Made by a program: the position numbers and the translations under genes. Below the pieces are notes generated by a model, which saw only the letters and a list, made by a program, of their open reading frames with translations, was not told the DNA's origin and did no database searches. A stretch of 64,000 nucleotides of DNA from Paeniglutamicibacter kerguelensis (GTDB taxonomy: Bacteria > Actinomycetota > Actinomycetes > Actinomycetales > Micrococcaceae): assembly GCF_017876535.1 (NCBI RefSeq), contig NZ_JAGIOF010000001.1, forward strand, positions 2,790,001 through 2,854,000, written 5' to 3'. Every line of letters starts with the position of its first letter. Within the stretch, counting starts at the first letter, position 1. Shown here one piece after another: positions 1 through 64,000 of the stretch.

Positions 1-165
1 GGCGGCGAGCCGCAACTTGTTGAAGAACAAGTAGCTGACGGCGAAGGCAACGACGAGCGCGATCAGGCCCGCGATGTAGGCGGACCAGCCCAGAAGGAAT
101 ACCAGCGGGAGGAAAACAACGAAGAAAAGGGCCAACCGGATCACGGTGTACTTTAAGAACTGCAC
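1..165 (-). CDS. DUF4229-type membrane protein, N-terminal part
   Basis: The reading frame starts with GTG at 165 and runs off the left edge, giving 55 residues. It begins M-Q-F-L-K-Y-T and is dominated by two hydrophobic segments (about residues 8-27 and 31-47) ending in a F-F-N-K-L-R boundary. This matches the start of the small two-helix DUF4229 proteins of actinobacteria, whose function is unknown. It is divergent from the PLDc_N gene at 212, so the 46 bases between them must carry both promoters or be partly leaderless. The family call rests on the N-terminal pattern only. Confidence 0.65.
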   Translation of the reverse strand, partial: MQFLKYTVIRLALFFVVFLPLVFLLGWSAYIAGLIALVVAFAVSYLFFNKLRLAA

Positions 166-211
166 GCCTCCAGTCTATCCGCAGCCCGATCCCAGATATT
201 TTCACTAGACT

Positions 212-634
212 ATGTATATGGTCAGGAACATAATTTTTGCCGCATTGGTCGCACTAGCTGTCACCATCTACGCTTTGATCGAATGTGTTCGCACACGTCC
301 GAGCGATGTCCGTTCCCTGCCCAAGGTCGGATGGGTCGCCGCCATTATCTTGCTGCCACTCATCGGTGCCGGGCTCTGGTTCTGGCTCGGACGCCCCGTC
401 ACGGGCGGGCAGCGCCAGGCCCCGGGAACGCGCCCGGCCACCGGCGCCCCCGACGACGACGAGGCCTTCTTGCGCAACCTGGAAACGCAGCGCCGCAACA
501 AGGCCCGCGACGAGGAACTGCGCCGCAAGGAGGCCGAGCTCAAGGAACGCGAGCGCAAGGCGGCCGAGGAAAACCACAAGAAGCCCGAAGAGGGCGGCAA
601 TCAGTCCGAAGACAAACCGCACCACACCCCGTAG
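212..634 (+). CDS. PLDc_N domain membrane protein
   Basis: A 140-residue protein. Residues 1-62 hold two membrane helices separated by a short loop with R-T-R-P and a following L-P-K-V-G-W, then L-P-L-I-G, W-F-W-L-G-R. This is the pattern of the phospholipase D N-terminal (PLDc_N) membrane module found alone in many actinobacteria. The remaining 78 residues are hydrophilic, rich in Arg, Lys and Glu (many E-R-K and R-R-K steps), probably a cytoplasmic helical tail. No HKD catalytic motif is present, so it is not a phospholipase or cardiolipin synthase itself. A second ATG two codons in (218) is an equally possible start. A strong terminator follows at 653-695. Confidence 0.75.
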   Translation: MYMVRNIIFAALVALAVTIYALIECVRTRPSDVRSLPKVGWVAAIILLPLIGAGLWFWLGRPVTGGQRQAPGTRPATGAPDDDEAFLRNLETQRRNKARDEELRRKEAELKERERKAAEENHKKPEEGGNQSEDKPHHTP

Positions 635-652
635 TCCAAGAACCGATTCGAA

Positions 653-695
653 GGTTGGGCAGGCCCGGATTTTTCCGGGCCTGCCCAACCTTTTT
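653..695 (+). terminator. Rho-independent terminator after the PLDc_N gene
   Basis: A perfect 17-bp inverted repeat (653-669 and 674-690) with a TTTT loop is followed directly by five T residues. It lies between the convergent PLDc_N gene and rtcB, just three bases from the end of rtcB, and could also slow leftward transcription. Confidence 0.9.
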
Positions 696-697
696 GT

Positions 698-1864
698 CTA
701 GTCGCCCTTGACGTTGATGATCTGGCGCAGCTTGTGCCGCACGCTCACCAAGTCGCCAGCGTCCTCCATGACCTGGTCAATGGGCTTGTAGGCACCCGGG
801 ATCTCGTCGATGAACGCATCGGTGTCACGGTACTCGATCCCCGCCATGGCCTCGCGCAGCTGCTCGATGCTGAAGGTCTTGCGGGCCGCCGTCCGGGAGT
901 ACTCGCGTCCGGCGCCGTGCGGCGAGGAATCAAGTGACACGGGGTTGCCCTTGCCGACCACCACATACGATGCGGTGCCCATGGAGCCAGGGATCAAGCC
1001 GTGGTCGCCCTCCCGGGCCCGGATGGCGCCCTTGCGGGAAAGCCAGACAGACTTCCCGAAATGCGTTTCCTTCTCCGTGAAGTTGTGGTGGCAGTTGATG
1101 CGTTCGAGTTCCTCGACCGGTCCCCCGACCCAGTTGGTGAACTGGCGGATCACGCGGTCCATCATTTCTTCCCGGTTCAGCAGGGCGAAGTGCTGGGCCC
1201 AGCGCAGTTCGCGGATGTACGCGTTGAATTCGTCGGTCCCCTCCACCAGGTAGGCGAGGTCCGGATCCGGCAGCTCGATCCAGTACTTCTTGGCGACCTG
1301 CTGTGCGACCTTGATGTGCTTGGTCGCAATCTTGTTGCCGATGCCGCGCGAGCCGGAGTGCAGGAACAGCCAGACCGAGTCCTCCTCGTCCAGCGACACC
1401 TCGATGAAGTGGTTGCCCGAGCCCAGGGAGCCAAGCTGGTGTGCCCAGTGCCCCGCGTAGCTTGCCGGGTCGAAACCGGCCTTCACGGCCAGTTCCTTGA
1501 GTTCCTCGATCCGGGGAACCGCAGTTGCAACGATCTTGCTGTTGTACTTCCCGGCCGAGAGCGGGATGGCGCGTTCGATCTCTTCACGAAGCGGCTTGCG
1601 ATCCTTCGGCAGGTCCGCGGCCTTGTACTGGGTCTTCACTGCGATCATGCCGCACCCGATGTCCACGCCCACCGCCGCGGGGATGATGGCCCCAAGCGTC
1701 GGGATCACCGACCCGACGGTAGCACCCTTGCCAAGGTGCGCATCCGGCATCAGCGCCAGGTGCGGGAAGATGAACGGCATCTTCGAGGTGGTGATTGCCT
1801 GCTCCCGGGTCTTTTCATCCAGGATGGACGCCCAGTTCTTGAGCCGGCTGTTGATGGTCTCCAC
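698..1864 (-). CDS. rtcB: RtcB family RNA ligase
   Basis: A 388-residue protein of the RtcB family, which joins RNA 2',3'-cyclic phosphate (or 3'-phosphate) ends to 5'-hydroxyl ends using GTP and Mn2+. Visible motifs are G-V-D-I-G-C-G-M (66-73, metal-binding Cys71), G-S-L-G-S-G-N-H-F (145-153), H-S-G-S-R-G-I-G-N (169-177), N-C-H-H-N-F (257-262) and H-G-A-G-R (316-320), the last holding the His that is guanylylated in characterised members. The start is GTG at 1864; no strong Shine-Dalgarno is visible. The length is typical of the short bacterial type. No archease, RtcA or RtcR gene lies nearby. In the cell it could repair or heal tRNA or rRNA breaks; the substrate here is unknown. Confidence 0.95.
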   Translation of the reverse strand: METINSRLKNWASILDEKTREQAITTSKMPFIFPHLALMPDAHLGKGATVGSVIPTLGAIIPAAVGVDIGCGMIAVKTQYKAADLPKDRKPLREEIERAIPLSAGKYNSKIVATAVPRIEELKELAVKAGFDPASYAGHWAHQLGSLGSGNHFIEVSLDEEDSVWLFLHSGSRGIGNKIATKHIKVAQQVAKKYWIELPDPDLAYLVEGTDEFNAYIRELRWAQHFALLNREEMMDRVIRQFTNWVGGPVEELERINCHHNFTEKETHFGKSVWLSRKGAIRAREGDHGLIPGSMGTASYVVVGKGNPVSLDSSPHGAGREYSRTAARKTFSIEQLREAMAGIEYRDTDAFIDEIPGAYKPIDQVMEDAGDLVSVRHKLRQIINVKGD

Positions 1865-1940
1865 GATTTCTCTTTCTGTGATGTGGTCCTCGCCGCGCGG
1901 TCCGCGGAAAGGCTGAAAGATTCGGGGAAACGATCGGATC

Positions 1941-1979
1941 CAAAAAAGTAACCCCGAACCGGTGTGCGGTTGCGGGGTT
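1941..1979 (-). terminator. Terminator of the micro-ORF transcript
   Basis: Read on the minus strand, a GC-rich stem beginning AACCCCG and ending CGGGGTT (12 paired bases with one bulged C, small loop) is followed by a run of six T within ACTTTTTTGG. It ends leftward transcription from the micro-ORF pair before rtcB, so rtcB needs its own promoter in 1865-1940. Confidence 0.8.
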
Positions 1980-2004
1980 TGGAGTCCTACTGGCGTGCAG
2001 GGAT

Positions 2005-2103
2005 CTACAAAAGGGGCAACCGACGGCCTGGTTCATGCTTGTACTGGCGCTGAAAGGAGCGCATGGACAAGTCATTTAGTTGGGTTGCTTTAAAATTCAA
2101 CAT
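2005..2103 (-). CDS. 32-residue basic small protein, unknown function
   Basis: ATG at 2103 to TAG at 2005 encodes 32 residues, starting M-L-N-F-K-A-T-Q-L-N and ending R-R-L-P-L-L, with several Arg, Lys and His and no membrane segment. The start has a good Shine-Dalgarno, GGAAAGGA, seven bases upstream. Its ATG overlaps the TGA of an upstream 19-codon ORF (ATGTTGA), an arrangement typical of translational coupling. Its transcript appears self-contained, with a candidate promoter at 2190-2219 and a terminator at 1941-1979. I do not recognise the protein. A longer same-frame reading from 2283 runs through the tRNA terminator and is unlikely to be used. Confidence 0.55.
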   Translation of the reverse strand: MLNFKATQLNDLSMRSFQRQYKHEPGRRLPLL

Positions 2104-2156
2104 GGCCTTGTCCTTTCCAGTAGTTGTAGACCGATTCCCGTTTTCGGGGTTTTCAT
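2097..2156 (-). CDS. 19-residue upstream micro-ORF, coupled to the next
   Basis: ATG at 2156 preceded by GGAGG at a six-base spacing opens 19 codons (M-K-T-P-K-T-G-I-G-L, ending R-T-R-P-C) and stops at TGA 2097, overlapping the start of the 32-residue ORF. The strong ribosome site and the overlap argue that it is translated. It could be a leader peptide that sets translation of the downstream ORF, or half of a two-peptide unit. Too short for homology judgement by eye. Confidence 0.4.
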   Translation of the reverse strand: MKTPKTGIGLQLLERTRPC

Positions 2157-2189
2157 GTGCCGCCTCCGGTGCGGAGCCGACAAGAGGCG

Positions 2190-2219
2190 AGCCTAACAGC
2201 TGAAACAGCGATCGGGCAA
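2190..2219 (-). promoter_or_regulatory. Candidate promoter of the micro-ORF pair
   Basis: On the minus strand TTGCCC (2219-2214) and TAGGCT (2195-2190) are separated by 18 bases, a moderate match to a housekeeping promoter. A start a few bases further on would leave an untranslated leader of about 25-30 bases before the first micro-ORF. Confidence 0.4.
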
Positions 2220-2248
2220 CAGCGGGCCCGGTTCGGGCCTGTCTCGTT

Positions 2249-2297
2249 AAAGAGAACAACCCATGATCCAGAAGCAGGATCATGGGTTGTTCTCTTT
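2249..2297 (-). terminator. Terminator of the initiator tRNA gene
   Basis: A perfect 21-bp inverted repeat (2249-2269 and 2277-2297) with a seven-base loop starts two bases beyond the tRNA 3' end. The downstream T-run on the minus strand is only three long, but the stem is very stable. Confidence 0.8.
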
Positions 2298-2298
2298 G

Positions 2299-2372
<74 letters not shown>

Positions 2373-2690
2373 TCGGTATGTACTAACCCTAACAGCGGTT
2401 TGGCCTCACGCCTAATCGAGGGGGCATTTCATCGAAAATCCCCCGATTTGCCGAGTAATCGGGCGTATTTCGGTCTCCTGTCACTCCGGAGCGGAGCGAA
2501 ACCTGTCCGAACGCAGAATTCTTGCGCGTGAGTACAATCACGTGGCTTGAGGTGTTTTTTCCATTTCGCGCACTTTGTCGACGTGTCAAGGTCTGTCCCG
2601 GTGCCCGTCCAGATGGCGCCGGGATGTTAACGCAATGGTGGCCCGCTGCTTGCAATGCGAAGCAGCGGGCCACCATTCGGCAATTCGGCC
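2373..2690. other. Intergenic region between initiator tRNA and ccsB
   Basis: I see no credible gene in these 318 bases. The left part must carry the leftward tRNA promoter, but no clear -35/-10 pair stands out. The right end holds the ccsB terminator (2635-2676). A weak five-base G/C stem (around 2420-2448) is the only other structure seen. Confidence 0.6.
2635..2676 (-). terminator. Terminator of the cytochrome c maturation operon
   Basis: A perfect 17-bp inverted repeat (2635-2651 and 2660-2676) with an eight-base loop lies 15 bases past the ccsB stop. The T-run is short (TTGCGTT), but position and stability fit an operon end. Confidence 0.75.
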
Positions 2691-3725
2691 TTACAGTCCT
2701 GCGTAGGAGTGCAGGCCGTTGAAGTAGATGTTCACGATGGTGAAGTTGAAGACGAGGCAGAGGTAGCCGATGATGCTCAACCAGGCCGAGCGTGCGCCGG
2801 TCCAACCACCGGTTGCACGGGCATGCAGGTACCCCGCGTAGACAACCCAGATCACGAAGCTCCAGACTTCCTTGGTGTCCCAGCCCCAGTAGCGTCCCCA
2901 GGCCGCCTCGGCCCAAATGGCGCCGGCCATGACGGTGAAGGTCCACATGACGAAGGCAACCGCGTTGATGCGGTATGCGAAGTTCTCAAGGGCGCCCGCA
3001 CTCGGCACGACACCCATGAAGGGGAACTTGTCGGACTTGCCGGCAGCCAGGGCCTCAACGCGGGCATGCTGCACCAGCTGCAGGACGTTCATGGCGAAGC
3101 TGATGGTGAACAGTGCGGAGGCCGACACTGCGATGGACACGTGGATGATCAGCCAGTAGCTCTGCAGGGCGGGCACCAGGTGCGCAACCGGAGTCGGGAA
3201 CCCCATGGTGGCACCGCAGAGCATTACCGTCACCAGTCCGATGACGAAGGTGCCCATGAAACGCAGGTCCTTCTTGATCAGCACCACGACAAAGACGAAA
3301 GCCACGATGAAGGAGCCCGTGGAAAGGAACTCATACATGTTGCCCCAGGGCACACGGCCTGCCGCAATGCCACGGCTGACCACGGCAAAGCCGTGGATGA
3401 GCACGCCCAGCCAGGTCAGCGATACCGCGACTTTGGCGGACATGCGCTTCTCGGACGCCGGGACGTAGTCCATGGAATCGTTGACCAGCTCTTCACCGGT
3501 CGAGCCCCCTGCCACAGGTGCCGATTTTCCGGCCCCCGCAGCCACCAGGACCTTTTTCTCGGCTTCCAGCGTTGCTGCATCAATTTCCCTGATCAGCTTG
3601 CTGGACTTCGCCAAGTCCCAGGCGAAGGCGATGAACGCCACCGCATAGACGAATGCTGCAAGCAACATGAACAGATCGCTGTATTGCCCCAACGTCTCGT
3701 TGATAGTGGGCATGTCGTTTCCCAT
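2691..3725 (-). CDS. ccsB: Cytochrome c biogenesis protein CcsB
   Basis: A 344-residue polytopic membrane protein of the heme-handling family, which with ResB forms the system II synthase that exports heme and attaches it to apocytochrome c. The signature tryptophan-rich motif W-G-R-Y-W-G-W-D is at 276-283, and candidate heme-ligand histidines are at about 111, 195 and 301. The start at 3725 is preceded by AGGAGA at five bases and lies eight bases after the resB stop; an upstream in-frame ATG at 3764 lies inside resB and is rejected. It is the last gene of the resA-ccdA-resB-ccsB operon. A hydrophilic stretch at about 45-95 follows the first helix. Confidence 0.93.
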   Translation of the reverse strand: MGNDMPTINETLGQYSDLFMLLAAFVYAVAFIAFAWDLAKSSKLIREIDAATLEAEKKVLVAAGAGKSAPVAGGSTGEELVNDSMDYVPASEKRMSAKVAVSLTWLGVLIHGFAVVSRGIAAGRVPWGNMYEFLSTGSFIVAFVFVVVLIKKDLRFMGTFVIGLVTVMLCGATMGFPTPVAHLVPALQSYWLIIHVSIAVSASALFTISFAMNVLQLVQHARVEALAAGKSDKFPFMGVVPSAGALENFAYRINAVAFVMWTFTVMAGAIWAEAAWGRYWGWDTKEVWSFVIWVVYAGYLHARATGGWTGARSAWLSIIGYLCLVFNFTIVNIYFNGLHSYAGL

Positions 3726-3733
3726 AAGGTCTC

Positions 3734-5353
3734 CTAGACTCCGGCACGCACGACGGCGGGCCACTGCTGCTCAAGAAGCTTGCGCAATTCCTTCGCTTCA
3801 GATTCCAAGCGAGGGTCTTCACCACGGGCCAGCAATCCGTATTCGATTATCCGCTCTTCACGTCCAGAATCGTCAACCGAGGTCTTGATTTTCACCCAGA
3901 CCCGACGACGCGGCGTGAAGAGGGAGATGGCCAGGCCCAGGAGGGCGAGACCGGCAAAAATAGCCACCGGGCGCTTGCTCGGATCGTAGTTGATGTCGAG
4001 GCCGACAAAGCGCTTGAGTCCGTCAAAGGAAATGCTTCCCTTGCCGTCCGGCAGGTTATAGCTTTGTCCGGCGCCCAAGACGATGCCGCCGGCTTTGAGG
4101 TTGCGGTTGTTCAGCTCCTTGAGCTGATCCGTTTCCAGCACGTAGACGTTTTGCGGGTTCCCGTCGTCCAAGCCGAGGTTCCCGTAGTAGGAGTTCAGCT
4201 GCAGCTGCGGGTTGACGGCGTTGGGGTCGCCGGAAATGGCAAAGCCTGTCTCATCGGTCATCGCCGTCGGCAGCAGGAACCCCTGGAAGCCAAGCTGATC
4301 CGGCTTTGCGTCCGGGGCCTTGATGACCAGCAGCGAGGTGTACATGCCGTCCTGTGGAACCGAAACAACGGGGCCGCTGAAGGATACGTTGCCCTGTCCG
4401 TCGCGGACCGTCACAACTGGGGCATATCCGTTGCCGACGAGGTAAACGTCGGCGCCGTTGATCCGCAGCGGGTGGTTGACCCGAATGTTTTCCTTTTGCA
4501 CCGGAGCATCCGGGCTCCGGCGCGTTTCGACCTCGGCGGTGAAGTCGATGGGCTGCCCGAAGTGGGTCGTGGATTCGCGGTCGAACGTGATGTTGAACTT
4601 GTCCAGCTTGACCGAGTACGGGTTAAGCGACTCTTCCTTGAACCAGGTGCCGGGCTTGAAGGAGTCGTAGGAAACTAGGGAGTTGACGAAGGTCTCCCCC
4701 TCGACCAGGACGCGCTGCCCGCTGTAGCCGAACGAGCCGCCGACTGCTACCGAGGCAAGGATGCCAACCAAGGAAATATGGAAGAGCAGGTTGCCGACTT
4801 CGCGGCTGTAGCCACGTTCGGCACCGACCGAGGGGCTGGCGCCTTCCGGGCGTGCTTCGGCCCGGTAACCGCGCTTCTTCAGCAACTTGGCTGCATCGGC
4901 GATGATCTGCTCGTTGCTGATTCCCGAGGTTTCGGCCGATTCGATCTCAATCGTGCCGTTCTGCGGCAGTCGATTCAACCGCGACGGGGTGCGTGGAGGC
5001 GGGGTTCGCAGGGCCTTCGCGTGCTTCTTTACGCGTGGCAGGATGCAACCGATCAGCGAGATGAACAGCAGCAGGTAGATTGCCGAGAACCAAGCCGAAG
5101 AGAACACGTCAAAGAGCTGGAACCGGTCAAGCCAGGCGCCGAGGGTGGGCTTGTTGGTCAGGTATGCAGCAACCTGCTCGGGGTTGACCGCACGCTGCGG
5201 GAACACGGATCCCGGAACCGCAGCCACTGCCAGCAGCAGCAAGAGGAACAGCGCCGTGCGCATGCTGGTGAGCTGGGCCCAGGCCCAGCGAAGCATCCCG
5301 ATGAACCCGAGTGTCGGAACTGCAACGTCTTTTTTCATATCTTGCTTTGCCAT
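3734..5353 (-). CDS. resB: Cytochrome c biogenesis protein ResB
   Basis: A 539-residue partner of CcsB in system II cytochrome c maturation. It has three N-terminal hydrophobic segments (near residues 30-50, 80-100 and 175-195), a large extracytoplasmic domain, and a final helix near 465-480, followed by a charged tail. This is the ResB layout. The ATG at 5353 overlaps the ccdA stop as TAATG, implying translational coupling, which is why it is preferred to a longer in-frame reading starting at 5569 inside ccdA. It ends eight bases before ccsB. Its role is to hold heme and apocytochrome outside the membrane. Confidence 0.93.
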   Translation of the reverse strand: MAKQDMKKDVAVPTLGFIGMLRWAWAQLTSMRTALFLLLLLAVAAVPGSVFPQRAVNPEQVAAYLTNKPTLGAWLDRFQLFDVFSSAWFSAIYLLLFISLIGCILPRVKKHAKALRTPPPRTPSRLNRLPQNGTIEIESAETSGISNEQIIADAAKLLKKRGYRAEARPEGASPSVGAERGYSREVGNLLFHISLVGILASVAVGGSFGYSGQRVLVEGETFVNSLVSYDSFKPGTWFKEESLNPYSVKLDKFNITFDRESTTHFGQPIDFTAEVETRRSPDAPVQKENIRVNHPLRINGADVYLVGNGYAPVVTVRDGQGNVSFSGPVVSVPQDGMYTSLLVIKAPDAKPDQLGFQGFLLPTAMTDETGFAISGDPNAVNPQLQLNSYYGNLGLDDGNPQNVYVLETDQLKELNNRNLKAGGIVLGAGQSYNLPDGKGSISFDGLKRFVGLDINYDPSKRPVAIFAGLALLGLAISLFTPRRRVWVKIKTSVDDSGREERIIEYGLLARGEDPRLESEAKELRKLLEQQWPAVVRAGV

Positions 5354-6147
5354 TAGATGGGCAACCTGACTTCGTTGGCGAACCAATCTTGCAATTGTGT
5401 AACCCAGGTACCCCAAAGGCCGGTGGCCATCAAGATGCCCAGAAGTATTAGCATGCCGCCACCAAAGCGCATTACCGCAAGCTGGTGTCGACGGAAGAAT
5501 TTCATGGCGCCCATGCCACGGCGCAGACCCATCGCAATGAAAAGGAAAGGCAGCCCCAGACCCATGCAATAGAAGAATGTCAGCAGCGCCCCCTTGGTCG
5601 GGCTACTGCCGTATTCACCGCCCATAATCAGAACGGCACCGAGCGTTGGCCCAATGCAGGGGGCCCATCCCAGACCAAATGTGAGTCCCAAAACGGGCGC
5701 GCCCCACAGTCCCGCCGGGGGTTTGCGGTGAATCTTCGCTTCTCGCTGCATGAACGAAAAACCACCCATGAACACCACGCCCATGAGGATCACCACGATC
5801 CCAAGGACTTGGGTAACCCATGAGCCCTTGTATGCCATCCAACCTGCAACCTGCGAGAAAACCACTCCGGCGAGGACAAAGACGACGGTGAAACCCAGAA
5901 TAAACAGACCTATGCCGGTGACCATGCGTCCGCGTTTTTGGTCTGCAAGATCTGCCCCGGAGAGGCCAGTGACATAGCCCAAATAGCCAGGAACCAACGG
6001 AAGTACGCAGGGAGAAAGGAAGGATACAAGCCCGGCAAGCATGGCTACGGGCACGGCCAGGAGCAGCGATCCGTCCTGAACAATTTCGGCAAAGGCATTT
6101 CCCTCGGCCGGTACCGCCAAAGCAGCAACGAGCGACGGAGCTATCAC
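5353..6147 (-). CDS. ccdA: Cytochrome c biogenesis protein CcdA
   Basis: A 264-residue six-helix membrane protein that passes electrons from cytoplasmic thioredoxin to extracytoplasmic thiol-disulfide proteins. The two redox cysteines lie in L-S-P-C-V-L-P (Cys47) and W-A-P-C-I-G-P (Cys164), each at the start of a three-helix repeat. It overlaps resA by four bases (ATGA) and resB by one base (TAATG), so resA-ccdA-resB is tightly coupled. Its likely target is the ResA-like lipoprotein encoded just upstream, which keeps the apocytochrome CxxCH cysteines reduced. Confidence 0.95.
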   Translation of the reverse strand: MIAPSLVAALAVPAEGNAFAEIVQDGSLLLAVPVAMLAGLVSFLSPCVLPLVPGYLGYVTGLSGADLADQKRGRMVTGIGLFILGFTVVFVLAGVVFSQVAGWMAYKGSWVTQVLGIVVILMGVVFMGGFSFMQREAKIHRKPPAGLWGAPVLGLTFGLGWAPCIGPTLGAVLIMGGEYGSSPTKGALLTFFYCMGLGLPFLFIAMGLRRGMGAMKFFRRHQLAVMRFGGGMLILLGILMATGLWGTWVTQLQDWFANEVRLPI

Positions 6148-6770
6148 AACGACTCGGTGAGGGCCGTGTTGATCAGGGCCTTGAGCGTTGGTTTCTCCGC
6201 AACACCGAGAATGCGGGCTGACACGCGTCCCTGTCGGTCGAGAACCAAGGTCGTGGGCACGGCCTGCAGCGGAACGTACTTGGTCATGGCCAGCTGGATT
6301 GCACCCTGGGTGTCCTGCACCGACGGGTACTTGATGCCGAACGTCCGTTCGAAAGCTTCGGCTGCGTCCTTCTCGTCCCGGACGTTGATGCCGATGAATT
6401 CCGCCTTGCCCTTGAACTCGTCGCTGAGTTCAACCATGTGCGGTGCTTCGATGCGGCACGGCGCGCAGGCGGCGTACCAGAAGTTCAGGACCGTCACTTG
6501 GCCGGCCCAGTCGGCCGAATCGATCTTCGATCCGTCGTAGGCGGTGGCGTTGATTTCCACGGGCTCGGTACGTGACTTGGGGCCGTATTCCTGGACCGAT
6601 CCATCGCCGGCGATGTAGTTCTTGTTGTTGCCTTCGCGGGCCTGCTTGGCCAGCGGGTCTTCTTCTCCGACACAAGCAGCCAGCGGCAGCGCCGCTGCGG
6701 CGAGCATGGCTGCACGCAAGAAAGTGCGTCGTCCCAAACGCGATGGTTGGGACGAAGTGGGATCGGTCAT
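6144..6770 (-). CDS. resA: ResA/TlpA-like thiol-disulfide lipoprotein
   Basis: A 208-residue TlpA/ResA-type thioredoxin-fold protein. The N-terminus has R-R-T-F-L-R (14-19), resembling a twin-arginine motif, then a hydrophobic stretch and a lipobox L-A-A-C with Cys33, so it is probably a membrane-anchored lipoprotein, possibly Tat-exported. The active site is W-Y-A-A-C-A-P-C-R with Cys102 and Cys105. The start at 6770 has TGGAG about nine bases upstream; in-frame codons further upstream fall inside the preceding phosphatase gene. It receives electrons from CcdA and reduces apocytochrome c. The gene starts four bases after the stop of the histidine phosphatase gene. Confidence 0.9.
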   Translation of the reverse strand: MTDPTSSQPSRLGRRTFLRAAMLAAAALPLAACVGEEDPLAKQAREGNNKNYIAGDGSVQEYGPKSRTEPVEINATAYDGSKIDSADWAGQVTVLNFWYAACAPCRIEAPHMVELSDEFKGKAEFIGINVRDEKDAAEAFERTFGIKYPSVQDTQGAIQLAMTKYVPLQAVPTTLVLDRQGRVSARILGVAEKPTLKALINTALTESL

Positions 6771-6774
6771 GATC

Positions 6775-7437
6775 TCAGGCTCCAGGAATGTTCGCAGCGT
6801 TGGCCAAGAGGTCAACACTGGGTTCTGCATAGCGGACGGCGACCAGACTTTCACCTTCAAAGTCCAGGCTAGTCACGGAGGTGAGAGTGCATTCGCGTTT
6901 CCGCGGGTCGTGCCAGAGGGCTTTGCCTTCGGCTGCTCGGCGCGTGACCCAAATCGGCAGCTGGTGGCTGACCAGAATGGCTTGCGCTCCGCTACCGCCA
7001 AGTTCAACCGCGAGATCGCGGTGTTCAACAATGGCGGCCATCATTCGTTCTACCTGGTCCCGGTAGGGCTCCCCCCAGGAAGGACGAAAGGGATTGACGA
7101 CGTAGGACCAGTATTTTGGTTCCTTCAGTCGTTCCTTGATCTGTGAAAGGCCCTGGAATCGGTTCGCGGCCTCGATGATCCGATCATCGGTCACAATATC
7201 CAGCCCGAGCGCCTTGGCTGTCGGGTTGGCGGTTTCCTGGGCTCGAACGAGCGGAGACGAAACCATGTGCGTGATGTTCGCGCCGGCCTCTTGCTGGGCC
7301 GTGAAGTACTCTGCCGCGCGCTGTGCCATTTCATGGCCAAGGTCGGAGAGATGGAATTCGGGTAGCCGACCGTAGAGAACCCTGTCCGGGTTATACACTT
7401 CGCCGTGACGCAGAAGGTGAACGGTAGCAGTCGACAT
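6775..7437 (-). CDS. Histidine phosphatase family protein
   Basis: A 220-residue member of the phosphoglycerate mutase/histidine phosphatase superfamily. The catalytic R-H-G motif is at 10-12 (L-L-R-H-G-E), and a second catalytic His is in V-S-H-Q-L-P near residue 163. The substrate cannot be told from sequence. It is the first gene of the cytochrome c maturation operon; a phosphatase in this position is also found in mycobacteria (Rv0525, from memory), which suggests a conserved but unexplained link. The promoter may be GACACT, six bases before the ATG, which would make the mRNA leaderless. Confidence 0.88.
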   Translation of the reverse strand: MSTATVHLLRHGEVYNPDRVLYGRLPEFHLSDLGHEMAQRAAEYFTAQQEAGANITHMVSSPLVRAQETANPTAKALGLDIVTDDRIIEAANRFQGLSQIKERLKEPKYWSYVVNPFRPSWGEPYRDQVERMMAAIVEHRDLAVELGGSGAQAILVSHQLPIWVTRRAAEGKALWHDPRKRECTLTSVTSLDFEGESLVAVRYAEPSVDLLANAANIPGA

Positions 7438-7706
7438 GCCTTAAGTGTCTCAAAACTTTGGTGGGTTACCTAAACAGGGAACATGATCCCCGCCATGTTC
7501 GGGCACGCGACTTGGGCCGTCGTTCCGTCGTTTCACAGCAACCGCGCAGGCAAGATCCCGCAGCCACCCGGCTGGTTTCGTGGGCAACGACCAACTTCTG
7601 TCGAAGCATGCCCGGCTCTAAAACCATCCTTTAGGAGGGGGATAAAACCAGATAGCAGCGGATATTGTGATGCGTAAGACGTATTTTCAAACCGAAGGAG
7701 CAGGTC

Positions 7707-8468
7707 ATGTCGACACCTGAGAACGAACCGGAGAACCCGCAGACCCCGCCGGCCAATCCCACGCCACCACAGTACGGGCAGGTCGCTCCGCAGGGCCAGA
7801 ACCCTCCCGTGCCTCCTCCATACGGCCAGGCTCCCCAGCCTGGTGCCCCGCAGCAGAATCCGTACGGGCAGAACCCCAATCCATATGGGCAAAATCCCTA
7901 CGGCCAGAACCCCAACCCCTACGGCCAGCCGCCCCAGGCGCCGACCCCGTATGGGCAGCAGCCTTATGGCACAGGGTTCCCTGTACCGCCGCAGGGCAAT
8001 TTCCCGGCGCCTCAAATGCCTACCGAACGCCCCAAGGAACTCGACATCGCGTTCTGGGTCATCATTGCAGCCGGCGTCCTGTCGGTGCTCGGCGCAGTCA
8101 TCGGCTTCGACGCGAACCTGATCCGTCAGCAGCTTGCCACGGTGCCGGAGCTTGACCAGCAATTGCAGGCCACCGGCATGTCGATCGATGCATTCCTCAG
8201 CTTCTTGCACACCATGATCATTGTCTTCTCCGTTATTTCGCTGGCGATCTACGTCTTGCTCGCGTTCATGATCCGCAAGGGAAGCAACGTTGCCCGCATT
8301 TTCGCAACGGTTTTCGCTGCCCTTTCCGTCTTTGGACTGCTCGGCGGAACGCTCCTGTCCATCCTGTCCATCCTTGCAGGCGTCGTCGGCGTGGTCTTCG
8401 CCTGGCTACGTCCCGCCAGCGCCTACATCGCCGCCCGACGCGCGGCCCGCGCAGCAGGCTACCGCTAA
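7707..8468 (+). CDS. Pro/Gly/Gln-rich membrane protein
   Basis: A 253-residue protein. Residues 1-110 are low complexity, built from P-Y-G-Q-N-P repeats and P-P runs. The rest has three hydrophobic segments (near 115-135, 172-193 and 203-232) and ends in a basic tail (A-A-R-R-A-A-R). Such proline-rich N-terminal tails before a few helices are common in actinobacterial envelope proteins of unknown role. The ATG has a good Shine-Dalgarno (GAAGGAG, seven-base spacing). A candidate -10 TATTGT lies near 7662. No enzymatic motif is seen. Confidence 0.8.
   Translation: MSTPENEPENPQTPPANPTPPQYGQVAPQGQNPPVPPPYGQAPQPGAPQQNPYGQNPNPYGQNPYGQNPNPYGQPPQAPTPYGQQPYGTGFPVPPQGNFPAPQMPTERPKELDIAFWVIIAAGVLSVLGAVIGFDANLIRQQLATVPELDQQLQATGMSIDAFLSFLHTMIIVFSVISLAIYVLLAFMIRKGSNVARIFATVFAALSVFGLLGGTLLSILSILAGVVGVVFAWLRPASAYIAARRAARAAGYR
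7855..7970 (+). repeat. Tandem coding repeats for P-Y-G-Q-N
   Basis: Degenerate 12-21-base units encoding Pro-Tyr-Gly-Gln(-Asn-Pro) are repeated about seven times. They vary at third codon positions, so this is a protein-level repeat. Confidence 0.8.
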
Positions 8469-8483
8469 GAAGCATTCACGATC

Positions 8484-8525
8484 GAGGGTTCTTGAATGCG
8501 GGGAAACCCGCGTTCGGGAACCCTC
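8484..8525. terminator. Hairpin between the convergent membrane protein and rex genes
   Basis: An imperfect stem of about 19 bp with a GAAA loop (outer arms GAGGGTTC and GAACCCTC). There is no T-run on either side, so it is a plausible but not classical terminator. Confidence 0.55.
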
Positions 8526-8575
8526 AGTCGGTTAAGGGCCTGGCGTTTGTTCGCCGAGACTCCCAGCGCGAAGCC

Positions 8576-9286
8576 CTAGACGATGTTTTGGGCGTGGTAG
8601 GCCAGGATTTGTAGCTCGGTCGCCAGATCGACTTTCCGGAGGTTGACCCCATCCGGCACCTGCAGGACGACCGGTGCGAAACTCAGAATGCTGCGCACCC
8701 CGCATTCAACGACCTTGTCGCACAGGCCCTGCGCCGCTGCGCCGGGAACCGAAAGTACGGCAATGTTGGCGGCCGTGGCTTCGAGAACCGAAGCCAGGTC
8801 CTTGGTATCGGCAACAGTCAGCTCTCCGACCGTGGATCCGATGACATCCGGTGCCGCGTCCAAAAGCGCGACAATCTCAAATCCCCGGCTGCGGAAACCG
8901 CCGTATCCGGACAACGCACGCCCCAAGTTGCCGGCACCGATGATCGCCACACGCCATTGTTGGTTCAGGCCCATGGCCTTTGAAATGTGTTCGGCCAGCT
9001 CGGTGACGACGTAACCCACTCCCCTGGTCCCGTATGACCCCAACAGGGAAAGGTCCTTCCGCAGGATCGAGGGGTTGACACCCGACTCCGTGGCCAAGAG
9101 GCCGGACGAGGTTCTTGTCTGTCCCTGGGTTTGAAGCGTGTTCAGGGCCCGCAGGTATTGGGTAAGCCGTGCCAGGGTGGCCTCGGGAAGAATCCGCTCG
9201 AGGGAGCCAGTCGTGGGGTGTGCCGGCGGCTCTACTCCATCGTCTGCCGGGGGGTGTTGCGGGGTTGGCATCGTGCTCCGACTCAT
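8576..9286 (-). CDS. rex: Redox-sensing transcriptional repressor Rex
   Basis: A 236-residue Rex protein, which represses respiratory and fermentative genes until NADH binds. The first 28 residues are a low-complexity extension, followed by a winged helix (about 34-95, with S-G-V-N-P-S-I-L-R-K-D as recognition region) and a Rossmann fold with G-A-G-N-L-G (117-122). The C-terminal helix Y-H-A-Q-N-I-V is the domain-swap helix. The glutaredoxin gene lies 83 bases upstream on the same strand. No hemA/hemC follows, although rex often precedes heme genes in actinobacteria. I found no clear Rex operator in the window. Confidence 0.94.
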   Translation of the reverse strand: MSRSTMPTPQHPPADDGVEPPAHPTTGSLERILPEATLARLTQYLRALNTLQTQGQTRTSSGLLATESGVNPSILRKDLSLLGSYGTRGVGYVVTELAEHISKAMGLNQQWRVAIIGAGNLGRALSGYGGFRSRGFEIVALLDAAPDVIGSTVGELTVADTKDLASVLEATAANIAVLSVPGAAAQGLCDKVVECGVRSILSFAPVVLQVPDGVNLRKVDLATELQILAYHAQNIV

Positions 9287-9369
9287 TCCTTGGATCTTTT
9301 CATGACCCTACGATCTATTCCTTGGCGCAGGCAAGCGAGTTCCAGTGTTTGGAACGGCAGCGGCCCCAG

Positions 9370-9624
9370 TCAGTTGCAGAGCATCGATTCCAGGCGTTGC
9401 GGATCAATGACCCAGAAATCCCGCACCTTCCCGTCGATCAGGAGCACCGGCACTTCCTCGGAGTGCTTGGCCAAGAGATCTGCATGCTCGTCAATGTCAA
9501 CGCTCTGCCACTCATATCCCATCCGGGTTGTGACCTCGTCGAGCGTTTCCATGGCCGCATGGCACAGATGGCACCCGGAACGGACTAACAACGTGATCTC
9601 GTGGGGTGTCTTCGCAGTGCTCAT
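9370..9624 (-). CDS. Glutaredoxin family protein
   Basis: An 84-residue thioredoxin-fold protein of the short glutaredoxin-like (DUF836) type. The redox motif is C-H-L-C (Cys18, Cys21) after L-L-V-R-S-G, and the conserved E-V-P-V-L-L cis-proline segment follows near residue 58. The start is ATG at 9624; in-frame codons further upstream would run into the divergent HAD gene. It lies upstream of rex, a pairing usual in this lineage. The partner protein is unknown. Confidence 0.88.
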   Translation of the reverse strand: MSTAKTPHEITLLVRSGCHLCHAAMETLDEVTTRMGYEWQSVDIDEHADLLAKHSEEVPVLLIDGKVRDFWVIDPQRLESMLCN

Positions 9625-9668
9625 GAATCTAACGCTACAGCTCCGCGACAAAATGCGTGCAATAGACT

Positions 9669-10490
9669 GTGGGGATGCCCGCCACACAAACTCATGTCCT
9701 GCCCAATGACGAGGAAACGGAGAAGATGCGCCCGACGGCTGCCTTCTTCGATGTGGACAACACCATGATGCGCGGCGCATCGCTTTTTCCGCTGGCCCGC
9801 AAGATGTACAGGCACAAGGCTTTTTCGCTCCGCCAAATCCTGTGGTTCCTTCTGCACCAGTTGCGTTTCGCCGCCCGCGGCGAGCACCTCGGGGATATCA
9901 GGGCGATCAGGGATCGCGCACTCACTTTGGTGGAGGGTTTCCCCGTGGCCGAAATGCATTACCTTGCGGATGAAATTTACGACGAGTTCATCGAATCCAA
10001 GATTTGGCCGGGAACCCGTGCCATCGCCGAACAGCATTTGCACGCCGGGCGCAAGGTTTGGCTGGTGACGGCAACCCCGCTGGAAGTCGCCTCGGTCATG
10101 GCGCGCAGGCTGGGGCTCAGCGGAGCACTGGGAACGGCAGTGGAACACGTCCAGGGGGCATACACCGGCAGACTGGTCGGTGAGATCTTGCATGGGCCTG
10201 CGAAGGCCGAAGCGGTCCGGGAGCTGGCGGTGGCCGAGGGTCTGGATCTGGGCGATTGCTGGGGCTACAGCGACTCCCACAACGACATCCCGCTGTTGGA
10301 AGCCGTGGGACATCCGGTGGCGATCAACCCGGATGCCAAGTTGCGCCATCACGCCAAACGCCAGAATTGGCCGATCTATGACTTTCGCACGGGACGCAGG
10401 GCTGCAACCTTCGGGTTGAAAGCTGCGGGCGTCTCTGGAGCGATATGGGGCCTGTGGCGCAGCCTTGGAATGGTGCGCCGCCGCCCATGA
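9669..10490 (+). CDS. HAD-IB family phosphatase (SerB-like)
   Basis: A HAD-superfamily subfamily IB hydrolase. The nucleophile motif is F-F-D-V-D-N-T near residue 26 of the longest reading, motif II is V-T-A-T near residue 134, and motif III/IV is the Lys followed by G-Y-S-D-S-H-N-D near residue 199. The fold is that of phosphoserine phosphatase and related lipid-phosphate or sugar-phosphate phosphatases; substrate unknown. The start is uncertain: GTG 9669, ATG 9675, or ATG 9726, the last directly before the conserved domain and preceded by GGAG. It is divergent from the glutaredoxin gene with only about 45 bases between. A bidirectional terminator follows. Confidence 0.88.
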   Translation: MGMPATQTHVLPNDEETEKMRPTAAFFDVDNTMMRGASLFPLARKMYRHKAFSLRQILWFLLHQLRFAARGEHLGDIRAIRDRALTLVEGFPVAEMHYLADEIYDEFIESKIWPGTRAIAEQHLHAGRKVWLVTATPLEVASVMARRLGLSGALGTAVEHVQGAYTGRLVGEILHGPAKAEAVRELAVAEGLDLGDCWGYSDSHNDIPLLEAVGHPVAINPDAKLRHHAKRQNWPIYDFRTGRRAATFGLKAAGVSGAIWGLWRSLGMVRRRP

Positions 10491-10542
10491 TGCCAGGGCA
10501 CTGCTCGCGGCACCAGAATTGACTCGGCCTGCCGCCACATGC

Positions 10543-10580
10543 AAAAAGGTGCGTTCCCCCGAAGGGGAGCGCACCTTTTT
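10543..10580. terminator. Bidirectional terminator
   Basis: Stem AAAAAGGTGCG...CGCACCTTTTT with an inner CCCC/GGGG pairing and a small GAA-type loop. Five A on one side and five T on the other serve both the rightward HAD gene and the leftward bS22 gene. The hexamer ACATGC flanks both ends of the structure. Confidence 0.88.
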
Positions 10581-10615
10581 ACATGCAAAGTATCCGGATG
10601 AACCGGAACCGGCAT

Positions 10616-10714
10616 TTACTTCTTATTACGACGCTGGTGGCGGGTCTTACGAAGCAATTTACGGTGCTTCTTCTTGGCCATACGCTTGCGGCGCTTCTTA
10701 ATAACTGAGCCCAT
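10616..10714 (-). CDS. Ribosomal protein bS22 (AURKAIP1/COX24 domain)
   Basis: A 32-residue, extremely basic protein that starts M-G-S-V-I-K-K-R-R-K and ends R-R-N-K-K, with only a handful of non-basic residues. It matches the actinobacterial bS22 family, first seen in mycobacterial ribosome structures in the small subunit at the subunit interface and annotated as an AURKAIP1/COX24 domain protein. The ATG at 10714 has GAGGAA six bases upstream. The gene lies next to a small HTH gene, as Rv0500B and Rv0500A do in M. tuberculosis (from memory). Confidence 0.92.
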   Translation of the reverse strand: MGSVIKKRRKRMAKKKHRKLLRKTRHQRRNKK

Positions 10715-10858
10715 AGTGGTTCCTCACAAACTGATTCGATTGCCGACTACAACTTCTTCGGCATCAAAGCACCAGAATGCAGTCAACTGGACGTTAAACG
10801 TTCCTTAACAGATTACCTGCTTCTCGGGCAGGTTCTGACCACCTTGCAAGGCGGGGTC

Positions 10859-11071
10859 CTATCCTGCGCCGGAAATGTTTCCAAGACCGGCGGCACGCAG
10901 GTAATCTTCCACCGCATTTTCGGGCACCCGGTAGGATCGACCGAAACGCACGGCAGGCAATTCACCCGAATGCACCAAGCGGTAAACCGTCATCTTTGAA
11001 ACCCGCATCACCTCGGCGACTTCGGCCACCGTCATGAATTTCGCATTGGCAAAGTGTTTCGCTTCAACCAT
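10859..11071 (-). CDS. Excisionase/BldC-type helix-turn-helix protein
   Basis: A 70-residue single-domain MerR-like/excisionase-family DNA-binding protein. The HTH is M-T-V-A-E-V-A-E-V-M-R-V-S-K-M-T-V-Y-R (about 13-31), followed by the wing G-E-L-P-A-V-R-F-G-R-S-Y-R-V. It closely resembles the actinobacterial Rv0500A type. AGGAG lies nine bases before the ATG. The gene is 144 bases upstream of bS22 on the same strand. Its targets are unknown. No mobile element surrounds it, so a role as a phage excisionase is unlikely. Confidence 0.88.
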   Translation of the reverse strand: MVEAKHFANAKFMTVAEVAEVMRVSKMTVYRLVHSGELPAVRFGRSYRVPENAVEDYLRAAGLGNISGAG

Positions 11072-11266
11072 GACCCGATGCTCCTGACTTTCCCAACGAA
11101 GGAGTCGTGACGGCTAGAATCACCGTCGTCGTTCCTTGTTACAGCAACGCTCCAAAGTACTTTTCGTTCCCCCTCCACCCACATTAGTGGCTGATGTGAC
11201 CAAAGTGAACGGTAGGTATCCGTGTATTGAAGTGGAGCCGTGTGAGGCGGTTTCAGGCGTCAGCAT

Positions 11267-12379
11267 TTAGCCCCACGAGGCGCGCACCGCGTCGGCCAAC
11301 TCCTCGAGTGCGTCGGCGCTTGCTTCCCAGCCCATGCAGGCATCTGTGACCGACTGGCCGTAGGTCAGCTGCTCCAGCACGTCCGTACCCACCTCCACAG
11401 AATCCGGGTCGTGCTTCTGGGCGCCGGGCACCAGGAAGCTTTCGGCCATGATGCCGGCGATGGTCGTGTCCCCGGCAGCAATGCGTGCCGCAAGTTCAGT
11501 GATCACCTCAGCCTGGCGGACATGGGATTTGCCCGAGTTTGCATGGCTTGCATCGATGATCACCCGTGGGTTCATGCCGGCCTTGGCCATGGCCTCCGAG
11601 GCGGCGGCGACATCGCCTTCCCGGTAGTTTGGTCCGGCTGCCCCGCCGCGCAGGATGAGGTGGGCGTCTTGGTTGCCGGCCGTGTGCACAACGGCAGTGC
11701 GTCCCGACTCATCGATTCCCATGAACGATTGGGCTGCCGACGACGCCTGGCACGCGTCGATTGCCACCTGCACAGATCCATCCGTGCCGTTCTTGAACCC
11801 AACAGGCATCGAAAGCCCGGAGACCAGCTGGCGGTGGGTTTGGCTTTCGGTGGTCCGCGCGCCAATTGCGCCCCAGCTGATCACGTCGGCGAGGTACTGG
11901 GCGCTGAGCGGCTCCAGGAATTCGGTCGCCAGGGGCAGGCCCAGTGCACTGGCGGAAAGCATGAATTCACGTGCCGCGCGGAGTCCCGCACCCATGTCGT
12001 GGCTTCCGTCGAGGTGGGGGTCGTTGACCAGGCCCTTCCACCCCACCGTGGTGCGTGGCTTCTCGAAGTAGCTGCGCATGACGATCAGCAGTTCGCTCTC
12101 GTGCTTTTTTGCGGCTGCGGCAAGGCGTGCTGCGTATTCGAGTCCGGCGGCCGGGTCATGGATCGAGCACGGACCCACGATGACCAGCAGTCGCTGGTCC
12201 AATCCCGAAAGCACCGCGCGCACCTCTTGGCGGGCCCGGGTGATCCTGTATGCCTGGGCGTCGGTGGTTGGGAGTTCGCTCAGCAGTTCGGCCGGGCTCG
12301 GCAACTCGGTGAAGGAAACCACTCGCTCATTGGTGTTGGCGCGGGCCGGTGCATCTGCGTTCAGGATATTCGGGTTCAT
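11267..12379 (-). CDS. aroF: 3-deoxy-7-phosphoheptulonate synthase (DAHP synthase, class I)
   Basis: A 370-residue class I alpha DAHP synthase, the first step of the shikimate pathway (phosphoenolpyruvate plus erythrose 4-phosphate). Signature segments are I-V-G-P-C-S-I-H-D (about 67-75), K-P-R-T-T-V-G-W-K-G (about 106-115), G-A-R-T-T-E-S-Q (about 171-178), F-K-N-G-T-D-G (about 193-199) and I-D-A-S-H-A-N (about 271-277). An N-terminal extension of the feedback-regulated E. coli AroF/G/H kind is present, but which amino acid inhibits it cannot be read from sequence. Regulation is suggested by the leader peptide and attenuator located 160 bases upstream. AroQ, two steps later in the pathway, is encoded at 52 kb. 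Confidence 0.95.
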   Translation of the reverse strand: MNPNILNADAPARANTNERVVSFTELPSPAELLSELPTTDAQAYRITRARQEVRAVLSGLDQRLLVIVGPCSIHDPAAGLEYAARLAAAAKKHESELLIVMRSYFEKPRTTVGWKGLVNDPHLDGSHDMGAGLRAAREFMLSASALGLPLATEFLEPLSAQYLADVISWGAIGARTTESQTHRQLVSGLSMPVGFKNGTDGSVQVAIDACQASSAAQSFMGIDESGRTAVVHTAGNQDAHLILRGGAAGPNYREGDVAAASEAMAKAGMNPRVIIDASHANSGKSHVRQAEVITELAARIAAGDTTIAGIMAESFLVPGAQKHDPDSVEVGTDVLEQLTYGQSVTDACMGWEASADALEELADAVRASWG

Positions 12380-12481
12380 GGCGGGCCTTTCGATTCCGGC
12401 CCTGCATCTGAGGGCCTAGCGTTCGATGCGGCCCCGACAATCGCTGCGTATTTCTTCAGGGCCGCTATGGTGAAAATAGCG

Positions 12482-12512
12482 AAGGGCCCACAAGCAATAG
12501 CTTGCGGCCCTT
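12482..12512 (-). terminator. Attenuator hairpin upstream of aroF
   Basis: On the minus strand, stem AAGGGCCGCAAGC with loop TATT and return arm GCTTGTGGGCCCTT (one extra G), followed by CGCTATTTT. The stem is strong, though the T-run is short. It lies about 28 bases past the leader-peptide stop and 100 bases before aroF, the position expected of an attenuator. A second hairpin, CGCTAT...ATAGCG, follows at 12461-12480 or so. Confidence 0.65.
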
Positions 12513-12570
12513 GTCGGCTCTGAAGGTGGGTATGCGAAATTATCGCGTCTTAGGCCCCTCCAGAGCCGAC
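12513..12570 (-). promoter_or_regulatory. Alternative pairing arms of the aroF attenuator
   Basis: CAGAGCCGAC (12561-12570) and its exact complement GTCGGCTCTG (12513-12522) form a 10-bp pair with further partial pairing. The upstream arm is inside the leader-peptide codons right after Trp-Tyr-Ala-Tyr-Phe; the downstream arm ends next to the terminator stem. A ribosome stalled on the aromatic codons would cover the upstream arm and change which structure forms. Confidence 0.55.
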
Positions 12571-12599
12571 ACAAAATACGCATACCAACGATTAGTCAT
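12540..12599 (-). CDS. Aromatic-rich leader peptide of aroF
   Basis: ATG at 12599 to TAA at 12540 encodes MTNRWYAYFVSALEGPKTR. Codons 5-9 are Trp-Tyr-Ala-Tyr-Phe: four aromatic residues in five, including one each of Trp and Phe, the three end products of the pathway. It ends 160 bases before DAHP synthase and is followed by mutually exclusive-looking hairpins. The -10 box TACATT lies seven bases before the ATG, so the transcript is probably leaderless. This is the layout of ribosome-mediated attenuation. A comparable small leader gene (aroR) has been described before aroF in Corynebacterium glutamicum, from memory. Confidence 0.8.
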   Translation of the reverse strand: MTNRWYAYFVSALEGPKTR

Positions 12600-12606
12600 G
12601 ATGATC

Positions 12607-12636
12607 AATGTACAGACAATCCACCGTGATGCCCAA
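12607..12636 (-). promoter_or_regulatory. Promoter of the aroF leader transcript
   Basis: -35 TTGGGC (12636-12631), 18-base spacer, -10 TACATT (12612-12607), then seven bases to the leader ATG. No ribosome-binding site lies between, which is consistent with a leaderless start at the ATG. Confidence 0.6.
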
Positions 12637-12685
12637 TTTCATGACGAACATGACATGTTGAAGCACTCCGGCCCGCCGGATACGG

Positions 12686-12740
12686 CACGGGGCGCCGTCG
12701 CGAAAGGGAAGCGGATTCCCTTTCGCGACGGCGCCCCGTG
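12686..12740 (-). terminator. Hairpin after gdhA
   Basis: A perfect 25-bp inverted repeat (12686-12710 and 12716-12740) with a five-base loop starts 20 bases past the gdhA stop. No T-run follows, but this is one of the most stable hairpins in the window. It separates gdhA from the aroF leader promoter. Confidence 0.75.
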
Positions 12741-12759
12741 GGCGATGCAATGTGGCCGG

Positions 12760-14106
<1,347 letters not shown>

Positions 14107-14257
14107 TTATCTCCTTCATCACTTGGGGCAGGCACGGGGGCAAGCTACCGCCATGTCCGGCGACGCTGCCCCACAACCTGAGAATGACATGCACCACACC
14201 CGGCAACCCAACCGGACGTAATCAAAGAACCAGCCGCGCGTAACGTTTCAACCCCGT

Positions 14258-14279
14258 CCGGCGGGCTTTTGCCCGCCGG
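14258..14279 (-). terminator. Terminator of the ArsR regulator gene
   Basis: A nine-base perfect stem, CCGGCGGGC with its complement, around a four-base loop, seven bases past the stop. The T-run is weak (GGGGTT). Confidence 0.6.
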
Positions 14280-14285
14280 GTGACA

Positions 14286-14738
14286 CTAGCGCTTGCGGCC
14301 GAATTTGGGCTTGGGTAGGCGTTCCAGGAAGTCCTGCGCACGTCCGGTGACCTGTTCCAGGCCCCTGCCGACGGAGCGGCCCAATTGTTGCGCGGCGGCG
14401 GTCGCCTGGTGCGAGACCTCGTGGTGGGCTGCGTCCAGCTCCGCACCCGCGGCGGGGACCAGAGCCAGGGCCGGAGCCGGCGGCAGGAAGGCCTCAAGCC
14501 ATTCCTGCAACGAGGTGAAGGTGGGAAGTTCAAGTGCGTAGTACCTGCGCTGGCCGTCGGCGCGCATGGACACCAGGCCCGCCTCGCGCAGCACCTTCAG
14601 GTGCTTGGAAACCGTCGGCTGGGAAACGCCCAGGGATTCGACCAGGGAACCAACAGAGCGCGACTCCGCGCGCAGGGATTGTAGGAGTTGGCGCCGGGTG
14701 GGGTCTGCCAATGCGGAGAAAATATCGTCGTGAGCCAC
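14286..14738 (-). CDS. ArsR family winged-helix regulator
   Basis: A 150-residue protein with an ArsR-type winged helix in residues 1-80: A-L-A-D-P-T-R-R-Q-L-L, L-G-V-S-Q-P-T-V-S-K-H-L-K-V-L as recognition helix, then the wing R-A-D-G-Q-R-R-Y-Y. No metal-binding Cys pair is present, so it is not a classical metal sensor. The C-terminal half is Ala-rich with coiled helical character, and ends K-F-G-R-K-R. The GTG start at 14738 lies six bases after TAGGGT, suggesting a leaderless mRNA. Targets are unknown. Confidence 0.88.
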   Translation of the reverse strand: MAHDDIFSALADPTRRQLLQSLRAESRSVGSLVESLGVSQPTVSKHLKVLREAGLVSMRADGQRRYYALELPTFTSLQEWLEAFLPPAPALALVPAAGAELDAAHHEVSHQATAAAQQLGRSVGRGLEQVTGRAQDFLERLPKPKFGRKR

Positions 14739-14808
14739 CGGATAACCCTAACCGTATATACGCGCAATGGCATCTTTGCCCATTCCGCTCCAGGTCGCTC
14801 GAACCAGA

Positions 14809-16011
14809 TCAGTCGAACCAGGGATCCAGGCCGAAGAGCGGGAACACTTCCTTGCGGGTGGCCATGATGCTGCGGTCGACCGGGTCCGCGGGATCGTAGC
14901 CGACCTCCCAGGAACGCCACCACAGTTCCGCGTCGTCGCCCATGGTCTCGGGGGTCCAGATTCCGTACCGTTCATGCACGTATTCGCGCCACGGGCGTGG
15001 CACGGGGGTGCGCAGCGGGACGGGTTTGCCGGAGGCGATGGCCACCAGGTGGCTCCAGGCCCGGGGCACCACCGAGGTGGTGTTGTAGCCGCCTCCGCCG
15101 GTGGCGATCCAGCGCCCGCCGCAGAGGCGTTGGGCAAGTTCGGCGATGTCCAGCGCGTTCTGGCGCTGCCCGTCGACGCTCAACCGCAGGTTGGACAGGT
15201 CGTCGTCCTTGTGGCCGTCGCAACCGTGCTGGGAGACGATGACTTCCGGGCCGAACACGGCGGCGAGCTGCGGAACCACCGCGTGGAAGGCACGTAGCCA
15301 GGCAGCGTCCCCGGTGAGCCCGGGCACTGCCAGGTTCACGGCGGTGCCCGCTGCATTGGGCCCTCCGATCTCGTTGGCGAACCCGGTGCCGGGGAACAGC
15401 GACATGCCGGATTCATGGATGGAGATCGTCATGACCCGGGGGTCGTCCCAGAAGATGGACTGGGTGCCGTCGCCGTGGTGGGCGTCGACGTCGACGTAGA
15501 GGACCTTTTGCACGCCCCCTGCCAGCAGCCGTTCGATGGCCAGCGCCGCGTCGTTGTAGATGCAGAACCCGCTGGCCTTGCCAGCCGACGCGTGGTGCAT
15601 GCCGCCGCCGAAGTTCACGACGTGCAGCGCGCTTTCGCCAAGGACGGCTTCCGCCGCGTCGATGGAACCGCCGGCCAGACGTGCGCTGGCCTCATGGATG
15701 CCCGCATAGGCGGGGTTGTCCTCGGTGCCCAGGCCGCGGGCCTCGTTGGGGACCTCCGGGTTGGCGCTGACCTCATGCACCGCGGCGATGTAGCCGCGCT
15801 CGTGCACCGCCGCCAATTCGTCGTCGGAGGCGACGTGCGGCTCGACGACTGTGACGTTTTCCCTGTCGAACAGCTCGAGTTCCCGACACAGCCGTGCGGT
15901 CAAATCCAGGCGAAGCGGATGCATGGGGTGGGTTTCGCTGAAGCGATAGGCCATCATCTGCTCGCTCCAGATCACCTGGGTCGGCGGCACGGGTCCTGTT
16001 ACGTCTAGCAC
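14809..16011 (-). CDS. acuC: AcuC-like protein deacetylase (histone deacetylase family)
   Basis: A 400-residue arginase/deacetylase-fold protein of the class I HDAC-like AcuC type. Key residues are in F-G-G-G-M-H-H-A (tandem His, about 133-140), F-C-I-Y-N-D-A (about 147-153), the zinc ligands in Y-V-D-V-D-A-H-H-G-D-G-T (about 171-182) and the later V-S-Q-H-G-C-D with G-G-G-G-Y near the C-terminal third. In Bacillus AcuC removes acetyl groups from acetyl-CoA synthetase to reactivate it. An Acs with the matching acetylation site is encoded at 49960 in this window, so that substrate is a fair inference. The start is GTG at 16011, with TAGCCT eight bases upstream. Confidence 0.9.
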   Translation of the reverse strand: MLDVTGPVPPTQVIWSEQMMAYRFSETHPMHPLRLDLTARLCRELELFDRENVTVVEPHVASDDELAAVHERGYIAAVHEVSANPEVPNEARGLGTEDNPAYAGIHEASARLAGGSIDAAEAVLGESALHVVNFGGGMHHASAGKASGFCIYNDAALAIERLLAGGVQKVLYVDVDAHHGDGTQSIFWDDPRVMTISIHESGMSLFPGTGFANEIGGPNAAGTAVNLAVPGLTGDAAWLRAFHAVVPQLAAVFGPEVIVSQHGCDGHKDDDLSNLRLSVDGQRQNALDIAELAQRLCGGRWIATGGGGYNTTSVVPRAWSHLVAIASGKPVPLRTPVPRPWREYVHERYGIWTPETMGDDAELWWRSWEVGYDPADPVDRSIMATRKEVFPLFGLDPWFD

Positions 16012-16237
16012 CCACTTAGGCTACGCGATCGGCAACCCGGCTGTGTCTCGGGACACTTCATGTTTGCGTCGCATTCCCCCAAGACACCCACCTTTCGGGG
16101 GCAGGCGGGACCCGCGGCGGGGCGAGGGCAACGGCGGGGCAAGGGGCGCGGATGCGACGTCATGGTTTATTGTGGGGTGTTGCGGGAAAGATCGCCCGCA
16201 CCTCGTTTTTTCCGAAGACCGGGAGCCGCGCCACACC

Positions 16238-17677
16238 ATGGGAAACATTCCCTCCTTCGAGTCAGCGGGACGGCAACATGCCAGCGCCCGCAACCCGGCT
16301 CGATGGCGTACGCGTCTGGACCAGTGGCGGCGGGCATCCGCCGAGTTCACCGTCCGCTCCCCCGCACGCCTGGCGCTCTTCACCTTTGCGTTTGTCATCG
16401 CGATCTTCACCTCGCTGCTCTCGTTGCCCGCGGCCAGCGCCAGCGGGCAGTACACACCGCTGTACGATGCCCTGTTCACCGCGGTCTCCGCCGTGTGCGT
16501 CACCGGCCTCACCGTGGTTTCGACGGCGACCCACTGGTCGTTCTTCGGCCAGCTGGTCATGATCATCGGCGTCTTCGTCGGTGGCTTGGGCATCCTCACA
16601 CTCGCCTCGGTGCTTTCCCTTGCCGTCTCCAAGCGGCTGGGCGTACGCGGCAAGCTCATGGCGCAGAACTCCATGAACACCTCGGCGGCCTCCACCCTCG
16701 GCGAGGTCGGTTCGCTGCTGCGCATCGTCATCACCACCTCCGTGGCCATCGAGGTCGCCCTGATGCTGATGCTGACCCCGCGCTTCCTGATCCTTGGAGA
16801 GCCCTTCGCGCAGGCGCTCTGGCACGGGATCTTCTATTCGATTTCCGCGTTCAACAACGCAGGCTTCACCCCGCACTCCGACGGCCTGGTTCCCTACGAG
16901 ACCGACTTGTGGATCCTGGTCCCGCTGATGCTCGGCGTGTTCCTTGGCTCGTTGGGCTTCCCCGTGGTGATGATCCTGATTGCGCACCGCTTCAACACCA
17001 GGAAGTGGACGCTGCACACCAAGCTCACCCTGCTGGTCACCTCGCTCCTGCTGGTCTCGGGCACGCTGCTCTGGGGGCTGGCCGAATGGTCCAACCCCGC
17101 CACGATCGGCAACATGACCACCGGCGACAAGGTCATCCATTCGGTCTTCGCCTCGGTCATGACGCGTTCGGGCGGCTTCAACCTGGTGAACATGAATGAT
17201 ATGAACCAGGTGACGATGCTGCTCACCGACGCCCTGATGTTTGCCGGCGGCGGCTCCGCCTCGACGGCCGGCGGCATCAAGGTCACCACCATCGCCGTGA
17301 TGTTCCTTGCAATCTTTGCCGAGGCCCGCGGCGACACCGACGTGCGGGCCTTTGGGCGGCGCATCCCGGAGGGCACCATGCGCGTGGCCATCTCGGTGAT
17401 CGTGCTCGGCGCAACGCTCGTCTCGCTGGCCACCGCCGCGCTGCTTGTCATCAGCGGCACGACGTTGGAAAGGGCGCTCTTTGAAACGATTTCCGCCTTC
17501 GCCACCGTGGGGCTGAGCACCAACCTCAGTGCGGAGCTGCCGCCGAGCGGGAAGTACGTCCTCTCCGCCCTCATGTTTGCCGGCCGCATCGGCACCATCA
17601 CGCTGGCCGCGGCCCTGACGCTGCGCCAGCGAAACCAGCTGTACCACTTCCCCGAAGAGAGGCCGATCATTGGCTGA
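16238..17677 (+). CDS. KtrB/TrkH-type potassium transporter membrane subunit
   Basis: A 479-residue membrane protein of the Trk/Ktr/HKT family. It has the four repeated helix-pore-helix units, with pore-loop segments around V-C-V-T-G-L-T (about 92-98), F-N-N-A-G-F (about 207-212), T-R-S-G-G-F-N (about 309-315) and F-A-T-V-G-L-S (about 422-428); each carries the conserved selectivity-filter glycine. The ATG at 16238 is chosen because it precedes the first helix; an earlier in-frame reading from 16043 adds implausible low-hydrophobicity sequence. It overlaps the next gene, encoding the cytosolic KtrA/TrkA subunit, by eight bases. Confidence 0.92.
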   Translation: MGNIPSFESAGRQHASARNPARWRTRLDQWRRASAEFTVRSPARLALFTFAFVIAIFTSLLSLPAASASGQYTPLYDALFTAVSAVCVTGLTVVSTATHWSFFGQLVMIIGVFVGGLGILTLASVLSLAVSKRLGVRGKLMAQNSMNTSAASTLGEVGSLLRIVITTSVAIEVALMLMLTPRFLILGEPFAQALWHGIFYSISAFNNAGFTPHSDGLVPYETDLWILVPLMLGVFLGSLGFPVVMILIAHRFNTRKWTLHTKLTLLVTSLLLVSGTLLWGLAEWSNPATIGNMTTGDKVIHSVFASVMTRSGGFNLVNMNDMNQVTMLLTDALMFAGGGSASTAGGIKVTTIAVMFLAIFAEARGDTDVRAFGRRIPEGTMRVAISVIVLGATLVSLATAALLVISGTTLERALFETISAFATVGLSTNLSAELPPSGKYVLSALMFAGRIGTITLAAALTLRQRNQLYHFPEERPIIG

Positions 17678-18341
17678 CAAGAAAACCGACCACAACGCCC
17701 CGGTCCTGGTCATCGGCCTGGGCCGCTTCGGCGCGGCCGTGGCCGACCAGCTGGTCCGGCAGGGGCGCGAGGTGCTGGCCATCGAACGCAACCAGGAACT
17801 GGTGCAGAAGTGGTCTTCGGTCCTCACGCACGTGGTGGAGGCCGACGCCACGAACATCGACGCCCTGCGCCAGCTCGGCGCCCAGGACTTTTCCTCCGCC
17901 GTGGTCGGCGTCGGAACCTCCATCGAGTCCTCTGTGCTGATCACCGTGAACCTGGTGGACCTGGGCATCGAGCACCTCTGGGTCAAGGCCATCACGCCCT
18001 CGCACGGCAAGATCCTCACCCGCATCGGCGCGAACCACGTGATCTACCCGGAGGCCGACGCCGGCGTCCGCGCCGCGCACCTGGTGGGCGGGCGCATGCT
18101 CGACTTCATCGAGTTCGACGACGGGTTCGCGATCGTGAAGATGTACCCGCCCAAGGAAACCCAGGGCTTCACGCTCGGCGAGTCCCAGGTGCGTTCCAAG
18201 TACGGCGTCACGGTGGTGGGCGTGAAATCCCCCGGCGAGGACTTCACCTACGCCCAGCCGGACACCAAGGTCACCCGGCGCGACGTGCTGATCGTCTCCG
18301 GGCACGTTGACCTGCTCGAACGCTTCGCCGCCCGCCCGTAG
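17670..18341 (+). CDS. KtrA/TrkA-type RCK regulatory subunit
   Basis: A 223-residue regulator of potassium conductance. The N-terminal Rossmann fold has V-I-G-L-G-R-F-G (about 14-21) and the acidic residue of A-I-E-R-N (about 36-40) that contacts a nucleotide; the C-terminal part (about 140-223) is a TrkA_C domain with L-G-E-S-Q-V-R. The start is TTG at 17670 inside the end of the upstream gene, a coupling that favours equal synthesis of the two subunits. It forms the cytosolic ring that gates KtrB by binding ADP/ATP and, in related proteins, c-di-AMP. Confidence 0.92.
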   Translation: MADKKTDHNAPVLVIGLGRFGAAVADQLVRQGREVLAIERNQELVQKWSSVLTHVVEADATNIDALRQLGAQDFSSAVVGVGTSIESSVLITVNLVDLGIEHLWVKAITPSHGKILTRIGANHVIYPEADAGVRAAHLVGGRMLDFIEFDDGFAIVKMYPPKETQGFTLGESQVRSKYGVTVVGVKSPGEDFTYAQPDTKVTRRDVLIVSGHVDLLERFAARP

Positions 18342-18359
18342 GCGGAACACAAACCGGAA

Positions 18360-18408
18360 TGCCCGGCACCACCGATTCCCCGCGAGTGCGGGCAGGGGGT
18401 GCCGGGCA
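18360..18408. terminator. Terminator between convergent ktrA-type and lipoprotein genes
   Basis: Outer arms TGCCCGGCACC and GGTGCCGGGCA pair over 11 bp, with an inner CCCGC/GCGGG pairing. No T-run is seen on either side. Confidence 0.65.
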
Positions 18409-18460
18409 CCGTCATTTGCGGGCGGGGCCCGCGGGCTTCGGACGCGGCTTTCGCGAAGCC

Positions 18461-18934
18461 TCAGGGTGCGGTGGAGTGGACCATGAACGGTTCGCGTTCC
18501 AGGGCGCAGGCTCCGGCAACCTCCAGCCCGGCCTCGTTCAAGGGCGCGAATCCCCCGCCGAGGTCCACGCTGTCGCCGACGTTGTAGGTGGTGTTTCCGA
18601 TGCGCAGCGACGGCATGTCTCCGTCGACAACGGTGGAGCCGGCCGGAAGCACCAGCCAGTTCGAGGTCCCGGTTCCGTCGAGGACCTCGAAGCATCCTCC
18701 CGGGCCCAGGACAAGTGGACCCGCCAGCTGGGCGGTCGCCGAGTCGCCGTGCCCTGCCTCCGTGCTGACGACCGCGGAATACCCGGCCTTGGACGTGGAA
18801 AGGATGACGCCGGGCTTCTGCTCGGCGGCGCAGCCGGCCAGCGCGAAGGCCAGCGACAGGACGGCACCGCCGATGCCCAGGGCCCGGATCCCTGCGGCGG
18901 GGAGGGCCGTGCCGGTGCGCGTCGTCTTTTTCAT
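18461..18934 (-). CDS. Small lipoprotein, unknown function
   Basis: About 157 residues. The N-terminus is M-K-K-T-T-R-T followed by a hydrophobic stretch and lipobox L-A-G-C near residue 36, so it is exported and lipid-anchored. The mature part has no Trp-rich or repeat feature; it includes a pair of Cys (in G-G-C-F-E and G-A-C-A-L) that could form a disulfide. I do not recognise a domain. A start three codons earlier (18943) is possible; 18934 is preferred because it gives a normal signal peptide preceded by GGTGG. Confidence 0.75.
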   Translation of the reverse strand: MKKTTRTGTALPAAGIRALGIGGAVLSLAFALAGCAAEQKPGVILSTSKAGYSAVVSTEAGHGDSATAQLAGPLVLGPGGCFEVLDGTGTSNWLVLPAGSTVVDGDMPSLRIGNTTYNVGDSVDLGGGFAPLNEAGLEVAGACALEREPFMVHSTAP

Positions 18935-18990
18935 GTCCACCATCCTATGTGGCCCTTGGCCGCCCCGGCGGCCGAACGGGCCCGGCGGAA

Positions 18991-19851
18991 TCAGGCCAGT
19001 TCGTTGCTGATCTGCGCGGCGCGTGCGGCGGCCGCCGCGGTGGCGTGGACCATGATCTGCGGCAGGCCCTCGGCGTCGAAGGTCGCGATGGCCCGTTCGG
19101 TGGTGCCGTTGGGGCTGGTCACGGCCCGTCGCATGGCCGCCGGGTCGGCCTGCGGGTCCGCAAGCATCTTGCCCGCCCCGGAGACCGTGGCGCGCGCCAG
19201 GTCCATCGCCAGGGCCGGGTCCAGGCCCAGCTCGACGCCGGCCTTGGCCATGGCCTCGACCAGGTAGAACGCGTAGGCGGGTCCGGAGCCGCTGATCGCC
19301 GAGACGGCGTTCTGCTGGGATTCGGGCACCACGTGCACGATGCCGGAGCCGGAGAGCAGCTGGACCACCTCGGCCAAGGCTTCGGCGGTGACGGTGTCCC
19401 CGGCGCTCAGGCCCACGGCGCCCGCGCCGACCATCAGCGGGGTGTTGGGCATGGAGCGCACGATCGGCTGTCCCGGGTTCAGGTGGGAGGCCATCATGTC
19501 GATGGTGATGGCCGCGGCCACCGAAACGACCACGGCCTGCGGGGAAAGAGAATCCCTGATCTCGTCGCAGAGGGCCTGGATGCCCACCGGCTTGACGCCG
19601 AGGAACACGATGTCCGCGCCGCTCACCGCCTGCTTGTTGGCCTCGGGGTTCTCGGAGGCGATCAGCACGTTCACGCCGGTGTCCGCGCGCAGGGCCTCGG
19701 CCCGGGCGTCGGAGCGGACGGTGGCGTTGACGGCTTGCGGGTTGTGGCCCGAGGCGATGATGCCGCGCAACACCGCGCCGTTCATGGAGCCGGTGCCAAG
19801 GAAGGCGAGTTTGCGTTCAGTCGGGGCGGCGGAGTCAGGGGCAGAAGTCAT
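18991..19851 (-). CDS. proC: Pyrroline-5-carboxylate reductase
   Basis: A 286-residue enzyme that makes proline from pyrroline-5-carboxylate with NAD(P)H. It has the Rossmann start L-A-F-L-G-T-G-S-M (about 15-23), F-L-G-V-K-P (about 82-87), V-R-S-M-P-N-T-P (about 131-138) and the family C-terminal signature S-G-S-G-P-A-Y-A-F (about 182-190) with D-L-A-R-A-T. The start is taken as ATG 19851; ATG 19860 is nearly as good, and a longer reading to 20016 overlaps the upstream gene. Its neighbours (sugar isomerase, Ppx/GppA) match mycobacterial order. Confidence 0.95.
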   Translation of the reverse strand: MTSAPDSAAPTERKLAFLGTGSMNGAVLRGIIASGHNPQAVNATVRSDARAEALRADTGVNVLIASENPEANKQAVSGADIVFLGVKPVGIQALCDEIRDSLSPQAVVVSVAAAITIDMMASHLNPGQPIVRSMPNTPLMVGAGAVGLSAGDTVTAEALAEVVQLLSGSGIVHVVPESQQNAVSAISGSGPAYAFYLVEAMAKAGVELGLDPALAMDLARATVSGAGKMLADPQADPAAMRRAVTSPNGTTERAIATFDAEGLPQIMVHATAAAAARAAQISNELA

Positions 19852-19879
19852 ATGGCCCATTCTGTCACGGGCGCGCGGG

Positions 19880-20719
19880 CTAGATCGAGTGGCTGCCGGC
19901 CTCGGCCGGTGTGGTGACGGGCGCCAGATACCGGCGGGCGAACTCCAGGGTCTCCCCCAGCCAGGCCTCGCGCTCCCCCGCGCCGCGGGCCTTGCGGGTG
20001 GAGACCTCGACGGCAACCACCCCGTCCCACTCCGAATCGCGCAGGAACTCGATGGCCTCGATGACCGGCTGGGTGCCGAGCCCTGGCACCAGGTGCTCGT
20101 CCTTGCCGTTGTCCTTGCCGTCGCACAGGTGCACGTGGCTCAGCCGCTGGCCCAGGTCGCGGAAGGCCGCGGCCGAGTCCATGTCGGCGATCGCCGAGTG
20201 TGAGAAGTCCCAGGTGACGAATTCGTAGGGCTCCGGGATCGGGTTCCAGTGCGGCAGGTACATTTTTGCCTCGCGGCCGCGTGCCCGCCACGGGTACATG
20301 TTTTCCACGGCGATCTTCACGCCGTACTGTTCCATGATCCGGCGGATGCCGCTGGAGAATTCCGTGGCGTAGGTGCCCTGCCAGCGGAAGGGCGGGTGTG
20401 CGACGACCACGTCGCAGCCGACCTCCACGGCCATCGCCGCCGAGGCCTCGATCTTGTTCCAGGCCGTCCCCCACACCTGCTGGGTCAGCAGCAGGGTCGG
20501 CGCGTGGATGGCCATGATGGGCTGGTCGTAGCGTTCGGCCAGGCGGTTGAGCTGGGCTGCGTCCTGCGAGATCTGGTTTCCGGTGACAAGCACCTCGATC
20601 CCGTCGTAGCCCAGGTCGTGGGAGACGGCGAAGGCGTCGTGCACGTTCAACGGGTAGACCGAGGCGCTCGAAAGGGCAACGGGAATGGGGGCTTTGCTGT
20701 TGTTGCTGGACTCGACCAT
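19880..20719 (-). CDS. Sugar phosphate isomerase/epimerase family protein
   Basis: A 279-residue TIM-barrel protein of the xylose isomerase-like (AP_endonuc_2) family. Candidate metal and substrate residues are in Y-D-G-I-E-V (about 39-44), A-I-H-A-P (about 71-75), V-V-A-H-P-P (about 106-111), A-V-E-N-M (about 139-143), W-D-F-S-H (about 170-174) and H-V-H-L-C-D-G (about 194-200). The substrate is unknown. It lies 22 bases after the Ppx/GppA gene and before proC, as Rv0498 does between Rv0496 and Rv0500 (from memory), and is probably cotranscribed. Confidence 0.85.
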   Translation of the reverse strand: MVESSNNSKAPIPVALSSASVYPLNVHDAFAVSHDLGYDGIEVLVTGNQISQDAAQLNRLAERYDQPIMAIHAPTLLLTQQVWGTAWNKIEASAAMAVEVGCDVVVAHPPFRWQGTYATEFSSGIRRIMEQYGVKIAVENMYPWRARGREAKMYLPHWNPIPEPYEFVTWDFSHSAIADMDSAAAFRDLGQRLSHVHLCDGKDNGKDEHLVPGLGTQPVIEAIEFLRDSEWDGVVAVEVSTRKARGAGEREAWLGETLEFARRYLAPVTTPAEAGSHSI

Positions 20720-20741
20720 GGACCTGGCCCCTTATCTTTGG

Positions 20742-21767
20742 CTAACGAACGTTGCTGCCCTGGGACATCGAAACCACCGAGGATTTGCCCAGCGCTACCT
20801 CTCCGACTCCCACGCTACTACTGAGTGGGGCGCTGGAGTCAAAAAGGACATGCTCAAAGCGGCGCAGCATCAGCCCTTCGCGCAGCGCCCACGGGCAGAT
20901 GCGCAGGGACTTGACCTTCAACGCGTTCATTGCCTCGAGGGCGACGATGGCACCGGCCAGCAGCTGCGGGGCGCGGATCGCCGAAACCCCGGGAAGTTCT
21001 GCGCGTTCCTCCCAGTTCATCGCGGTCAGGCGGTTGGTCCAGAGCTTCAGCGAGTCGGCACGCAACACGCGCTTGACGTAGGGGCCCTCCGTGCTGGGGG
21101 CCGCACCGGTGATCCGGGCCAGCGACCTGAAGGTCTTCGAGGTGCCGGTGACAAGCGTGGGCCTGCCGAACTGGCGCAGCTCGGCGACGGGTTCGGCCAG
21201 CGTCTCGCGCACGTGGTTGCGCAGGGCCTTGACCTCCTTGATGGAGGGCGGGTCCTGCGGCAGCCATTCGCGGGTCAGCCGGCCCGCGCCCAGCGGCACC
21301 GAGTGCGCCAGGGTCGGGAACTCGTCCTGGCCCAGGGCCATTTCGAAGGAGCCTCCGCCCATGTCGAGGTTCAGGATGGCGTCCGAGCTCCAGCCGAACC
21401 AGCGGCGCACCGCGTAGTAGGTCATGCCGGCCTCCTGCTCGCCGGTCAACTCGGTCAGCCGCACGCCGGTTTCGGTGATGACGCGCTCGAGCACTTCCTC
21501 GCCGTTTGCCGATTCGCGGATGGCCGAGGTGCAGAAGGCCAACAGGTCCTCCGCGTGGTGGTTGGAAGCGAACTGCGCGGCCTCGTGCACGAAGTCCAGC
21601 AGCTCGGCCTGCCCGGCCTCGTTGATGGCCCCGTTTTCATCCAGGTACTGCACCAGCGACAGCGGCCGCTTGTGCGAGGCGAAGGGCACCGGGCGGGCGC
21701 CCGGGTACGCGTCGACCAGCAATAGATGAACGGTGTTCGACCCGATATCCAGTACGCCCAGCCTCAT
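20742..21767 (-). CDS. ppx: Ppx/GppA family phosphatase (exopolyphosphatase-like)
   Basis: A 341-residue member of the ASKHA fold. Phosphate-binding motifs are V-L-D-I-G-S-N-T-V (5-13) and L-D-M-G-G-G-S-F-E (about 145-153), and catalytic Glu is expected in T-S-A-I-R-E-S (about 84-90). Family members hydrolyse polyphosphate or pppGpp. It lacks the C-terminal HD domain of the longer enterobacterial enzymes, as is usual in actinobacteria. It lies between topA (43 bases upstream) and the isomerase gene, same strand. Confidence 0.9.
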   Translation of the reverse strand: MRLGVLDIGSNTVHLLLVDAYPGARPVPFASHKRPLSLVQYLDENGAINEAGQAELLDFVHEAAQFASNHHAEDLLAFCTSAIRESANGEEVLERVITETGVRLTELTGEQEAGMTYYAVRRWFGWSSDAILNLDMGGGSFEMALGQDEFPTLAHSVPLGAGRLTREWLPQDPPSIKEVKALRNHVRETLAEPVAELRQFGRPTLVTGTSKTFRSLARITGAAPSTEGPYVKRVLRADSLKLWTNRLTAMNWEERAELPGVSAIRAPQLLAGAIVALEAMNALKVKSLRICPWALREGLMLRRFEHVLFDSSAPLSSSVGVGEVALGKSSVVSMSQGSNVR

Positions 21768-21809
21768 GGTGTGCCCCTCGCCTTGTGTTCCGCCGCGCCG
21801 TGGGCGCGG

Positions 21810-24590
21810 CTACTTGCTCGTCTTTGCGGCCGCTGCCTTTTTGGCGGGGGCTTTCTTGGCGGGTGCCTTCTTGGCGGTCGTCGTCGCGGTCTTGCGCTTC
21901 ACCGGGCCCTTGGCGCGCTTGTCCGCAAGCAGCTCGATGGCGCGTTCGCGGGTCAGCTCCTCAAGGGTGGTGTCGCGCGGGATCGTGATGTTGGTGACGC
22001 CGTCGGTGATGTATGCACCGAAGCGGCCCTCCTTGACCACGATGTTCTTCTCCGAGACCGGGTCGACGCCGAACTCCGCCAGCGGCGGCACCGCGGTGCG
22101 GGCGCCGCGGACCTTGGGGGTCGAGTAGATTTCCAGGGCCTGCTCCAGGGTGATCGTGAAGATCTCCTCTTCGCTGCCGATGGAACGCGAGTCGCTGCCC
22201 TTTTTCAGGTACGGGCCGAAGCGCCCGTTCTGCACGGTGATCTCCTCGCCCTCGGCGTCGGTGCCCAGCACGCGCGGCAGCGAGATGAGCTTGAGCGCGT
22301 CCTCGAGGGTGACGGTCTCCACCGTCATCGACTTGAACAGCGACCCGGTGCGCGGCTTGGCCTTGGTCGGCTTCTTCGGAGGCTTCGGCTTGCCGTTCTT
22401 GTAGTACTCGACCGGCATGGCCGCCAGTTCCTCGGCGGTCGGCTCGACTATGACCTCGGTGACATAGGCGCCGTAGCGCCCGTCCTTGGCCACGATGGTG
22501 CGGCCGGTCTCCGGGTCCACGCCCAGCACGCGCTCGGACGGGCCCTGGTTCTCCATGAGCTCGATGGCCTTTTCGGCGGTCAGCTCGTCGGGTGCCAGGT
22601 CCTCGGGAACGTTGGCGCGCTGCGGTTCGGTGCCCTCAGGGGCGTCGGCCGGCAGCGGCTTTTCCAGGTACGGGCCGAACTTGCCCACGCGCAGCACGAT
22701 ACCCGGGGCGATCTCAATGGAATTGATGGCGCGGGCGTCGATGTCGCCCAGGTTCTCCACGACGGACTGGAGGCCGGCCTCGCCGGTTTCCTCCGAGCCG
22801 AAGTAGAAGTCCTTCAGCCAGGCGCTGCGGCCGCGCTGGCCGTGGGCGATCTCGTCGAGGTCGTCCTCCAGGCGCGCGGTGAAGTCGTAGTCGACGTACT
22901 TGGCGAAGTGCTCCTCCAAGAGGCGCACCACGGAGAACGCGATCCAGCTTGGCACCAGGGCGCCGCCGCGCTTGGTCACGTAGCCGCGGTCCATGATGGT
23001 GGAGATCGTCGGGGCGAACGTGGACGGGCGGCCGATTTCGCGGGCCTCCAGCTCGGCGACGATCGAGGCTTCGGTGTAGCGCGCCGGAGGGCTGGTGGTG
23101 TGCGACGCGGCGTCGATCCCGGTGCCGGACAGCGGGTCGGAGACCTTCAGCTGCGGCAGGCGGGCTTCCTCGGCGGCTTCCGCAGCCTCGGCCTCGCGGG
23201 CCGCGTCGCGGCCCTCCTCGTAGGCGGCCATGAAGCCGCGGAAGGTGATCACGGTGCCGGAGGCGGAGAATTCCGCGACCTGACCCGTGGTTGCCTTGCC
23301 GGCCAGCTTGATGGTGGCCGTGAAGCCCTTGGCGTCGGACATCTGGGAGGCGACGGTGCGCTTCCAGATCAGTTCGTAGAGGCGGAACTCGTCGGCCGAA
23401 AGCTGGGCGCGCACGCTTGACGGGCGGCGGAAGGAGTCGCCGGCCGGGCGGATGGCCTCGTGGGCCTCCTGTGCGGAGCCGGACTTGGCCTTGTACACGC
23501 GCGGTTTCTCCGGCACCGAGTCGGTTCCGTAGAGTTCAGCGGCCTGCTTGCGCGCCGCGTTCACCGCCTCGTTGGAGAGGAACACCGAGTCGGTACGCAT
23601 GTAGGTGATGTAGCCGTTTTCGTACAGGCGCTGGGCAACCTGCATCGTCGACTTGGAGCTCCAGCGCAGCTTGCGGGAAGCTTCCTGCTGCAGCGTCGAG
23701 GTGGTGAAGGGTGCGGCCGGGCGGCGGGTGTACGGCTTCTCGTCGACCGAGGTGACAGCGAAGTCGACGTCGGCCAGGCCAGCGGCAAGTGCGGAAGCCT
23801 TGGCCTCGTCAAGGTGCGCGACGGCACCTGACTTTGGGTTTTTCAGCTCGCCGCGGTCGGTGAAGTCGCGGCCGGTGGCAACGCGCGCACCGTCGACGGA
23901 GGCCAGCTTGGCGCCGAAGGTTTCGCCGTTAGCCGTTGAGAAGGTGCCGCTCAAATCCCAGTAGGAGGCGCTGCGGAAGGCCATGCGTTCGCGCTCGCGC
24001 TCGACCACCAGTCGGGTTGCCACGGACTGCACGCGGCCGGCGGACAGGCCGCGGGCCACCTTGCGCCAGAGCACCGGGGAGATCTCGTACCCGTAGAGGC
24101 GGTCGAGCACACGACGGGTTTCCTGGGCATCGACAAGGTCGGTGTCCAGTTCCCGGATGTTCTCCATGGCACGGTTGATGCCCTCTTGGGTGATTTCGGT
24201 GAAGGCCATGCGGTAGACCGGGACCTTGGGCTTGAGCACCTGAAGCAGGTGCCACGCAATGGCTTCGCCTTCGCGGTCCGCATCGGTTGCGAGATAAAGG
24301 GCGTCGGCCTCTTTGAGTTTGGCCTTCAGCTCGGCGACGCGCTTCTTCTTGTCCGGGTAGACGACGTAGTAAGGCTCAAAGTCGTTGTCGATGTCGACCG
24401 CGAACTTGCCCAGTGAAGTCTTTTTCAGTTCCGCCGGCAGCTCCGAAGGCTGCGGCAAATCCCGGATGTGTCCCACCGAGGCGTCGACTTCAAAGCCCTC
24501 GCCCAGATACTTGGCGATGGACTTGCTTTTTGCCGGGGACTCCACGATAACGAGTTTTTTTCCGGTCTTTTCTTTGGCCTTGGCGGGCAC
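21810..24590 (-). CDS. topA: DNA topoisomerase I
   Basis: A 926-residue type IA topoisomerase that relaxes negative supercoils. The Toprim domain opens with L-V-I-V-E-S-P-A-K-S (13-22); the active-site Tyr330 is in G-Y-I-T-Y-M-R-T-D-S. Instead of C-terminal zinc fingers it has several G-R-F/Y-G-x-Y repeats (four or so between about 560 and 880) and a Lys/Ala-rich tail (K-K-A-P-A-K-K) of about 30 residues, as in other actinobacterial TopA. The start is GTG at 24590, chosen for AGGAG four bases upstream; a longer in-frame reading to 24638 has no support. Confidence 0.96.
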   Translation of the reverse strand: MPAKAKEKTGKKLVIVESPAKSKSIAKYLGEGFEVDASVGHIRDLPQPSELPAELKKTSLGKFAVDIDNDFEPYYVVYPDKKKRVAELKAKLKEADALYLATDADREGEAIAWHLLQVLKPKVPVYRMAFTEITQEGINRAMENIRELDTDLVDAQETRRVLDRLYGYEISPVLWRKVARGLSAGRVQSVATRLVVERERERMAFRSASYWDLSGTFSTANGETFGAKLASVDGARVATGRDFTDRGELKNPKSGAVAHLDEAKASALAAGLADVDFAVTSVDEKPYTRRPAAPFTTSTLQQEASRKLRWSSKSTMQVAQRLYENGYITYMRTDSVFLSNEAVNAARKQAAELYGTDSVPEKPRVYKAKSGSAQEAHEAIRPAGDSFRRPSSVRAQLSADEFRLYELIWKRTVASQMSDAKGFTATIKLAGKATTGQVAEFSASGTVITFRGFMAAYEEGRDAAREAEAAEAAEEARLPQLKVSDPLSGTGIDAASHTTSPPARYTEASIVAELEAREIGRPSTFAPTISTIMDRGYVTKRGGALVPSWIAFSVVRLLEEHFAKYVDYDFTARLEDDLDEIAHGQRGRSAWLKDFYFGSEETGEAGLQSVVENLGDIDARAINSIEIAPGIVLRVGKFGPYLEKPLPADAPEGTEPQRANVPEDLAPDELTAEKAIELMENQGPSERVLGVDPETGRTIVAKDGRYGAYVTEVIVEPTAEELAAMPVEYYKNGKPKPPKKPTKAKPRTGSLFKSMTVETVTLEDALKLISLPRVLGTDAEGEEITVQNGRFGPYLKKGSDSRSIGSEEEIFTITLEQALEIYSTPKVRGARTAVPPLAEFGVDPVSEKNIVVKEGRFGAYITDGVTNITIPRDTTLEELTRERAIELLADKRAKGPVKRKTATTTAKKAPAKKAPAKKAAAAKTSK
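21813..21905 (-). repeat. Lys/Ala-rich coding repeats of the TopA tail
   Basis: Repeated codons for A-P-A-K-K and A-A-A-K units form a low-complexity 3' end of topA. Such tails bind DNA and raise processivity in mycobacterial TopA (from memory). Confidence 0.7.
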
Positions 24591-24662
24591 AGTACTCCTA
24601 TTAGCAACCAGTGGTGCACCAAAGTGGGCGCACAGCACATTCCCTGCTCTAGGTTAGCCGCA

Positions 24663-24694
24663 TTCTGGCGGACCTAGGCAAGTGCCCGCCAGAA
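24663..24694 (-). terminator. Terminator of the winged-helix regulator transcript
   Basis: Nine-base perfect arms TTCTGGCGG and CCGCCAGAA with a 14-base loop lie about 40 bases past the stop of the regulator gene and upstream of topA. No T-run is seen. Confidence 0.55.
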
Positions 24695-24733
24695 AGCGCG
24701 TGCTTTTCCGGTCGGAGCGGGCCCTGCGGCGGG

Positions 24734-25369
24734 TTATTCGTCGCGGATTTCCTGGAGGAAGGAAAGCATGTAGTAAAGGCGCTCCCCGTCGACCCCGCGT
24801 TCCTCGGGTTCGGCCTTCGCCTCGTATTCATAGACCAGGTCATAGACCCTGGCGATGAATTCCTTGCGGTGCGCCTCCGAGAGGAAAACCATGCCGGTGG
24901 TCAGCATCGGGGCGCGGTCCGGATCCGGCACCTTGCCCGCGATGCGTTCTTTGTCACGGCGGGTGATTTCCGCCGAAAGCCTGTCCCTGAACGCATTGAG
25001 CTGCACGTTCAGATAGGCGTTCTTGGCCGAGGCCGAATCGGCGAGCGAGCCGAGGACCAGCTCGTCGCCCGCCGCCTTCCAGCGGCGCTCGCGTCCGTCG
25101 CCCTCGTTGGCGGCCCTGATGACGTAGCCGTATTTCTCCAGGGCGCGCAGGTGGTAGCTCATGGCACTGGGAGTGAGGTTGCAGCGGGAGGCAAGCTCGG
25201 TGGCGGTTCGTGTCGACTGCGACGCGAAAAGCTCCTCAAGCACAGTTAGCCGCGCTTCATGAGCGAGCGCACGAATGGCTTGGGGATCGCTAATCGTCAC
25301 CGATTTGGCGGGCATGTGGGTGAGCGGCGCGATCTTCACGTCGTCGCTCTCGGCGGTGTTCTGGCTCAT
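24734..25369 (-). CDS. Winged-helix regulator (ArsR/HTH_20-like)
   Basis: A 211-residue protein with an N-terminal winged helix: I-R-A-L-A-H-E-A-R-L-T-V-L (about 33-45), then C-N-L-T-P-S-A-M-S-Y-H-L-R-A-L as recognition helix (about 63-77). The C-terminal 120 residues are helical and charged and may bind an effector or mediate dimerisation. The start has no Shine-Dalgarno; instead TAAAGT, overlapping the stop of the upstream methyltransferase gene, lies eight bases before the ATG, so it may have its own leaderless transcript. Targets are unknown. Confidence 0.85.
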   Translation of the reverse strand: MSQNTAESDDVKIAPLTHMPAKSVTISDPQAIRALAHEARLTVLEELFASQSTRTATELASRCNLTPSAMSYHLRALEKYGYVIRAANEGDGRERRWKAAGDELVLGSLADSASAKNAYLNVQLNAFRDRLSAEITRRDKERIAGKVPDPDRAPMLTTGMVFLSEAHRKEFIARVYDLVYEYEAKAEPEERGVDGERLYYMLSFLQEIRDE

Positions 25370-25380
25370 ACAAAAAAACT

Positions 25381-26997
25381 TTAGCGGTTGTTTCGCATCT
25401 CCAACAGGAAACCCCGCTTAATAAGTCGTATTATCCCCTGATTAAGTCGTGCGGAAAATTCCGGGTCGCCCTCGCCGAGCAACGAATCCAGGGCGCCGAC
25501 AAGAGCCGAAACGCTCAAATCCCCGTCGCAGGCCGAGACGAACCCGGCCAGGGCAGTGTCCATGAGTTCGGTGCGGCGCAGGCCCGCGCCTTGGCGGAGC
25601 AGGATCACCCCGGGGTGTTCGGCGCCCGGACGCTGGTGGCGTTCTTCGGTGACGTCCTCGGCAACGAGCAGGTGCACATCCCCGAGCGTTTCAAGGTCCA
25701 GTGCGTCGGCGGTTTCGATGGCCCGGCCCAGGTACGGGCCGATGGGCTGTTCGATCGGGTAGGTGATTTCCTCGAACAGCCGTCCCACCGGCTGCTTCGA
25801 CGCATCGGCCGGGCGGCGCAGCCACACCATGCCGAAGCCGATTGCGGCCACGTCACGGGAGGCGAAATCCTCGAGGTAGGCGCCGTATTGTTCCGCGAAG
25901 GCCTTCTGGTCGCGGGACTGGGATGCGTCGCGCAACCAGGTTTCGGCGTATTGCGTGGGGCTGACCGATTCGCGCTGGATGAACCAGGCCTCGGTGCCCT
26001 CCGGGAGCCAGGAGCGCGGCCCCGCGCTCCATTCGAGCCCGGCATCGGCGTCCGCGGGCTCCGTGATTTCCCAGTTTGCGAGCATCTGGGCGGTTCCGCC
26101 GGGTGCAAGGATGCCGGGCAGGTCCCGCACCAGCGTTGCCACCAGGGTATCGCCGGGCATTCCGCCGTCGCGGTAGGTGAAGCGGTCGTCGGCGTTTTCA
26201 CCCACGCGGCGCGGGGTGATGACAAACGGGGGGTTTGAAACGACAAGATCGAACGTCTCCCCCGCCACCGGCTCCAGCAGGCTGCCCAGGCGCAGCTGGA
26301 CCCGGTCCTCGAGGTTTGCGGGATCAATCTCCAGCGCCCGGTGGTTGAGCAGCAGGTTGAAGCGGGTGAAACCCAGCGCGCGTGCGGAGATGTCCGTGGC
26401 GACGACTCGACGTACGTGCGAGAGCAGGTGGAAGGACTGGATGCCGCAGCCCGTGCCCAAGTCCAGCGCGGTGTCCACCCGCGGTCGGATGGTGGTTTGG
26501 GCCAGCGTCAGCGAAGCCTGGCCAATGCCCAGCACGTGGTCGTGGCGCAGCACGCCGGGGCGCTGGTGTGCGCCGAGGTCGCTGGCGACCCAGATCTCGG
26601 CGTCCGCATCCGAGGCGTGCGGACGCATATCCACACGGGCATGCCACATTCCGTTCGCCTCCGGCACGGCTTCGAGCAGCCCCAGTTCGACCAGGCCGGC
26701 CAGGCCAAGCGAGGGGAAAGCCACTGCGATGTCGGATTCGGAAGCCTCGCCGCCCAGCATGAACAGGCCGAGCATGGTGCCCAGGACCGTCGGCCGCGGC
26801 AGCGAACCGATCAGGCGCAAGGCCGGAATCAGCTGGTCCCGCATGAGGGCCTCGTGGGCCACCTCGCCCAGGAACTCGATGATGGCCTCGTGGGCGAATT
26901 GCCCACGCTCCAGGTCTTGGGCGAATGCCGCCAGGAGTTGCAGGTCGTCGCTGCGCGGAGCGTCGGGAACGTGGGCGTAGTTTGCGGTGGAAGTCAC
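25381..26997 (-). CDS. Class I SAM-dependent methyltransferase (N5-glutamine/RsmC-like)
   Basis: A 538-residue three-part protein. The N-terminal 160 residues are helical (DUF7059-like); the central Rossmann domain has the SAM motif D-L-G-T-G-C-G (179-185), acidic T-D-I-S-A-R-A (about 201-207) and N-P-P-F (255-258), the active-site motif of enzymes methylating planar amino groups such as PrmC or RsmC. The C-terminal region (about 380-538) is a further conserved actinobacterial domain. The substrate is unknown. The start is taken as GTG 26997, seven bases after -10 box TAGACT, so a leaderless mRNA. Longer readings cross the divergent GNAT promoter. Confidence 0.85.
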   Translation of the reverse strand: MTSTANYAHVPDAPRSDDLQLLAAFAQDLERGQFAHEAIIEFLGEVAHEALMRDQLIPALRLIGSLPRPTVLGTMLGLFMLGGEASESDIAVAFPSLGLAGLVELGLLEAVPEANGMWHARVDMRPHASDADAEIWVASDLGAHQRPGVLRHDHVLGIGQASLTLAQTTIRPRVDTALDLGTGCGIQSFHLLSHVRRVVATDISARALGFTRFNLLLNHRALEIDPANLEDRVQLRLGSLLEPVAGETFDLVVSNPPFVITPRRVGENADDRFTYRDGGMPGDTLVATLVRDLPGILAPGGTAQMLANWEITEPADADAGLEWSAGPRSWLPEGTEAWFIQRESVSPTQYAETWLRDASQSRDQKAFAEQYGAYLEDFASRDVAAIGFGMVWLRRPADASKQPVGRLFEEITYPIEQPIGPYLGRAIETADALDLETLGDVHLLVAEDVTEERHQRPGAEHPGVILLRQGAGLRRTELMDTALAGFVSACDGDLSVSALVGALDSLLGEGDPEFSARLNQGIIRLIKRGFLLEMRNNR

Positions 26998-27004
26998 GCC
27001 CACA

Positions 27005-27048
27005 AGTCTATCCAGCCCGGGAAAGGCCGGACGGAAAGAACCTAAAAT
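27005..27048. promoter_or_regulatory. Back-to-back leaderless promoters (methyltransferase/GNAT)
   Basis: TAGACT on the minus strand (27010-27005) lies seven bases before GTG 26997, and TAAAAT on the plus strand (27043-27048) lies seven bases before ATG 27056. Neither gene has a Shine-Dalgarno. The two boxes are only 32 bases apart, so their -35 regions overlap and the promoters may compete. Confidence 0.55.
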
Positions 27049-27055
27049 GGATTCC

Positions 27056-27628
27056 ATGATTGAGGTCACCACCACGCATTTGCAGCAGCTTTCCGCTTCG
27101 GCGCTGGTTCCGTCCTCCCGCCCGCTGCCGGCCCGCGCCCGGATCGAACTGGTGCGGGAGATCACCCCGGAGTTCAGCAAGTTCCTCTACCAAGGGGTGG
27201 GCAGCGAATGGAACTGGGCGGACCGGCTTAAGCTGACCCGAACCCAATGGGATGAGTTGATGCGCACGCCGGGCACCGAGACCCACGTGCTCTATGTCAA
27301 CGGGGCGCCCGGCGGCTATGTGGAGCTGCTGGCCCGGCACGCGGACGGGGGCACCGAGGTTGAAATCATGTACTTCGGCCTTTTCCCGCAGTGCATCGGC
27401 CAAGGACTGGGTGGGGCGTTGCTCACCGAGGGCATCGCCCGTGCGTGGGATCTCGATACGCGTTGCGAGGGCTTTGCCCCGGTGGCTCGCGTCTGGGTCC
27501 ACACATGTTCCCTTGACGGCCCCGCCGCAATCGCAAACTATGAGGCGCGCGGCCTCAGCGTTTTCCACACCGAGACCGAAAAGCTGGTCCCCGGCGACGG
27601 AGCCGCGGGGATGTGGCCGGGGGGCTAG
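27056..27628 (+). CDS. GNAT family acetyltransferase
   Basis: A 190-residue protein with the GNAT fold: a beta strand pair (V-E-I-M-Y-F-G-L-F), the acetyl-CoA P-loop region C-I-G-Q-G-L-G-G-A-L-L (about 121-131) and a late V-W-V-H-T-C-S-L-D-G-P-A-A-I-A-N-Y (about 151-167). This arrangement is typical of small-molecule or antibiotic-type acetyltransferases; substrate unknown. ATG 27056 is preferred for its leaderless promoter (TAAAAT at seven bases); ATG 27047 is possible. Confidence 0.85.
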   Translation: MIEVTTTHLQQLSASALVPSSRPLPARARIELVREITPEFSKFLYQGVGSEWNWADRLKLTRTQWDELMRTPGTETHVLYVNGAPGGYVELLARHADGGTEVEIMYFGLFPQCIGQGLGGALLTEGIARAWDLDTRCEGFAPVARVWVHTCSLDGPAAIANYEARGLSVFHTETEKLVPGDGAAGMWPGG

Positions 27629-27648
27629 CTGCCACGGATTGGCGACTG

Positions 27649-27705
27649 ATATTCCCAAGAATATTAGCAAAATACTTATATTCTTGGGGATATTAGTCGT
27701 ATGCT
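27649..27705 (+). promoter_or_regulatory. Palindromic operator and promoter of the satD operon
   Basis: ATATTCCCAAGAATAT (27649-27664) and ATATTCTTGGGGATAT (27678-27693) form a 16-bp inverted repeat with one mismatch. The left copy is itself nearly palindromic. The right arm abuts -10 TATGCT (27700-27705), which is six bases before the satD ATG. A protein bound here would block the promoter. The region is much more A+T-rich than its surroundings. Confidence 0.7.
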
Positions 27706-27711
27706 CTTCCC

Positions 27712-28380
27712 ATGAGATCGTTTGATGTTGTCGTCCCGGTCATCATGGACATCGTGGACTCGAGAAAGCTCGCGGACCGCGAATCGGCCCAAGCCGCCAT
27801 CGAGTCCGTCTGCGCGATGGTCGAACGGCACCAGCCCGCACTCCAACCATGGCAGGCCACGGTCGGAGACGAATTTCAGGCGGTGTATTCAACGCTGCAT
27901 GAGGCCTTGTCCTCGACGGCCCTGCTGCGCCTGAGCCTGCCCGAAGACATCGACTGCCGGTTCGGCATCGGCCGTGGATCCATCAAGCCGGTCTCTTCGA
28001 TTTCCGCCGCCCGCATCCAGGACGGATCCGGATGGTGGGCGGCCCGGGCAGCCATCGATGAAGCCCGGCAGCGCGAAAAGGCAAAGAACCCCACGCTGCG
28101 TTCCTGGTTCCACGGCGCCAAGGCCGATGACGACCAAACGGCCATCACCAATGCGTACCTGCTGACCCGCGACCAGCTGATCTCCTCACTGAATCCCAAG
28201 ACCCGCCGCTACGCCTCCGGGTTGCTCTTGGGCCAAACCCAGAGCTCCATCGCCCGGGCGGAGGGCGTCACCCAGTCCGCGGTCTCCCAGGCTCTGAAAA
28301 ACTCGGGTGCCGGCACACTGGTCGCCTCGCTGGAACAGCTCGAAACGGTGCTCGAGCCCCGCCACCGGGTGCAGCGATGA
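27712..28380 (+). CDS. SatD family protein with C-terminal HTH
   Basis: A 222-residue SatD-family protein. It begins V-V-V-P-V-I-M-D-I-V-D-S-R, with T-V-G-D-E-F-Q-A near residue 50 and F-G-I-G-R-G near residue 84, a pattern reminiscent of cyclase-like folds. Residues about 163-195 form a helix-turn-helix (Y-A-S-G-L-L-L-G, then I-A-R-A-E-G-V-T-Q-S-A-V-S-Q-A-L), so it probably binds DNA, and the palindrome at its own promoter is the obvious candidate target. SatD was named from a Streptococcus acid-tolerance locus; its biochemical role is unknown. It overlaps the following membrane protein gene by four bases (ATGA). The mRNA is probably leaderless. Confidence 0.85.
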   Translation: MRSFDVVVPVIMDIVDSRKLADRESAQAAIESVCAMVERHQPALQPWQATVGDEFQAVYSTLHEALSSTALLRLSLPEDIDCRFGIGRGSIKPVSSISAARIQDGSGWWAARAAIDEARQREKAKNPTLRSWFHGAKADDDQTAITNAYLLTRDQLISSLNPKTRRYASGLLLGQTQSSIARAEGVTQSAVSQALKNSGAGTLVASLEQLETVLEPRHRVQR

Positions 28381-29177
28381 TCACCGCGGCGCTCCTGCTG
28401 GCCATGATCGGCATCGCGGACCTGACCAGATCAATAGTCCGCGACGAGTCCCGTGATGAAAACGTCGGCGGGCCCGTGCGTTCCCACCGCGCCTTGGACG
28501 TCCGGGGCAAACGAACCATGACCCTGGTCATTAGCGCATTCTGGGCGGTCATGTTGGTTTCATCCATGTGGTTGCTGGGCATGGAGTGGTGGTGGGCCCT
28601 CGCCGCCACGGTCCTGGCCGCAGGCTGGCTGGCCACCACCACGAGCCACGAGGAAGCAGCCGCCCCGCTGCGCCTGTGGCCGGCGCTCGGCGTGCTGCTG
28701 GGCACCCTCGCCTTCGCCGTCATTGACACCACGGATCCGACTGTCGGCACCCCGGCCGGCATCTGGCACAGCACTGCGGCACCGGAATGGATCCGCGAGA
28801 TTCCGCTGGCTTCGATCCTCGTGGCCATCGGCGTGGGGTTGTTCCTCCTCGAAAGCTCGAACATCGTGGTGCGCAGCGCCCTGCGTCCGGGCAGCATCCA
28901 CCGGCGGGGAGTCCTCGCCGAGGCCCCCGTGCCGTTGCCGGACCTGCGTGGCGGCAGGCTCATCGGCCCGCTGGAACGACTGGGCCTGCTCACCTTGACG
29001 CTCGCGGGAATGTTCACCATTGTCGCGTCGCTGATTGCGGCCAAGGGCATCGTTCGTTTCCCCGAAATCTCCAACGACGGGGCCACCGGATCGAAGGCCG
29101 AGTATTTCCTGGTGGGCAGCCTGTTCAGCTGGGGCCTGTCCCTGCTGGGGGTCGGTCTCATCCGCATCTCGGGCTAG
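28377..29177 (+). CDS. Membrane protein partner of SatD
   Basis: A 266-residue protein with about six hydrophobic segments (near 1-18, 47-66, 72-86, 100-118, 142-160 and two more at 205-228 and 243-262). There is a W-L-L-G-M-E-W-W-W cluster near 65-73. I do not recognise a catalytic motif. The ATGA overlap with satD makes the two one translational unit, matching SatD-plus-membrane-protein pairs seen elsewhere. The operon ends in a strong terminator. Confidence 0.82.
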   Translation: MITAALLLAMIGIADLTRSIVRDESRDENVGGPVRSHRALDVRGKRTMTLVISAFWAVMLVSSMWLLGMEWWWALAATVLAAGWLATTTSHEEAAAPLRLWPALGVLLGTLAFAVIDTTDPTVGTPAGIWHSTAAPEWIREIPLASILVAIGVGLFLLESSNIVVRSALRPGSIHRRGVLAEAPVPLPDLRGGRLIGPLERLGLLTLTLAGMFTIVASLIAAKGIVRFPEISNDGATGSKAEYFLVGSLFSWGLSLLGVGLIRISG

Positions 29178-29213
29178 CCTGCAGGGCGTTTTCGAGCCGG
29201 TGCCACACATGAA

Positions 29214-29258
29214 AACAAGCGGTGTTGCCCCGATTTCGTCGGGGCAACACCGCTTGTT
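29214..29258. terminator. Terminator shared by the satD operon and the aldehyde dehydrogenase operon
   Basis: A perfect 20-bp inverted repeat (29214-29233 and 29239-29258) with a five-base loop. A run of A lies on its left side, giving U residues for leftward transcripts. It lies between convergent operons. Confidence 0.85.
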
Positions 29259-29331
29259 CCAGGCGGGAACTGAGGGACTCAGCCCTGCATCAGCAGCGCC
29301 ATCATTTCAAGCACCTTCCTGGCGCCGCCGG

Positions 29332-30855
29332 CTACGACAGCGTGATCCAGACGGTCTTGGTCTCCGTCACGGAGTCCAGCTGCTCCGGTCCCAGGTCCCG
29401 GCCGAATCCCGAGTTCTTGAAACCGCCGAAGGGCATCGCCGGGTCGATGGAACTCTGCGCATTGACATAGACCGAACCGGCCTTGAGCACCTTGGACAGA
29501 CGGTGCACGCGGTTCAGGTTCTGCGAGTAAATCGTTGCGGCCAGGCCGTACTGGTTGTCATTTGCCAATTCAATGGCTTGTTCCTCGGTTGAGAACCGTT
29601 GGGCCACCAGCACCGGGCCGAAGATCTCCTCTTGGACGATCGTCATCTGGTTGTTGCAGTCGCCGAAGATGGTTGGCTCAATGAAGTAGCCCGTGCGGTC
29701 CAGCCGATTGCCGCCGCACAACAGCGTGGCGCCCTCGTCGATTCCGGTCTGGATGTAGCCCATAACGCTGTTGCACTGGTTTTCGGAGACAACCGGGCCG
29801 ATGGCGCTTTCCGGGTCGAGTCCCGGTCCAATGACCCAGCTCTTGGCGTTCTCGACAAGCTTGCCCATGAACTCGTCGTAGATTGCATCTTCGACGTACA
29901 GGCGGGAACCGGCGTCGCAGATCTGCCCGGCATTGAAGAAGATGCCCATGGCGACCTCTTCAACCGCCTTGTCCAGATCCGAGTCGGCGAAGACCAGGAC
30001 CGGGGACTTGCCGCCGAGCTCGAGGGTCATGCGGGTGAGGTTCTCCAGCGCCGCGTGGCCCACCGACTTGCCCGTGGGCGTTGAACCGGTGAAGGTGACC
30101 TTGTCGATGCCCTTGTGTCCGGCCAGGGCCGCACCGACCGTGGATCCCTTGCCGGTGAGGATGTTGACAACGCCGCCCGGGATGCCGGACTCGCTGACCA
30201 GCTCTGCGAAGCGAAGGGTCGTCAGCGAGGTGATCTCCGGCGGCTTCACCACGGTGGTGCATCCTGCGGCCAGGGCAGCGCCCAGCTTCCAGGCCAGGGT
30301 CTGCAGCGGGAAGTTCCACGGCACGATGACACCGACAACACCCACTGGTTCCTTCCGGGTGTAGGTCACGTAGTCCCCTGGCAGCCCCGCTGCCTCGCCG
30401 CTGCGGCCGGAGATCTTTGAGGCCCAACCGGCAAAGTAGCGGTAGGTGTCGATGGTGCCCTGGATATCCATCTCGGCCTCGGCCAACGGCTTGCCCACGT
30501 CGATCGATTCGAGCAGGGCCAGTTCCTCGGTGTTCGCCTCTATCAAGTCCGCAAGCTTGTGCAGCAGGCCCTCGCGTTCCAGCGGGGTGAACCGGCTCCA
30601 GGAGCCGCCGTCGAATTCACGGCGGGCCGCGGCAACCGCCTTGTCCAGGTCTGCCACGGTAGCGCTGGCAATGTTGGAGATCGTTTGGGTGGTTGATGGT
30701 TCGGTGACAGGCACCGTGGCGCCGTCGGAGGAATCCACCCAGGCACCGTCGATAAACAGTTGGTGTGACCTTGCCAGGAAAGAACGGACGGAAGCAGGGA
30801 CCTGGTAGGTGTCGAAGTAGTTGTCAAAGTAGGTTTCAGCGCTGTCGATGCTCAT
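29332..30855 (-). CDS. Aldehyde dehydrogenase family protein
   Basis: A 507-residue NAD(P)-dependent aldehyde dehydrogenase. Catalytic residues are present: Glu279 in L-E-L-G-G-K, Cys313 in G-Q-I-C-D-A-G-S, and Asn181 in P-W-N-F-P. Sequence flavour is that of betaine/phenylacetaldehyde-type enzymes, but the substrate cannot be fixed. The ATG has AAAGGGG six bases upstream. It is the last gene of the operon small protein-permease-alcohol dehydrogenase-aldehyde dehydrogenase, and would oxidise to an acid the aldehyde made by the alcohol dehydrogenase encoded 65 bases upstream. Confidence 0.93.
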   Translation of the reverse strand: MSIDSAETYFDNYFDTYQVPASVRSFLARSHQLFIDGAWVDSSDGATVPVTEPSTTQTISNIASATVADLDKAVAAARREFDGGSWSRFTPLEREGLLHKLADLIEANTEELALLESIDVGKPLAEAEMDIQGTIDTYRYFAGWASKISGRSGEAAGLPGDYVTYTRKEPVGVVGVIVPWNFPLQTLAWKLGAALAAGCTTVVKPPEITSLTTLRFAELVSESGIPGGVVNILTGKGSTVGAALAGHKGIDKVTFTGSTPTGKSVGHAALENLTRMTLELGGKSPVLVFADSDLDKAVEEVAMGIFFNAGQICDAGSRLYVEDAIYDEFMGKLVENAKSWVIGPGLDPESAIGPVVSENQCNSVMGYIQTGIDEGATLLCGGNRLDRTGYFIEPTIFGDCNNQMTIVQEEIFGPVLVAQRFSTEEQAIELANDNQYGLAATIYSQNLNRVHRLSKVLKAGSVYVNAQSSIDPAMPFGGFKNSGFGRDLGPEQLDSVTETKTVWITLS

Positions 30856-30920
30856 CTGAAGCCCCTTTCGGTTTTGTGTTGGAAAAGATGGTGTTTATGC
30901 GGCGGTGGGGATTGGAAGAC

Positions 30921-31934
30921 CTAGAACTGGACGACGAGGCGGCCGTCGGCTTCCCCGGCATCCAGGCGGCGGAATGCTTCATTGATGTTGCTGAATTCCA
31001 TCGTCTCGACGTTCGAGTGGACCAGGCCGTCCTTGGCCAGCTGCATGACCTGGTCGCGTTCCAGACGGGTGCCGTCGGCGCTGCCGATGATGGTGATGCC
31101 CAGGTCGATGAGCTCGGCGGCCTTGAACGTGAACGGGTTGTTCGGCAGTGCCACCTGGATGAATCGGGCGGTCGGGGCCGCCAGGGTGAACATGTTCCGG
31201 AACACCTGCGGCGAGGGCGCGAAGCTCAGGAGGGCGTCGGCGCCGCCCAGTTCATGGATGGCCTTTTCGGCCTCCTCGCCCGGTGCGTAGGCGGCGTGTG
31301 CGCCCAGGCGCTTGGCGGTTTCCAGCTTCTTGGGATCCAGGTCGATGCCGATGACCTTGGCGCCGAAGAGCTTGGCGAACTGGATCGCGTACTGCCCCAG
31401 GCCTCCGAGGCCGAAGATGACCACGACGGAGCCGGGCTCGATGTTGGCCTTGCGCACCGCACTGAAGGCGGTGACGCCGGCGCAGAGCAGCGGGCAGGCT
31501 TCCTCGGAGGAGAGCTCCCCGGGGATGTGGGTGACCCAGTCGGCGGGGGCCACGATGTACTGGGCAAAGCACCCGTCAACGTGGACACCCGTGGCCTGGC
31601 TGTTCTGGCAGTAGGTCTCCAGGCCCTTGCGGCATTCGCGGCAGTTGCCGCAGGCGGAGTACACGAAGCCGACGCCGACTCGTTCTCCCGCCGTAAGTTC
31701 CACCCCGTCGCCGACGGCAACGATCGAGCCGACGCCTTCATGGCCCAGGATTGCCGGCTTCGGGCGCGGAAGCTCATCCTCGCCCTTCCAGAAGTGCACG
31801 TCAGTGTGGCATACGCCGCAGCTTTCCATCTTGACGAGAACCTCGCCCTTGCCGGGCTGCGGGATGGCGGTCTCGCGGATTTCCAGGGGGCTGTTGTCTT
31901 CGGTGAAGTAAGCGGCCAACATGGTTTCAGTCAT
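30921..31934 (-). CDS. Zinc-dependent alcohol dehydrogenase
   Basis: A 337-residue medium-chain dehydrogenase. Catalytic zinc ligands are Cys39 (S-C-G-V-C-H-T-D), His64-Glu65 (G-H-E) and Cys151; the structural zinc site has Cys95, 98, 101 and 109. The NAD-binding motif is G-L-G-G-L-G (175-180), followed by an acidic I-D-L-D that favours NAD. It resembles AdhA-type primary alcohol dehydrogenases. It starts six bases after the permease stop, with its ribosome site (GGAG) overlapping that stop, and so is in the same operon as the permease and the aldehyde dehydrogenase. Confidence 0.93.
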   Translation of the reverse strand: MTETMLAAYFTEDNSPLEIRETAIPQPGKGEVLVKMESCGVCHTDVHFWKGEDELPRPKPAILGHEGVGSIVAVGDGVELTAGERVGVGFVYSACGNCRECRKGLETYCQNSQATGVHVDGCFAQYIVAPADWVTHIPGELSSEEACPLLCAGVTAFSAVRKANIEPGSVVVIFGLGGLGQYAIQFAKLFGAKVIGIDLDPKKLETAKRLGAHAAYAPGEEAEKAIHELGGADALLSFAPSPQVFRNMFTLAAPTARFIQVALPNNPFTFKAAELIDLGITIIGSADGTRLERDQVMQLAKDGLVHSNVETMEFSNINEAFRRLDAGEADGRLVVQF

Positions 31935-31940
31935 CGTAAT

Positions 31941-33374
31941 TCAGCTCCTAGTGAGGGTTTTGGCGCGGGAAGTTGGGTAACCGCCCAGGCCACGGGGTAC
32001 AACGAATAATGCGGACATCGCCCAGTAGATGAGCCCGGCTGCGACGGCTGCGAGCAGCGAAGCAGTGGTGTACCGGAAATATCCTGTGTGTTCAAAAGTC
32101 AACGGATTGAAAGTGACGGTAAAGATCACAATGCCGCTCACCGTTGCGGCCATCGCGGCGATGTTGTAGCCACCGGTGAAGTAGTAGATCGACGATTTGC
32201 CTTCGATGAATAGGTGCTTGAGGTCCACCCGCTGCCGGCGCAGGAGGAAGTAGTCGACAAGCATGATTCCGGTCAGGGCGCTGTAGATGGCCGCGGTCCA
32301 CACCAGGAACGTCATGAATCCGTCGTAGAGGCCCGGAATGGCAAACATGACAATCACCGGGACAATGCAGAACCCCGTGACGAGCCACTCCCAGGACACG
32401 TTCTTGAACAGCGCGCCGAACATTTGCCGGAGTCCAACGACTGCCGTGTAGAGGATGTTTGCCATGCTGGTGATGTTCGCGAAGGCGATGAACACCAAGA
32501 CAATGGCGCTCAGCCACAGTCCCCCGGTTTCCGCCATCCACTGCGTCGGGTCGGCGTTGCCGTACTTGATCGCGCCGATGAGTCCCACTGCTTCACCCAG
32601 GCTGGCGGCGAATCCGATGCCGATCAGGTTTGGCCAGAAGGCCGTGCGTTCGTTCTTGGTGATGCGCGACAGGTTGCCGATGTACGGCCACCAGGAGAAA
32701 CCGGCGGCAATGTTGATTTCAACGGCGATCATGAAGTTCACGGCATTGGAATCGAACGGCCGGGCGAGCGCGTCAAGGGCAAGCAGCTCCGAGAGCGAAG
32801 TGTCCGAAAGGAACAGCCAGATCATGAAGCCCATGACCAGGATCAAGGCGGGGGCAACGATGACGTTGAAGAGCTTGATGGAGGTTGGGCCCTTGGCCAC
32901 GATGTAGGCGGTCAGCGCTATGGCAATGATCGTGATGACGTAGATGTACGGTGCATTCGGATCCGGGTCCCGGTCACTGACAACACTAATTGCGGAGTCG
33001 ATGGAACGGCCGAACATGGTCCCCAGGACCACCAGCCAGCCGACCGTCAGCAGGATCATTGCCACCGTGTAAATGACCCGGCTGCCGTTGTGGCCGAACA
33101 CGCTGCGCATGAACGTGTACTGCTCGGTTCCGTACTTACCGGCGCTGACGGATACGGCGAGCCCAACCAGGAGGACGCCCAAGACGTTTCCAAGAACGAT
33201 GGCGACAAGACCGCTCTTTACATCGACAACGAGCGCCAGCGATCCTCCGATGAGAAAGCCCCACGTGGCAATCGCGAGGGCCGCGTTGGCCCAAGTGTAT
33301 TCCCAGAATCCCCACAGCCGCTTTGACGGCGGCAACGGGGCCCTTCCTCGTTCTGCTTCAATGGCGTAGTCCAT
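31941..33374 (-). CDS. NCS1 family nucleobase/hydantoin-type permease
   Basis: A 477-residue, 12-helix transporter of the purine-cytosine permease-like NCS1 family. The N-terminus P-P-S-K-R-L-W-G-F-W-E-Y-T-W-A-N and G-S-A/I-L-region match; helix 6 carries S-W-W-P-Y-I-G-N-L-S-R. It imports a small N-containing compound, typically cytosine, uracil, allantoin, hydantoin or thiamine precursors, with a cation. Which one is unknown. The context of alcohol and aldehyde dehydrogenases and a PucR regulator, without any hydrolase or deaminase, is unusual for a nucleobase permease. Confidence 0.9.
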   Translation of the reverse strand: MDYAIEAERGRAPLPPSKRLWGFWEYTWANAALAIATWGFLIGGSLALVVDVKSGLVAIVLGNVLGVLLVGLAVSVSAGKYGTEQYTFMRSVFGHNGSRVIYTVAMILLTVGWLVVLGTMFGRSIDSAISVVSDRDPDPNAPYIYVITIIAIALTAYIVAKGPTSIKLFNVIVAPALILVMGFMIWLFLSDTSLSELLALDALARPFDSNAVNFMIAVEINIAAGFSWWPYIGNLSRITKNERTAFWPNLIGIGFAASLGEAVGLIGAIKYGNADPTQWMAETGGLWLSAIVLVFIAFANITSMANILYTAVVGLRQMFGALFKNVSWEWLVTGFCIVPVIVMFAIPGLYDGFMTFLVWTAAIYSALTGIMLVDYFLLRRQRVDLKHLFIEGKSSIYYFTGGYNIAAMAATVSGIVIFTVTFNPLTFEHTGYFRYTTASLLAAVAAGLIYWAMSALFVVPRGLGGYPTSRAKTLTRS

Positions 33375-33431
33375 TGGGAATCCTCTGTGATCGGCACCCC
33401 TTAGCCAGGGGTGTTGGGCAGTGAAGGTTGC

Positions 33432-33632
33432 TTACTGAAAAACCAGGACCAGGGCGAATGTCACGACGAGCAAGACGCCCACAAAGATGTACTCGACATT
33501 GGTGAGCTGCCCGGGCTGCCGTTTGCCTTCGCGCTCGGCAAAATAGGTGCACACCCTGTCACGTTCCGCTTCAAAACCTGCGAGATCCAGCTCGGACCCT
33601 GACCCATCAACTTCTTCGCTTGTTTCTTTCAT
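33432..33632 (-). CDS. 66-residue single-helix membrane protein
   Basis: A 66-residue protein. Residues 1-46 are hydrophilic and acidic (E-E-V-D, E-L-D-L-A-G-F-E-A-E-R), and residues 47-65 form one strongly hydrophobic helix ending F-A-L-V-L-V-F-Q. It lies 57 bases before the NCS1 permease gene on the same strand, so it could be a small accessory subunit of that permease. The ribosome site is GAAGGA at ten bases or AGGAA adjacent to the ATG. No homologue is recognised. Opposite-strand and other-frame readings look worse. Confidence 0.6.
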   Translation of the reverse strand: MKETSEEVDGSGSELDLAGFEAERDRVCTYFAEREGKRQPGQLTNVEYIFVGVLLVVTFALVLVFQ

Positions 33633-33888
33633 TTCCTGCCATTCCTTCGCTTTATCATCTGGATACCACGGACAAGTTCGATCGCTCGCTAGAATTTACG
33701 GGCGGCGAAATCCACGCATTTGTGGGTCATCGGGAACTTGGTGAGGCATCCGGATTCAACGGCTTTCAAGGCTGCGGCTTCTCGAAAAACATGCTCCGGA
33801 AGTCACACTTCTATCGTGGCCCTACCCTGTGACCTGCACAACATCAATACTGTAATCACCTCGATTTTGCCGCTGTTACACTTTGTAA
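33633..33888. promoter_or_regulatory. Divergent control region, permease operon and pucR
   Basis: These 256 bases must hold the leftward operon promoter and the pucR promoter. The pucR side has -10 TACACT (33877-33882) six bases before the ATG, suggesting a leaderless mRNA. A spaced inverted repeat, GTCACA (from about 33799) and TGTGAC (from about 33828), is a candidate operator. No coding sequence is credible. Confidence 0.5.
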
Positions 33889-35487
33889 ATGACCTTAACG
33901 ATTCGCCGAATTCTAGGGGTTTCAGCGGTCAGCGAGGGACATCCACAGGTGCTCGGCCAGGCTCGACTCCTGGATTCCCCGGTCCGCAGCATCCACGTGA
34001 CAGAGTCCGCGGATTTGTCCGGCCTCCTGGAAGGCGGGGAACTGATCCTCAGTTCCGGCCTGTCCTTGACGACATCGCTAGAGACAACCCAGGCCTTTTT
34101 GGACGGCTTGGCCGCAGCAGGGGCAGCCGGGGTGATCTTCTCCTTCCTTTCCGATGCGCCCGAAATCAAGAAGTGCCTGGAAACGGCTGCTGCCACGGCG
34201 CAGATTCCTGTGGTGCTGCTGGACGACCGCGCCCGTTTCGTTGACATCACCGAAACCGTGCATCGGCTTATCTACTCCGCCGCCAGAGGGCTGAGCGGGT
34301 TGGATGCGGTATCGAATTTTCTTTCATCCGCGGCCGCCTCTCACCTGGAGCTGAGGGAGCTGTTCTCCGCGATCGCCGACATGCTCGATGCACCCCTTGT
34401 CCTCGAGGATTCGCTGTCCACAGTTGTCATCCACCAGGGCCTGGACCCGGAGCAGATGCGGCGTTTCATCCAGGCGCCAGCCTCTTCGAAGGTCTTGGGC
34501 TCCAGTGTCCGCGTCGTGGGCAACGAGAACTGGCTGGTCTACCCGGTTATCGGCCATGGCCGGAAGGTGGGGCAGCTTGTCTCAACGGTGGGCGCGGGAA
34601 ACCCACGCGCTTCCCTGGGCATGGAGGAGGTCGGCGCGTCATTCGGCGAACTGCTGCCCAATGGCTCTGCCGACTTGGCGCTGGCCCGGCAGGAGTCGCT
34701 GTCGACCATGGTCAAGGAGGTTCGCTCGGGCGAAATCCGAAGCGAAAAGGAATTGTTGCTGCACGCGGCGATGCTGGGCGTGGCATCCGTCGACTTGTTC
34801 GTACCCATCGCCATCAACTTCAAGCAGCGCGGCAGCGCCGTGTCAGCGTCGGCAAGCCCCGACCTGGCAGCCATTACCGCCACGCTGCAGGACACGCTTC
34901 GCGGTTCCAGCTTCCCGGCCTTTGCCTGTGATTCCGGCGCAAACGGGGTGGGCATCCTTTTATGCCTGCCCGCGGCGGCCGACATCGAGGCAGCCCTGTC
35001 AATCGTCCATGACAGCATCGGACCGGTACTCGGCACTTACGGCAACGACAGTTCCTGGACGATGGGAGTTGGAACGGCCAGCCCCGAGCTGGGCATCACG
35101 GCCCTGAAGGGATTGGACGAAGCCTGCCGCGTGGCGCACTCGGCGTCGACCATGGACCATTCCGGGGCTCCGTACCACCGCGCCAGCGACCTCGGCTTCC
35201 GTTGGCTCATGCAACGCCTGCTGGACGTGGAGGAAAGCCACACCTATGTGCACGACCAACTCGCACCGTTCCTGGACGAGCCGGAGTACATGGACTTCAT
35301 CGAGACCTACCTCCAGACCAACGGCAGCATCGCGGAGTTGTCCCGGGCACTGCATTTGAGCCGGCCAAGCGTCTACGCCCGGCTGCGCAGGATCGAAAAA
35401 GTCCAGGGCCGCGAACTGACCGACGCCGACACCATGACGTCCCTGCACCTTGCAGTCACCCTGTACCGGTTGGGCGTCAGGGGATAA
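33889..35487 (+). CDS. PucR family transcriptional regulator
   Basis: A 532-residue PucR-type regulator. The N-terminal PucR domain (about 1-120) includes I-H-V-T-E-S-A-D-L-S-G-L-L-E-G-G-E-L/L-S-S-G; the middle resembles the GGDEF-like CdaR domain without its catalytic residues; the C-terminal HTH_30 domain has N-G-S-I-A-E-L-S-R-A-L-H-L-S-R-P-S-V-Y-A-R-L (about 481-502). PucR proteins activate catabolic operons in response to the substrate. It is transcribed divergently from the permease-dehydrogenase operon, its most likely target. Confidence 0.92.
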   Translation: MTLTIRRILGVSAVSEGHPQVLGQARLLDSPVRSIHVTESADLSGLLEGGELILSSGLSLTTSLETTQAFLDGLAAAGAAGVIFSFLSDAPEIKKCLETAAATAQIPVVLLDDRARFVDITETVHRLIYSAARGLSGLDAVSNFLSSAAASHLELRELFSAIADMLDAPLVLEDSLSTVVIHQGLDPEQMRRFIQAPASSKVLGSSVRVVGNENWLVYPVIGHGRKVGQLVSTVGAGNPRASLGMEEVGASFGELLPNGSADLALARQESLSTMVKEVRSGEIRSEKELLLHAAMLGVASVDLFVPIAINFKQRGSAVSASASPDLAAITATLQDTLRGSSFPAFACDSGANGVGILLCLPAAADIEAALSIVHDSIGPVLGTYGNDSSWTMGVGTASPELGITALKGLDEACRVAHSASTMDHSGAPYHRASDLGFRWLMQRLLDVEESHTYVHDQLAPFLDEPEYMDFIETYLQTNGSIAELSRALHLSRPSVYARLRRIEKVQGRELTDADTMTSLHLAVTLYRLGVRG

Positions 35488-35628
35488 GCCCCCCTGCCGC
35501 GCCCCGGGAACCAGGCGTGGGCGAAAACCGCCGGACGTCCCCGATGTGTCCTGTCGTTTCATCGCCTCCGTCGGCGAATTGCAACCACCGTCGACCCGGC
35601 ATGCCAAACGGGGTGGCTACCCCTAAAT

Positions 35629-35671
35629 GCAGCATGACCCGCCCGAACCTGGTTCGGGCGGGTCATGCTGC
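35629..35671. terminator. Terminator between pucR and trhO
   Basis: Inverted repeat of about 20 bp (35629-35649 and 35651-35671) with a minimal loop, between convergent genes. T-runs are short. Confidence 0.75.
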
Positions 35672-35682
35672 TTGCCCTGCGG

Positions 35683-36603
35683 CTACGAACTGACGCTTTC
35701 AAGCGCGTTGGCCGACGCGACGCAGTCGGGGCAGCGACGCAGTTCGTCCGTGGCGGCGCAGTCCGCACAGAACAGGCGCAGGTTCCGGCAGGAAAGGTTC
35801 GCGCAGTTCTCAAACTTGTTGGTTGGCGCCTCACAGCAAACGCACTTGCCGATGGTCACGGCGTCTTCGCTGAATTCCATGTGCATGCGCTTGTCGAAGA
35901 CATACAGCGAGCCTTCCCAGAGCCCCTTGTCACCGAAGGTTTCCCCGTAGCGGACGATGCCGCCCTGCATCTGGTAGACCTCGGTGAAGCCGCGATTGAC
36001 CATGAGGGCCGAAAGCACTTCACAGCGAATTCCGCCTGTGCAATATGTCACAACGGGCTGGTCTTTCATGTCATCGTATTTGCCGGATTCGATTTCGGCG
36101 ATGAAGTCGTGCGTTGTTTCGACGTCCGGAACGATCGCGTTCTTGAATTTGCCGATCTGGGCTTCAAAGGCGTTTCGGCCGTCGAAGAAGTGGACCTCCT
36201 GGCCTGCGGCCTTCTTCGCTTCAACCAATTCGTGCAGGGCCTCGGGCTTGAGGTGCACGCCGCCGCCGAGTACGCCGTTGTCGTCGATCTTCAGCTCGCC
36301 CGGGGCACCGAATGACACGATTTCATCGCGGACCTTCACGGAAATACGCGGGAAATCCTCGGCAGATCCCTCGGACCACTTGATATCCATCTTCTTGAAC
36401 GCCGGGTACTCGCGGGTGGCCTTGACGTACTGCTTGACGGCAAAGATCTCGCCCCCGACCGTTCCGTTGATGCCGTCCTTGGAGATGATGATGCGTCCGC
36501 GAAGACCCCACCTCTCTAGGAGCGTTCGCTGCCATAGGCGCACGGCCTCGGGGTCGGCGAGTGGGGTAAAGGCGTAATACAAGACAATTCGGTTCTGCGA
36601 CAC
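35683..36603 (-). CDS. trhO: tRNA uridine-34 hydroxylase TrhO (rhodanese domain)
   Basis: A 306-residue YceA/TrhO-type protein. It has the N-terminal acylphosphatase-like domain ([11 protein letters not shown], about 38-48), the rhodanese domain with active loop Y-C-T-G-G-I-R-C-E (about 187-195), and a C-terminal Cys-rich region with paired C-x2-C motifs (C-V-C-C, C-A-D-C, C-P-D-C) that probably binds zinc. In E. coli and Bacillus, TrhO makes 5-hydroxyuridine at the tRNA wobble position. The start ATG at 36603 is at the domain edge. Confidence 0.93.
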
Positions 36604-36740
36604 GCTGTTAAGCCTAGGTGCAAAATCCCGTTTAGGGCATCCGAAGTGTCAACCGTCACCGGGATGTTCGAGTGTTTCAAGCGTGCAACAGTTCACCTCA
36701 ATGCAACCCATCGGGCCTGTTCACGGGGTAGGGTCGAGCT

Positions 36741-37409
36741 ATGGGATCTACTGCAAGCGATGAACTAATTGGTACTTGGGTTACCGGCTGGGCTGGTGCA
36801 CGAGGTTATGAGAACCGACATGAGGGTCGGGTCCATGCCGCCCTGCGCCACGATACTTCAGGTGACTGGGAGTACGTTATCTATGAGCCGTCCAATGAAG
36901 AATTGGTGGCTGTTGCCGAGACGCTGCACAAGCACCCTAAGCGTCGCCTGACGGCATTCGCCAACGAAATCTCCTCGCTCATCGAAGCAGCCCAGGCTGC
37001 TGGACTAAACGTGGTCAATTCCGATGAAGTACTCATGGTCACCGAGATGAGCGGCCACGACGTCGAGGAACCACGCCCGACTGAAGGGTTCGCCTTCCAG
37101 ATCGAACGCGACAACACCCACGCCTACGTCTCGATCCACCCCGTGGAAGACGCCGAGGTTGTTGCCGCAAGCGGCCACGTGTCCGCAGTCGAGGGTTATG
37201 CCATTTTCGACCGCATCATCACCGCCCCGGACTTCCGCCGTCGCGGACTGGGCAGCTTGATCATGCGTGCCTTGGTCTCCCTTGCGTTGGAGCACGATGT
37301 CGAGGAAGGCCTGCTGATCGCCTCGGTCGACGGCCAGCAGCTCTACCAGTCGCTCGGTTGGACCAATCTGGGCAACGTTGTTCTCTTTGAAGGCAAGCAA
37401 GACGCCTAG
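36741..37409 (+). CDS. GNAT family acetyltransferase
   Basis: A 222-residue protein with a C-terminal GNAT domain: Y-A-I-F-D-R-I-I-T (about 154-162), the acetyl-CoA loop R-R-R-G-L-G-S-L-I-M (about 167-176) and Y-Q-S-L-G-W (about 198-203) near the end. The N-terminal 100 residues are a less conserved lobe. Substrate unknown. The ATG is six bases after TAGGGT with no Shine-Dalgarno, so it is probably leaderless. A strong terminator follows. Confidence 0.87.
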   Translation: MGSTASDELIGTWVTGWAGARGYENRHEGRVHAALRHDTSGDWEYVIYEPSNEELVAVAETLHKHPKRRLTAFANEISSLIEAAQAAGLNVVNSDEVLMVTEMSGHDVEEPRPTEGFAFQIERDNTHAYVSIHPVEDAEVVAASGHVSAVEGYAIFDRIITAPDFRRRGLGSLIMRALVSLALEHDVEEGLLIASVDGQQLYQSLGWTNLGNVVLFEGKQDA

Positions 37410-37428
37410 ATTCAAAAATTTTCGTTTG

Positions 37429-37466
37429 GTGGTGGGTCTTGCCTTGGCGAGGCCCACCACTTTTTT
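37429..37466 (+). terminator. Rho-independent terminator after the GNAT gene
   Basis: Stem GTGGTGGGTCTTGCC with GGCGAGGCCCACCAC (14 of 15 paired, including a G-T) followed by six T. Confidence 0.9.
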
Positions 37467-37511
37467 GTCACCCAATCAACAGGTGACCCCGTGGGATGCC
37501 ACAATGATTCG

Positions 37512-39839
37512 GTGAACGCTTATTCGGAACAGATCGCCTTGTTGGGCCACGGGCCAACCCCTTCGGCGCTGCTCCATTCCCGCACCATCCAAGCGCGCGA
37601 GGCGCTCACCGGACCGTGGCCGGGCTGGGTCCATCCTGAGGTTCGCGAAGTCTTTGAACGCACGGGCGTCAGCTCCCCCTGGCTGCATCAGGTCCAGGCA
37701 GCGGATCTTGCCCACCGAGGCGAACACACGATCATTGCCACCGGCACCGCCTCGGGCAAATCCTTGGCATACCAATTGCCGGCCCTGAACGCCATCCACA
37801 CCTCCTCACTGGAAAACCAGGCAAGCCTGGTTCCCCAAGACGGCACCGTGCTCTATCTGGCACCCACCAAGGCTCTGGCAGCGGACCAGCTCTCTGCAAT
37901 TGCGGGTTTCGGCCTCTCGAGCGTGCGGGCCGCCAGCTACGATGGCGACACGGAAGTTTCCGCACGTCGCTGGATCCGCGACCACGCAAACTTCATCCTC
38001 TCCAATCCCGACATGCTGCACTTTGGCATCCTGCCGAACCACACTTGGTGGGCCAGGGTCCTGCGCCGGTTGCGCTTTGTCATCATCGACGAAGCACACT
38101 CCTACCGCGGTGTTTTCGGATCGAACATCGCCAACCTGCTACGCCGGCTACGCAGGATCTGCGAATACTACGGGGCAAATCCGGTCTTTATCGGCGCCTC
38201 GGCCACCAGCGCCGATCCCGCCGCTTCCTTCTCCAAACTCATTGGTGCCACGGCACAAGAAGTCACCACCGATTTCTCGCCCAAGGGCGCACTGACCATC
38301 GCCCTGTGGGAACCGCCTCTCACGGATCTGCACGGTGAAAACGGGGCCCCAACCCGCCGCACGGTCGTTGCCGAAACCTCGAATCTGCTCGCCAATCTGG
38401 TCTGCTCCCACGTGCGAACGCTCGCCTTCATCAAGTCACGGCGTGGAGCCGAAACCATCGCCACGATCACCCGGAACATGGTCGACCAGGTCCACCCCAC
38501 GCTTCCCGATCGCGTCGCGGCATACCGCTCCGGCTACCTGCCGGCCGAGCGGCGCGAACTCGAGGAGCAATTGCGCAACGGGACACTTCTGGGCGTGGCC
38601 TCAACCTCGGCACTTGAACTGGGGATCGACGTTGCCGGCCTCGACGCCGTGTTGGTGGCGGGTTGGCCCGGCACCAGGGCTTCGTTCTTCCAGCAGATCG
38701 GCAGGGCGGGGCGCGCCGGACAGGATGCCTTGGCCGTGCTCGTGGCAAGCGACGACCCGCTGGACACGTATTTGGTCAACCACCCCGAGGCCATCTTCGA
38801 AGCCGGCGTCGAGGCGACGGTGTTCGACCCCGAAAACCCCTATGTGCTTTCCGGCCACCTCTGCGCGGCCGCCGAAGAGCTTCCGTTGCGCCCGGAGGAC
38901 CTTGCGGCGTTCGGCCCCTCCGCCCACGGGTTGCTTGAGTCGCTGGTGGCGCGGGGCTTCCTGCGCCGGCGCCCCGCAGGGTGGTTCTGGACGCATCCGG
39001 AGCATGCCGCCTCAATGGTCAACCTGCGCGCCGATGGCGGCGGACCGGTGAGCATCATCGAGTCAGACACGGGCGCGCTCCTGGGAACCATGGATTCGCC
39101 GCAGACCCACTACCAGGCACACACCGGGGCCATCTACGTCCACCAGGGTGCCAGCTACGTGGTTGACGAACTGAACGAAATGGACCACTGCGTCATGGTG
39201 ACCCGGGCCAACCCGGATTTCTACACCCAGGCGCGCGACATCACCACGGTCGAGGTCAGGGACATCGAGCGAAGCGTGCAATGGGGCCCGATCACCGCCA
39301 ACTTCGGGGACGTGGTGGTCACCACGCAGGTGGTGTCGTTCCAGCGCAAATCGGTGATGAGCAACGAAATCCTCAGCGAGGAGCCCCTGGACCTTGAGGC
39401 CCGCGACCTGCACACCAAGTCCGTGTGGTTCACCATTCCGGAGAGGCGGTTGATCGCCGCGGGCATCTCCCCCGAGGAATTCCCCGGCGCGCTGCATGCC
39501 GCCGAGCACGCGGCCATCGGTTTGCTGCCGCTGGTCGCGTCCAGCGACCGCTGGGACATTGGCGGGGTCTCCACCGCGCTTCACATGGACACGTCCATGC
39601 CCACCATCTTTGTCTACGACGGCCACCCCGGCGGAGCCGGATTCGTGGAGCGCGGATACGAAAAGGCCACGGCCTGGCTGGGCGCCACCCGGGATGCAAT
39701 TGCCGCCTGTGAATGCGCAAGCGGGTGCCCGTCCTGCGTCCAGTCCCCCAAATGCGGGAACAAGAACAACCCGCTGGACAAACATGGCGCGATCCGCCTG
39801 CTCTCGGCCATCCTCAGCGAGGCGGCGCACTCGGCCTGA
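37512..39839 (+). CDS. DEAH-box helicase with C-terminal Cys cluster (Rv3649/MrfA-like)
   Basis: A 775-residue superfamily 2 helicase. Motif I is A-T-G-T-A-S-G-K-S (about 76-84), motif II is I-I-D-E-A-H-S-Y (about 191-198), motif III is G-A-S-A-T-S, and motif VI is Q-I-G-R-A-G-R-A-G. The C-terminal DUF1998 region ends in C-E-C-A-S-G-C-P-S-C-V-Q-S-P-K-C-G (about 733-749), the four-Cys site of the MrfA class, which acts in DNA repair (mitomycin damage) in Bacillus. GTG 37512 is preferred: CACAAT lies six bases upstream, consistent with a leaderless mRNA. GTG 37491 is a longer alternative. In many actinobacteria this gene adjoins the Tad genes as here. Confidence 0.92.
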   Translation: MNAYSEQIALLGHGPTPSALLHSRTIQAREALTGPWPGWVHPEVREVFERTGVSSPWLHQVQAADLAHRGEHTIIATGTASGKSLAYQLPALNAIHTSSLENQASLVPQDGTVLYLAPTKALAADQLSAIAGFGLSSVRAASYDGDTEVSARRWIRDHANFILSNPDMLHFGILPNHTWWARVLRRLRFVIIDEAHSYRGVFGSNIANLLRRLRRICEYYGANPVFIGASATSADPAASFSKLIGATAQEVTTDFSPKGALTIALWEPPLTDLHGENGAPTRRTVVAETSNLLANLVCSHVRTLAFIKSRRGAETIATITRNMVDQVHPTLPDRVAAYRSGYLPAERRELEEQLRNGTLLGVASTSALELGIDVAGLDAVLVAGWPGTRASFFQQIGRAGRAGQDALAVLVASDDPLDTYLVNHPEAIFEAGVEATVFDPENPYVLSGHLCAAAEELPLRPEDLAAFGPSAHGLLESLVARGFLRRRPAGWFWTHPEHAASMVNLRADGGGPVSIIESDTGALLGTMDSPQTHYQAHTGAIYVHQGASYVVDELNEMDHCVMVTRANPDFYTQARDITTVEVRDIERSVQWGPITANFGDVVVTTQVVSFQRKSVMSNEILSEEPLDLEARDLHTKSVWFTIPERRLIAAGISPEEFPGALHAAEHAAIGLLPLVASSDRWDIGGVSTALHMDTSMPTIFVYDGHPGGAGFVERGYEKATAWLGATRDAIAACECASGCPSCVQSPKCGNKNNPLDKHGAIRLLSAILSEAAHSA

Positions 39840-40269
39840 GAATCCCCCGGGTGGCCTGCGGTGCCAAGCGCCAGGGCTGCGGCGGCGGGCCCGCCCGCGC
39901 CACGGCAACCGCGTGGCCGAAGGGCGGAAGCCAGCCAACCATCGCGACCGGAACCTTGACGGCGATTTTCACGATCTCACCGCTGGTTCCCTGCCTGCTG
40001 CATTCGGTGACCATTGCATGGTTGGTCCGGGCCGTTTGCCCGGCAACGGCACACGGTTCCCCGGGGATGAGGAGACGTGCGGCGTCGGCACCGGCCAGCG
40101 CCGCAAGGTCCGCGGCCGTTGCTGCCTTGGAGGCCGCATGGCCCGCGGCGGAGAGCATGAGCACCACCACCAGCGCGAAGAACGCCAGGAAGACGACAGC
40201 AATCATCAGCACCGTCCCGTTGCCCGCCTCCGACTCGCTCCCGGCCCCGGAAATGCGTGTCCGCCTCAC
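39814..40269 (-). CDS. TadE-like protein of the helicase/secretion neighbourhood
   Basis: A 151-residue protein with one N-terminal hydrophobic helix (about 19-42) after a Gly-Asn-Gly step, resembling a pilin-type signal, then an Ala-rich extracytoplasmic part with two Cys (E-P-C-A, T-E-C-S). The Glu at position 5 of mature prepilins is not evident. It starts with GTG overlapping the TGA of tadE (GTGA). Its 3' end overlaps the convergent helicase gene by 26 bases. It corresponds in place to Rv3654c (from memory). It is a minor pilin-like or assembly component by inference. Confidence 0.82.
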   Translation of the reverse strand: MRRTRISGAGSESEAGNGTVLMIAVVFLAFFALVVVLMLSAAGHAASKAATAADLAALAGADAARLLIPGEPCAVAGQTARTNHAMVTECSRQGTSGEIVKIAVKVPVAMVGWLPPFGHAVAVARAGPPPQPWRLAPQATRGILRPSAPPR

Positions 40270-40610
40270 GGCTCGATTTCCTTCCGGGCCGATGCCTCCG
40301 CGGTCAAACGGATTTCCCCCAACAACGGAAGGGTGACTCCGGAGGTGACAAACACCTTTTCGTAACCAGCCCCCGACCCCAGGGAGACGTGTAGGTCGGC
40401 ACCGCCAATGCGCAGGGCGGTGGCGATGGCTTCGCCCGCATCGGTGCCGCGGGCCAGTTCCCTCGCCGAGGCACTTGCGGCCTGCTGGATCCGCACTTGT
40501 TCCCCGCCGAGCATTCCCGCCGCGGCCACCACCGTGAGCAGGAGGGCAACGGCCGGCAGCAGCACCGCGATTTCCGCGGTGCTGCTGCCGTCTTCCGAAT
40601 GCGTTCGCAT
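40266..40610 (-). CDS. TadE family pseudopilin
   Basis: A 114-residue protein with the class III prepilin-type signal E-D-G-S-S-T-A-E-I: cleavage is expected after Gly, placing Glu at +5, followed by the hydrophobic stretch A-V-L-L-P-A-V-A-L-L-L. The rest is a small extracytoplasmic domain. It overlaps the next gene by four bases and lies 11 bases after the DUF4244 gene. ATG 40610 is chosen because it begins just before the signal; longer readings run into the pilin gene. Confidence 0.85.
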   Translation of the reverse strand: MRTHSEDGSSTAEIAVLLPAVALLLTVVAAAGMLGGEQVRIQQAASASARELARGTDAGEAIATALRIGGADLHVSLGSGAGYEKVFVTSGVTLPLLGEIRLTAEASARKEIEP

Positions 40611-40621
40611 GCCAACGGTCC

Positions 40622-40822
40622 CTAAAAGGACAGGGCCTGACGGATCAGCCCCAGAAGCATTCCGCGCACATCGCCGCTGGAAAGAATGCTGACCAGCAGC
40701 CCGGCGAAGGCCACGGCCGCCAGCGTGACGATGGCGAATTCCGCGGTGGTGCTGCCTTCCTCGTCCCCGATGGCCCGCAGATCGATGTGTCCCGGCGTTA
40801 CCAGCTCGACCTCGTGTTCCAT
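40622..40822 (-). CDS. DUF4244 Flp-type pilin
   Basis: A 66-residue pilin-like protein. The signal is E-E-G-S-T-T-A-E-F (cleavage after Gly23, Glu at +5), followed by one hydrophobic helix (about 29-48) and a short tail. Size and shape are those of the Flp major pilin; DUF4244 is its actinobacterial relative. The ATG lies after GGCAGG. About 200 bases separate it from tadC, more than elsewhere in the operon, which may allow separate, higher expression of the pilin. Confidence 0.85.
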   Translation of the reverse strand: MEHEVELVTPGHIDLRAIGDEEGSTTAEFAIVTLAAVAFAGLLVSILSSGDVRGMLLGLIRQALSF

Positions 40823-41019
40823 GTGCTGCCTGCCTTTCCTTGTTGCTTTTCTTGGGTGTGTGTTGCTTGTTTGCGAACCCTCCGGCCGTCGGGCCCGGCA
40901 TGGCTCCCCTTGAGTCTGGCTCCGGGGCGTCCGGGCGGGGCCGCGTCGCGGCGGCGTTGGGGATAACCGGGGAACGGTGCGCGGTGCGTGCGTTGTGCGG
41001 GGAAGCCGCACCAAGGCCC

Positions 41020-41619
41020 TCAGAAGTCCGGCAGCAGGGAAATGACGATGGGAACCACGCCAAGGCAGACAAAAGCCGGCAACGCACACAGCCCCAGGGG
41101 AATGACCAGTTTGATCCCGAATTCGGCACCGCGTGCCTCGGCCTCCCGGATTTCCCGCTTGCGCCCCGAGGCCGCCGCCGAACGCAGGAGCTTTGCGGCA
41201 GGAGCCCCGCTGAGCTGGGTGAAACGCAAGGACGGTTCCAGTTCCCGGACCGTGGCGGGCATCGGGCTCCAGGCCCGGTCCCAATCAACGTTCAGCTCCA
41301 GCGCCCGGGAAACGCGCGTCAGCGGCGCATAGCCGGGCACGTGCCCGCCCACGATTTCCAACACCGACCGCACCGGCAGCCCGGATTCCAGCAACGTCGC
41401 GCACATTTCGAGCACCAACGACGGTGACTCGCGCTGCTCCGTGGGCGGCGCTTCAGGCCGGGAACGGCCCGCGTCCGGGGAATGGACCACCGGGTTCCCC
41501 GACCACATCCAGACCGCCAGTCCCGCCAACAACCCCGCCACCAGGCAGGCCATCACGAGGGAACCTGCCTGACGATCTTCACGAGCATCAGGTGGCACCA
41601 CCAGCGGTTCGCCAGCCAC
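41020..41619 (-). CDS. Type II secretion F family protein (TadC-like)
   Basis: A 199-residue membrane protein with a GspF/TadC domain. It has an N-terminal helix (about 22-39), a cytoplasmic helical stretch with L-E-M-C-A-T-L-L-E-S-G-L-P-V-R, and a C-terminal hydrophobic hairpin ending P-I-V-I-S-L-L-P-D-F. It overlaps the tadB-like gene by 67 bases in another frame, which is long, so the true start may be downstream. It is the inner-membrane platform of the pilus machine with TadB. Confidence 0.85.
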   Translation of the reverse strand: MAGEPLVVPPDAREDRQAGSLVMACLVAGLLAGLAVWMWSGNPVVHSPDAGRSRPEAPPTEQRESPSLVLEMCATLLESGLPVRSVLEIVGGHVPGYAPLTRVSRALELNVDWDRAWSPMPATVRELEPSLRFTQLSGAPAAKLLRSAAASGRKREIREAEARGAEFGIKLVIPLGLCALPAFVCLGVVPIVISLLPDF

Positions 41620-42281
41620 AGCAGCACCCCGGCGATCAGGGCCAGCCTGCCCACCGGGTGCATGGTGAGCACCGCCAACGGGTCAATGCCCAGCAGCTGG
41701 CCCAGGCCCAGCCCCACCAATGGAAGGAAAGTGAGCAGCCGGCTGGTGGCCCGGGGTCCGGCGAGCGCGGCGTCAAGGGCCCTGCGCATGTCGGCCGAGT
41801 TCTCCAGTTCCGCCGCCAGCTGGTCAAGCAGCTCGGCCAGGGCGGCACCGGACTGTTCCGAAATGGCGAAGCACCACGCCAGGCGCGCCCACAGCCGGGA
41901 ATGGTGCTTGCCCGTGGCCGCGTGTTCAGCCAGTCCCGCGCGCAGCGTGCCGCCGGTGCGCATTTGGGTCAGCGCCCTGGCGCACCCGGCATGGATGTCG
42001 CTCCCGGCGCTTCCCGTGGCACCGGCCCAGATTTTCTCCAGCAGTTCCAGTGCCGCTGCGTTGGAGCAGCCCGCACGCAGCAACGCCGAAAGCTGGCGGA
42101 TGAGTTTCCCGTACTCCTCCGCCTCCTGTGCCTCATCGCGTGCCGGGCGCCGAAGGGGGAACCCTGAGCGCCCGGCACAGGCGTCGGAGTCCGCCCGTGT
42201 GCCCCGGCCGGTGTTGCCCGGACGCCGGAAGAGCCAGACGGCAAGCCCGGTCAGGGCCGTGGCGCAAAGGATCATCACCAT
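41553..42281 (-). CDS. Type II secretion F family protein (TadB-like)
   Basis: A 242-residue inner-membrane platform protein. One helix is at the N-terminus (about 1-18) and a pair near the C-terminus (about 180-225). The central GspF-type helical domain contains L-I-R-Q-L-S-A-L-L-R-A-G-C and a repeat-like F-A-I-S-E-Q-S-G-A-A-L-A-E-L-L. It overlaps tadA at the start by seven bases. It is smaller than proteobacterial TadB but normal for actinobacteria. Confidence 0.85.
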   Translation of the reverse strand: MVMILCATALTGLAVWLFRRPGNTGRGTRADSDACAGRSGFPLRRPARDEAQEAEEYGKLIRQLSALLRAGCSNAAALELLEKIWAGATGSAGSDIHAGCARALTQMRTGGTLRAGLAEHAATGKHHSRLWARLAWCFAISEQSGAALAELLDQLAAELENSADMRRALDAALAGPRATSRLLTFLPLVGLGLGQLLGIDPLAVLTMHPVGRLALIAGVLLWLANRWWCHLMLVKIVRQVPS

Positions 42282-43498
42282 GGGCTGGCCACTCCCCGCG
42301 AGTGCAGTCGCCCGCGGAACCAGTCGAGCCCCTCTGATTCGCTGGCGGCCTTCCCGAGCTCGCAGATCACCTGCACCTCCAGCGTCCCGGCGGGGTTGAG
42401 CACCAGCCGCCCCAACTGCACGGGGTTCCTGGCGCCCGTGCGCGCGTCCCTGGCCACGTGGATGAGCAGGTCCAGGGCGCTCACCGCCTGCAGCGCGGTG
42501 GTCTGGGGATCCATCTTGGCCAGCGCGCCCATGGCGAGCAGCCGGGCCGGCACGGCCTGGACGCTGTTCGCATGCACCGTCCCGGCGGCGCCCTCGTGAC
42601 CGGTGTTCATGGCGCCCAGGAAATCACCGATCTCCGCTCCCCTGCATTCGCCGACCACCAGCCGGTCCGGCCGCATGCGCAGGGATTGGCGCACCAGCAT
42701 GTTCAGGCCGATCTCTCCGGCACCCTCGACATTTCCGCCGCGCGCCTGCAGCCCGACCAAGTGCGGGTGGCTCGGGGTGAGCTCCGCCGAGTCCTCGACA
42801 ACGATGATGCGTTCGTTTGCCGGGACCCCGGCAAGCATTGCCGCCAGCAGCGTTGTCTTGCCGGCACCGGTTCCGCCGCTGACCAGGAAGTTCAGCCGGG
42901 CGGTGACGATTGCGCGCAGCGCCTGCAGCCAATCGGGGCGGGTCTGGTCGATCAGCCCGGCCAGCTCCGGCCGCACGGTCCGCTTGACGCGCACCGAGAT
43001 CAGCGTGCCGCCGGTGGAGATCGGCGGCAGCACCGCATGGACCCGGTAGTTGCCCAGGGTGAGATCCACGAAGGGCTGGGCGTCGTCCAGCCTGCGGCCG
43101 GCCGCGGCCGCAAAACGCACGGCCAGGGCCCGCAGTGCGGCGGGGTCGGTGAAGCCGGACCCGCTGGGCTTCAGCCCTTCGGCCCCGTCGACCCAGATGC
43201 GGCCCTGCCCGTCGACCAACACGTCGGTGACCCCGGGTTGCCGCGCGAATTCCTCGAGCATCCCCAGCCCGTGGATGTCCCGGCTGAGGTTTTGCACCAT
43301 TTCGGTGGTGGTGTGCGAACCGATGACGTTGCCTGTGGCCTGGACGGCCGAAGCCAGGTCGACCTCGCTCAGTCCTCCGCCCCTGCCCAGGGCGCGCAGC
43401 CGCACCTGTTCCAGGACCTCCGGGCTGGTTGGGGCCTGTCCGTTCTCCGGAACCTGTTCCCAGCGGCGGCGCCCGGTGCGCCGTTCCGCGGCGTTCAT
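42275..43498 (-). CDS. tadA: TadA family secretion ATPase
   Basis: A 407-residue hexameric ATPase of the GspE/VirB11 superfamily that powers pilus assembly. The Walker A is G-G-T-G-A-G-K-T-T (208-216), the Asp box is V-V-E-D-S-A-E-L (about 234-241), Walker B lies in R-L-V-V-G-E-C-R-G (about 277-285) and the His box in G-T-V-H-A-N-S (about 305-311). The N-terminal domain (1-100) is the usual recruiting domain. It overlaps the ssd gene by four bases. Confidence 0.93.
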   Translation of the reverse strand: MNAAERRTGRRRWEQVPENGQAPTSPEVLEQVRLRALGRGGGLSEVDLASAVQATGNVIGSHTTTEMVQNLSRDIHGLGMLEEFARQPGVTDVLVDGQGRIWVDGAEGLKPSGSGFTDPAALRALAVRFAAAAGRRLDDAQPFVDLTLGNYRVHAVLPPISTGGTLISVRVKRTVRPELAGLIDQTRPDWLQALRAIVTARLNFLVSGGTGAGKTTLLAAMLAGVPANERIIVVEDSAELTPSHPHLVGLQARGGNVEGAGEIGLNMLVRQSLRMRPDRLVVGECRGAEIGDFLGAMNTGHEGAAGTVHANSVQAVPARLLAMGALAKMDPQTTALQAVSALDLLIHVARDARTGARNPVQLGRLVLNPAGTLEVQVICELGKAASESEGLDWFRGRLHSRGVASPW

Positions 43499-44709
43499 GC
43501 CGCCTGGCCCAGGGCCGCCCGCTCCGGTGCGCCCAGGGCGGTGATCCTGCGGCGCAGGGCGGTGCGGGCCAGCACGCCCATCAGCCGGCCCTCCGCGGCG
43601 CCGCGTTCAAGGGGCTTGAGCCACGGCAGGTAGCCGCCCAGGGGCAGGCCCAGCCCGTGGGCCAGTGCGCGGGTGTCGGTTCCGGCCGCCAGCTTGCCGG
43701 TGAACACCACCGACCAGTTGGCGCCGGCCGCCACGGGGAAACGGCGGTTCGCCGCGCAGCGGGTGGGCATGACAAGCAGCCGCTCCCCGCAGAGGGCAAG
43801 CACGCCGGGCAAGACGGCGGGCAGCCGCCCGGCGTCGATGACGATGTCTTCGTAGATGCGCCGGGAGGCCGCCAGCACCGCCACCACCAGCGATTCCTCC
43901 GGCACGTAGCTTCCCGGTTGGCGCACCCAGGAGAGCACCGCGCTGCCCTGCGCCAGTGGCAGGATCTCGGCCAGCTGCCCGGGTGCCAGCGCCCCGCGGC
44001 TATGCTCCAGGTCCTCCCAGCCGATTCCCTCCGGTTCCCGGGGCCGCAACATCGGCCACAACCCCGTGGAGACCCGGTCTGCGTCGATGAGCAGGGTCCG
44101 CCGACCGGCCAGGGTGTGGGTTGCGGCAAGCAGCGCGGCAAGGGTGCTGGTGCCGGCTCCCCCGCACCCGCCGGCCAGCAAGGTGATGCGTGCGGCCCCG
44201 CCGTTCAAACCGAGTTCGCCCAGGTACTCCCCCAGCCAGGCCGAGGCCTGCGGAAGCACCGCGACCCTGGCCCCGGGGCTGCGGGCCGCGGCGCGCCAGA
44301 GCACGTCCTGGTGCTCCTCGAACCCGGCGAGCACCAGCCGCGCCCCGGGAAAGAGGCTTGCCGCCTCACCCGCGCAGTCGTGCCCTACCAGAACCGTTTC
44401 CCGTTGGTGCGTGCGGGTCCGTTCCGTCTCGCGGTACTGGACCAGCTGCACCCCGGCGCCCACGGCGATCAGCGCGATCGACTGCGCCAGCCCCGTGTCG
44501 CGGGTGAGCAGGATGCAGCGCGCGGCCTGCGCCTCCCTGTCGACAGTCCGCGGATCCGGCCGCGGTTCCTGCCATGTTTCCGGTGCGTCGGGCGGATCCT
44601 GCGTTTGTGCGTGCTGCAATGCGGCATGCAGCGCCGGGTACTCGGTTGCCCCGGTGCCACGCTGCGGTCTCCGGGTACCGCCGGCGACGAACCGTCTCTG
44701 CTCTTCCAT
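43495..44709 (-). CDS. ssd: Septum-site-determining/CpaE-like ATPase (Ssd)
   Basis: A 404-residue protein of the CpaE/MinD group in the helicase/secretion neighbourhood. An N-terminal receiver-like region (about 50-165) precedes a P-loop ATPase domain with a deviant Walker A in G-G-C-G-G-A-G-T-S-T (about 181-190) and L-L-I-D-A-D (about 207-212). In mycobacteria the counterpart (Rv3660c) affects septum formation; in Caulobacter CpaE positions the pilus machine. ATG 44709 is chosen because longer readings enter the divergent polymerase gene. It heads the Tad operon. Confidence 0.88.
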   Translation of the reverse strand: MEEQRRFVAGGTRRPQRGTGATEYPALHAALQHAQTQDPPDAPETWQEPRPDPRTVDREAQAARCILLTRDTGLAQSIALIAVGAGVQLVQYRETERTRTHQRETVLVGHDCAGEAASLFPGARLVLAGFEEHQDVLWRAAARSPGARVAVLPQASAWLGEYLGELGLNGGAARITLLAGGCGGAGTSTLAALLAATHTLAGRRTLLIDADRVSTGLWPMLRPREPEGIGWEDLEHSRGALAPGQLAEILPLAQGSAVLSWVRQPGSYVPEESLVVAVLAASRRIYEDIVIDAGRLPAVLPGVLALCGERLLVMPTRCAANRRFPVAAGANWSVVFTGKLAAGTDTRALAHGLGLPLGGYLPWLKPLERGAAEGRLMGVLARTALRRRITALGAPERAALGQAA

Positions 44710-44866
44710 GCACCCCACTGTGGACCGGGGACCGGGCCCATCGGCCGCCTCGCCCTCGGGCTGTGGAGGCGCGGGGGGCGGCAAGCACCCGGTGCGGGAA
44801 AGTCGCGGACGCGCCGCGACCTGCCGCGCCGTCCCAAGCCGTGGCAGCCAACTGCGAGAATGAAAC

Positions 44867-46579
44867 GTGCAACAATTCGCGATCGTGGCAACCCACGCCA
44901 TCTCCCAGCCGGACCTTGAGGCCGGTGCCGCCACGGCGCTGGTGCAGCTCGTCGATGCCGGGGGCACCGCGCTGCTGCCCCCGGTGCAGGTCTACGGGGA
45001 CGGCCTGGCCCGGGTTGTCGCGGAACTCGAATCGCGCTCCCCGCGTTGGGTCTTTGATTCCGTGCAGGCCTGGTACCCGGCGCTGCTGGCAGCCGGAGTC
45101 CAAGTCAACCGCGCCCACGACCTCACCTTGACCCGGAACATCCTGCGCAACGCCCCGCACGCGCTTCCGAGCGACTACCTGGCCGCGCTGCGCCGGGAAC
45201 CGGACCCCGCCACCCTGGCCCCGGCACACCTGCTACCGCCGGCGCGCGTCTCCGAAAACCAGGGAGAGCTTTTCTCCGAGCCCAAGGACGATTCCGGCGC
45301 GCTGGAAAACGTGCTTGCCGAGTTCCTGTCCCAGCGCGCGGCCGTGGCTGGGGACGAGCGCGGCAGGCGGCTGGGCCTGCTCATCGCCGCCGAATCCGCG
45401 GGCGCGCTGATCGGCGCGGAAATGACCCATGCCGGGGTCCCCTGGGACATTGCGGTGCACCACCGGCTGCTCGAGGAAGCCCTGGGGCCGCGCGTCCCGG
45501 CGGGGGTGCGCCCGCCGCTCATGGAGAACCTCGCGGTGCGGATCCGCGAGCTGCTCGGCGCGCCGGCCCTGAACCCGGATTCCCCGCAGGAACTGCTGCG
45601 CGCCATGAACCAGGCGGGCATCTCCGTGACCAACACCAGGGCCTGGGAGCTGACCGAGCTCAAGCACCCGGTGGTCGAACCGCTGCTTGCCTACAAGAAG
45701 ATCGCGCGGCTGGCCAGCGCCAACGGCTACGCCTGGGTCGACCGCTGGGTCAAGAACGGGCGCTTCCGGCCCGAATACGTGGTCGGCGGGGTCGTGACCG
45801 GGCGCTGGGCCTCACACGGCGGCGGGGCGCTGCAGATCCCGCATCAGGTGCGTTCGGCGGTGCGGGCGGACCCGGGCATGGTCTTGGTCGTCGCCGACGC
45901 CGCGCAGCTGGAACCACGCATCCTGGCCGCGCTCTCCCGGGACACCGCGCTTGCGGCCGCGGCCCGCGGCAAGGACCTGTACCAGGGCATTGCCGACGCC
46001 GGTTTCGGCGGCGACCGCGCCCACGCCAAGATCGCGATGCTCGGGGCCATGTACGGGGCCACCACCGGCGAGTCCGGGCGGCTGATGCCCAAGCTGAAGG
46101 CCACCTACCCGCGCGCCGTGGGCCTGGTCGAATGGGCCGCGCAACAGGGCGAAGCGGGGGCGGATGTCTCCTCGTTCCTGGGCCGCGGCACTCCCCCCGC
46201 CTCCGAGGCCTGGCTGCGCGCGCAGAAGCGCGCGGATTCGGAGGAATCGGCCCGCGCGGCGCTCGCGGAGGCCCGCAGCCGGGGCCGCTTCACCAGGAAC
46301 TTCATTGTCCAGTCGACGGCGGCGGAGTGGGCGCTGTGCTGGATGGGCGAGCTGCGCCGCCGGCTGCGTGCCGGGGCCGCGGCGGGCACCGACCTGGGCT
46401 CGCTCGTCTTTTTCCTGCACGACGAGATCATGCTTCACGTGCCGGCCGAACAGGCCGAGACGATCGTCGGGCTGGTCCACGAATCGGCGAAGGCCGCGGC
46501 GGACCTGCTCTTCGGCCCGATTCCCGTGGACTTCCCGGTCACCGCCGTCGTCGTGGATTCCTACGACCAGGCCAAATAA
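44867..46579 (+). CDS. Family A DNA polymerase without 5' nuclease (exonuclease/polymerase-like)
   Basis: A 570-residue family A polymerase. Motif A is V-A-D-A-A-Q-L-E-P-R (about 342-351), motif B is R-A-H-A-K-I-A-M-L-G-A-M-Y-G (about 384-397) and motif C is L-H-D-E-I-M-L (about 521-527), so the polymerase site looks intact. The N-terminal region sits where PolA has its 3'-5' exonuclease, but the D-x-E signature is not visible, so proofreading is doubtful. No 5' nuclease domain is present. The start is GTG 44867, with GAGAAT five bases upstream. Its role in vivo is not known. It is divergent from the Tad operon. Confidence 0.88.
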   Translation: MQQFAIVATHAISQPDLEAGAATALVQLVDAGGTALLPPVQVYGDGLARVVAELESRSPRWVFDSVQAWYPALLAAGVQVNRAHDLTLTRNILRNAPHALPSDYLAALRREPDPATLAPAHLLPPARVSENQGELFSEPKDDSGALENVLAEFLSQRAAVAGDERGRRLGLLIAAESAGALIGAEMTHAGVPWDIAVHHRLLEEALGPRVPAGVRPPLMENLAVRIRELLGAPALNPDSPQELLRAMNQAGISVTNTRAWELTELKHPVVEPLLAYKKIARLASANGYAWVDRWVKNGRFRPEYVVGGVVTGRWASHGGGALQIPHQVRSAVRADPGMVLVVADAAQLEPRILAALSRDTALAAAARGKDLYQGIADAGFGGDRAHAKIAMLGAMYGATTGESGRLMPKLKATYPRAVGLVEWAAQQGEAGADVSSFLGRGTPPASEAWLRAQKRADSEESARAALAEARSRGRFTRNFIVQSTAAEWALCWMGELRRRLRAGAAAGTDLGSLVFFLHDEIMLHVPAEQAETIVGLVHESAKAAADLLFGPIPVDFPVTAVVVDSYDQAK

Positions 46580-46595
46580 CGGTTTCCGGCCGGGG

Positions 46596-47312
46596 CTAGG
46601 AAGCCTTCCCCTGAATGACCTCGACGGGGACCTCGCGGGTGCTGTCCCACGGCACCGTCCAGCCCAGGTCGTTGAACATCCGATCCAGCACGATGGCCGT
46701 GAAGCCCCAGATGAATCCGCCCTCCACGTCGAAGGCCGGGGCGCTGAACCTGGAGCCGTCGCGCTCGACCACCGAGGTGACCCGGTTCGCCGGGTCCAGC
46801 AGGTCGGCCACCGGGGCGCGGAAGACCGTGGAGGATTCGGCAAGGTCGACCGCAAAGACGTCCGAGGGCGCGTGCCACCAACCCACCACGGGGGTGACGA
46901 TGAAGTTGCTGACGGGCAGCTCGGTGTCCGGCAGCGCGCCAAGGATCTCCACCCCGTCCGGGTCCAGCCCGGTTTCCTCCTCCGCCTCCCGCACGGCCGC
47001 GGCTATCGCGTCAGTGTCCCCGGGGTCGACCTTACCTCCGGGGAACGCAACCTGGCCGGCGTGCTTGCGCAGGGTGTCCGCGCGGGTCACAAAAAGCACG
47101 TCCAGGTCCTCGCGCACGGACGGAACCTTGCTGGCCGCCGGCACGTCGTCAAGCCGCCCGAAGAGGATCAGCACTGCTGCGTGCTTCGCCCGGTCCCGGT
47201 CGATGTCCCTGAACACCCAGCTGTCGGGCATCTTGGTGGCTTCACCGTGCCCGGCACCCTCACCGGGGGCCTGGCGCTGGATCATCGCCAGCAGTTCTTC
47301 GCGTACGCTCAT
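46596..47312 (-). CDS. NUDIX hydrolase, CoA pyrophosphatase type
   Basis: A 238-residue NUDIX protein. The Nudix box is G-G-K-V-D-P-G-D-T-D followed by A-A-x-R-E-A-E-E-E-T-G-L (about 92-118 including the spacer), and the preceding H-A-G-Q-V-A-F-P-G-G-K is the CoA-pyrophosphatase variant. It would split CoA or related nucleotides. The ATG overlaps the nth stop (ATGA). The nth-NUDIX pair also occurs in mycobacteria (Rv3674c, Rv3672c, from memory). Confidence 0.92.
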   Translation of the reverse strand: MSVREELLAMIQRQAPGEGAGHGEATKMPDSWVFRDIDRDRAKHAAVLILFGRLDDVPAASKVPSVREDLDVLFVTRADTLRKHAGQVAFPGGKVDPGDTDAIAAAVREAEEETGLDPDGVEILGALPDTELPVSNFIVTPVVGWWHAPSDVFAVDLAESSTVFRAPVADLLDPANRVTSVVERDGSRFSAPAFDVEGGFIWGFTAIVLDRMFNDLGWTVPWDSTREVPVEVIQGKAS

Positions 47313-48094
47313 GCTTCCAATCCGTATCCCTGGGCGCGCAGCTCCCGGCGCGTGGCACCCTGGCGCATCTTCTCCAGCAGTTCTTCGCGTCCCGGCGCCA
47401 GCTCGTATTTCAGCAGCTTGACGGCCTTGGCCTCGTCGGTTTCGCCCTCCCCGTAGGACGGGCACAGCGTGGTCAGCGGGCAGGCCCCGCAGGCCGGCTT
47501 GCGTGCGTGGCAGACCCGCCGCCCGTGGAAGACCACGCGGTGGCTGAGCATGGTCCAGTCCCTGGGCTCGAAGAGCGCACCGACCTCGTGTTCGATCTTC
47601 ACCGGGTCGCTTTCCTCGGTCCAGCCGAAGCGCCGGGCCAGCCGCATGAAGTGGGTGTCGACGGTGATTCCGGGCACCCCGAACGCGTTGCCGAGCACCA
47701 CGTTGGCCGTCTTGCGTCCCACCCCGGCCAGGGTCACCAGGTCCTCGAGCCGGCCCGGGACCTCCCCGTCGTACTCGTCGACGATGCGGGTGGACAGGGC
47801 CAGCAGCGAGTTCGCCTTGGCGCGGAAGAACCCGGTGGGTCGGATGATTTCCTGGAGTTCCTCGGGTTGGGCCTGGCTCATGGCCAGCGCGTCCGGGTAC
47901 CTGGCGAAGAGCGCCGGGGTGATCGCGTTGACCCGCACGTCGGTGGTTTGCGCCGAGAGCACGGTGGCGACGAGCAGCTCGAACGCGTTGCCGAAGTCGA
48001 GTTCGGCAACCGCGTACGGGTAGGTTTCGGCGAGCACCCTGTTGATCTTCCGGGCCCGGCGCTTGAGGCCAAGGGTGCTCTCGTCACGCATCAT
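47309..48094 (-). CDS. nth: Endonuclease III
   Basis: A 261-residue base-excision repair glycosylase/AP lyase. The helix-hairpin-helix is L-A-G-V-G-R-K-T-A-N with catalytic Lys128; the catalytic Asp146 is in T-V-D-T-H. The [4Fe-4S] ligands are Cys195, 202, 205 and 211 (C-x6-C-x2-C-x5-C). A C-terminal tail of about 45 residues rich in Glu and Lys is longer than in E. coli. Two adjacent ATGs (48094, 48091) can serve as start. It removes oxidised pyrimidines. Confidence 0.95.
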   Translation of the reverse strand: MMRDESTLGLKRRARKINRVLAETYPYAVAELDFGNAFELLVATVLSAQTTDVRVNAITPALFARYPDALAMSQAQPEELQEIIRPTGFFRAKANSLLALSTRIVDEYDGEVPGRLEDLVTLAGVGRKTANVVLGNAFGVPGITVDTHFMRLARRFGWTEESDPVKIEHEVGALFEPRDWTMLSHRVVFHGRRVCHARKPACGACPLTTLCPSYGEGETDEAKAVKLLKYELAPGREELLEKMRQGATRRELRAQGYGLEA

Positions 48095-48097
48095 CGG

Positions 48098-49594
48098 CTA
48101 CTTTTCCGGGTATTGCAGGTTGTCCAGCTCGCGCAACACCGCCGGGCGGTCCCCATCGAGGTTGACCAGGTAGTCCTGCCCGCGGTCCTCAAGGCAGAGG
48201 ATCCAGACGCCGGGCTGCAGCGTGGTGATCCGTGCACCGCTCCTCGGGTCGTAGACCGGACGCGGCTGGTTCAGCGCAAACCAGAAGCTGCTGGATTCTG
48301 GTTCCTCGGCAGCAGTGTCCGAGCGGGCGCCGAAGGGCTCGTCTTCCTGTGCCCTCTGGCTGGCGGCGGCCGCCTTCATCTGTGCGGAAAGCTCGTCGCG
48401 GGAAAGTGCGGCCGTTGCGTTCGGCGCCGCCTGGGCGACGGGGTTTGCGGAGGTGACCGGGCCAGCCTGCGGGGCTTCCTCCCGCGACTGCACCGGGGCC
48501 GCCGCCGGGATCAGGCCGGTGGCTGCCGGGGCCGATTCGGCCTCGGCATCCTGCTGCACCAGGCTGACCTCCGGGAAGTCCGACTCGCCGGCGTCGCTGG
48601 TCTCGGGCACCTTTACCTTGGATGCAGCCGCCGGAGCGTCCACGTTTTCGTTCACGGCTTCGGCCGTTGCCGGGGCTACAGCCTCGGGCCCGGCCTCGGA
48701 TTCGCCGGTTCCCGTGCTTTCCTGCATCCGGTCCCCCGCAGCAGGTGCCTCGACCGAAGATTCCTCGAGTTCCTCTGCTTCGGTCTCCGCTGCGGCCGGC
48801 TCGTCGCCGACGGCCTTTTCCGGGGCCTCGGAAGACGCTTCCGACGCCGCTGCGGTTCCGGCCAAGGTTGCCGCCGCGGCAGCGGATGCCACGCCGGCAG
48901 TGGCACCGGCAGTGGCGAGGGAATTGGCGGGCTGTGCTTCCACGGATGCTTCAGGCTCCGGGGCGGCGGCGGTCTTGGGAACCGCGGGCGCGGACGGGCT
49001 TGCCCCGGGGTTGCTGCTGGCGCCGAATCCTTCGGAGCTGTCAACGGATGCAGCGGTTGCCGCCGCAGCGGCGGAAGCGGCCTTCGATGCGGCCACGGGG
49101 CGGACGTCGTTGCTGATCACAGCCTCGTCCCCTGGAACAAAATCCGTGCGGAACGCGCCAAAGTAGCGGGCCAGGGTTGTGCCGCAAATCATGGCCAACG
49201 CGCCAACAAAGCCCAGCAGGAAGGCGGCGGACATCGTTGCGACATAGGAGTTGAAGAAGTACGCGGCGGAAATCAATGAAACGACCGAGCCGAACTGGTC
49301 AAGGCTCAGCGATCCCACACGCACCCTTGTGCGTTTGGTGAACCGGCGCCAGGCGAACGCAGCGCCAACAGCCAACGGCATGAGCAGAGTGACCAGCAGG
49401 TGGAACGGCAAGCCGGGGAAGATCCACATGTTCACCGAAATCGCCTTGGTCCAGGAAATCGGAACCAGCGAGCCGACCAACACCAGCACCGCGCCGACGA
49501 CGACGAACGTGTCACGCAGCGTGAGCGGTCCAACCCGACCCTTCACCCTGGTCATGGCATTGCCGTCTTGTGTTCCCAAGTGCACCTGTTCCAT
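48098..49594 (-). CDS. Membrane protein with long Ala/Glu-rich region
   Basis: A 498-residue protein. The first 140 residues hold four hydrophobic segments (about 27-46, 53-78, 100-118 and 120-142). Residues about 160-430 are low complexity, dominated by Ala, Glu, Pro and Ser, probably disordered. The last 70 residues are compact and aromatic (F-W-F-A-L-N-Q-P-R-P-V-Y, W-I-L-C-L-E-D-R). I recognise no domain; a tethered cytoplasmic or extracytoplasmic C-terminal module is the simplest reading. ATG 49594 is used; a longer reading to 49657 is possible. It lies three bases before nth. Confidence 0.78.
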   Translation of the reverse strand: MEQVHLGTQDGNAMTRVKGRVGPLTLRDTFVVVGAVLVLVGSLVPISWTKAISVNMWIFPGLPFHLLVTLLMPLAVGAAFAWRRFTKRTRVRVGSLSLDQFGSVVSLISAAYFFNSYVATMSAAFLLGFVGALAMICGTTLARYFGAFRTDFVPGDEAVISNDVRPVAASKAASAAAAATAASVDSSEGFGASSNPGASPSAPAVPKTAAAPEPEASVEAQPANSLATAGATAGVASAAAAATLAGTAAASEASSEAPEKAVGDEPAAAETEAEELEESSVEAPAAGDRMQESTGTGESEAGPEAVAPATAEAVNENVDAPAAASKVKVPETSDAGESDFPEVSLVQQDAEAESAPAATGLIPAAAPVQSREEAPQAGPVTSANPVAQAAPNATAALSRDELSAQMKAAAASQRAQEDEPFGARSDTAAEEPESSSFWFALNQPRPVYDPRSGARITTLQPGVWILCLEDRGQDYLVNLDGDRPAVLRELDNLQYPEK

Positions 49595-49959
49595 CTGAGG
49601 ACCCCGCTTCTGTTCATCGTTGCTGCCAGTCAACCACCCCGGCTCCGGGCAAAACACCAGAATTGCAAATTGTTTCGGCCGCCACCGGGTGGTCTTTCTA
49701 CAGCCTATCCGCGCCGCCTAGGTTCTTCCCCCCGTTGGCCGTCGCTCCGGCGGAGGTGTCGGGAAGAAGTCGGGCCCCTCGTCCCCCGCCCCAGGCTTCG
49801 CAACAGGTCAGGACGGGGCGACCGCTCGGCGCACGCCGATACCGCTTGGCGCACAAACCGCACTCCCGGCTGTCACAATTGTGACCGCTCGCACCCGGCC
49901 CGCGCCGGTGGCTGTAATCTGACTCACAAGCAAACCCCGTTGTTGGAAGGACTCCCCCG
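49595..49959. promoter_or_regulatory. acs control region with a perfect palindrome
   Basis: In this 365-base gap no gene is credible. GTCACAATTGTGAC (49872-49885) is a perfect 14-bp palindrome. TGTAAT (49913-49918) is a likely -10 for acs, with no good -35, which suggests an activator. The palindrome centre is about 45 bases upstream of the expected transcription start, a usual activator position. The rest also serves the leftward membrane protein gene. Confidence 0.55.
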
Positions 49960-51942
<1,983 letters not shown>

Positions 51943-51960
51943 TTTGACCGCGTCGTTTCA

Positions 51961-52012
51961 CGACCGGGCGGGGCCACGGTGATTCTTCACCTCGGCCCCG
52001 CCCGGTCGTTTA
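51961..52012 (+). terminator. Terminator after acs
   Basis: Perfect 15-bp stem (51961-51975 and 51994-52008) with an 18-base loop, followed by TTT. Confidence 0.8.
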
Positions 52013-52085
52013 ACGCCCCCGTCATCAAGACGGCGACGGGGCCGAAATCGGGACCCGGGAAGTGATTGCTGGCTACAGTGGAGTC

Positions 52086-52541
52086 ATGAGCGAATCCAGC
52101 AACCGCAGAATCCTTGTCCTCAACGGGCCCAACCTGAACCTCCTGGGCACCCGGGAACCGGGAATCTACGGCAGCGAGACGCTGGAGGACGTGCGGGTGC
52201 TCTGTGAGAACACCGCCGCGGCCGCCGGGTTCGACGTCGAGTTCCTGCAGTCCAACCACGAGGGCGTGCTCATCGACGCCATCCATGCGGCGCGCGGCAA
52301 CGTCGCGGGAATCGTCTTCAACCCCGGTGCCTACACCCACACCTCGATCGCACTGGCCGATGCCATCGCCGGTGTGGAGCTGCCCGTCATCGAGGTCCAC
52401 ATCTCAAACGTGCACAAGCGCGAGGCGTTCCGCCACCACTCCTACATTTCGCCGGTTGCGGCCTCCATCATTGTGGGAGCCGGGGTCAATGGCTACGCTT
52501 TGGGCGTGCAGCAACTCATCCATCTGGGCACCCGCGGCTAA
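52086..52541 (+). CDS. aroQ: 3-dehydroquinate dehydratase, type II
   Basis: A 151-residue type II dehydroquinase of the shikimate pathway. Signatures are [13 protein letters not shown] (about 14-26, with the catalytic Tyr in I-Y-G just after), Q-S-N-H-E-G (about 56-61), N-P-G-A-Y-T-H-T-S (about 79-87) and E-V-H-I-S-N (about 103-108). ATG 52086 has TACAGT six bases upstream and GGAG overlapping. It acts two steps after AroF, encoded at 11267. Solitary; no other aro genes adjoin. Confidence 0.95.
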
Positions 52542-52568
52542 ACGGCGCCCCTGGGCAAGAGGGAGCGT

Positions 52569-52880
52569 GTGGCCATGAGCACCGAAGAAGACGTCCGCCG
52601 GCTGTGCCTGGCCCTTCCCGGTGTCACCGAAAGACTGAGCTGGCAACGCCCCGCCTGGTTTGCCGCAACGCTCATGGCCCGGATCTGGGACGACGGCGTA
52701 CTCACCGTGAAGACCGGCGAGCGTGAGGCGCTCGCGGCCATGGAGCCCGATACCTACTTCTGGACGCCGCACCATGAGCGTTCACCGTTGCTGCTGCTGG
52801 TCAGGCTCGAACGCGTCAATCCGGCGGAACTGGAAGAGCTGTTGGTGGAGTCGCACCGGCTGTCCGGCGGCACCCGCTGA
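52569..52880 (+). CDS. MmcQ/YjbR family protein
   Basis: A 103-residue protein of the CyaY-like-fold MmcQ/YjbR family, with C-L-A-L-P-G-V-T-E near the N-terminus, a central D-D-G-V-L-T-V-K, and a C-terminal helical region. These are small DNA-binding-like proteins of unknown function. The start is GTG 52569 or ATG 52575; GGGAG precedes both. Confidence 0.85.
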   Translation: MAMSTEEDVRRLCLALPGVTERLSWQRPAWFAATLMARIWDDGVLTVKTGEREALAAMEPDTYFWTPHHERSPLLLLVRLERVNPAELEELLVESHRLSGGTR

Positions 52881-53029
52881 TTCGGCTCCGGGGGCGCCCA
52901 TGCCATGTCCGGGCCGGCCCCCTTCATGCCGGGATTGGTCTCCCTTGTGCCGCGGGTGGTCCGGGGCCAAGCTGGACACGGATGCGGCATCGCAGGCACC
53001 AATTTGATCCGGCTACGTGAGGCGGGAAC

Positions 53030-54043
53030 GTGAGCACCCAGGCAACGGAATCCACTGTATCCCTCTACCTTGACTACGCGCACCGCTGGTTCCATGGCCA
53101 CAGCCCGCTCTACGTCCAATGGGCCACGGGCCTGGCATCCGACCACGGGCTGCTCAACTTGGTCGCGGGGTTGCCCAAACCCAAGCGCCAGCCAAACCTT
53201 GTCTTTGCCTCCGCCCGCCATCTGGGCAGCGGGGACGTCGAGTTCGAGTCCGCCAGGACCTTCATGCTTGCGCGATGGCCGGAAATCGAGGCGGTCGTCA
53301 TGAGCCACCGCACACAAACCAATGAGGCGGGCCGCTGCGCCACGTTGCTGCCGGTGATTTCAATGATCTTCACCCAGGAACGCCGTCCCCTGGCCCTCAT
53401 CGAAGTCGGGCCCTCCGCTGGTTTGTGCCTGCTCCCCGACCTTTATTCCTATTCCTACGACGGAGCCGCGCCGCTGGGTTCGGGTTCCCCGCTGTTGCGC
53501 TGCACCACCACCGGAAACCCGCCGATTCCCACCGCCCTGCCGGACATTGTCTGGCGTTCGGGGGTGGACCTGAATCCTTTGGATGGGACGGACCCGGAAA
53601 CCGCCAATTGGCTGCGCGCCTTGGTATGGCCGGGTCAGGACACTCGCCTGGCACAATTGAGCCAGGCCCTCGACACCCTCGCGGCGCTGAAGGCGGGTTC
53701 GTTGGGCAGCGCGGCAGCAGCCCCTGGCTTGGCCCCGGGCGACCTGAACGAGCACATCGCCGAATTGGTCGAGTCCACACCGTCAGGCACGGTGCCTGTT
53801 GTCTTCCACTCGGCCGTCCTGGCGTACCTCGACGCGGCCGACCGGGCGCGGTTCGCCGCAAAGGTTTCCGCGTTGGATTGCCGGTGGGTGTCCAACGAAA
53901 ACTTCTTCATGGATGCTGCCCGCGATTCCCGGGCCTCGTCCGATTCCAACTACTTCACGCTGTCGCTCGATGGGGTTCCGTTGGCGCACACCGGGCAGCA
54001 CGGAGACGAGCTCCACTGGCTGCGCGGCGCTCCCACCGAGTAG
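53030..54043 (+). CDS. DUF2332 family protein
   Basis: A 337-residue protein matching the DUF2332 pattern: an N-terminal Y-A-x-R-W-F-H-G-H-S-P-L-Y, the segment T-Q-T-N-E-A-G-R-C-A-T-L-L-P near residue 94, I-E-V-G-P-S-A-G-L-C-L near 124, V-V-F-H-S-A-V-L-A-Y near 253, and a late E-N-F. The E-V-G-x-S-A-G-L motif resembles a Rossmann-type SAM site, but activity is unknown. The start is GTG with GAGGCGGG upstream. Confidence 0.87.
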   Translation: MSTQATESTVSLYLDYAHRWFHGHSPLYVQWATGLASDHGLLNLVAGLPKPKRQPNLVFASARHLGSGDVEFESARTFMLARWPEIEAVVMSHRTQTNEAGRCATLLPVISMIFTQERRPLALIEVGPSAGLCLLPDLYSYSYDGAAPLGSGSPLLRCTTTGNPPIPTALPDIVWRSGVDLNPLDGTDPETANWLRALVWPGQDTRLAQLSQALDTLAALKAGSLGSAAAAPGLAPGDLNEHIAELVESTPSGTVPVVFHSAVLAYLDAADRARFAAKVSALDCRWVSNENFFMDAARDSRASSDSNYFTLSLDGVPLAHTGQHGDELHWLRGAPTE

Positions 54044-54080
54044 CGTATTCCCGCCGATCAGCCGTGCAAGACTTGGCAGC

Positions 54081-54587
54081 ATGACGTCCACTTCAAAGGC
54101 GGCGCGCTGGAAGGTTCCGGATTCTGCCCAGATGGAGGCGTACCGGCCACTGGTTGCCTCGAGGTTCGCCAATGCAAGCCTGGGAGTGCAACCGCACTGG
54201 GCGCGGCAGGCGCTGGCACAGCTGGTGGACATGACGCTCGTTACCGAACTGGTTGCCGCGTTTTGCGGCGCCGGGGACTCGCAGCCTTCAGGGAATCTCG
54301 TCCCGTTTGGCATCACGGTGGCCGTCCTGGCGCTGGTGGTCCCTTGGCCCGTCGGGTTCCTGTGCCACCGCGGCCACACCCCCGGCACACGGGTCCGGGG
54401 GGGGTGGCGGAGCGGGTGGTTGATGTTCGCGCGGACGGTGCTCGCCCTGACGATTCCGGCCTCGCTGCTGCTTGACGTGTGCTCGGGTGGGCCGCCATCG
54501 GGAATCGTGGGGTTGTCCCGCGATTTCCACGTGAGCGTCGACAAGCGGCGTACCGCCGGGTTGCCCGACGGATCAGGGAGTCCGTAA
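54081..54587 (+). CDS. RDD-like small membrane protein
   Basis: A 168-residue protein with three hydrophobic segments (about 45-62, 73-95 and 112-131). G-H-T-P-G-T-R-V-R-G after the second and D-K-R-R-T-A-G-L-P-D near the end resemble the RDD domain (G-x-T-P-G-K, D-x-R-R-T). The first Arg of R-x-x-A-x-x-x-D appears as R-Q-A-L-A-Q-L-V-D. It is more diverged than usual. The ATG is seven bases after AAGACT with no Shine-Dalgarno. The function of most RDD proteins is unknown. Confidence 0.6.
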   Translation: MTSTSKAARWKVPDSAQMEAYRPLVASRFANASLGVQPHWARQALAQLVDMTLVTELVAAFCGAGDSQPSGNLVPFGITVAVLALVVPWPVGFLCHRGHTPGTRVRGGWRSGWLMFARTVLALTIPASLLLDVCSGGPPSGIVGLSRDFHVSVDKRRTAGLPDGSGSP

Positions 54588-54695
54588 AGGCTTCCCCAGA
54601 AGCTGTGCCCGCAAGCTGGATGGTGGCGGCCAGTGAAGCAACAGGACATTGCCGCTTGGCCGGATTCGGTTCGGGGCTCGCGCGTCCGGCGGTGT

Positions 54696-55880
54696 CTAGT
54701 GCGGCGAGCAGGCGCCGGTTGGCACCGGTTCCCGGAAGGCCTGGGCGTTGAGGAAGGCCTTGTCGATTTCTTCCAGTGCCAGCGCATAACCAACTTGGGC
54801 CCCGCCCTTTGCCTTGGCGAAGATCATGCCGACGACGCGGCCCTGGGAATCAACAAGCGGTCCGCCGGAATTCCCCTGCTCGATCTTGCCTGCCAACTGG
54901 TAGATGCGCAGCGGCGCCGGCTCGGCACCGTAGATGTTCTGGATGGAAATGGTGCTTAGTGATTCGACAACTGCACCCATGGCTTTGAATGAGCCGCCGC
55001 CGGGGAATCCGAGGAACGCCGCCGTTGCGCCACGCCCCAGGTCTTCACCACGCTCAAGGGGTTTCACGTCCAAGCCGGGCACCGCCAAGATGGCGATGTC
55101 GGAGACCGAATCGAAGTACACAACGCGGGCCGAATGCACCTGACCGTCCCGGGTTGTCACCGATGGTTCGGTGATCCCGGCGACCACGTGGGCGTTTGTC
55201 ATGACGCGCTCTGGGGCAACGACAAAGCCGGAACCCGATTGGTTGACGCCACAGGCAAAGGCGGTGCCGATGATCTTGACGACGGAGCCGGCCGCGGCGT
55301 TGACGTCCGCACTCAGCGAAGCCTCCCCCGGGACTTCCGCCGCCACCTGGGGTGCGAATGGTTCCAGGAGTTCGGGGATGGTTTGTCCCATGACCGCTGA
55401 ACGCGCGGAGGTGATGAGGTTGGTGACCGGTTGCGGGGTCAGGGTCTGAATCGTGCCGATGACCTTTGAGTCGGCAACCTGTTGGGATACCCACGGGATT
55501 CCCATGGCTGCCGCCGAGAACGCGATGGCGGAAATGACCAAGGCGGCCATCGCAGTGTTGGCCACGCCGCCCAAAACACGGTCAAATGACTTCAAAACCG
55601 GGAAGTTCAGCCATAAGCGGATTCTAGAGCCAATGGCGATGCCGATTCCCTGGCCGATCAAAATGAAGACCACGCCGGAGGCGACAACCCAGAAAATGCG
55701 CCACCCGGGGTTCGCCACCCATGTGGAGACCAAGGGGATTCCGAAGAACGCAGCAGTGCCGCCGGCAAGGAAACCAATGATGGCGCCAAGCGTGACGAAG
55801 AAGCCTTTACGCAGGCCAGAGGCCAAAAATCCGATCAAGGAAATGATGAGTATCAGGTCCAACCACGTCATTCCCCACAT
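54696..55880 (-). CDS. marP: MarP-type membrane serine protease
   Basis: A 394-residue protein. Four N-terminal helices (about 5-22, 29-50, 60-85 and 105-126) form a CvpA-like domain; the rest is a chymotrypsin-like protease with the triad His231 (T-N-A-H-V-V), Asp261 (S-V-S-D-I-A) and Ser338 (G-N-S-G-G-P). Cys210 and Cys391 could form the disulfide known in M. tuberculosis MarP, where the enzyme protects against acid and oxidative stress. ATG 55880 is the longest likely start; ATG 55871 also fits. It is divergent from the CRP-type gene. Confidence 0.93.
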   Translation of the reverse strand: MWGMTWLDLILIISLIGFLASGLRKGFFVTLGAIIGFLAGGTAAFFGIPLVSTWVANPGWRIFWVVASGVVFILIGQGIGIAIGSRIRLWLNFPVLKSFDRVLGGVANTAMAALVISAIAFSAAAMGIPWVSQQVADSKVIGTIQTLTPQPVTNLITSARSAVMGQTIPELLEPFAPQVAAEVPGEASLSADVNAAAGSVVKIIGTAFACGVNQSGSGFVVAPERVMTNAHVVAGITEPSVTTRDGQVHSARVVYFDSVSDIAILAVPGLDVKPLERGEDLGRGATAAFLGFPGGGSFKAMGAVVESLSTISIQNIYGAEPAPLRIYQLAGKIEQGNSGGPLVDSQGRVVGMIFAKAKGGAQVGYALALEEIDKAFLNAQAFREPVPTGACSPH

Positions 55881-56015
55881 TGCGTCCGGACTCCCACCCT
55901 CATACGTGCCTAATGCCTCGAACTCTTGGCATTCGGCAACTGTTCATCGTCCCGAGTGTAGCGGGCACGGCTGACAGTTCCCCGCGATTCTAACCACATT
56001 TAGGCCTAAAATGCG

Positions 56016-56031
56016 TGTGGAAGCTGTCACA
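56016..56031 (+). promoter_or_regulatory. Candidate CRP-family operator before the crp-like gene
   Basis: TGTGGAAGCTGTCACA matches the consensus TGTGA-N6-TCACA at nine of ten positions. It lies about 15 bases upstream of a -10-like CACAAT (56047-56052), near the -35 position, and so is suited to negative autoregulation. Confidence 0.6.
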
Positions 56032-56088
56032 CGGCCAAACCGTACGGCACAATTAGATGAGCGCTAACGACAGTTGACAGGAGATTTT

Positions 56089-56766
56089 ATGGACATCGAG
56101 GTATTGCGCCGAGCACCACTCTTCGCATCATTGGGCGACGAGGTGTTCTCTGCATTGACTGAAGAACTTACTGAAGTGGATCTGTCCCGTGGTGCTTCGG
56201 TATTCCGCGAGGGAGATCAGGGCGACCAGCTCTACTTCATTGTTTCGGGCAAGATCAAGCTGGGCCGCACCTCTTCCGATGGTCGTGAAAACCTGATTGC
56301 GGTACTCGGCCCGGGCGAGTTGTTCGGCGAAATGGCATTGTTCGATCCGAGCCCACGCAACGCAACCGCAACGGCAGTCTCCGAGACTCGCCTCGCCGGC
56401 TTGCGTCATGAAAACCTGCGCAAGGTCATCATGACCAGCCCGGAGGTTTCGGTTCAGTTGCTTCAGGCCCTTGCCTCACGCCTGCGCCGCACCAACGAGT
56501 CGCTTGCCGACTTGGTCTTCTCGGATGTTCCGGGCCGCGTTGCCAAGGCTCTGCTGGATTTGGCCGACCGTTTCGGCCGTCCGGCGACCGATGGCATCCT
56601 GGTTGCCCACGAGCTGACCCAGGAAGAATTGGCACAGCTGGTTGGTGCCTCGCGCGAAACCGTGAACAAGGCCTTGGCCGAGTTCGTGCAGCGCGGATGG
56701 TTGCGTCTTGAAGCACGCGCCGTGGTGATCTTGGACATCCAGCGTTTGCGCCAGCGCTCACGCTAA
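56089..56766 (+). CDS. crp: CRP/FNR family transcriptional regulator (Crp/GlxR-like)
   Basis: A 225-residue regulator. The cyclic-nucleotide fold spans about 1-120, with the phosphate-binding segment F-G-E-M-A-L-F-D-P-S-P-R-N-A-T-A (about 81-96), whose R and E residues fit cAMP binding. The C-terminal winged helix has E-L-T-Q-E-E-L-A-Q-L-V-G-A-S-R-E-T-V-N-K-A-L (about 170-191). No FNR-type Cys cluster. ATG 56089 is chosen for AGGAGA five bases upstream. It is the counterpart of Rv3676/GlxR, a global regulator. A near-consensus site upstream suggests autoregulation. Confidence 0.94.
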   Translation: MDIEVLRRAPLFASLGDEVFSALTEELTEVDLSRGASVFREGDQGDQLYFIVSGKIKLGRTSSDGRENLIAVLGPGELFGEMALFDPSPRNATATAVSETRLAGLRHENLRKVIMTSPEVSVQLLQALASRLRRTNESLADLVFSDVPGRVAKALLDLADRFGRPATDGILVAHELTQEELAQLVGASRETVNKALAEFVQRGWLRLEARAVVILDIQRLRQRSR

Positions 56767-56783
56767 GTCCCACAGCACAAAAG

Positions 56784-56822
56784 TGAGGCGGTGTTTCCCG
56801 GTTTCCGGGAAACACCGCCTCA
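56784..56822. terminator. Terminator between crp and the convergent NUDIX gene
   Basis: A perfect 18-bp stem (56784-56801 and 56805-56822) with a TTT loop. T-runs are weak. Confidence 0.8.
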
Positions 56823-56859
56823 CTGCATTTAAGAACGTCTTGCGCACCGGGAGCCGCGT

Positions 56860-57849
56860 CTAGCGCCCGCGCCCGCCTCCGCCGCCTTCGGCCGCGGTGG
56901 TGGTTGTGACATCCAAGAAAAAATCCTCGCCGACCTGTACCAGGTCGGGGTGGTAGCTCTTGAGTTCCCGGCGTACCGAAAGATACGCGACGGTTCCCCG
57001 CGTTGAAGCGATCTTTTCCAGGATGACCTCAACGGCCGGAGTGGTGATCATGCTCAGCGGCAGCCCGACGGTATCCGGCGCCCCGGCCGTGTCCCCGAGG
57101 TTGCTTGAGTTGCGGAAGGCAAGCACGTCCGAAGCAACCATCCAAGCAGCCCAGCCCCCCTTGCCTTGTAGCAGGGACGGTTCCTGGCGCACCGGCAGTG
57201 CGGCGGCGAAGTAGCGGGTGTCGAACCGGCGCAGGGCAAAGTTCGGGGAGATCCAGTGCGAGAGCGGACGCAGAAGGTCTGTACGCAGACCCAGGCCGCG
57301 CTTGGTCAGCACGCTCACAAAGGATTTGTCTTGGCCCGCGACGGCTTCCCGGAGTTGCATCCAGTCTTCACTGACGCAGTTCTCGACCACTGACAACTCA
57401 TCCGTTCCGGCGAGCAGTACGCCCGTTTCCTCGAAGAGCTCTCGGATGGCGCAGACAATATGGGCCCGCACCAGCCTCTGGTCGAGGATTCCCAGGCGTT
57501 TGGACCATTCCGAAAGGCTGGGTCCGTACCAAGGAATTTCTTCCTCGTCGCTGGCTTCGAGGCTTCCGCCCGGAAACGCGACACTCCCGAGTGGAGATCC
57601 GCCCGGGCGATATCCCAGATAGGTTTCCACGCCGTTCGGGGAGTCGCGGATCAACACCACGGACGAGGCCCTGCGCGTGGCGCGCGGGGTACGGCTGCCG
57701 TAGGAAACCCAGTTCTCGGCCGCGTCGTACTGCGTTGGCGGCAGCGGAAAAAGCCTACGCAAGAGCCCCGTGGACGGGACCTGGGATTTCACCACAGGTA
57801 CGCCGTTCACGGGGCCACTCGGATCATGCGGATTATTCAAACTCTGCAA
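56860..57849 (-). CDS. NUDIX hydrolase (NUDT19-like)
   Basis: A 329-residue NUDIX protein. The box is split as in NUDT19: F-P-G-G-S-L-E (about 92-98) and, some 35 residues later, A-I-R-E-L-F-E-E-T-G (about 134-143). The tail is Gly/Arg-rich. The start is uncertain. A TTG at 57849 overlaps the end of the ridA gene by 17 bases; a GTG 13 codons later is also possible. Substrate unknown; CoA derivatives are hydrolysed by related enzymes. Confidence 0.85.
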   Translation of the reverse strand: MQSLNNPHDPSGPVNGVPVVKSQVPSTGLLRRLFPLPPTQYDAAENWVSYGSRTPRATRRASSVVLIRDSPNGVETYLGYRPGGSPLGSVAFPGGSLEASDEEEIPWYGPSLSEWSKRLGILDQRLVRAHIVCAIRELFEETGVLLAGTDELSVVENCVSEDWMQLREAVAGQDKSFVSVLTKRGLGLRTDLLRPLSHWISPNFALRRFDTRYFAAALPVRQEPSLLQGKGGWAAWMVASDVLAFRNSSNLGDTAGAPDTVGLPLSMITTPAVEVILEKIASTRGTVAYLSVRRELKSYHPDLVQVGEDFFLDVTTTTAAEGGGGGRGR

Positions 57850-58309
57850 TCAGTTCAACTTCAACCGGGGCATCCAGCGGAAGTGCGGCAACGCCCACTG
57901 CCGAACGGGCGTGCACGCCCTTGTCGCCCAGAACGGCACCGAGGAATTCGGAGGCGCCGTTGATGACAACCGGCTGGCCGGTGAAGGAAGGATCGGACGA
58001 AACGAACCCGACGACCTTGACGATGCGGGTGATGCGGTCGAGATCTCCGATAACCGCCTTGATCGCAGCCAATGCGTTCAGCGCGCAGATCTGGGCCTGT
58101 CCCGCTGCAACCTCGGCGGAAACGGTTGCGCCGACTTTTCCGGTGGCTGTGAGTTCCCCGTTAATAAACGGCAGCTGGCCGGAGGTGTAAACCAGGTTTC
58201 CGGTGACCATGGACGGTACGTAGGCAGCAACGGGTGCGGCGACGGCAGGAAGCTCGTAGCCGAGCTCGGCCAAGCGGGCCTCTACTGCTGAAGTTGTCTG
58301 TTCTTGCAT
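57833..58309 (-). CDS. RidA family protein
   Basis: A 158-residue YjgF/YER057c/UK114 family protein, longer at the N-terminus than E. coli RidA. Core motifs are Y-T-S-G-Q-L-P (about 46-52), the segment with A-A-I-K-A-V-I-G-D-L-D near 88-99 and the C-terminal S-A-V-G-V-A-A-L-P (about 136-144) . The usual catalytic Arg (near V-R-V-E) position cannot be confirmed, so imine deaminase activity is uncertain. It lies 20 bases after the DUF4177-like gene. Confidence 0.88.
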   Translation of the reverse strand: MQEQTTSAVEARLAELGYELPAVAAPVAAYVPSMVTGNLVYTSGQLPFINGELTATGKVGATVSAEVAAGQAQICALNALAAIKAVIGDLDRITRIVKVVGFVSSDPSFTGQPVVINGASEFLGAVLGDKGVHARSAVGVAALPLDAPVEVELIAEFE

Positions 58310-58329
58310 GGTTTTTCTCGTTTCTGTAC

Positions 58330-58485
58330 TTAGGCCTTGGGGCGCTTCAGGTAAGCGACCGGTGCATTTCCATTGGGTCCGGGAACGACGGCAACAAGCT
58401 CCCAACCGTCGTCTCCCCACTGGTCCAAGATCTGCTTCGTGGCATGAATAATTAGCGGCAAAGTGGCGTACTCCCATTTGGTCAT
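58330..58485 (-). CDS. DUF4177-like small protein
   Basis: A 51-residue protein starting M-T-K-W-E-Y-A and containing L-D-Q-W-G-D-D-G-W-E-L-V-A-V, the D/E-G-W-E-L-V motif of the DUF4177 family. The function is unknown. The mRNA is probably leaderless: TAACGT (58498-58493) lies seven bases before the ATG. It is divergent from the PBP gene with 37 bases between the two start codons. Confidence 0.85.
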   Translation of the reverse strand: MTKWEYATLPLIIHATKQILDQWGDDGWELVAVVPGPNGNAPVAYLKRPKA

Positions 58486-58492
58486 AACCGAT

Positions 58493-58515
58493 ACGTTAGC
58501 GCGTCCTAGTAAACT
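58493..58515. promoter_or_regulatory. Back-to-back -10 boxes, DUF4177-like gene and pbp
   Basis: TAACGT on the minus strand (58498-58493) and TAAACT on the plus strand (58510-58515) each lie seven bases before a start codon that lacks a Shine-Dalgarno. The -35 regions must lie inside the opposite gene. Confidence 0.55.
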
Positions 58516-58522
58516 AGTGGGC

Positions 58523-60868
58523 ATGGCAGCTAAAAAGTCTCCTTTTTTTGATACAGCTACCACCCTCGGCAAGGTCGTTGCCTTCTTTGGGGTGAGCGCA
58601 TTATGTGGCGTACTTGCGGCAGGACTCATGGTTCCTGTCGCTTCCTTTGCCGGCAGCGGCGCCAAGGCAGGGTCCGAGATCTTCGATGCCCTGCCGGCGA
58701 GCTTCAAAGAGGAGCCGATCGCAGAGCCTTCGAAGATCCTGGCCTCCGATGGTTCGACCATCGCGACGTTCTATTCGGAAAACCGCCAGCCGGTGAAGCT
58801 GGACGACATTTCTCCGATCATGCGCAAGGCCATCGTCTCGATCGAGGACGAGCGCTTCTACGAGCACAACGGAATCGACGTGCGCGGCATCGCGCGCGCC
58901 GCGATGAACAACTTCACGAGTTCCTCGCAGCAGGGTGCCTCCACGCTGACGCAGCAATACGTGAACAACCTGCTGATCAACTCCGATGTCGCCAACGGTG
59001 TCGACCGTTCGCAGTTGACGATCTCCGGCACCAAGGACATCGCCGACAAGGCCCGCGAAGCCAAGCTCGCGATCTCCATCGAAAAGGAAATGTCCAAGGA
59101 CGAAATCCTTGAGGGCTACCTGAACCTCGTGCTGTTCTCCGGACGCAACTACGGCATCCAGGCAGCCGCCCAACGCTTCTACTCCGTCGACGCCAAGGAC
59201 CTGAACCTGCAGCAGTCTGCCATGCTCGCCGGCATGGTTCAGCTTCCCAACGGCTACAACCCGGAGAAGTACCCCGAACGCAGCCTCAAGCGCCGCAACA
59301 CCGTGCTGGCTGCCATGTTGCGCACCGGTTCCATCGACCAGGCCGCCTACGACAAGGCAGTCAAGTCCGGCTTGGGCCTGAAGCCAAGCGAAACCAAGTC
59401 CGGCTGCATCGCGGCCGACTCGGCCAACTACTTCTGTGACTACGTCACCAAGCTGATCACCAGCGACGATGCCTACGGCAAGACCAAAAAGGACCGCGAA
59501 AACCTGCTTTACCGCGGCGGCCTGACCATCAAGACAACCCTTGACCCGCGCTTGCAGAAGGCTGCCGAAAAGCAGACGAACCTCATGATCCCGGCCAACG
59601 ACCCGTCCAACATCGGCGCCGCAATCGTCACCGTTGAGCCGGGCACGGGCAACATCCTGGCCATGGGCCAGAACAAGAACTACGCGCCGACGACCAAGGA
59701 CAAGGGTCCGAACACCATGTACAATTTCGCCGTTGAATCGGCGATGGGCGGAGCCGGCGGGTTCCAGGGCGGCTCCACGATGAAGCCGTACACCACCATG
59801 GCCTGGCTCGAATCCGGCCGCAACATGTGGGAAACGATCAACGCACCGCGCAACAAGACTTACCCAGCGTCATTCCGTTGGAAGGCGTCCTGCCTGCCCC
59901 GCGGTTACACCACAGTTGGCGGCGGCTGGACACCAGCCAACGCTGTTGATGGTTGGGCCTCGTCCGGCACGGTTGACTACGGTCTGTTCAATTCAGTCAA
60001 CTCCTTCACTGTGTCCGAAGCCTCGCAGCTTGACCTCTGCGATATCGCGGGCGCCACGGAACGACTCGGACTGGTCGACTACGACCAGTACTACGACTGG
60101 AAAAAGGGCAAAGACTCAACGAAGGCCCAGCCAATCAACCCGGCCAACCCGTCGTTTGTCATCGGTTCCGCTCGCATCACCCCGCTGGCACAGGCGACCG
60201 CGTTCGCTACCTGGGCCAACGACGGCGAGTTCTGCGAGAACCGCGCATTGACCTCCGTGACCGATTCCAGCGGGAACAAGTACAAGGTCAAGCCCGTGAA
60301 GTGTGAACAGGTCATGAGCCCGCAGGTTGCTGCGGACATGAACGGCACCCTGAAGAAGATCGCTTCGCAGAAGGTTGCCAAGGGCCAGATCGGGTACCCG
60401 ATCGCCGGCAAGACCGGAACCAACAACGGCGCCAACTCGACCTGGTTCGTTGGCTACACCACCGGCATGGCATCCGCGGCCTGGGTTGGCCGTTACGACA
60501 AGGACCAGATGAAGGCCACCCAGGGCGTAACCGTCAACGGCATCGCCCGTCGCTGGGTTGACTCGGGCACTTGGGCCGCGCCGCTGTGGACCAACTACAT
60601 GAAGAGCGTCGGCACCCTGTACCCGGCCAATTCGCTCGGCCGGGCCACCCAGGCCCCGAAGCCGAAGCTCGAGCCGAAGCAGGAAGAATCGAATTCCAAC
60701 GATGATTCCTCGAACGACGACTCATCCAACGATGATTCCTCCAACCGGAAATCCTCGAACCGAGACTCCTCGAACGACGATTCTTCGGGCGGCAATTCTA
60801 AGTCCGACAACGAAAAGCCGGCAAAGGAAAAGCCAGCCAAGGAAGATTCCTCGGATAACGATGACTAA
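58523..60868 (+). CDS. ponA: Class A penicillin-binding protein
   Basis: A 781-residue bifunctional peptidoglycan glycosyltransferase/transpeptidase. One N-terminal membrane helix (about 16-37) is followed by the GT51 domain with A-I-V-S-I-E-D-E-R-F-Y (about 101-111) and G-A-S-T-L-T-Q-Q (about 139-146). The transpeptidase has S-T-M-K (Ser418), S-V-N (491-493) and K-T-G-T (630-633). The C-terminus has no PASTA domain but a Ser/Asn/Asp tail. ATG 58523 is preferred for the leaderless promoter. It overlaps the metallophosphoesterase gene by eight bases, as with the mycobacterial ponA2-Rv3683 pair. Confidence 0.94.
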   Translation: MAAKKSPFFDTATTLGKVVAFFGVSALCGVLAAGLMVPVASFAGSGAKAGSEIFDALPASFKEEPIAEPSKILASDGSTIATFYSENRQPVKLDDISPIMRKAIVSIEDERFYEHNGIDVRGIARAAMNNFTSSSQQGASTLTQQYVNNLLINSDVANGVDRSQLTISGTKDIADKAREAKLAISIEKEMSKDEILEGYLNLVLFSGRNYGIQAAAQRFYSVDAKDLNLQQSAMLAGMVQLPNGYNPEKYPERSLKRRNTVLAAMLRTGSIDQAAYDKAVKSGLGLKPSETKSGCIAADSANYFCDYVTKLITSDDAYGKTKKDRENLLYRGGLTIKTTLDPRLQKAAEKQTNLMIPANDPSNIGAAIVTVEPGTGNILAMGQNKNYAPTTKDKGPNTMYNFAVESAMGGAGGFQGGSTMKPYTTMAWLESGRNMWETINAPRNKTYPASFRWKASCLPRGYTTVGGGWTPANAVDGWASSGTVDYGLFNSVNSFTVSEASQLDLCDIAGATERLGLVDYDQYYDWKKGKDSTKAQPINPANPSFVIGSARITPLAQATAFATWANDGEFCENRALTSVTDSSGNKYKVKPVKCEQVMSPQVAADMNGTLKKIASQKVAKGQIGYPIAGKTGTNNGANSTWFVGYTTGMASAAWVGRYDKDQMKATQGVTVNGIARRWVDSGTWAAPLWTNYMKSVGTLYPANSLGRATQAPKPKLEPKQEESNSNDDSSNDDSSNDDSSNRKSSNRDSSNDDSSGGNSKSDNEKPAKEKPAKEDSSDNDD
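60690..60800 (+). repeat. Ser-Asn-Asp coding repeats in the PBP tail
   Basis: About seven imperfect 15-base units encode S-N-D-D-S with variants S-N-R-K-S and S-N-R-D-S. Third positions vary, so selection seems to act on the acidic, hydrophilic composition. Confidence 0.75.
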
Positions 60869-61826
60869 TCACATGGCGAACTCTCATCGCCTGGCCTCAG
60901 CGGTCTCACGCACAGCGCGTGTGGCCGCTTTGGCGGTTGGTGCGGCAGCGGCCGGCGCGGGAGTCCTCATCGGCTACGGAATGAGCGAGACCACCCGCTT
61001 TGGTGTCCGCGAGGAGACGCTGCCCCTGCTGGCTCCGGGAGCGGCACCGATCAGGATCCTGCACCTGTCGGACATCCACATGGTGCCGAACCAGGAGCTC
61101 AAGCGCCGCTGGCTCCATTCGCTGGCCGACTTGAAGCCGGACCTCGTCATCAACACGGGCGACAACCTGGGCCACTCCGAGGGCCTGGACTCCCTGCTTG
61201 CGGCTCTGGGCCCGCTGATGGCATTCCCCGGGGCGTTCGTTCCCGGATCGAATTGCTATTTCGCCCCGCGCCCGAAGAACCCGTTGCGCTACCTGCAAAA
61301 GCGCACGGACGCCCCGCGCAACTCCCCCAAGTTCCAGCTGCCGTGGCAGGAGATGCACAGAGCCTTCGGCGCCGCCGGGTGGGTCAACATGACCAACCGC
61401 AGCCACTCGATGGCACTGAACGGCACCCGGCTGGATTTCACGGGCGTCGACGACCCTCACCTGGAATTGGATCGCTTTGCCGGTTGGCCGTCGGGTTCGT
61501 CCACCTCGAACCAGGCGCCGCACCTTCGCATTGCACTCGCCCATGCGCCGTACCAACGCGTGCTGGACAAGTTCACCGCAACCGGGGCCGACCTGATTTT
61601 CGCCGGCCACACCCATGGCGGACAGGTCTGCATCCCGGGCTATGGCGCCCTGGTCACCAATTGCGACCTGCCGACCTGGCGTGCCAGCGGCCTGACTTAT
61701 TGGGAACATGCGGGGCGAAGCACGCCGATGAACATCTCGGCTGGCATCGGAACCTCGCGCTTCACCCCCATCCGCATTGCGTGCCCTCCCGAGGCCATTT
61801 TGTTCACGCTCACGGCCCGGGCGTAA
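60861..61826 (+). CDS. Calcineurin-like metallophosphoesterase
   Basis: A 321-residue protein with an N-terminal membrane segment (about 22-38) and a metallophosphoesterase domain: H-L-S-D-I-H (about 71-76), N-T-G-D-N (about 99-103), P-G-S-N (about 127-130, in place of the usual G-N-H/D), and A-G-H-T-H-G-G (about 251-257). This layout is that of membrane-linked YkuE/LpxH-like phosphoesterases. It starts inside the end of the PBP gene (ATG 60861; alternative 60873), so the two are coupled. Its substrate may be a lipid or cell wall intermediate. Confidence 0.88.
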   Translation: MTNHMANSHRLASAVSRTARVAALAVGAAAAGAGVLIGYGMSETTRFGVREETLPLLAPGAAPIRILHLSDIHMVPNQELKRRWLHSLADLKPDLVINTGDNLGHSEGLDSLLAALGPLMAFPGAFVPGSNCYFAPRPKNPLRYLQKRTDAPRNSPKFQLPWQEMHRAFGAAGWVNMTNRSHSMALNGTRLDFTGVDDPHLELDRFAGWPSGSSTSNQAPHLRIALAHAPYQRVLDKFTATGADLIFAGHTHGGQVCIPGYGALVTNCDLPTWRASGLTYWEHAGRSTPMNISAGIGTSRFTPIRIACPPEAILFTLTARA

Positions 61827-61914
61827 CCCCTCGGCTTCCGATTGAAGATTCCCAACCGGGCACTGTAACGTATTCACTGGTCAGTGACGCGCACGGTGGA
61901 ATGGGGTCGGAAAA

Positions 61915-63735
61915 GTGGCAGTACCACAAGGGCATGCACCGAATTCGGGGGTGCCCACGCTGAGCCAGACGTTTTCCCGGCTGGCACCCTTCGTCAAGCC
62001 GATCCTGCCCCGGCTTAGCCTGGGATTCCTCTGTGCCCTGGCGGCGGGAATCATTGCGCTGGCCATCCCGCAGGTCCTTGCGTGGCTTGTCAACAACGTA
62101 TTGCAGCCAGCCGGCGAGGGCGGCAACTTGTGGCTGGCCGTGGCCCTGGTCGGCGGGCTTGGCGTCCTGGAAGCGGTCTTGGTGTTCCTGCGCCGCCAGT
62201 TTGTCATCACCCCTGCGGCGCGCCTCGAGACCCAGATGCGGGTGCGCTTCTACGGGCACCTGCAGCAGCTGCCCGTGGCGTTCCACGACCGCTGGGGATC
62301 GGGCCAACTGCTCTCGCGCTCCATGTCCGACCTCAACCTGCTGCGGCGCTGGCTCGCCTTCGGCGCGTTGATGCTCGTGGTATCCACCGTCACCGTCGCC
62401 ACCGGCGTGATCCTGATGTTTTCCAGCAGCTGGATCCTTGGATCCATCTACCTGGCAGGGGCCATCCCCATTGCCATCCGGGCCTTCCACTTCCGCAACA
62501 CCTTCCGCGCCGCCAGCCGGCTCAGCCAAGACCAGGCAGGCGACCTGGCGACGGCCGTCGAGGAATCCGTGCACGGCATCCGCGTGATCAAGGCCTTCGG
62601 CCGCGGCAAACACATGTATGACGGCTTCCGCGACCGCGCCAAGCAATTGCGCGACACCGAAATCGTCAAGGCCAAGACGCTCGGCGGCTTCCTGTTCCTT
62701 GTCGTTTCAGTCCCCGAAATCACCCTCGCCGCGGGCCTGGTCGCCGGCCTCTGGCTGACCGCCCAGGGACAGCTGAGCGTCGGCGCGCTCGTTGCGTACT
62801 TCGCCACGGCCGCTGTGCTTGCCGGACCCGTTGAAGGCATGGGCATGCTGTTGGGCATGACGCTGACGACCAAGACCGCCTTGGACCGCCACTTCGAGGT
62901 CATGGACACCCCCAACACCATCGCCTCCCCCGCGAATCCGCTGACCCCCGACCGCCCCCGCGGGCACCTTGAACTGCGACAGGTCCAGTTCCGGTTCCCC
63001 GATGCCACAGATGACAGCACACCGATCCTACAAAGGGTCGAGCTCGACGTCGGACCCGGGGAAACCATGGCATTGGTGGGCATGACGGGCACCGGGAAGT
63101 CCACGCTCCTGCACCTGGTCCCGCGCCTCTACGAGGTGACGGGCGGCGCGGTGCTCATCGACGGAATCGACGTGCGCCAGTGGGACCTCACCGCCCTGCG
63201 CCGGGAGGTTGCCGTCGCCTTCGAGGACACCATCCTCTTCTCGTCCTCGATCCGCGACAACATCCTGCTCGGTGCGCCCGACCTCCCGGCCCGGGAAATG
63301 GAATCTCTGCTCAACGAGGCCCTCGACACCGCCCAGGCGGGATTCGCCCGCGCGCTTCCCCAGGGTCTCGACACCGTCATCGGCGAGGAAGGGCTCTCGC
63401 TTTCCGGCGGGCAACGCCAGCGCATCGCACTGGCCCGTGCCATTGCCGCGAAGCCCCGGGTGCTGATCCTCGATGACCCGCTCTCGGCGCTGGACGTGCG
63501 CACCGAGGAAGCCGTGACCGAACGCCTGCGCCGAACCCTCGCCGGAACCACCACGCTGATCGTGGCCCACCGGCCCTCCACCGTCGCTCTGGCGGACCGT
63601 GTTGCGCTGCTGCGCGACGGTGTCATCGACGACGTGGGAACACACTCGGAATTGCTTGGGCGCAACGACCACTACCGGTTCGTGATCGCCAGCCTCGAAG
63701 AAGAATCAGCCGACAACCTGCACCAGGAAGCGTAA
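61915..63735 (+). CDS. ABC exporter, fused membrane and ATPase domains
   Basis: A 606-residue half-transporter. Six helices (about 30-330) precede an ATPase domain with Walker A G-M-T-G-T-G-K-S-T (about 388-396), signature L-S-L-S-G-G-Q-R-Q (about 495-503) and Walker B V-L-I-L-D-D-P (about 517-523). The residue after Walker B is Pro rather than the catalytic Glu (D-D-P instead of D-E-P/A), so this site may be degenerate and depend on its partner. The start is GTG with GGAAAA. A second exporter gene starts six bases after its stop. Confidence 0.92.
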   Translation: MAVPQGHAPNSGVPTLSQTFSRLAPFVKPILPRLSLGFLCALAAGIIALAIPQVLAWLVNNVLQPAGEGGNLWLAVALVGGLGVLEAVLVFLRRQFVITPAARLETQMRVRFYGHLQQLPVAFHDRWGSGQLLSRSMSDLNLLRRWLAFGALMLVVSTVTVATGVILMFSSSWILGSIYLAGAIPIAIRAFHFRNTFRAASRLSQDQAGDLATAVEESVHGIRVIKAFGRGKHMYDGFRDRAKQLRDTEIVKAKTLGGFLFLVVSVPEITLAAGLVAGLWLTAQGQLSVGALVAYFATAAVLAGPVEGMGMLLGMTLTTKTALDRHFEVMDTPNTIASPANPLTPDRPRGHLELRQVQFRFPDATDDSTPILQRVELDVGPGETMALVGMTGTGKSTLLHLVPRLYEVTGGAVLIDGIDVRQWDLTALRREVAVAFEDTILFSSSIRDNILLGAPDLPAREMESLLNEALDTAQAGFARALPQGLDTVIGEEGLSLSGGQRQRIALARAIAAKPRVLILDDPLSALDVRTEEAVTERLRRTLAGTTTLIVAHRPSTVALADRVALLRDGVIDDVGTHSELLGRNDHYRFVIASLEEESADNLHQEA

Positions 63736-63740
63736 GGGAC

Positions 63741-64000
63741 ATGAGCCAAAACACGGGTGTGTCCAACGAAGACGCCATTACCCTTTCCAAGCCCGAGCGG
63801 GCACGGGTCCGCGCCAGGTCGTGGAGGCTGCTGGCCGTGCTGGCCGGCAAGCAGAAGCCGATGCTCGCCCTGACCGTGCTGCTTGTCGTCGTTTCCAATG
63901 CGGCCAGCGCCTCCTTCCCGCTGATCATCGCCTGGGCCATCGACTGGGGCCTGCCGCAGGTCCAGGGCGGAAACATCGCCGCACTTGGAATCACCGGCGG
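63741..64000 (+). CDS. ABC exporter partner, N-terminal part
   Basis: ATG 63741 with AAGGGA upstream opens a frame that runs off the right edge (86 codons). A hydrophilic N-terminus of about 40 residues is followed by a helix (L-A-L-T-V-L-L-V-V-V-S-N-A-A-S) and F-P-L-I-I-A-W-A-I-D-W-G-L, as in ABC exporter helix 1. The tight spacing with the upstream half-transporter indicates a heterodimer. Confidence 0.85.
   Translation, partial: MSQNTGVSNEDAITLSKPERARVRARSWRLLAVLAGKQKPMLALTVLLVVVSNAASASFPLIIAWAIDWGLPQVQGGNIAALGITG

Follow-up and report, generated by a model that had tools for sequence, protein, structure and literature searches.

In E. coli, separate DAHP synthase isozymes answer the different end products of aromatic biosynthesis. 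Enterobacterial trp and phe attenuators are built from leader regions that pair as 1:2, 2:3 and 3:4. Corynebacterium glutamicum carries cg1129, which we take to be a class I DAHP synthase. The AroR leader peptide, which attenuates aroF in that organism, contains the codon run Phe-Tyr-Phe, and passages of two papers report that limitation for Phe matters for this leader and limitation for Tyr does not (PMC11802643; PMC4046766). The excerpted text of a 2005 actinobacterial survey describes trp, cys, leu and ilv elements and, for the remaining biosynthetic pathways, reports no conserved structure (PMC1262725). Passages of two further papers (PMC4833913 and PMC10272879) make no mention of aroF, and among the papers listed by full-text searches (titles and abstract openings, in a library with little subscription literature), none deals with a leader upstream of aroF that mixes Trp, Tyr and Phe codons.

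Here we analyzed the region upstream of aroF in a window of Paeniglutamicibacter kerguelensis DNA (the window being the whole stretch under analysis, 64,000 nucleotides long). We consider it probable that this region specifies a ribosome-mediated attenuator, responsive to the charging of tRNA for Trp, Tyr and possibly Phe, which sets the expression of a class I DAHP synthase. An earlier sequence-only reading had proposed an attenuator at this site, and the conservation, covariation and predicted folding described below support that proposal. The locus resembles AroR in that a leader peptide with aromatic codons precedes an actinobacterial class I DAHP synthase gene, and in that both organisms have two DAHP synthases, the second here being of class II (the C. 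glutamicum excerpt speaks of "one of the two"; PMC4046766). It differs in its sensor codons: the Phe-Tyr-Phe run reported for AroR is absent, and a nearly invariant Trp-Tyr-Ala-Tyr-Phe stands in its place. With the actinobacterial trp, leu, ilv and cys leaders, as excerpts portray them, it shares a short ORF with codons for the product, competing hairpins, a transcript that is often leaderless and a terminator that is often missing or imperfect, whereas those leaders sense a single amino acid or the branched-chain group (PMC1262725; PMC8079986).

The leader ORF (MTNRWYAYFVSALEGPKTR*) occupies positions 12540-12599 of the minus strand, flanked on that strand by gdhA (14103-12760) and aroF (12379-11267). 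Its 19 codons run from an ATG at 12599-12597 to a TAA stop at 12542-12540, and codons 5-9 (12573-12587) are TGG TAT GCG TAT TTT, reading Trp-Tyr-Ala-Tyr-Phe as had been noted from the sequence. The start of the ORF is 220 nt from aroF, an arrangement in which a short ORF with a run of end-product codons stands directly before a biosynthetic gene. That gene encodes a 370-residue protein matching the TIGR00034 (aroFGH) profile at 462.8 bits against a cut-off of 173.2, confirming the DAHP synthase predicted downstream of the leader as a class I 3-deoxy-7-phosphoheptulonate synthase. The source genome has a single PF00793 match, that of aroF, together with one class II DAHP synthase elsewhere. We considered the class II gene as a second attenuator target and dropped it, as the 600 bases upstream of it contain, on the sense strand, no ORF of 10-30 codons with at least two aromatic residues in five codons. 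The gap between gdhA and the leader contains an inverted repeat (12686-12740) whose 25-bp arms match perfectly around a 5-nt loop and which lacks a clear T-run; it is perhaps the gdhA terminator. Upstream of the leader, some relatives also have short frames that look like the last part of glutamate dehydrogenase, which suggests from sequence that the gdhA-aroF neighborhood is conserved.

The density of aromatic codons sets this ORF apart from its surroundings. Among the 828 short ORFs of the whole window (10-30 codons, ATG or GTG starts, both strands), only the aroF leader has four aromatic residues in five codons, and it is again the only one to combine at least three aromatic residues in five codons with a TANNNT hexamer 6-8 nt upstream. 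The leader RNA from 12597 to 12380 also folds far better than 200 shuffled versions of itself (z = -6.57).

We assessed the leader in 197 sampled genomes of the same family, in 80 of which a protein search found a class I aroF, and took the upstream regions of all 80 loci (30 + 50). The leader was present upstream of aroF in every case. Because the leaders were first located by their motif, a motif-free check was made in which all upstream ORFs of 10-30 codons were ranked by aromatic density; the leader ranked first in 80 of 80, outright in 79 and tied with its own alternative starts in one. The ATG lies 12 nt before the Trp codon in all 80 loci. Codon 5 is TGG in all of them, codons 6 and 8 are each TAT in 79, and codon 9 is TTT in 79 and TTC in one. 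Across the same 197 genomes, the exact 18-mer CGTTGGTATGCGTATTTT accounted for 76 of the 77 matches to a degenerate RWYAYF pattern, and the reversed pattern used as a control gave none among the matches listed. The 77th match lay in G144, a genome without a class I aroF match. As this is the only one of the 117 genomes lacking such a match to carry the leader pattern, leader and gene seem, from their distribution, to have been lost together. The sequence-only reading had hinged on whether relatives keep the aromatic codons and the stems. Leader, codons and promoter spacing are kept in all 80 loci, and the stems are conserved too, with compensatory changes in three of the helices described below and related leaders in other actinobacterial families.

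Upstream of the ATG, a -10 box (TACATT, 12607-12612, minus strand) ends 7 nt before the start codon and is preceded, across an 18-nt spacer, by a -35-like TTGGGC (12631-12636, minus strand). A simple consensus scan of 12360-12780 called no sigma-70 promoter-like site at its threshold, so the case for a promoter rests on comparison within the family. There, 80 of 80 loci have a TANNNT separated from the leader ATG by 6-8 nt, against 0, 0, 0, 1 and 1 of 80 at five upstream control offsets (spacing 5-8 nt), and 73 of 80 relatives have a TTG at 16-19 nt upstream of that box. The spacing suggests that the transcript is probably leaderless: transcription would begin at or next to the ATG, with the ribosome loading on the bare 5' end. 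Earlier, this spacing had been recognized, and the leaderless start it implies had been called unusual for an attenuator. The spacing stands, holding in 80 of 80 loci; the rarity does not, since leaderless leaders, among them S. lividans TrpL, LeuL and IlvL, are described as common among actinobacteria in passages of PMC8079986.

Comparison of the leaders defined a series of pairing elements, all on the minus strand. Element A (CGTTGGTATGCGT, 12578-12590) is complementary to A' (CGCATACC, 12529-12536), which follows the stop codon directly. Element B (GTCGGCTCTGGAGG, 12557-12570) spans codons 10-15 and is complementary to B' (CCTTCAGAGCCGAC, 12513-12526). Directly 3' of B' is hairpin T (12482-12512), followed by hairpin P3 (CGCTAT...ATAGCG, 12463-12481) and by B2 (GGCCCTG, 12457-12463), a second partner of B' with which it forms helix P1. 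Farther downstream, element C (GGGCCGC, 12428-12434) is the complement of GCGGCCC in the B2 flank, and a Shine-Dalgarno-like GAAAGG precedes aroF (12386-12391). Several of these features had been glimpsed before. The exact 10-bp complement linking ORF and flank (GTCGGCTCTG/CAGAGCCGAC) is present and belongs to the longer conserved helix B:B', and the strong stem with a short T-run is hairpin T at 12512-12482, with T-run TTCGCTATTTT. The earlier account of the switch was right that the ORF pairs with its flank and missed B2 as the second partner of B'. Another 10-bp pair (TGCGTATTTT/GAAATACGCA, one G-T), to which the earlier mention of a 10-bp complement could also refer, was tried as the switch and rejected, because it is complete in just 2 of 80 relatives; its 8-base core occurs in 5 of 80.

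Pairing was evaluated in all 80 leaders and in a set of 35 obtained from them by dropping those more than about 95% alike. For B:B', 98% of cells were paired in the 35 leaders, one pair changed from U-A to C-G in 9 of the 35, and the two arms of a leader paired better with each other than with arms from other genera in 74 of 80; across families the changes are compensatory. Hairpin T showed compensatory change in 5 of 9 pairs in the 35 leaders and in 8 of 9 in a cross-family set of 45, and P3, which was not seen in the leaders of genera g21 and g23, also carries compensatory changes. Together, B:B', T and P3 had a covariation score of 0.206 in the 35 leaders versus 0.111 for shuffles (reached in 0 of 500); the number of pair types was not above shuffles (139 of 500). 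P1 had 91% of its cells paired in the 35 leaders, with one-sided changes and no compensatory pair, and over 80 leaders its 7-nt core had an energy of -9.7 kcal/mol versus -5.7 kcal/mol when shuffled. In the window's genus the core contains one A-C mismatch and is matched by 8-30% of shuffles; in the fold, flanking pairs bridge the mismatch. A:A' had an energy of -14.9 kcal/mol versus -9.9 for shuffled and -15.0 for cross-genus arms and beat its own shuffle mean in 80 of 80 leaders; 81.9% of its cells were paired versus 18-47% when the alignment was slid, but letter shuffles were not exceeded, since A is almost invariant.

In order to ask which B' helix a ribosome at each codon would favor, we folded only the RNA ahead of the ribosome, whose footprint was taken to reach 14 nt downstream of the P-site base. 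These folds describe equilibrium and ignore pairing across the ribosome; folds that allowed such pairing were discarded as misleading at the stop codon, where B paired with B' around the ribosome. Over 79 leaders (L121 was left out), the mean probability of B:B' with the A site at Trp5, Tyr6, Tyr8 and Phe9 was 0.93, 0.93, 0.77 and 0.24, and it exceeded 0.5 in 74, 74, 63 and 19 leaders, respectively. With the ribosome at the stop codon, mean B:B' fell to 0.00, B' was paired downstream with a mean probability of 0.92, and P1 exceeded 0.5 in 76 of 79 leaders. Mutually exclusive helices chosen by a stalled ribosome are thus predicted for Trp5 and Tyr6 in 74 of 79 leaders each. The exceptions were five leaders with B:B' below 0.5 even at Trp5 (L091, L095, L154, L157 and L161) and three with P1 below 0.5 at the stop (L138, L149 and L160).

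Later in the aromatic run the predicted outcome is less uniform. For the window's own leader, B:B' was 1.0, 1.0, 0.96 and 0.0 at the four codons, and among the 12 leaders of its genus it exceeded 0.5 in 11, 11, 2 and 1. When 34 leaders, no more than three from any genus, were folded with footprints from +11 to +16, the mean switch from one helix to the other occurred where the aromatic run ends, between codons 7 and 10, and mean B:B' for a stall at Phe9 was 0.81 at a footprint of +11 and 0.15 at +14. In these folds, helix outcome at codons 8 and 9 depends on footprint and lineage. In the stop-state structures of 15 leaders, P1, T and P3 met in a three-way junction in 13, and the other two, both from g21, had a P1-T hairpin. 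Among 17 leaders from outside the family, whose starts were set by hand, B:B' was preferred in the stall in 13 and B' was paired downstream at the stop in all 17. The choice between two B' helices is supported by conservation, by covariation of B:B', T and P3, and by folding.

On this basis we propose the following sequence of events. A ribosome stalled at Trp5 or Tyr6 would hide A and leave B free, so that B:B' forms; a stall at Tyr8 or Phe9 may also give B:B', depending on lineage and footprint. A ribosome at codon 10 or beyond would cover B, and B' would then pair with B2; in most genera this would close a three-way junction with T and P3 inside it. In the absence of a ribosome, A:A' could form and trap B. 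In their logic, A:A', B:B' and B':B2 match the 1:2, 2:3 and 3:4 pairings of the enterobacterial trp and phe attenuators. Two differences are that the equivalent of region 2 (B) lies inside the ORF, and that the equivalent of region 4 (B2) closes a junction around T and P3 and makes no terminator. From physiology and the precedent of C. glutamicum AroR, we infer that B:B' would be the state that raises aroF expression. Weighing against the proposal are the Tyr8 counts and the P1 core in the window's genus, which lower our confidence slightly, and the reported importance of Phe and not Tyr limitation for AroR.

We weighed the possibility that the conserved sequence is instead an aptamer or a protein-binding RNA in which the ORF is incidental. 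The wobble positions of the ORF are nearly invariant and minority codons are used, as such an RNA might require: in 33 window ORFs, TAT makes up 11% of Tyr codons, TTT 16% of Phe codons and CGT 12% of Arg codons, fractions that are biased low because the ORFs were picked by GC3. However, other families retain start codon, frame, promoter spacing and aromatic residues even with changed nucleotides (for example VKRSYWRFFEWPALVPG and VSRWYSWFMGPAPAG), the switch point falls at the end of the aromatic run, and A:A' pairing could account for the invariant wobble bases. A search of Rfam 15 at the gathering score returned one tRNA for the window and no family for five related loci, and the sub-threshold matches look like chance. 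One of them, to the CPEB3 ribozyme (12471-12545, plus strand, antisense to the leader; 19 bits against a gathering score of 35), was rejected for want of recurrence: it is not listed in six relatives, whose one listed match is a different one and also sub-threshold. We regard an aptamer or protein-binding RNA as very unlikely.

A functional small peptide would account for the retention of the residues RWYAYF..ALE(G/E)P in most family leaders. Against it, the C-terminus and the length of the peptide vary, and the conservation of codons 10-15 is explained by the pairing of B. Moreover, leader L138 (genome G123) has a 1-nt insertion near codon 11 that shifts the peptide frame after the aromatic codons and keeps the RNA block (GCTCTGGAGGGGCC), although an error in the draft assembly could have produced it. 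A functional peptide thus strikes us as improbable in the extreme. Since the L138 frameshift keeps the RNA, and since other families keep the aromatic residues with changed nucleotides, we read the sequences as showing two constraints, with the aromatic codons kept as codons and the block of codons 10-15 kept for RNA pairing. Leader L223 (MVIRWYAYEVGSGGAAFAR, minus strand, 260-391) is two bases short after the second Tyr codon relative to the alignment, a second shifted frame with the RNA block kept.

The choice of B' helix could reach aroF through termination at T, through Rho or through initiation of translation. In a classical trp-type attenuator, an intrinsic terminator shares a strand with the antiterminator. 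Hairpin T, the short-T-run stem that had been cast in this role, shares no strand with B:B' or B':B2 and so competes with neither, and the classical terminator/antiterminator reading is not borne out. If the switch works without a strand-sharing terminator, its output would have to arise where helices abut at T, or farther downstream once B2 is set free.

The first of these routes would keep the leader a transcription attenuator, with T as an intrinsic terminator whose use is set by ribosome position; because T overlaps neither alternative helix, any influence of B:B' would have to be steric, with the helix lying against the base of T and making it harder for T to close at the polymerase. Such an effect would be allowed by the alignment, in which the B:B' and T columns abut with zero bases between them in 40 of 46 leaders (the alignment being fitted to structure). 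T is moreover a strong GC hairpin with much covariation, and AroR is described as transcriptional in a passage on C. glutamicum (PMC11802643). The U-run gives a divided picture: counting 8 bases from the last T-stem position in 46 aligned leaders (45 distinct), we found 7 T residues in three leaders (two of them identical), 6 in six and 5 in nine, but only 3 or 4 in the remaining 28. The simple consensus scan of 12360-12780 likewise called no intrinsic-terminator-like site, T is present in the stall and stop structures alike in the 15 leaders examined in this way, and B2 is made after T, so that a decision at T would need no conserved B2. We give transcription attenuation through T somewhat less than an even chance.

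The second route is translational, the choice of B' partner freeing or holding B2 for pairing with C near the aroF start and thereby setting access to the Shine-Dalgarno sequence. The complementarity of the B2 flank to C is conserved, with an energy of -18.4 kcal/mol versus -15.2 for cross-genus and -13.2 for shuffled arms, beating its own shuffle mean in 79 of 80 leaders and cross-genus arms in 73 of 80, and in 72 of 80 the stretch leading up to the aroF start has a better fold than the mean of its shuffles. Predicted access, however, shows no consistent change and is often in the wrong direction. Shine-Dalgarno openness was higher in the stall in 15 family leaders and higher at the stop in 18 (p = 0.31), rose in the stop state in 7 of 10 leaders of genus g10, and, in the 17 leaders from outside the family, was higher at the stop in 11 and in the stall in 3. 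In these models, the rise in the stop state runs opposite to simple sequestration. We have accordingly rejected the relay in which B2 frees or traps C as the assigned output and keep it as a rival only; that control is translational appears possible, with more doubt than confidence on our part.

To follow the attenuator beyond the family, we built a covariance model, R1, from the 35 family leaders and scanned 393 genomes of the class. R1 matched in 35 genomes, once in each, and PF00793 matches of all types occurred in 164; R1 is weak outside the family and was run under stricter filters than the PF00793 count. Comparison with PF00793 coordinates placed 32 of the 35 R1 matches immediately before a class I DAHP synthase gene. 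The other three (genomes G732, G774 and G646, leaders L250, L251 and L252) lie before a fusion gene with a weak DAHP synthase domain, a degenerate DAHPS, and a chorismate mutase domain. The leaders of these fusion genes (MTCCRYAF..., MDRCSVF... and MNRCSAF...; n = 3) have no Trp codon and keep Phe or Phe and Tyr. All three also carry Cys codons. R1 matches further include loci in Microbacterium, Microlunatus, Brachybacterium, Phytoactinopolyspora, Spirilliplanes, Kribbella, Longimycelium and others.

Inspection of loci outside the family agreed with these matches in part. In eighteen of the 20 loci L209-L228, a TANNNT box precedes a candidate leader by 6-8 nt (between equal candidate ORFs, the choice favored the one with a -10 box), with at least three aromatic residues in six codons in 16 of them and two in L212 and L217; L227 and L228 showed no candidate leader with a -10 box. 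A -10 box is present in 15 of 15 named outside loci, which were picked for showing a leader. Telling against a broad distribution, among 30 others (L179-L208) a clear leader was found in six, one was masked, and the 23 loci of family f33 showed none. Two outside matches to the pattern (L162 and L163, in genomes G312 and G383) were rejected as chance, their frames staying open over the 37 codons shown. A cross-family alignment of 45 distinct sequences had compensatory change in 26 of 28 pairs and a covariation score of 0.439, versus 0.163 for shuffles and 0.04-0.12 when slid; fitted as it is to the structure, the alignment leans towards it. A contig of a metagenome-assembled genome labeled Acidobacteria (L022:7-112) carries an aroF 57% identical to that of the window and a partial R1 match of 36.4 bits, a case that from its sequence would be misbinning or transfer.

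It is strongly suggested that the leader senses more than one aromatic amino acid, with a less certain share for Tyr8 and Phe9. As a broader reading that we offer tentatively, it may represent an RNA element that is widespread among actinobacteria and absent from the literature searched, in which a leaderless leader would act as a three-amino-acid OR-gate and as a switch without a strand-sharing terminator. B' would leave its helix with the ORF for a repeat farther downstream, the junction closed in this way would surround a hairpin that overlaps neither helix, and the sensor codons would be retuned with the branch of the pathway, the Trp codon being absent before the chorismate mutase fusion.

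Control of the entry reaction of a branched pathway has to take account of three end products, and at this locus a single 19-codon leader has codons for all of them. The element is sharply defined, occurs in several actinobacterial families and has no Rfam match. With it, the integration of several amino acids in one leader and attenuation without an overlapping terminator could be probed directly with simple fusions in soil bacteria, and the aroF leader would offer a control point for engineered production of aromatic compounds.
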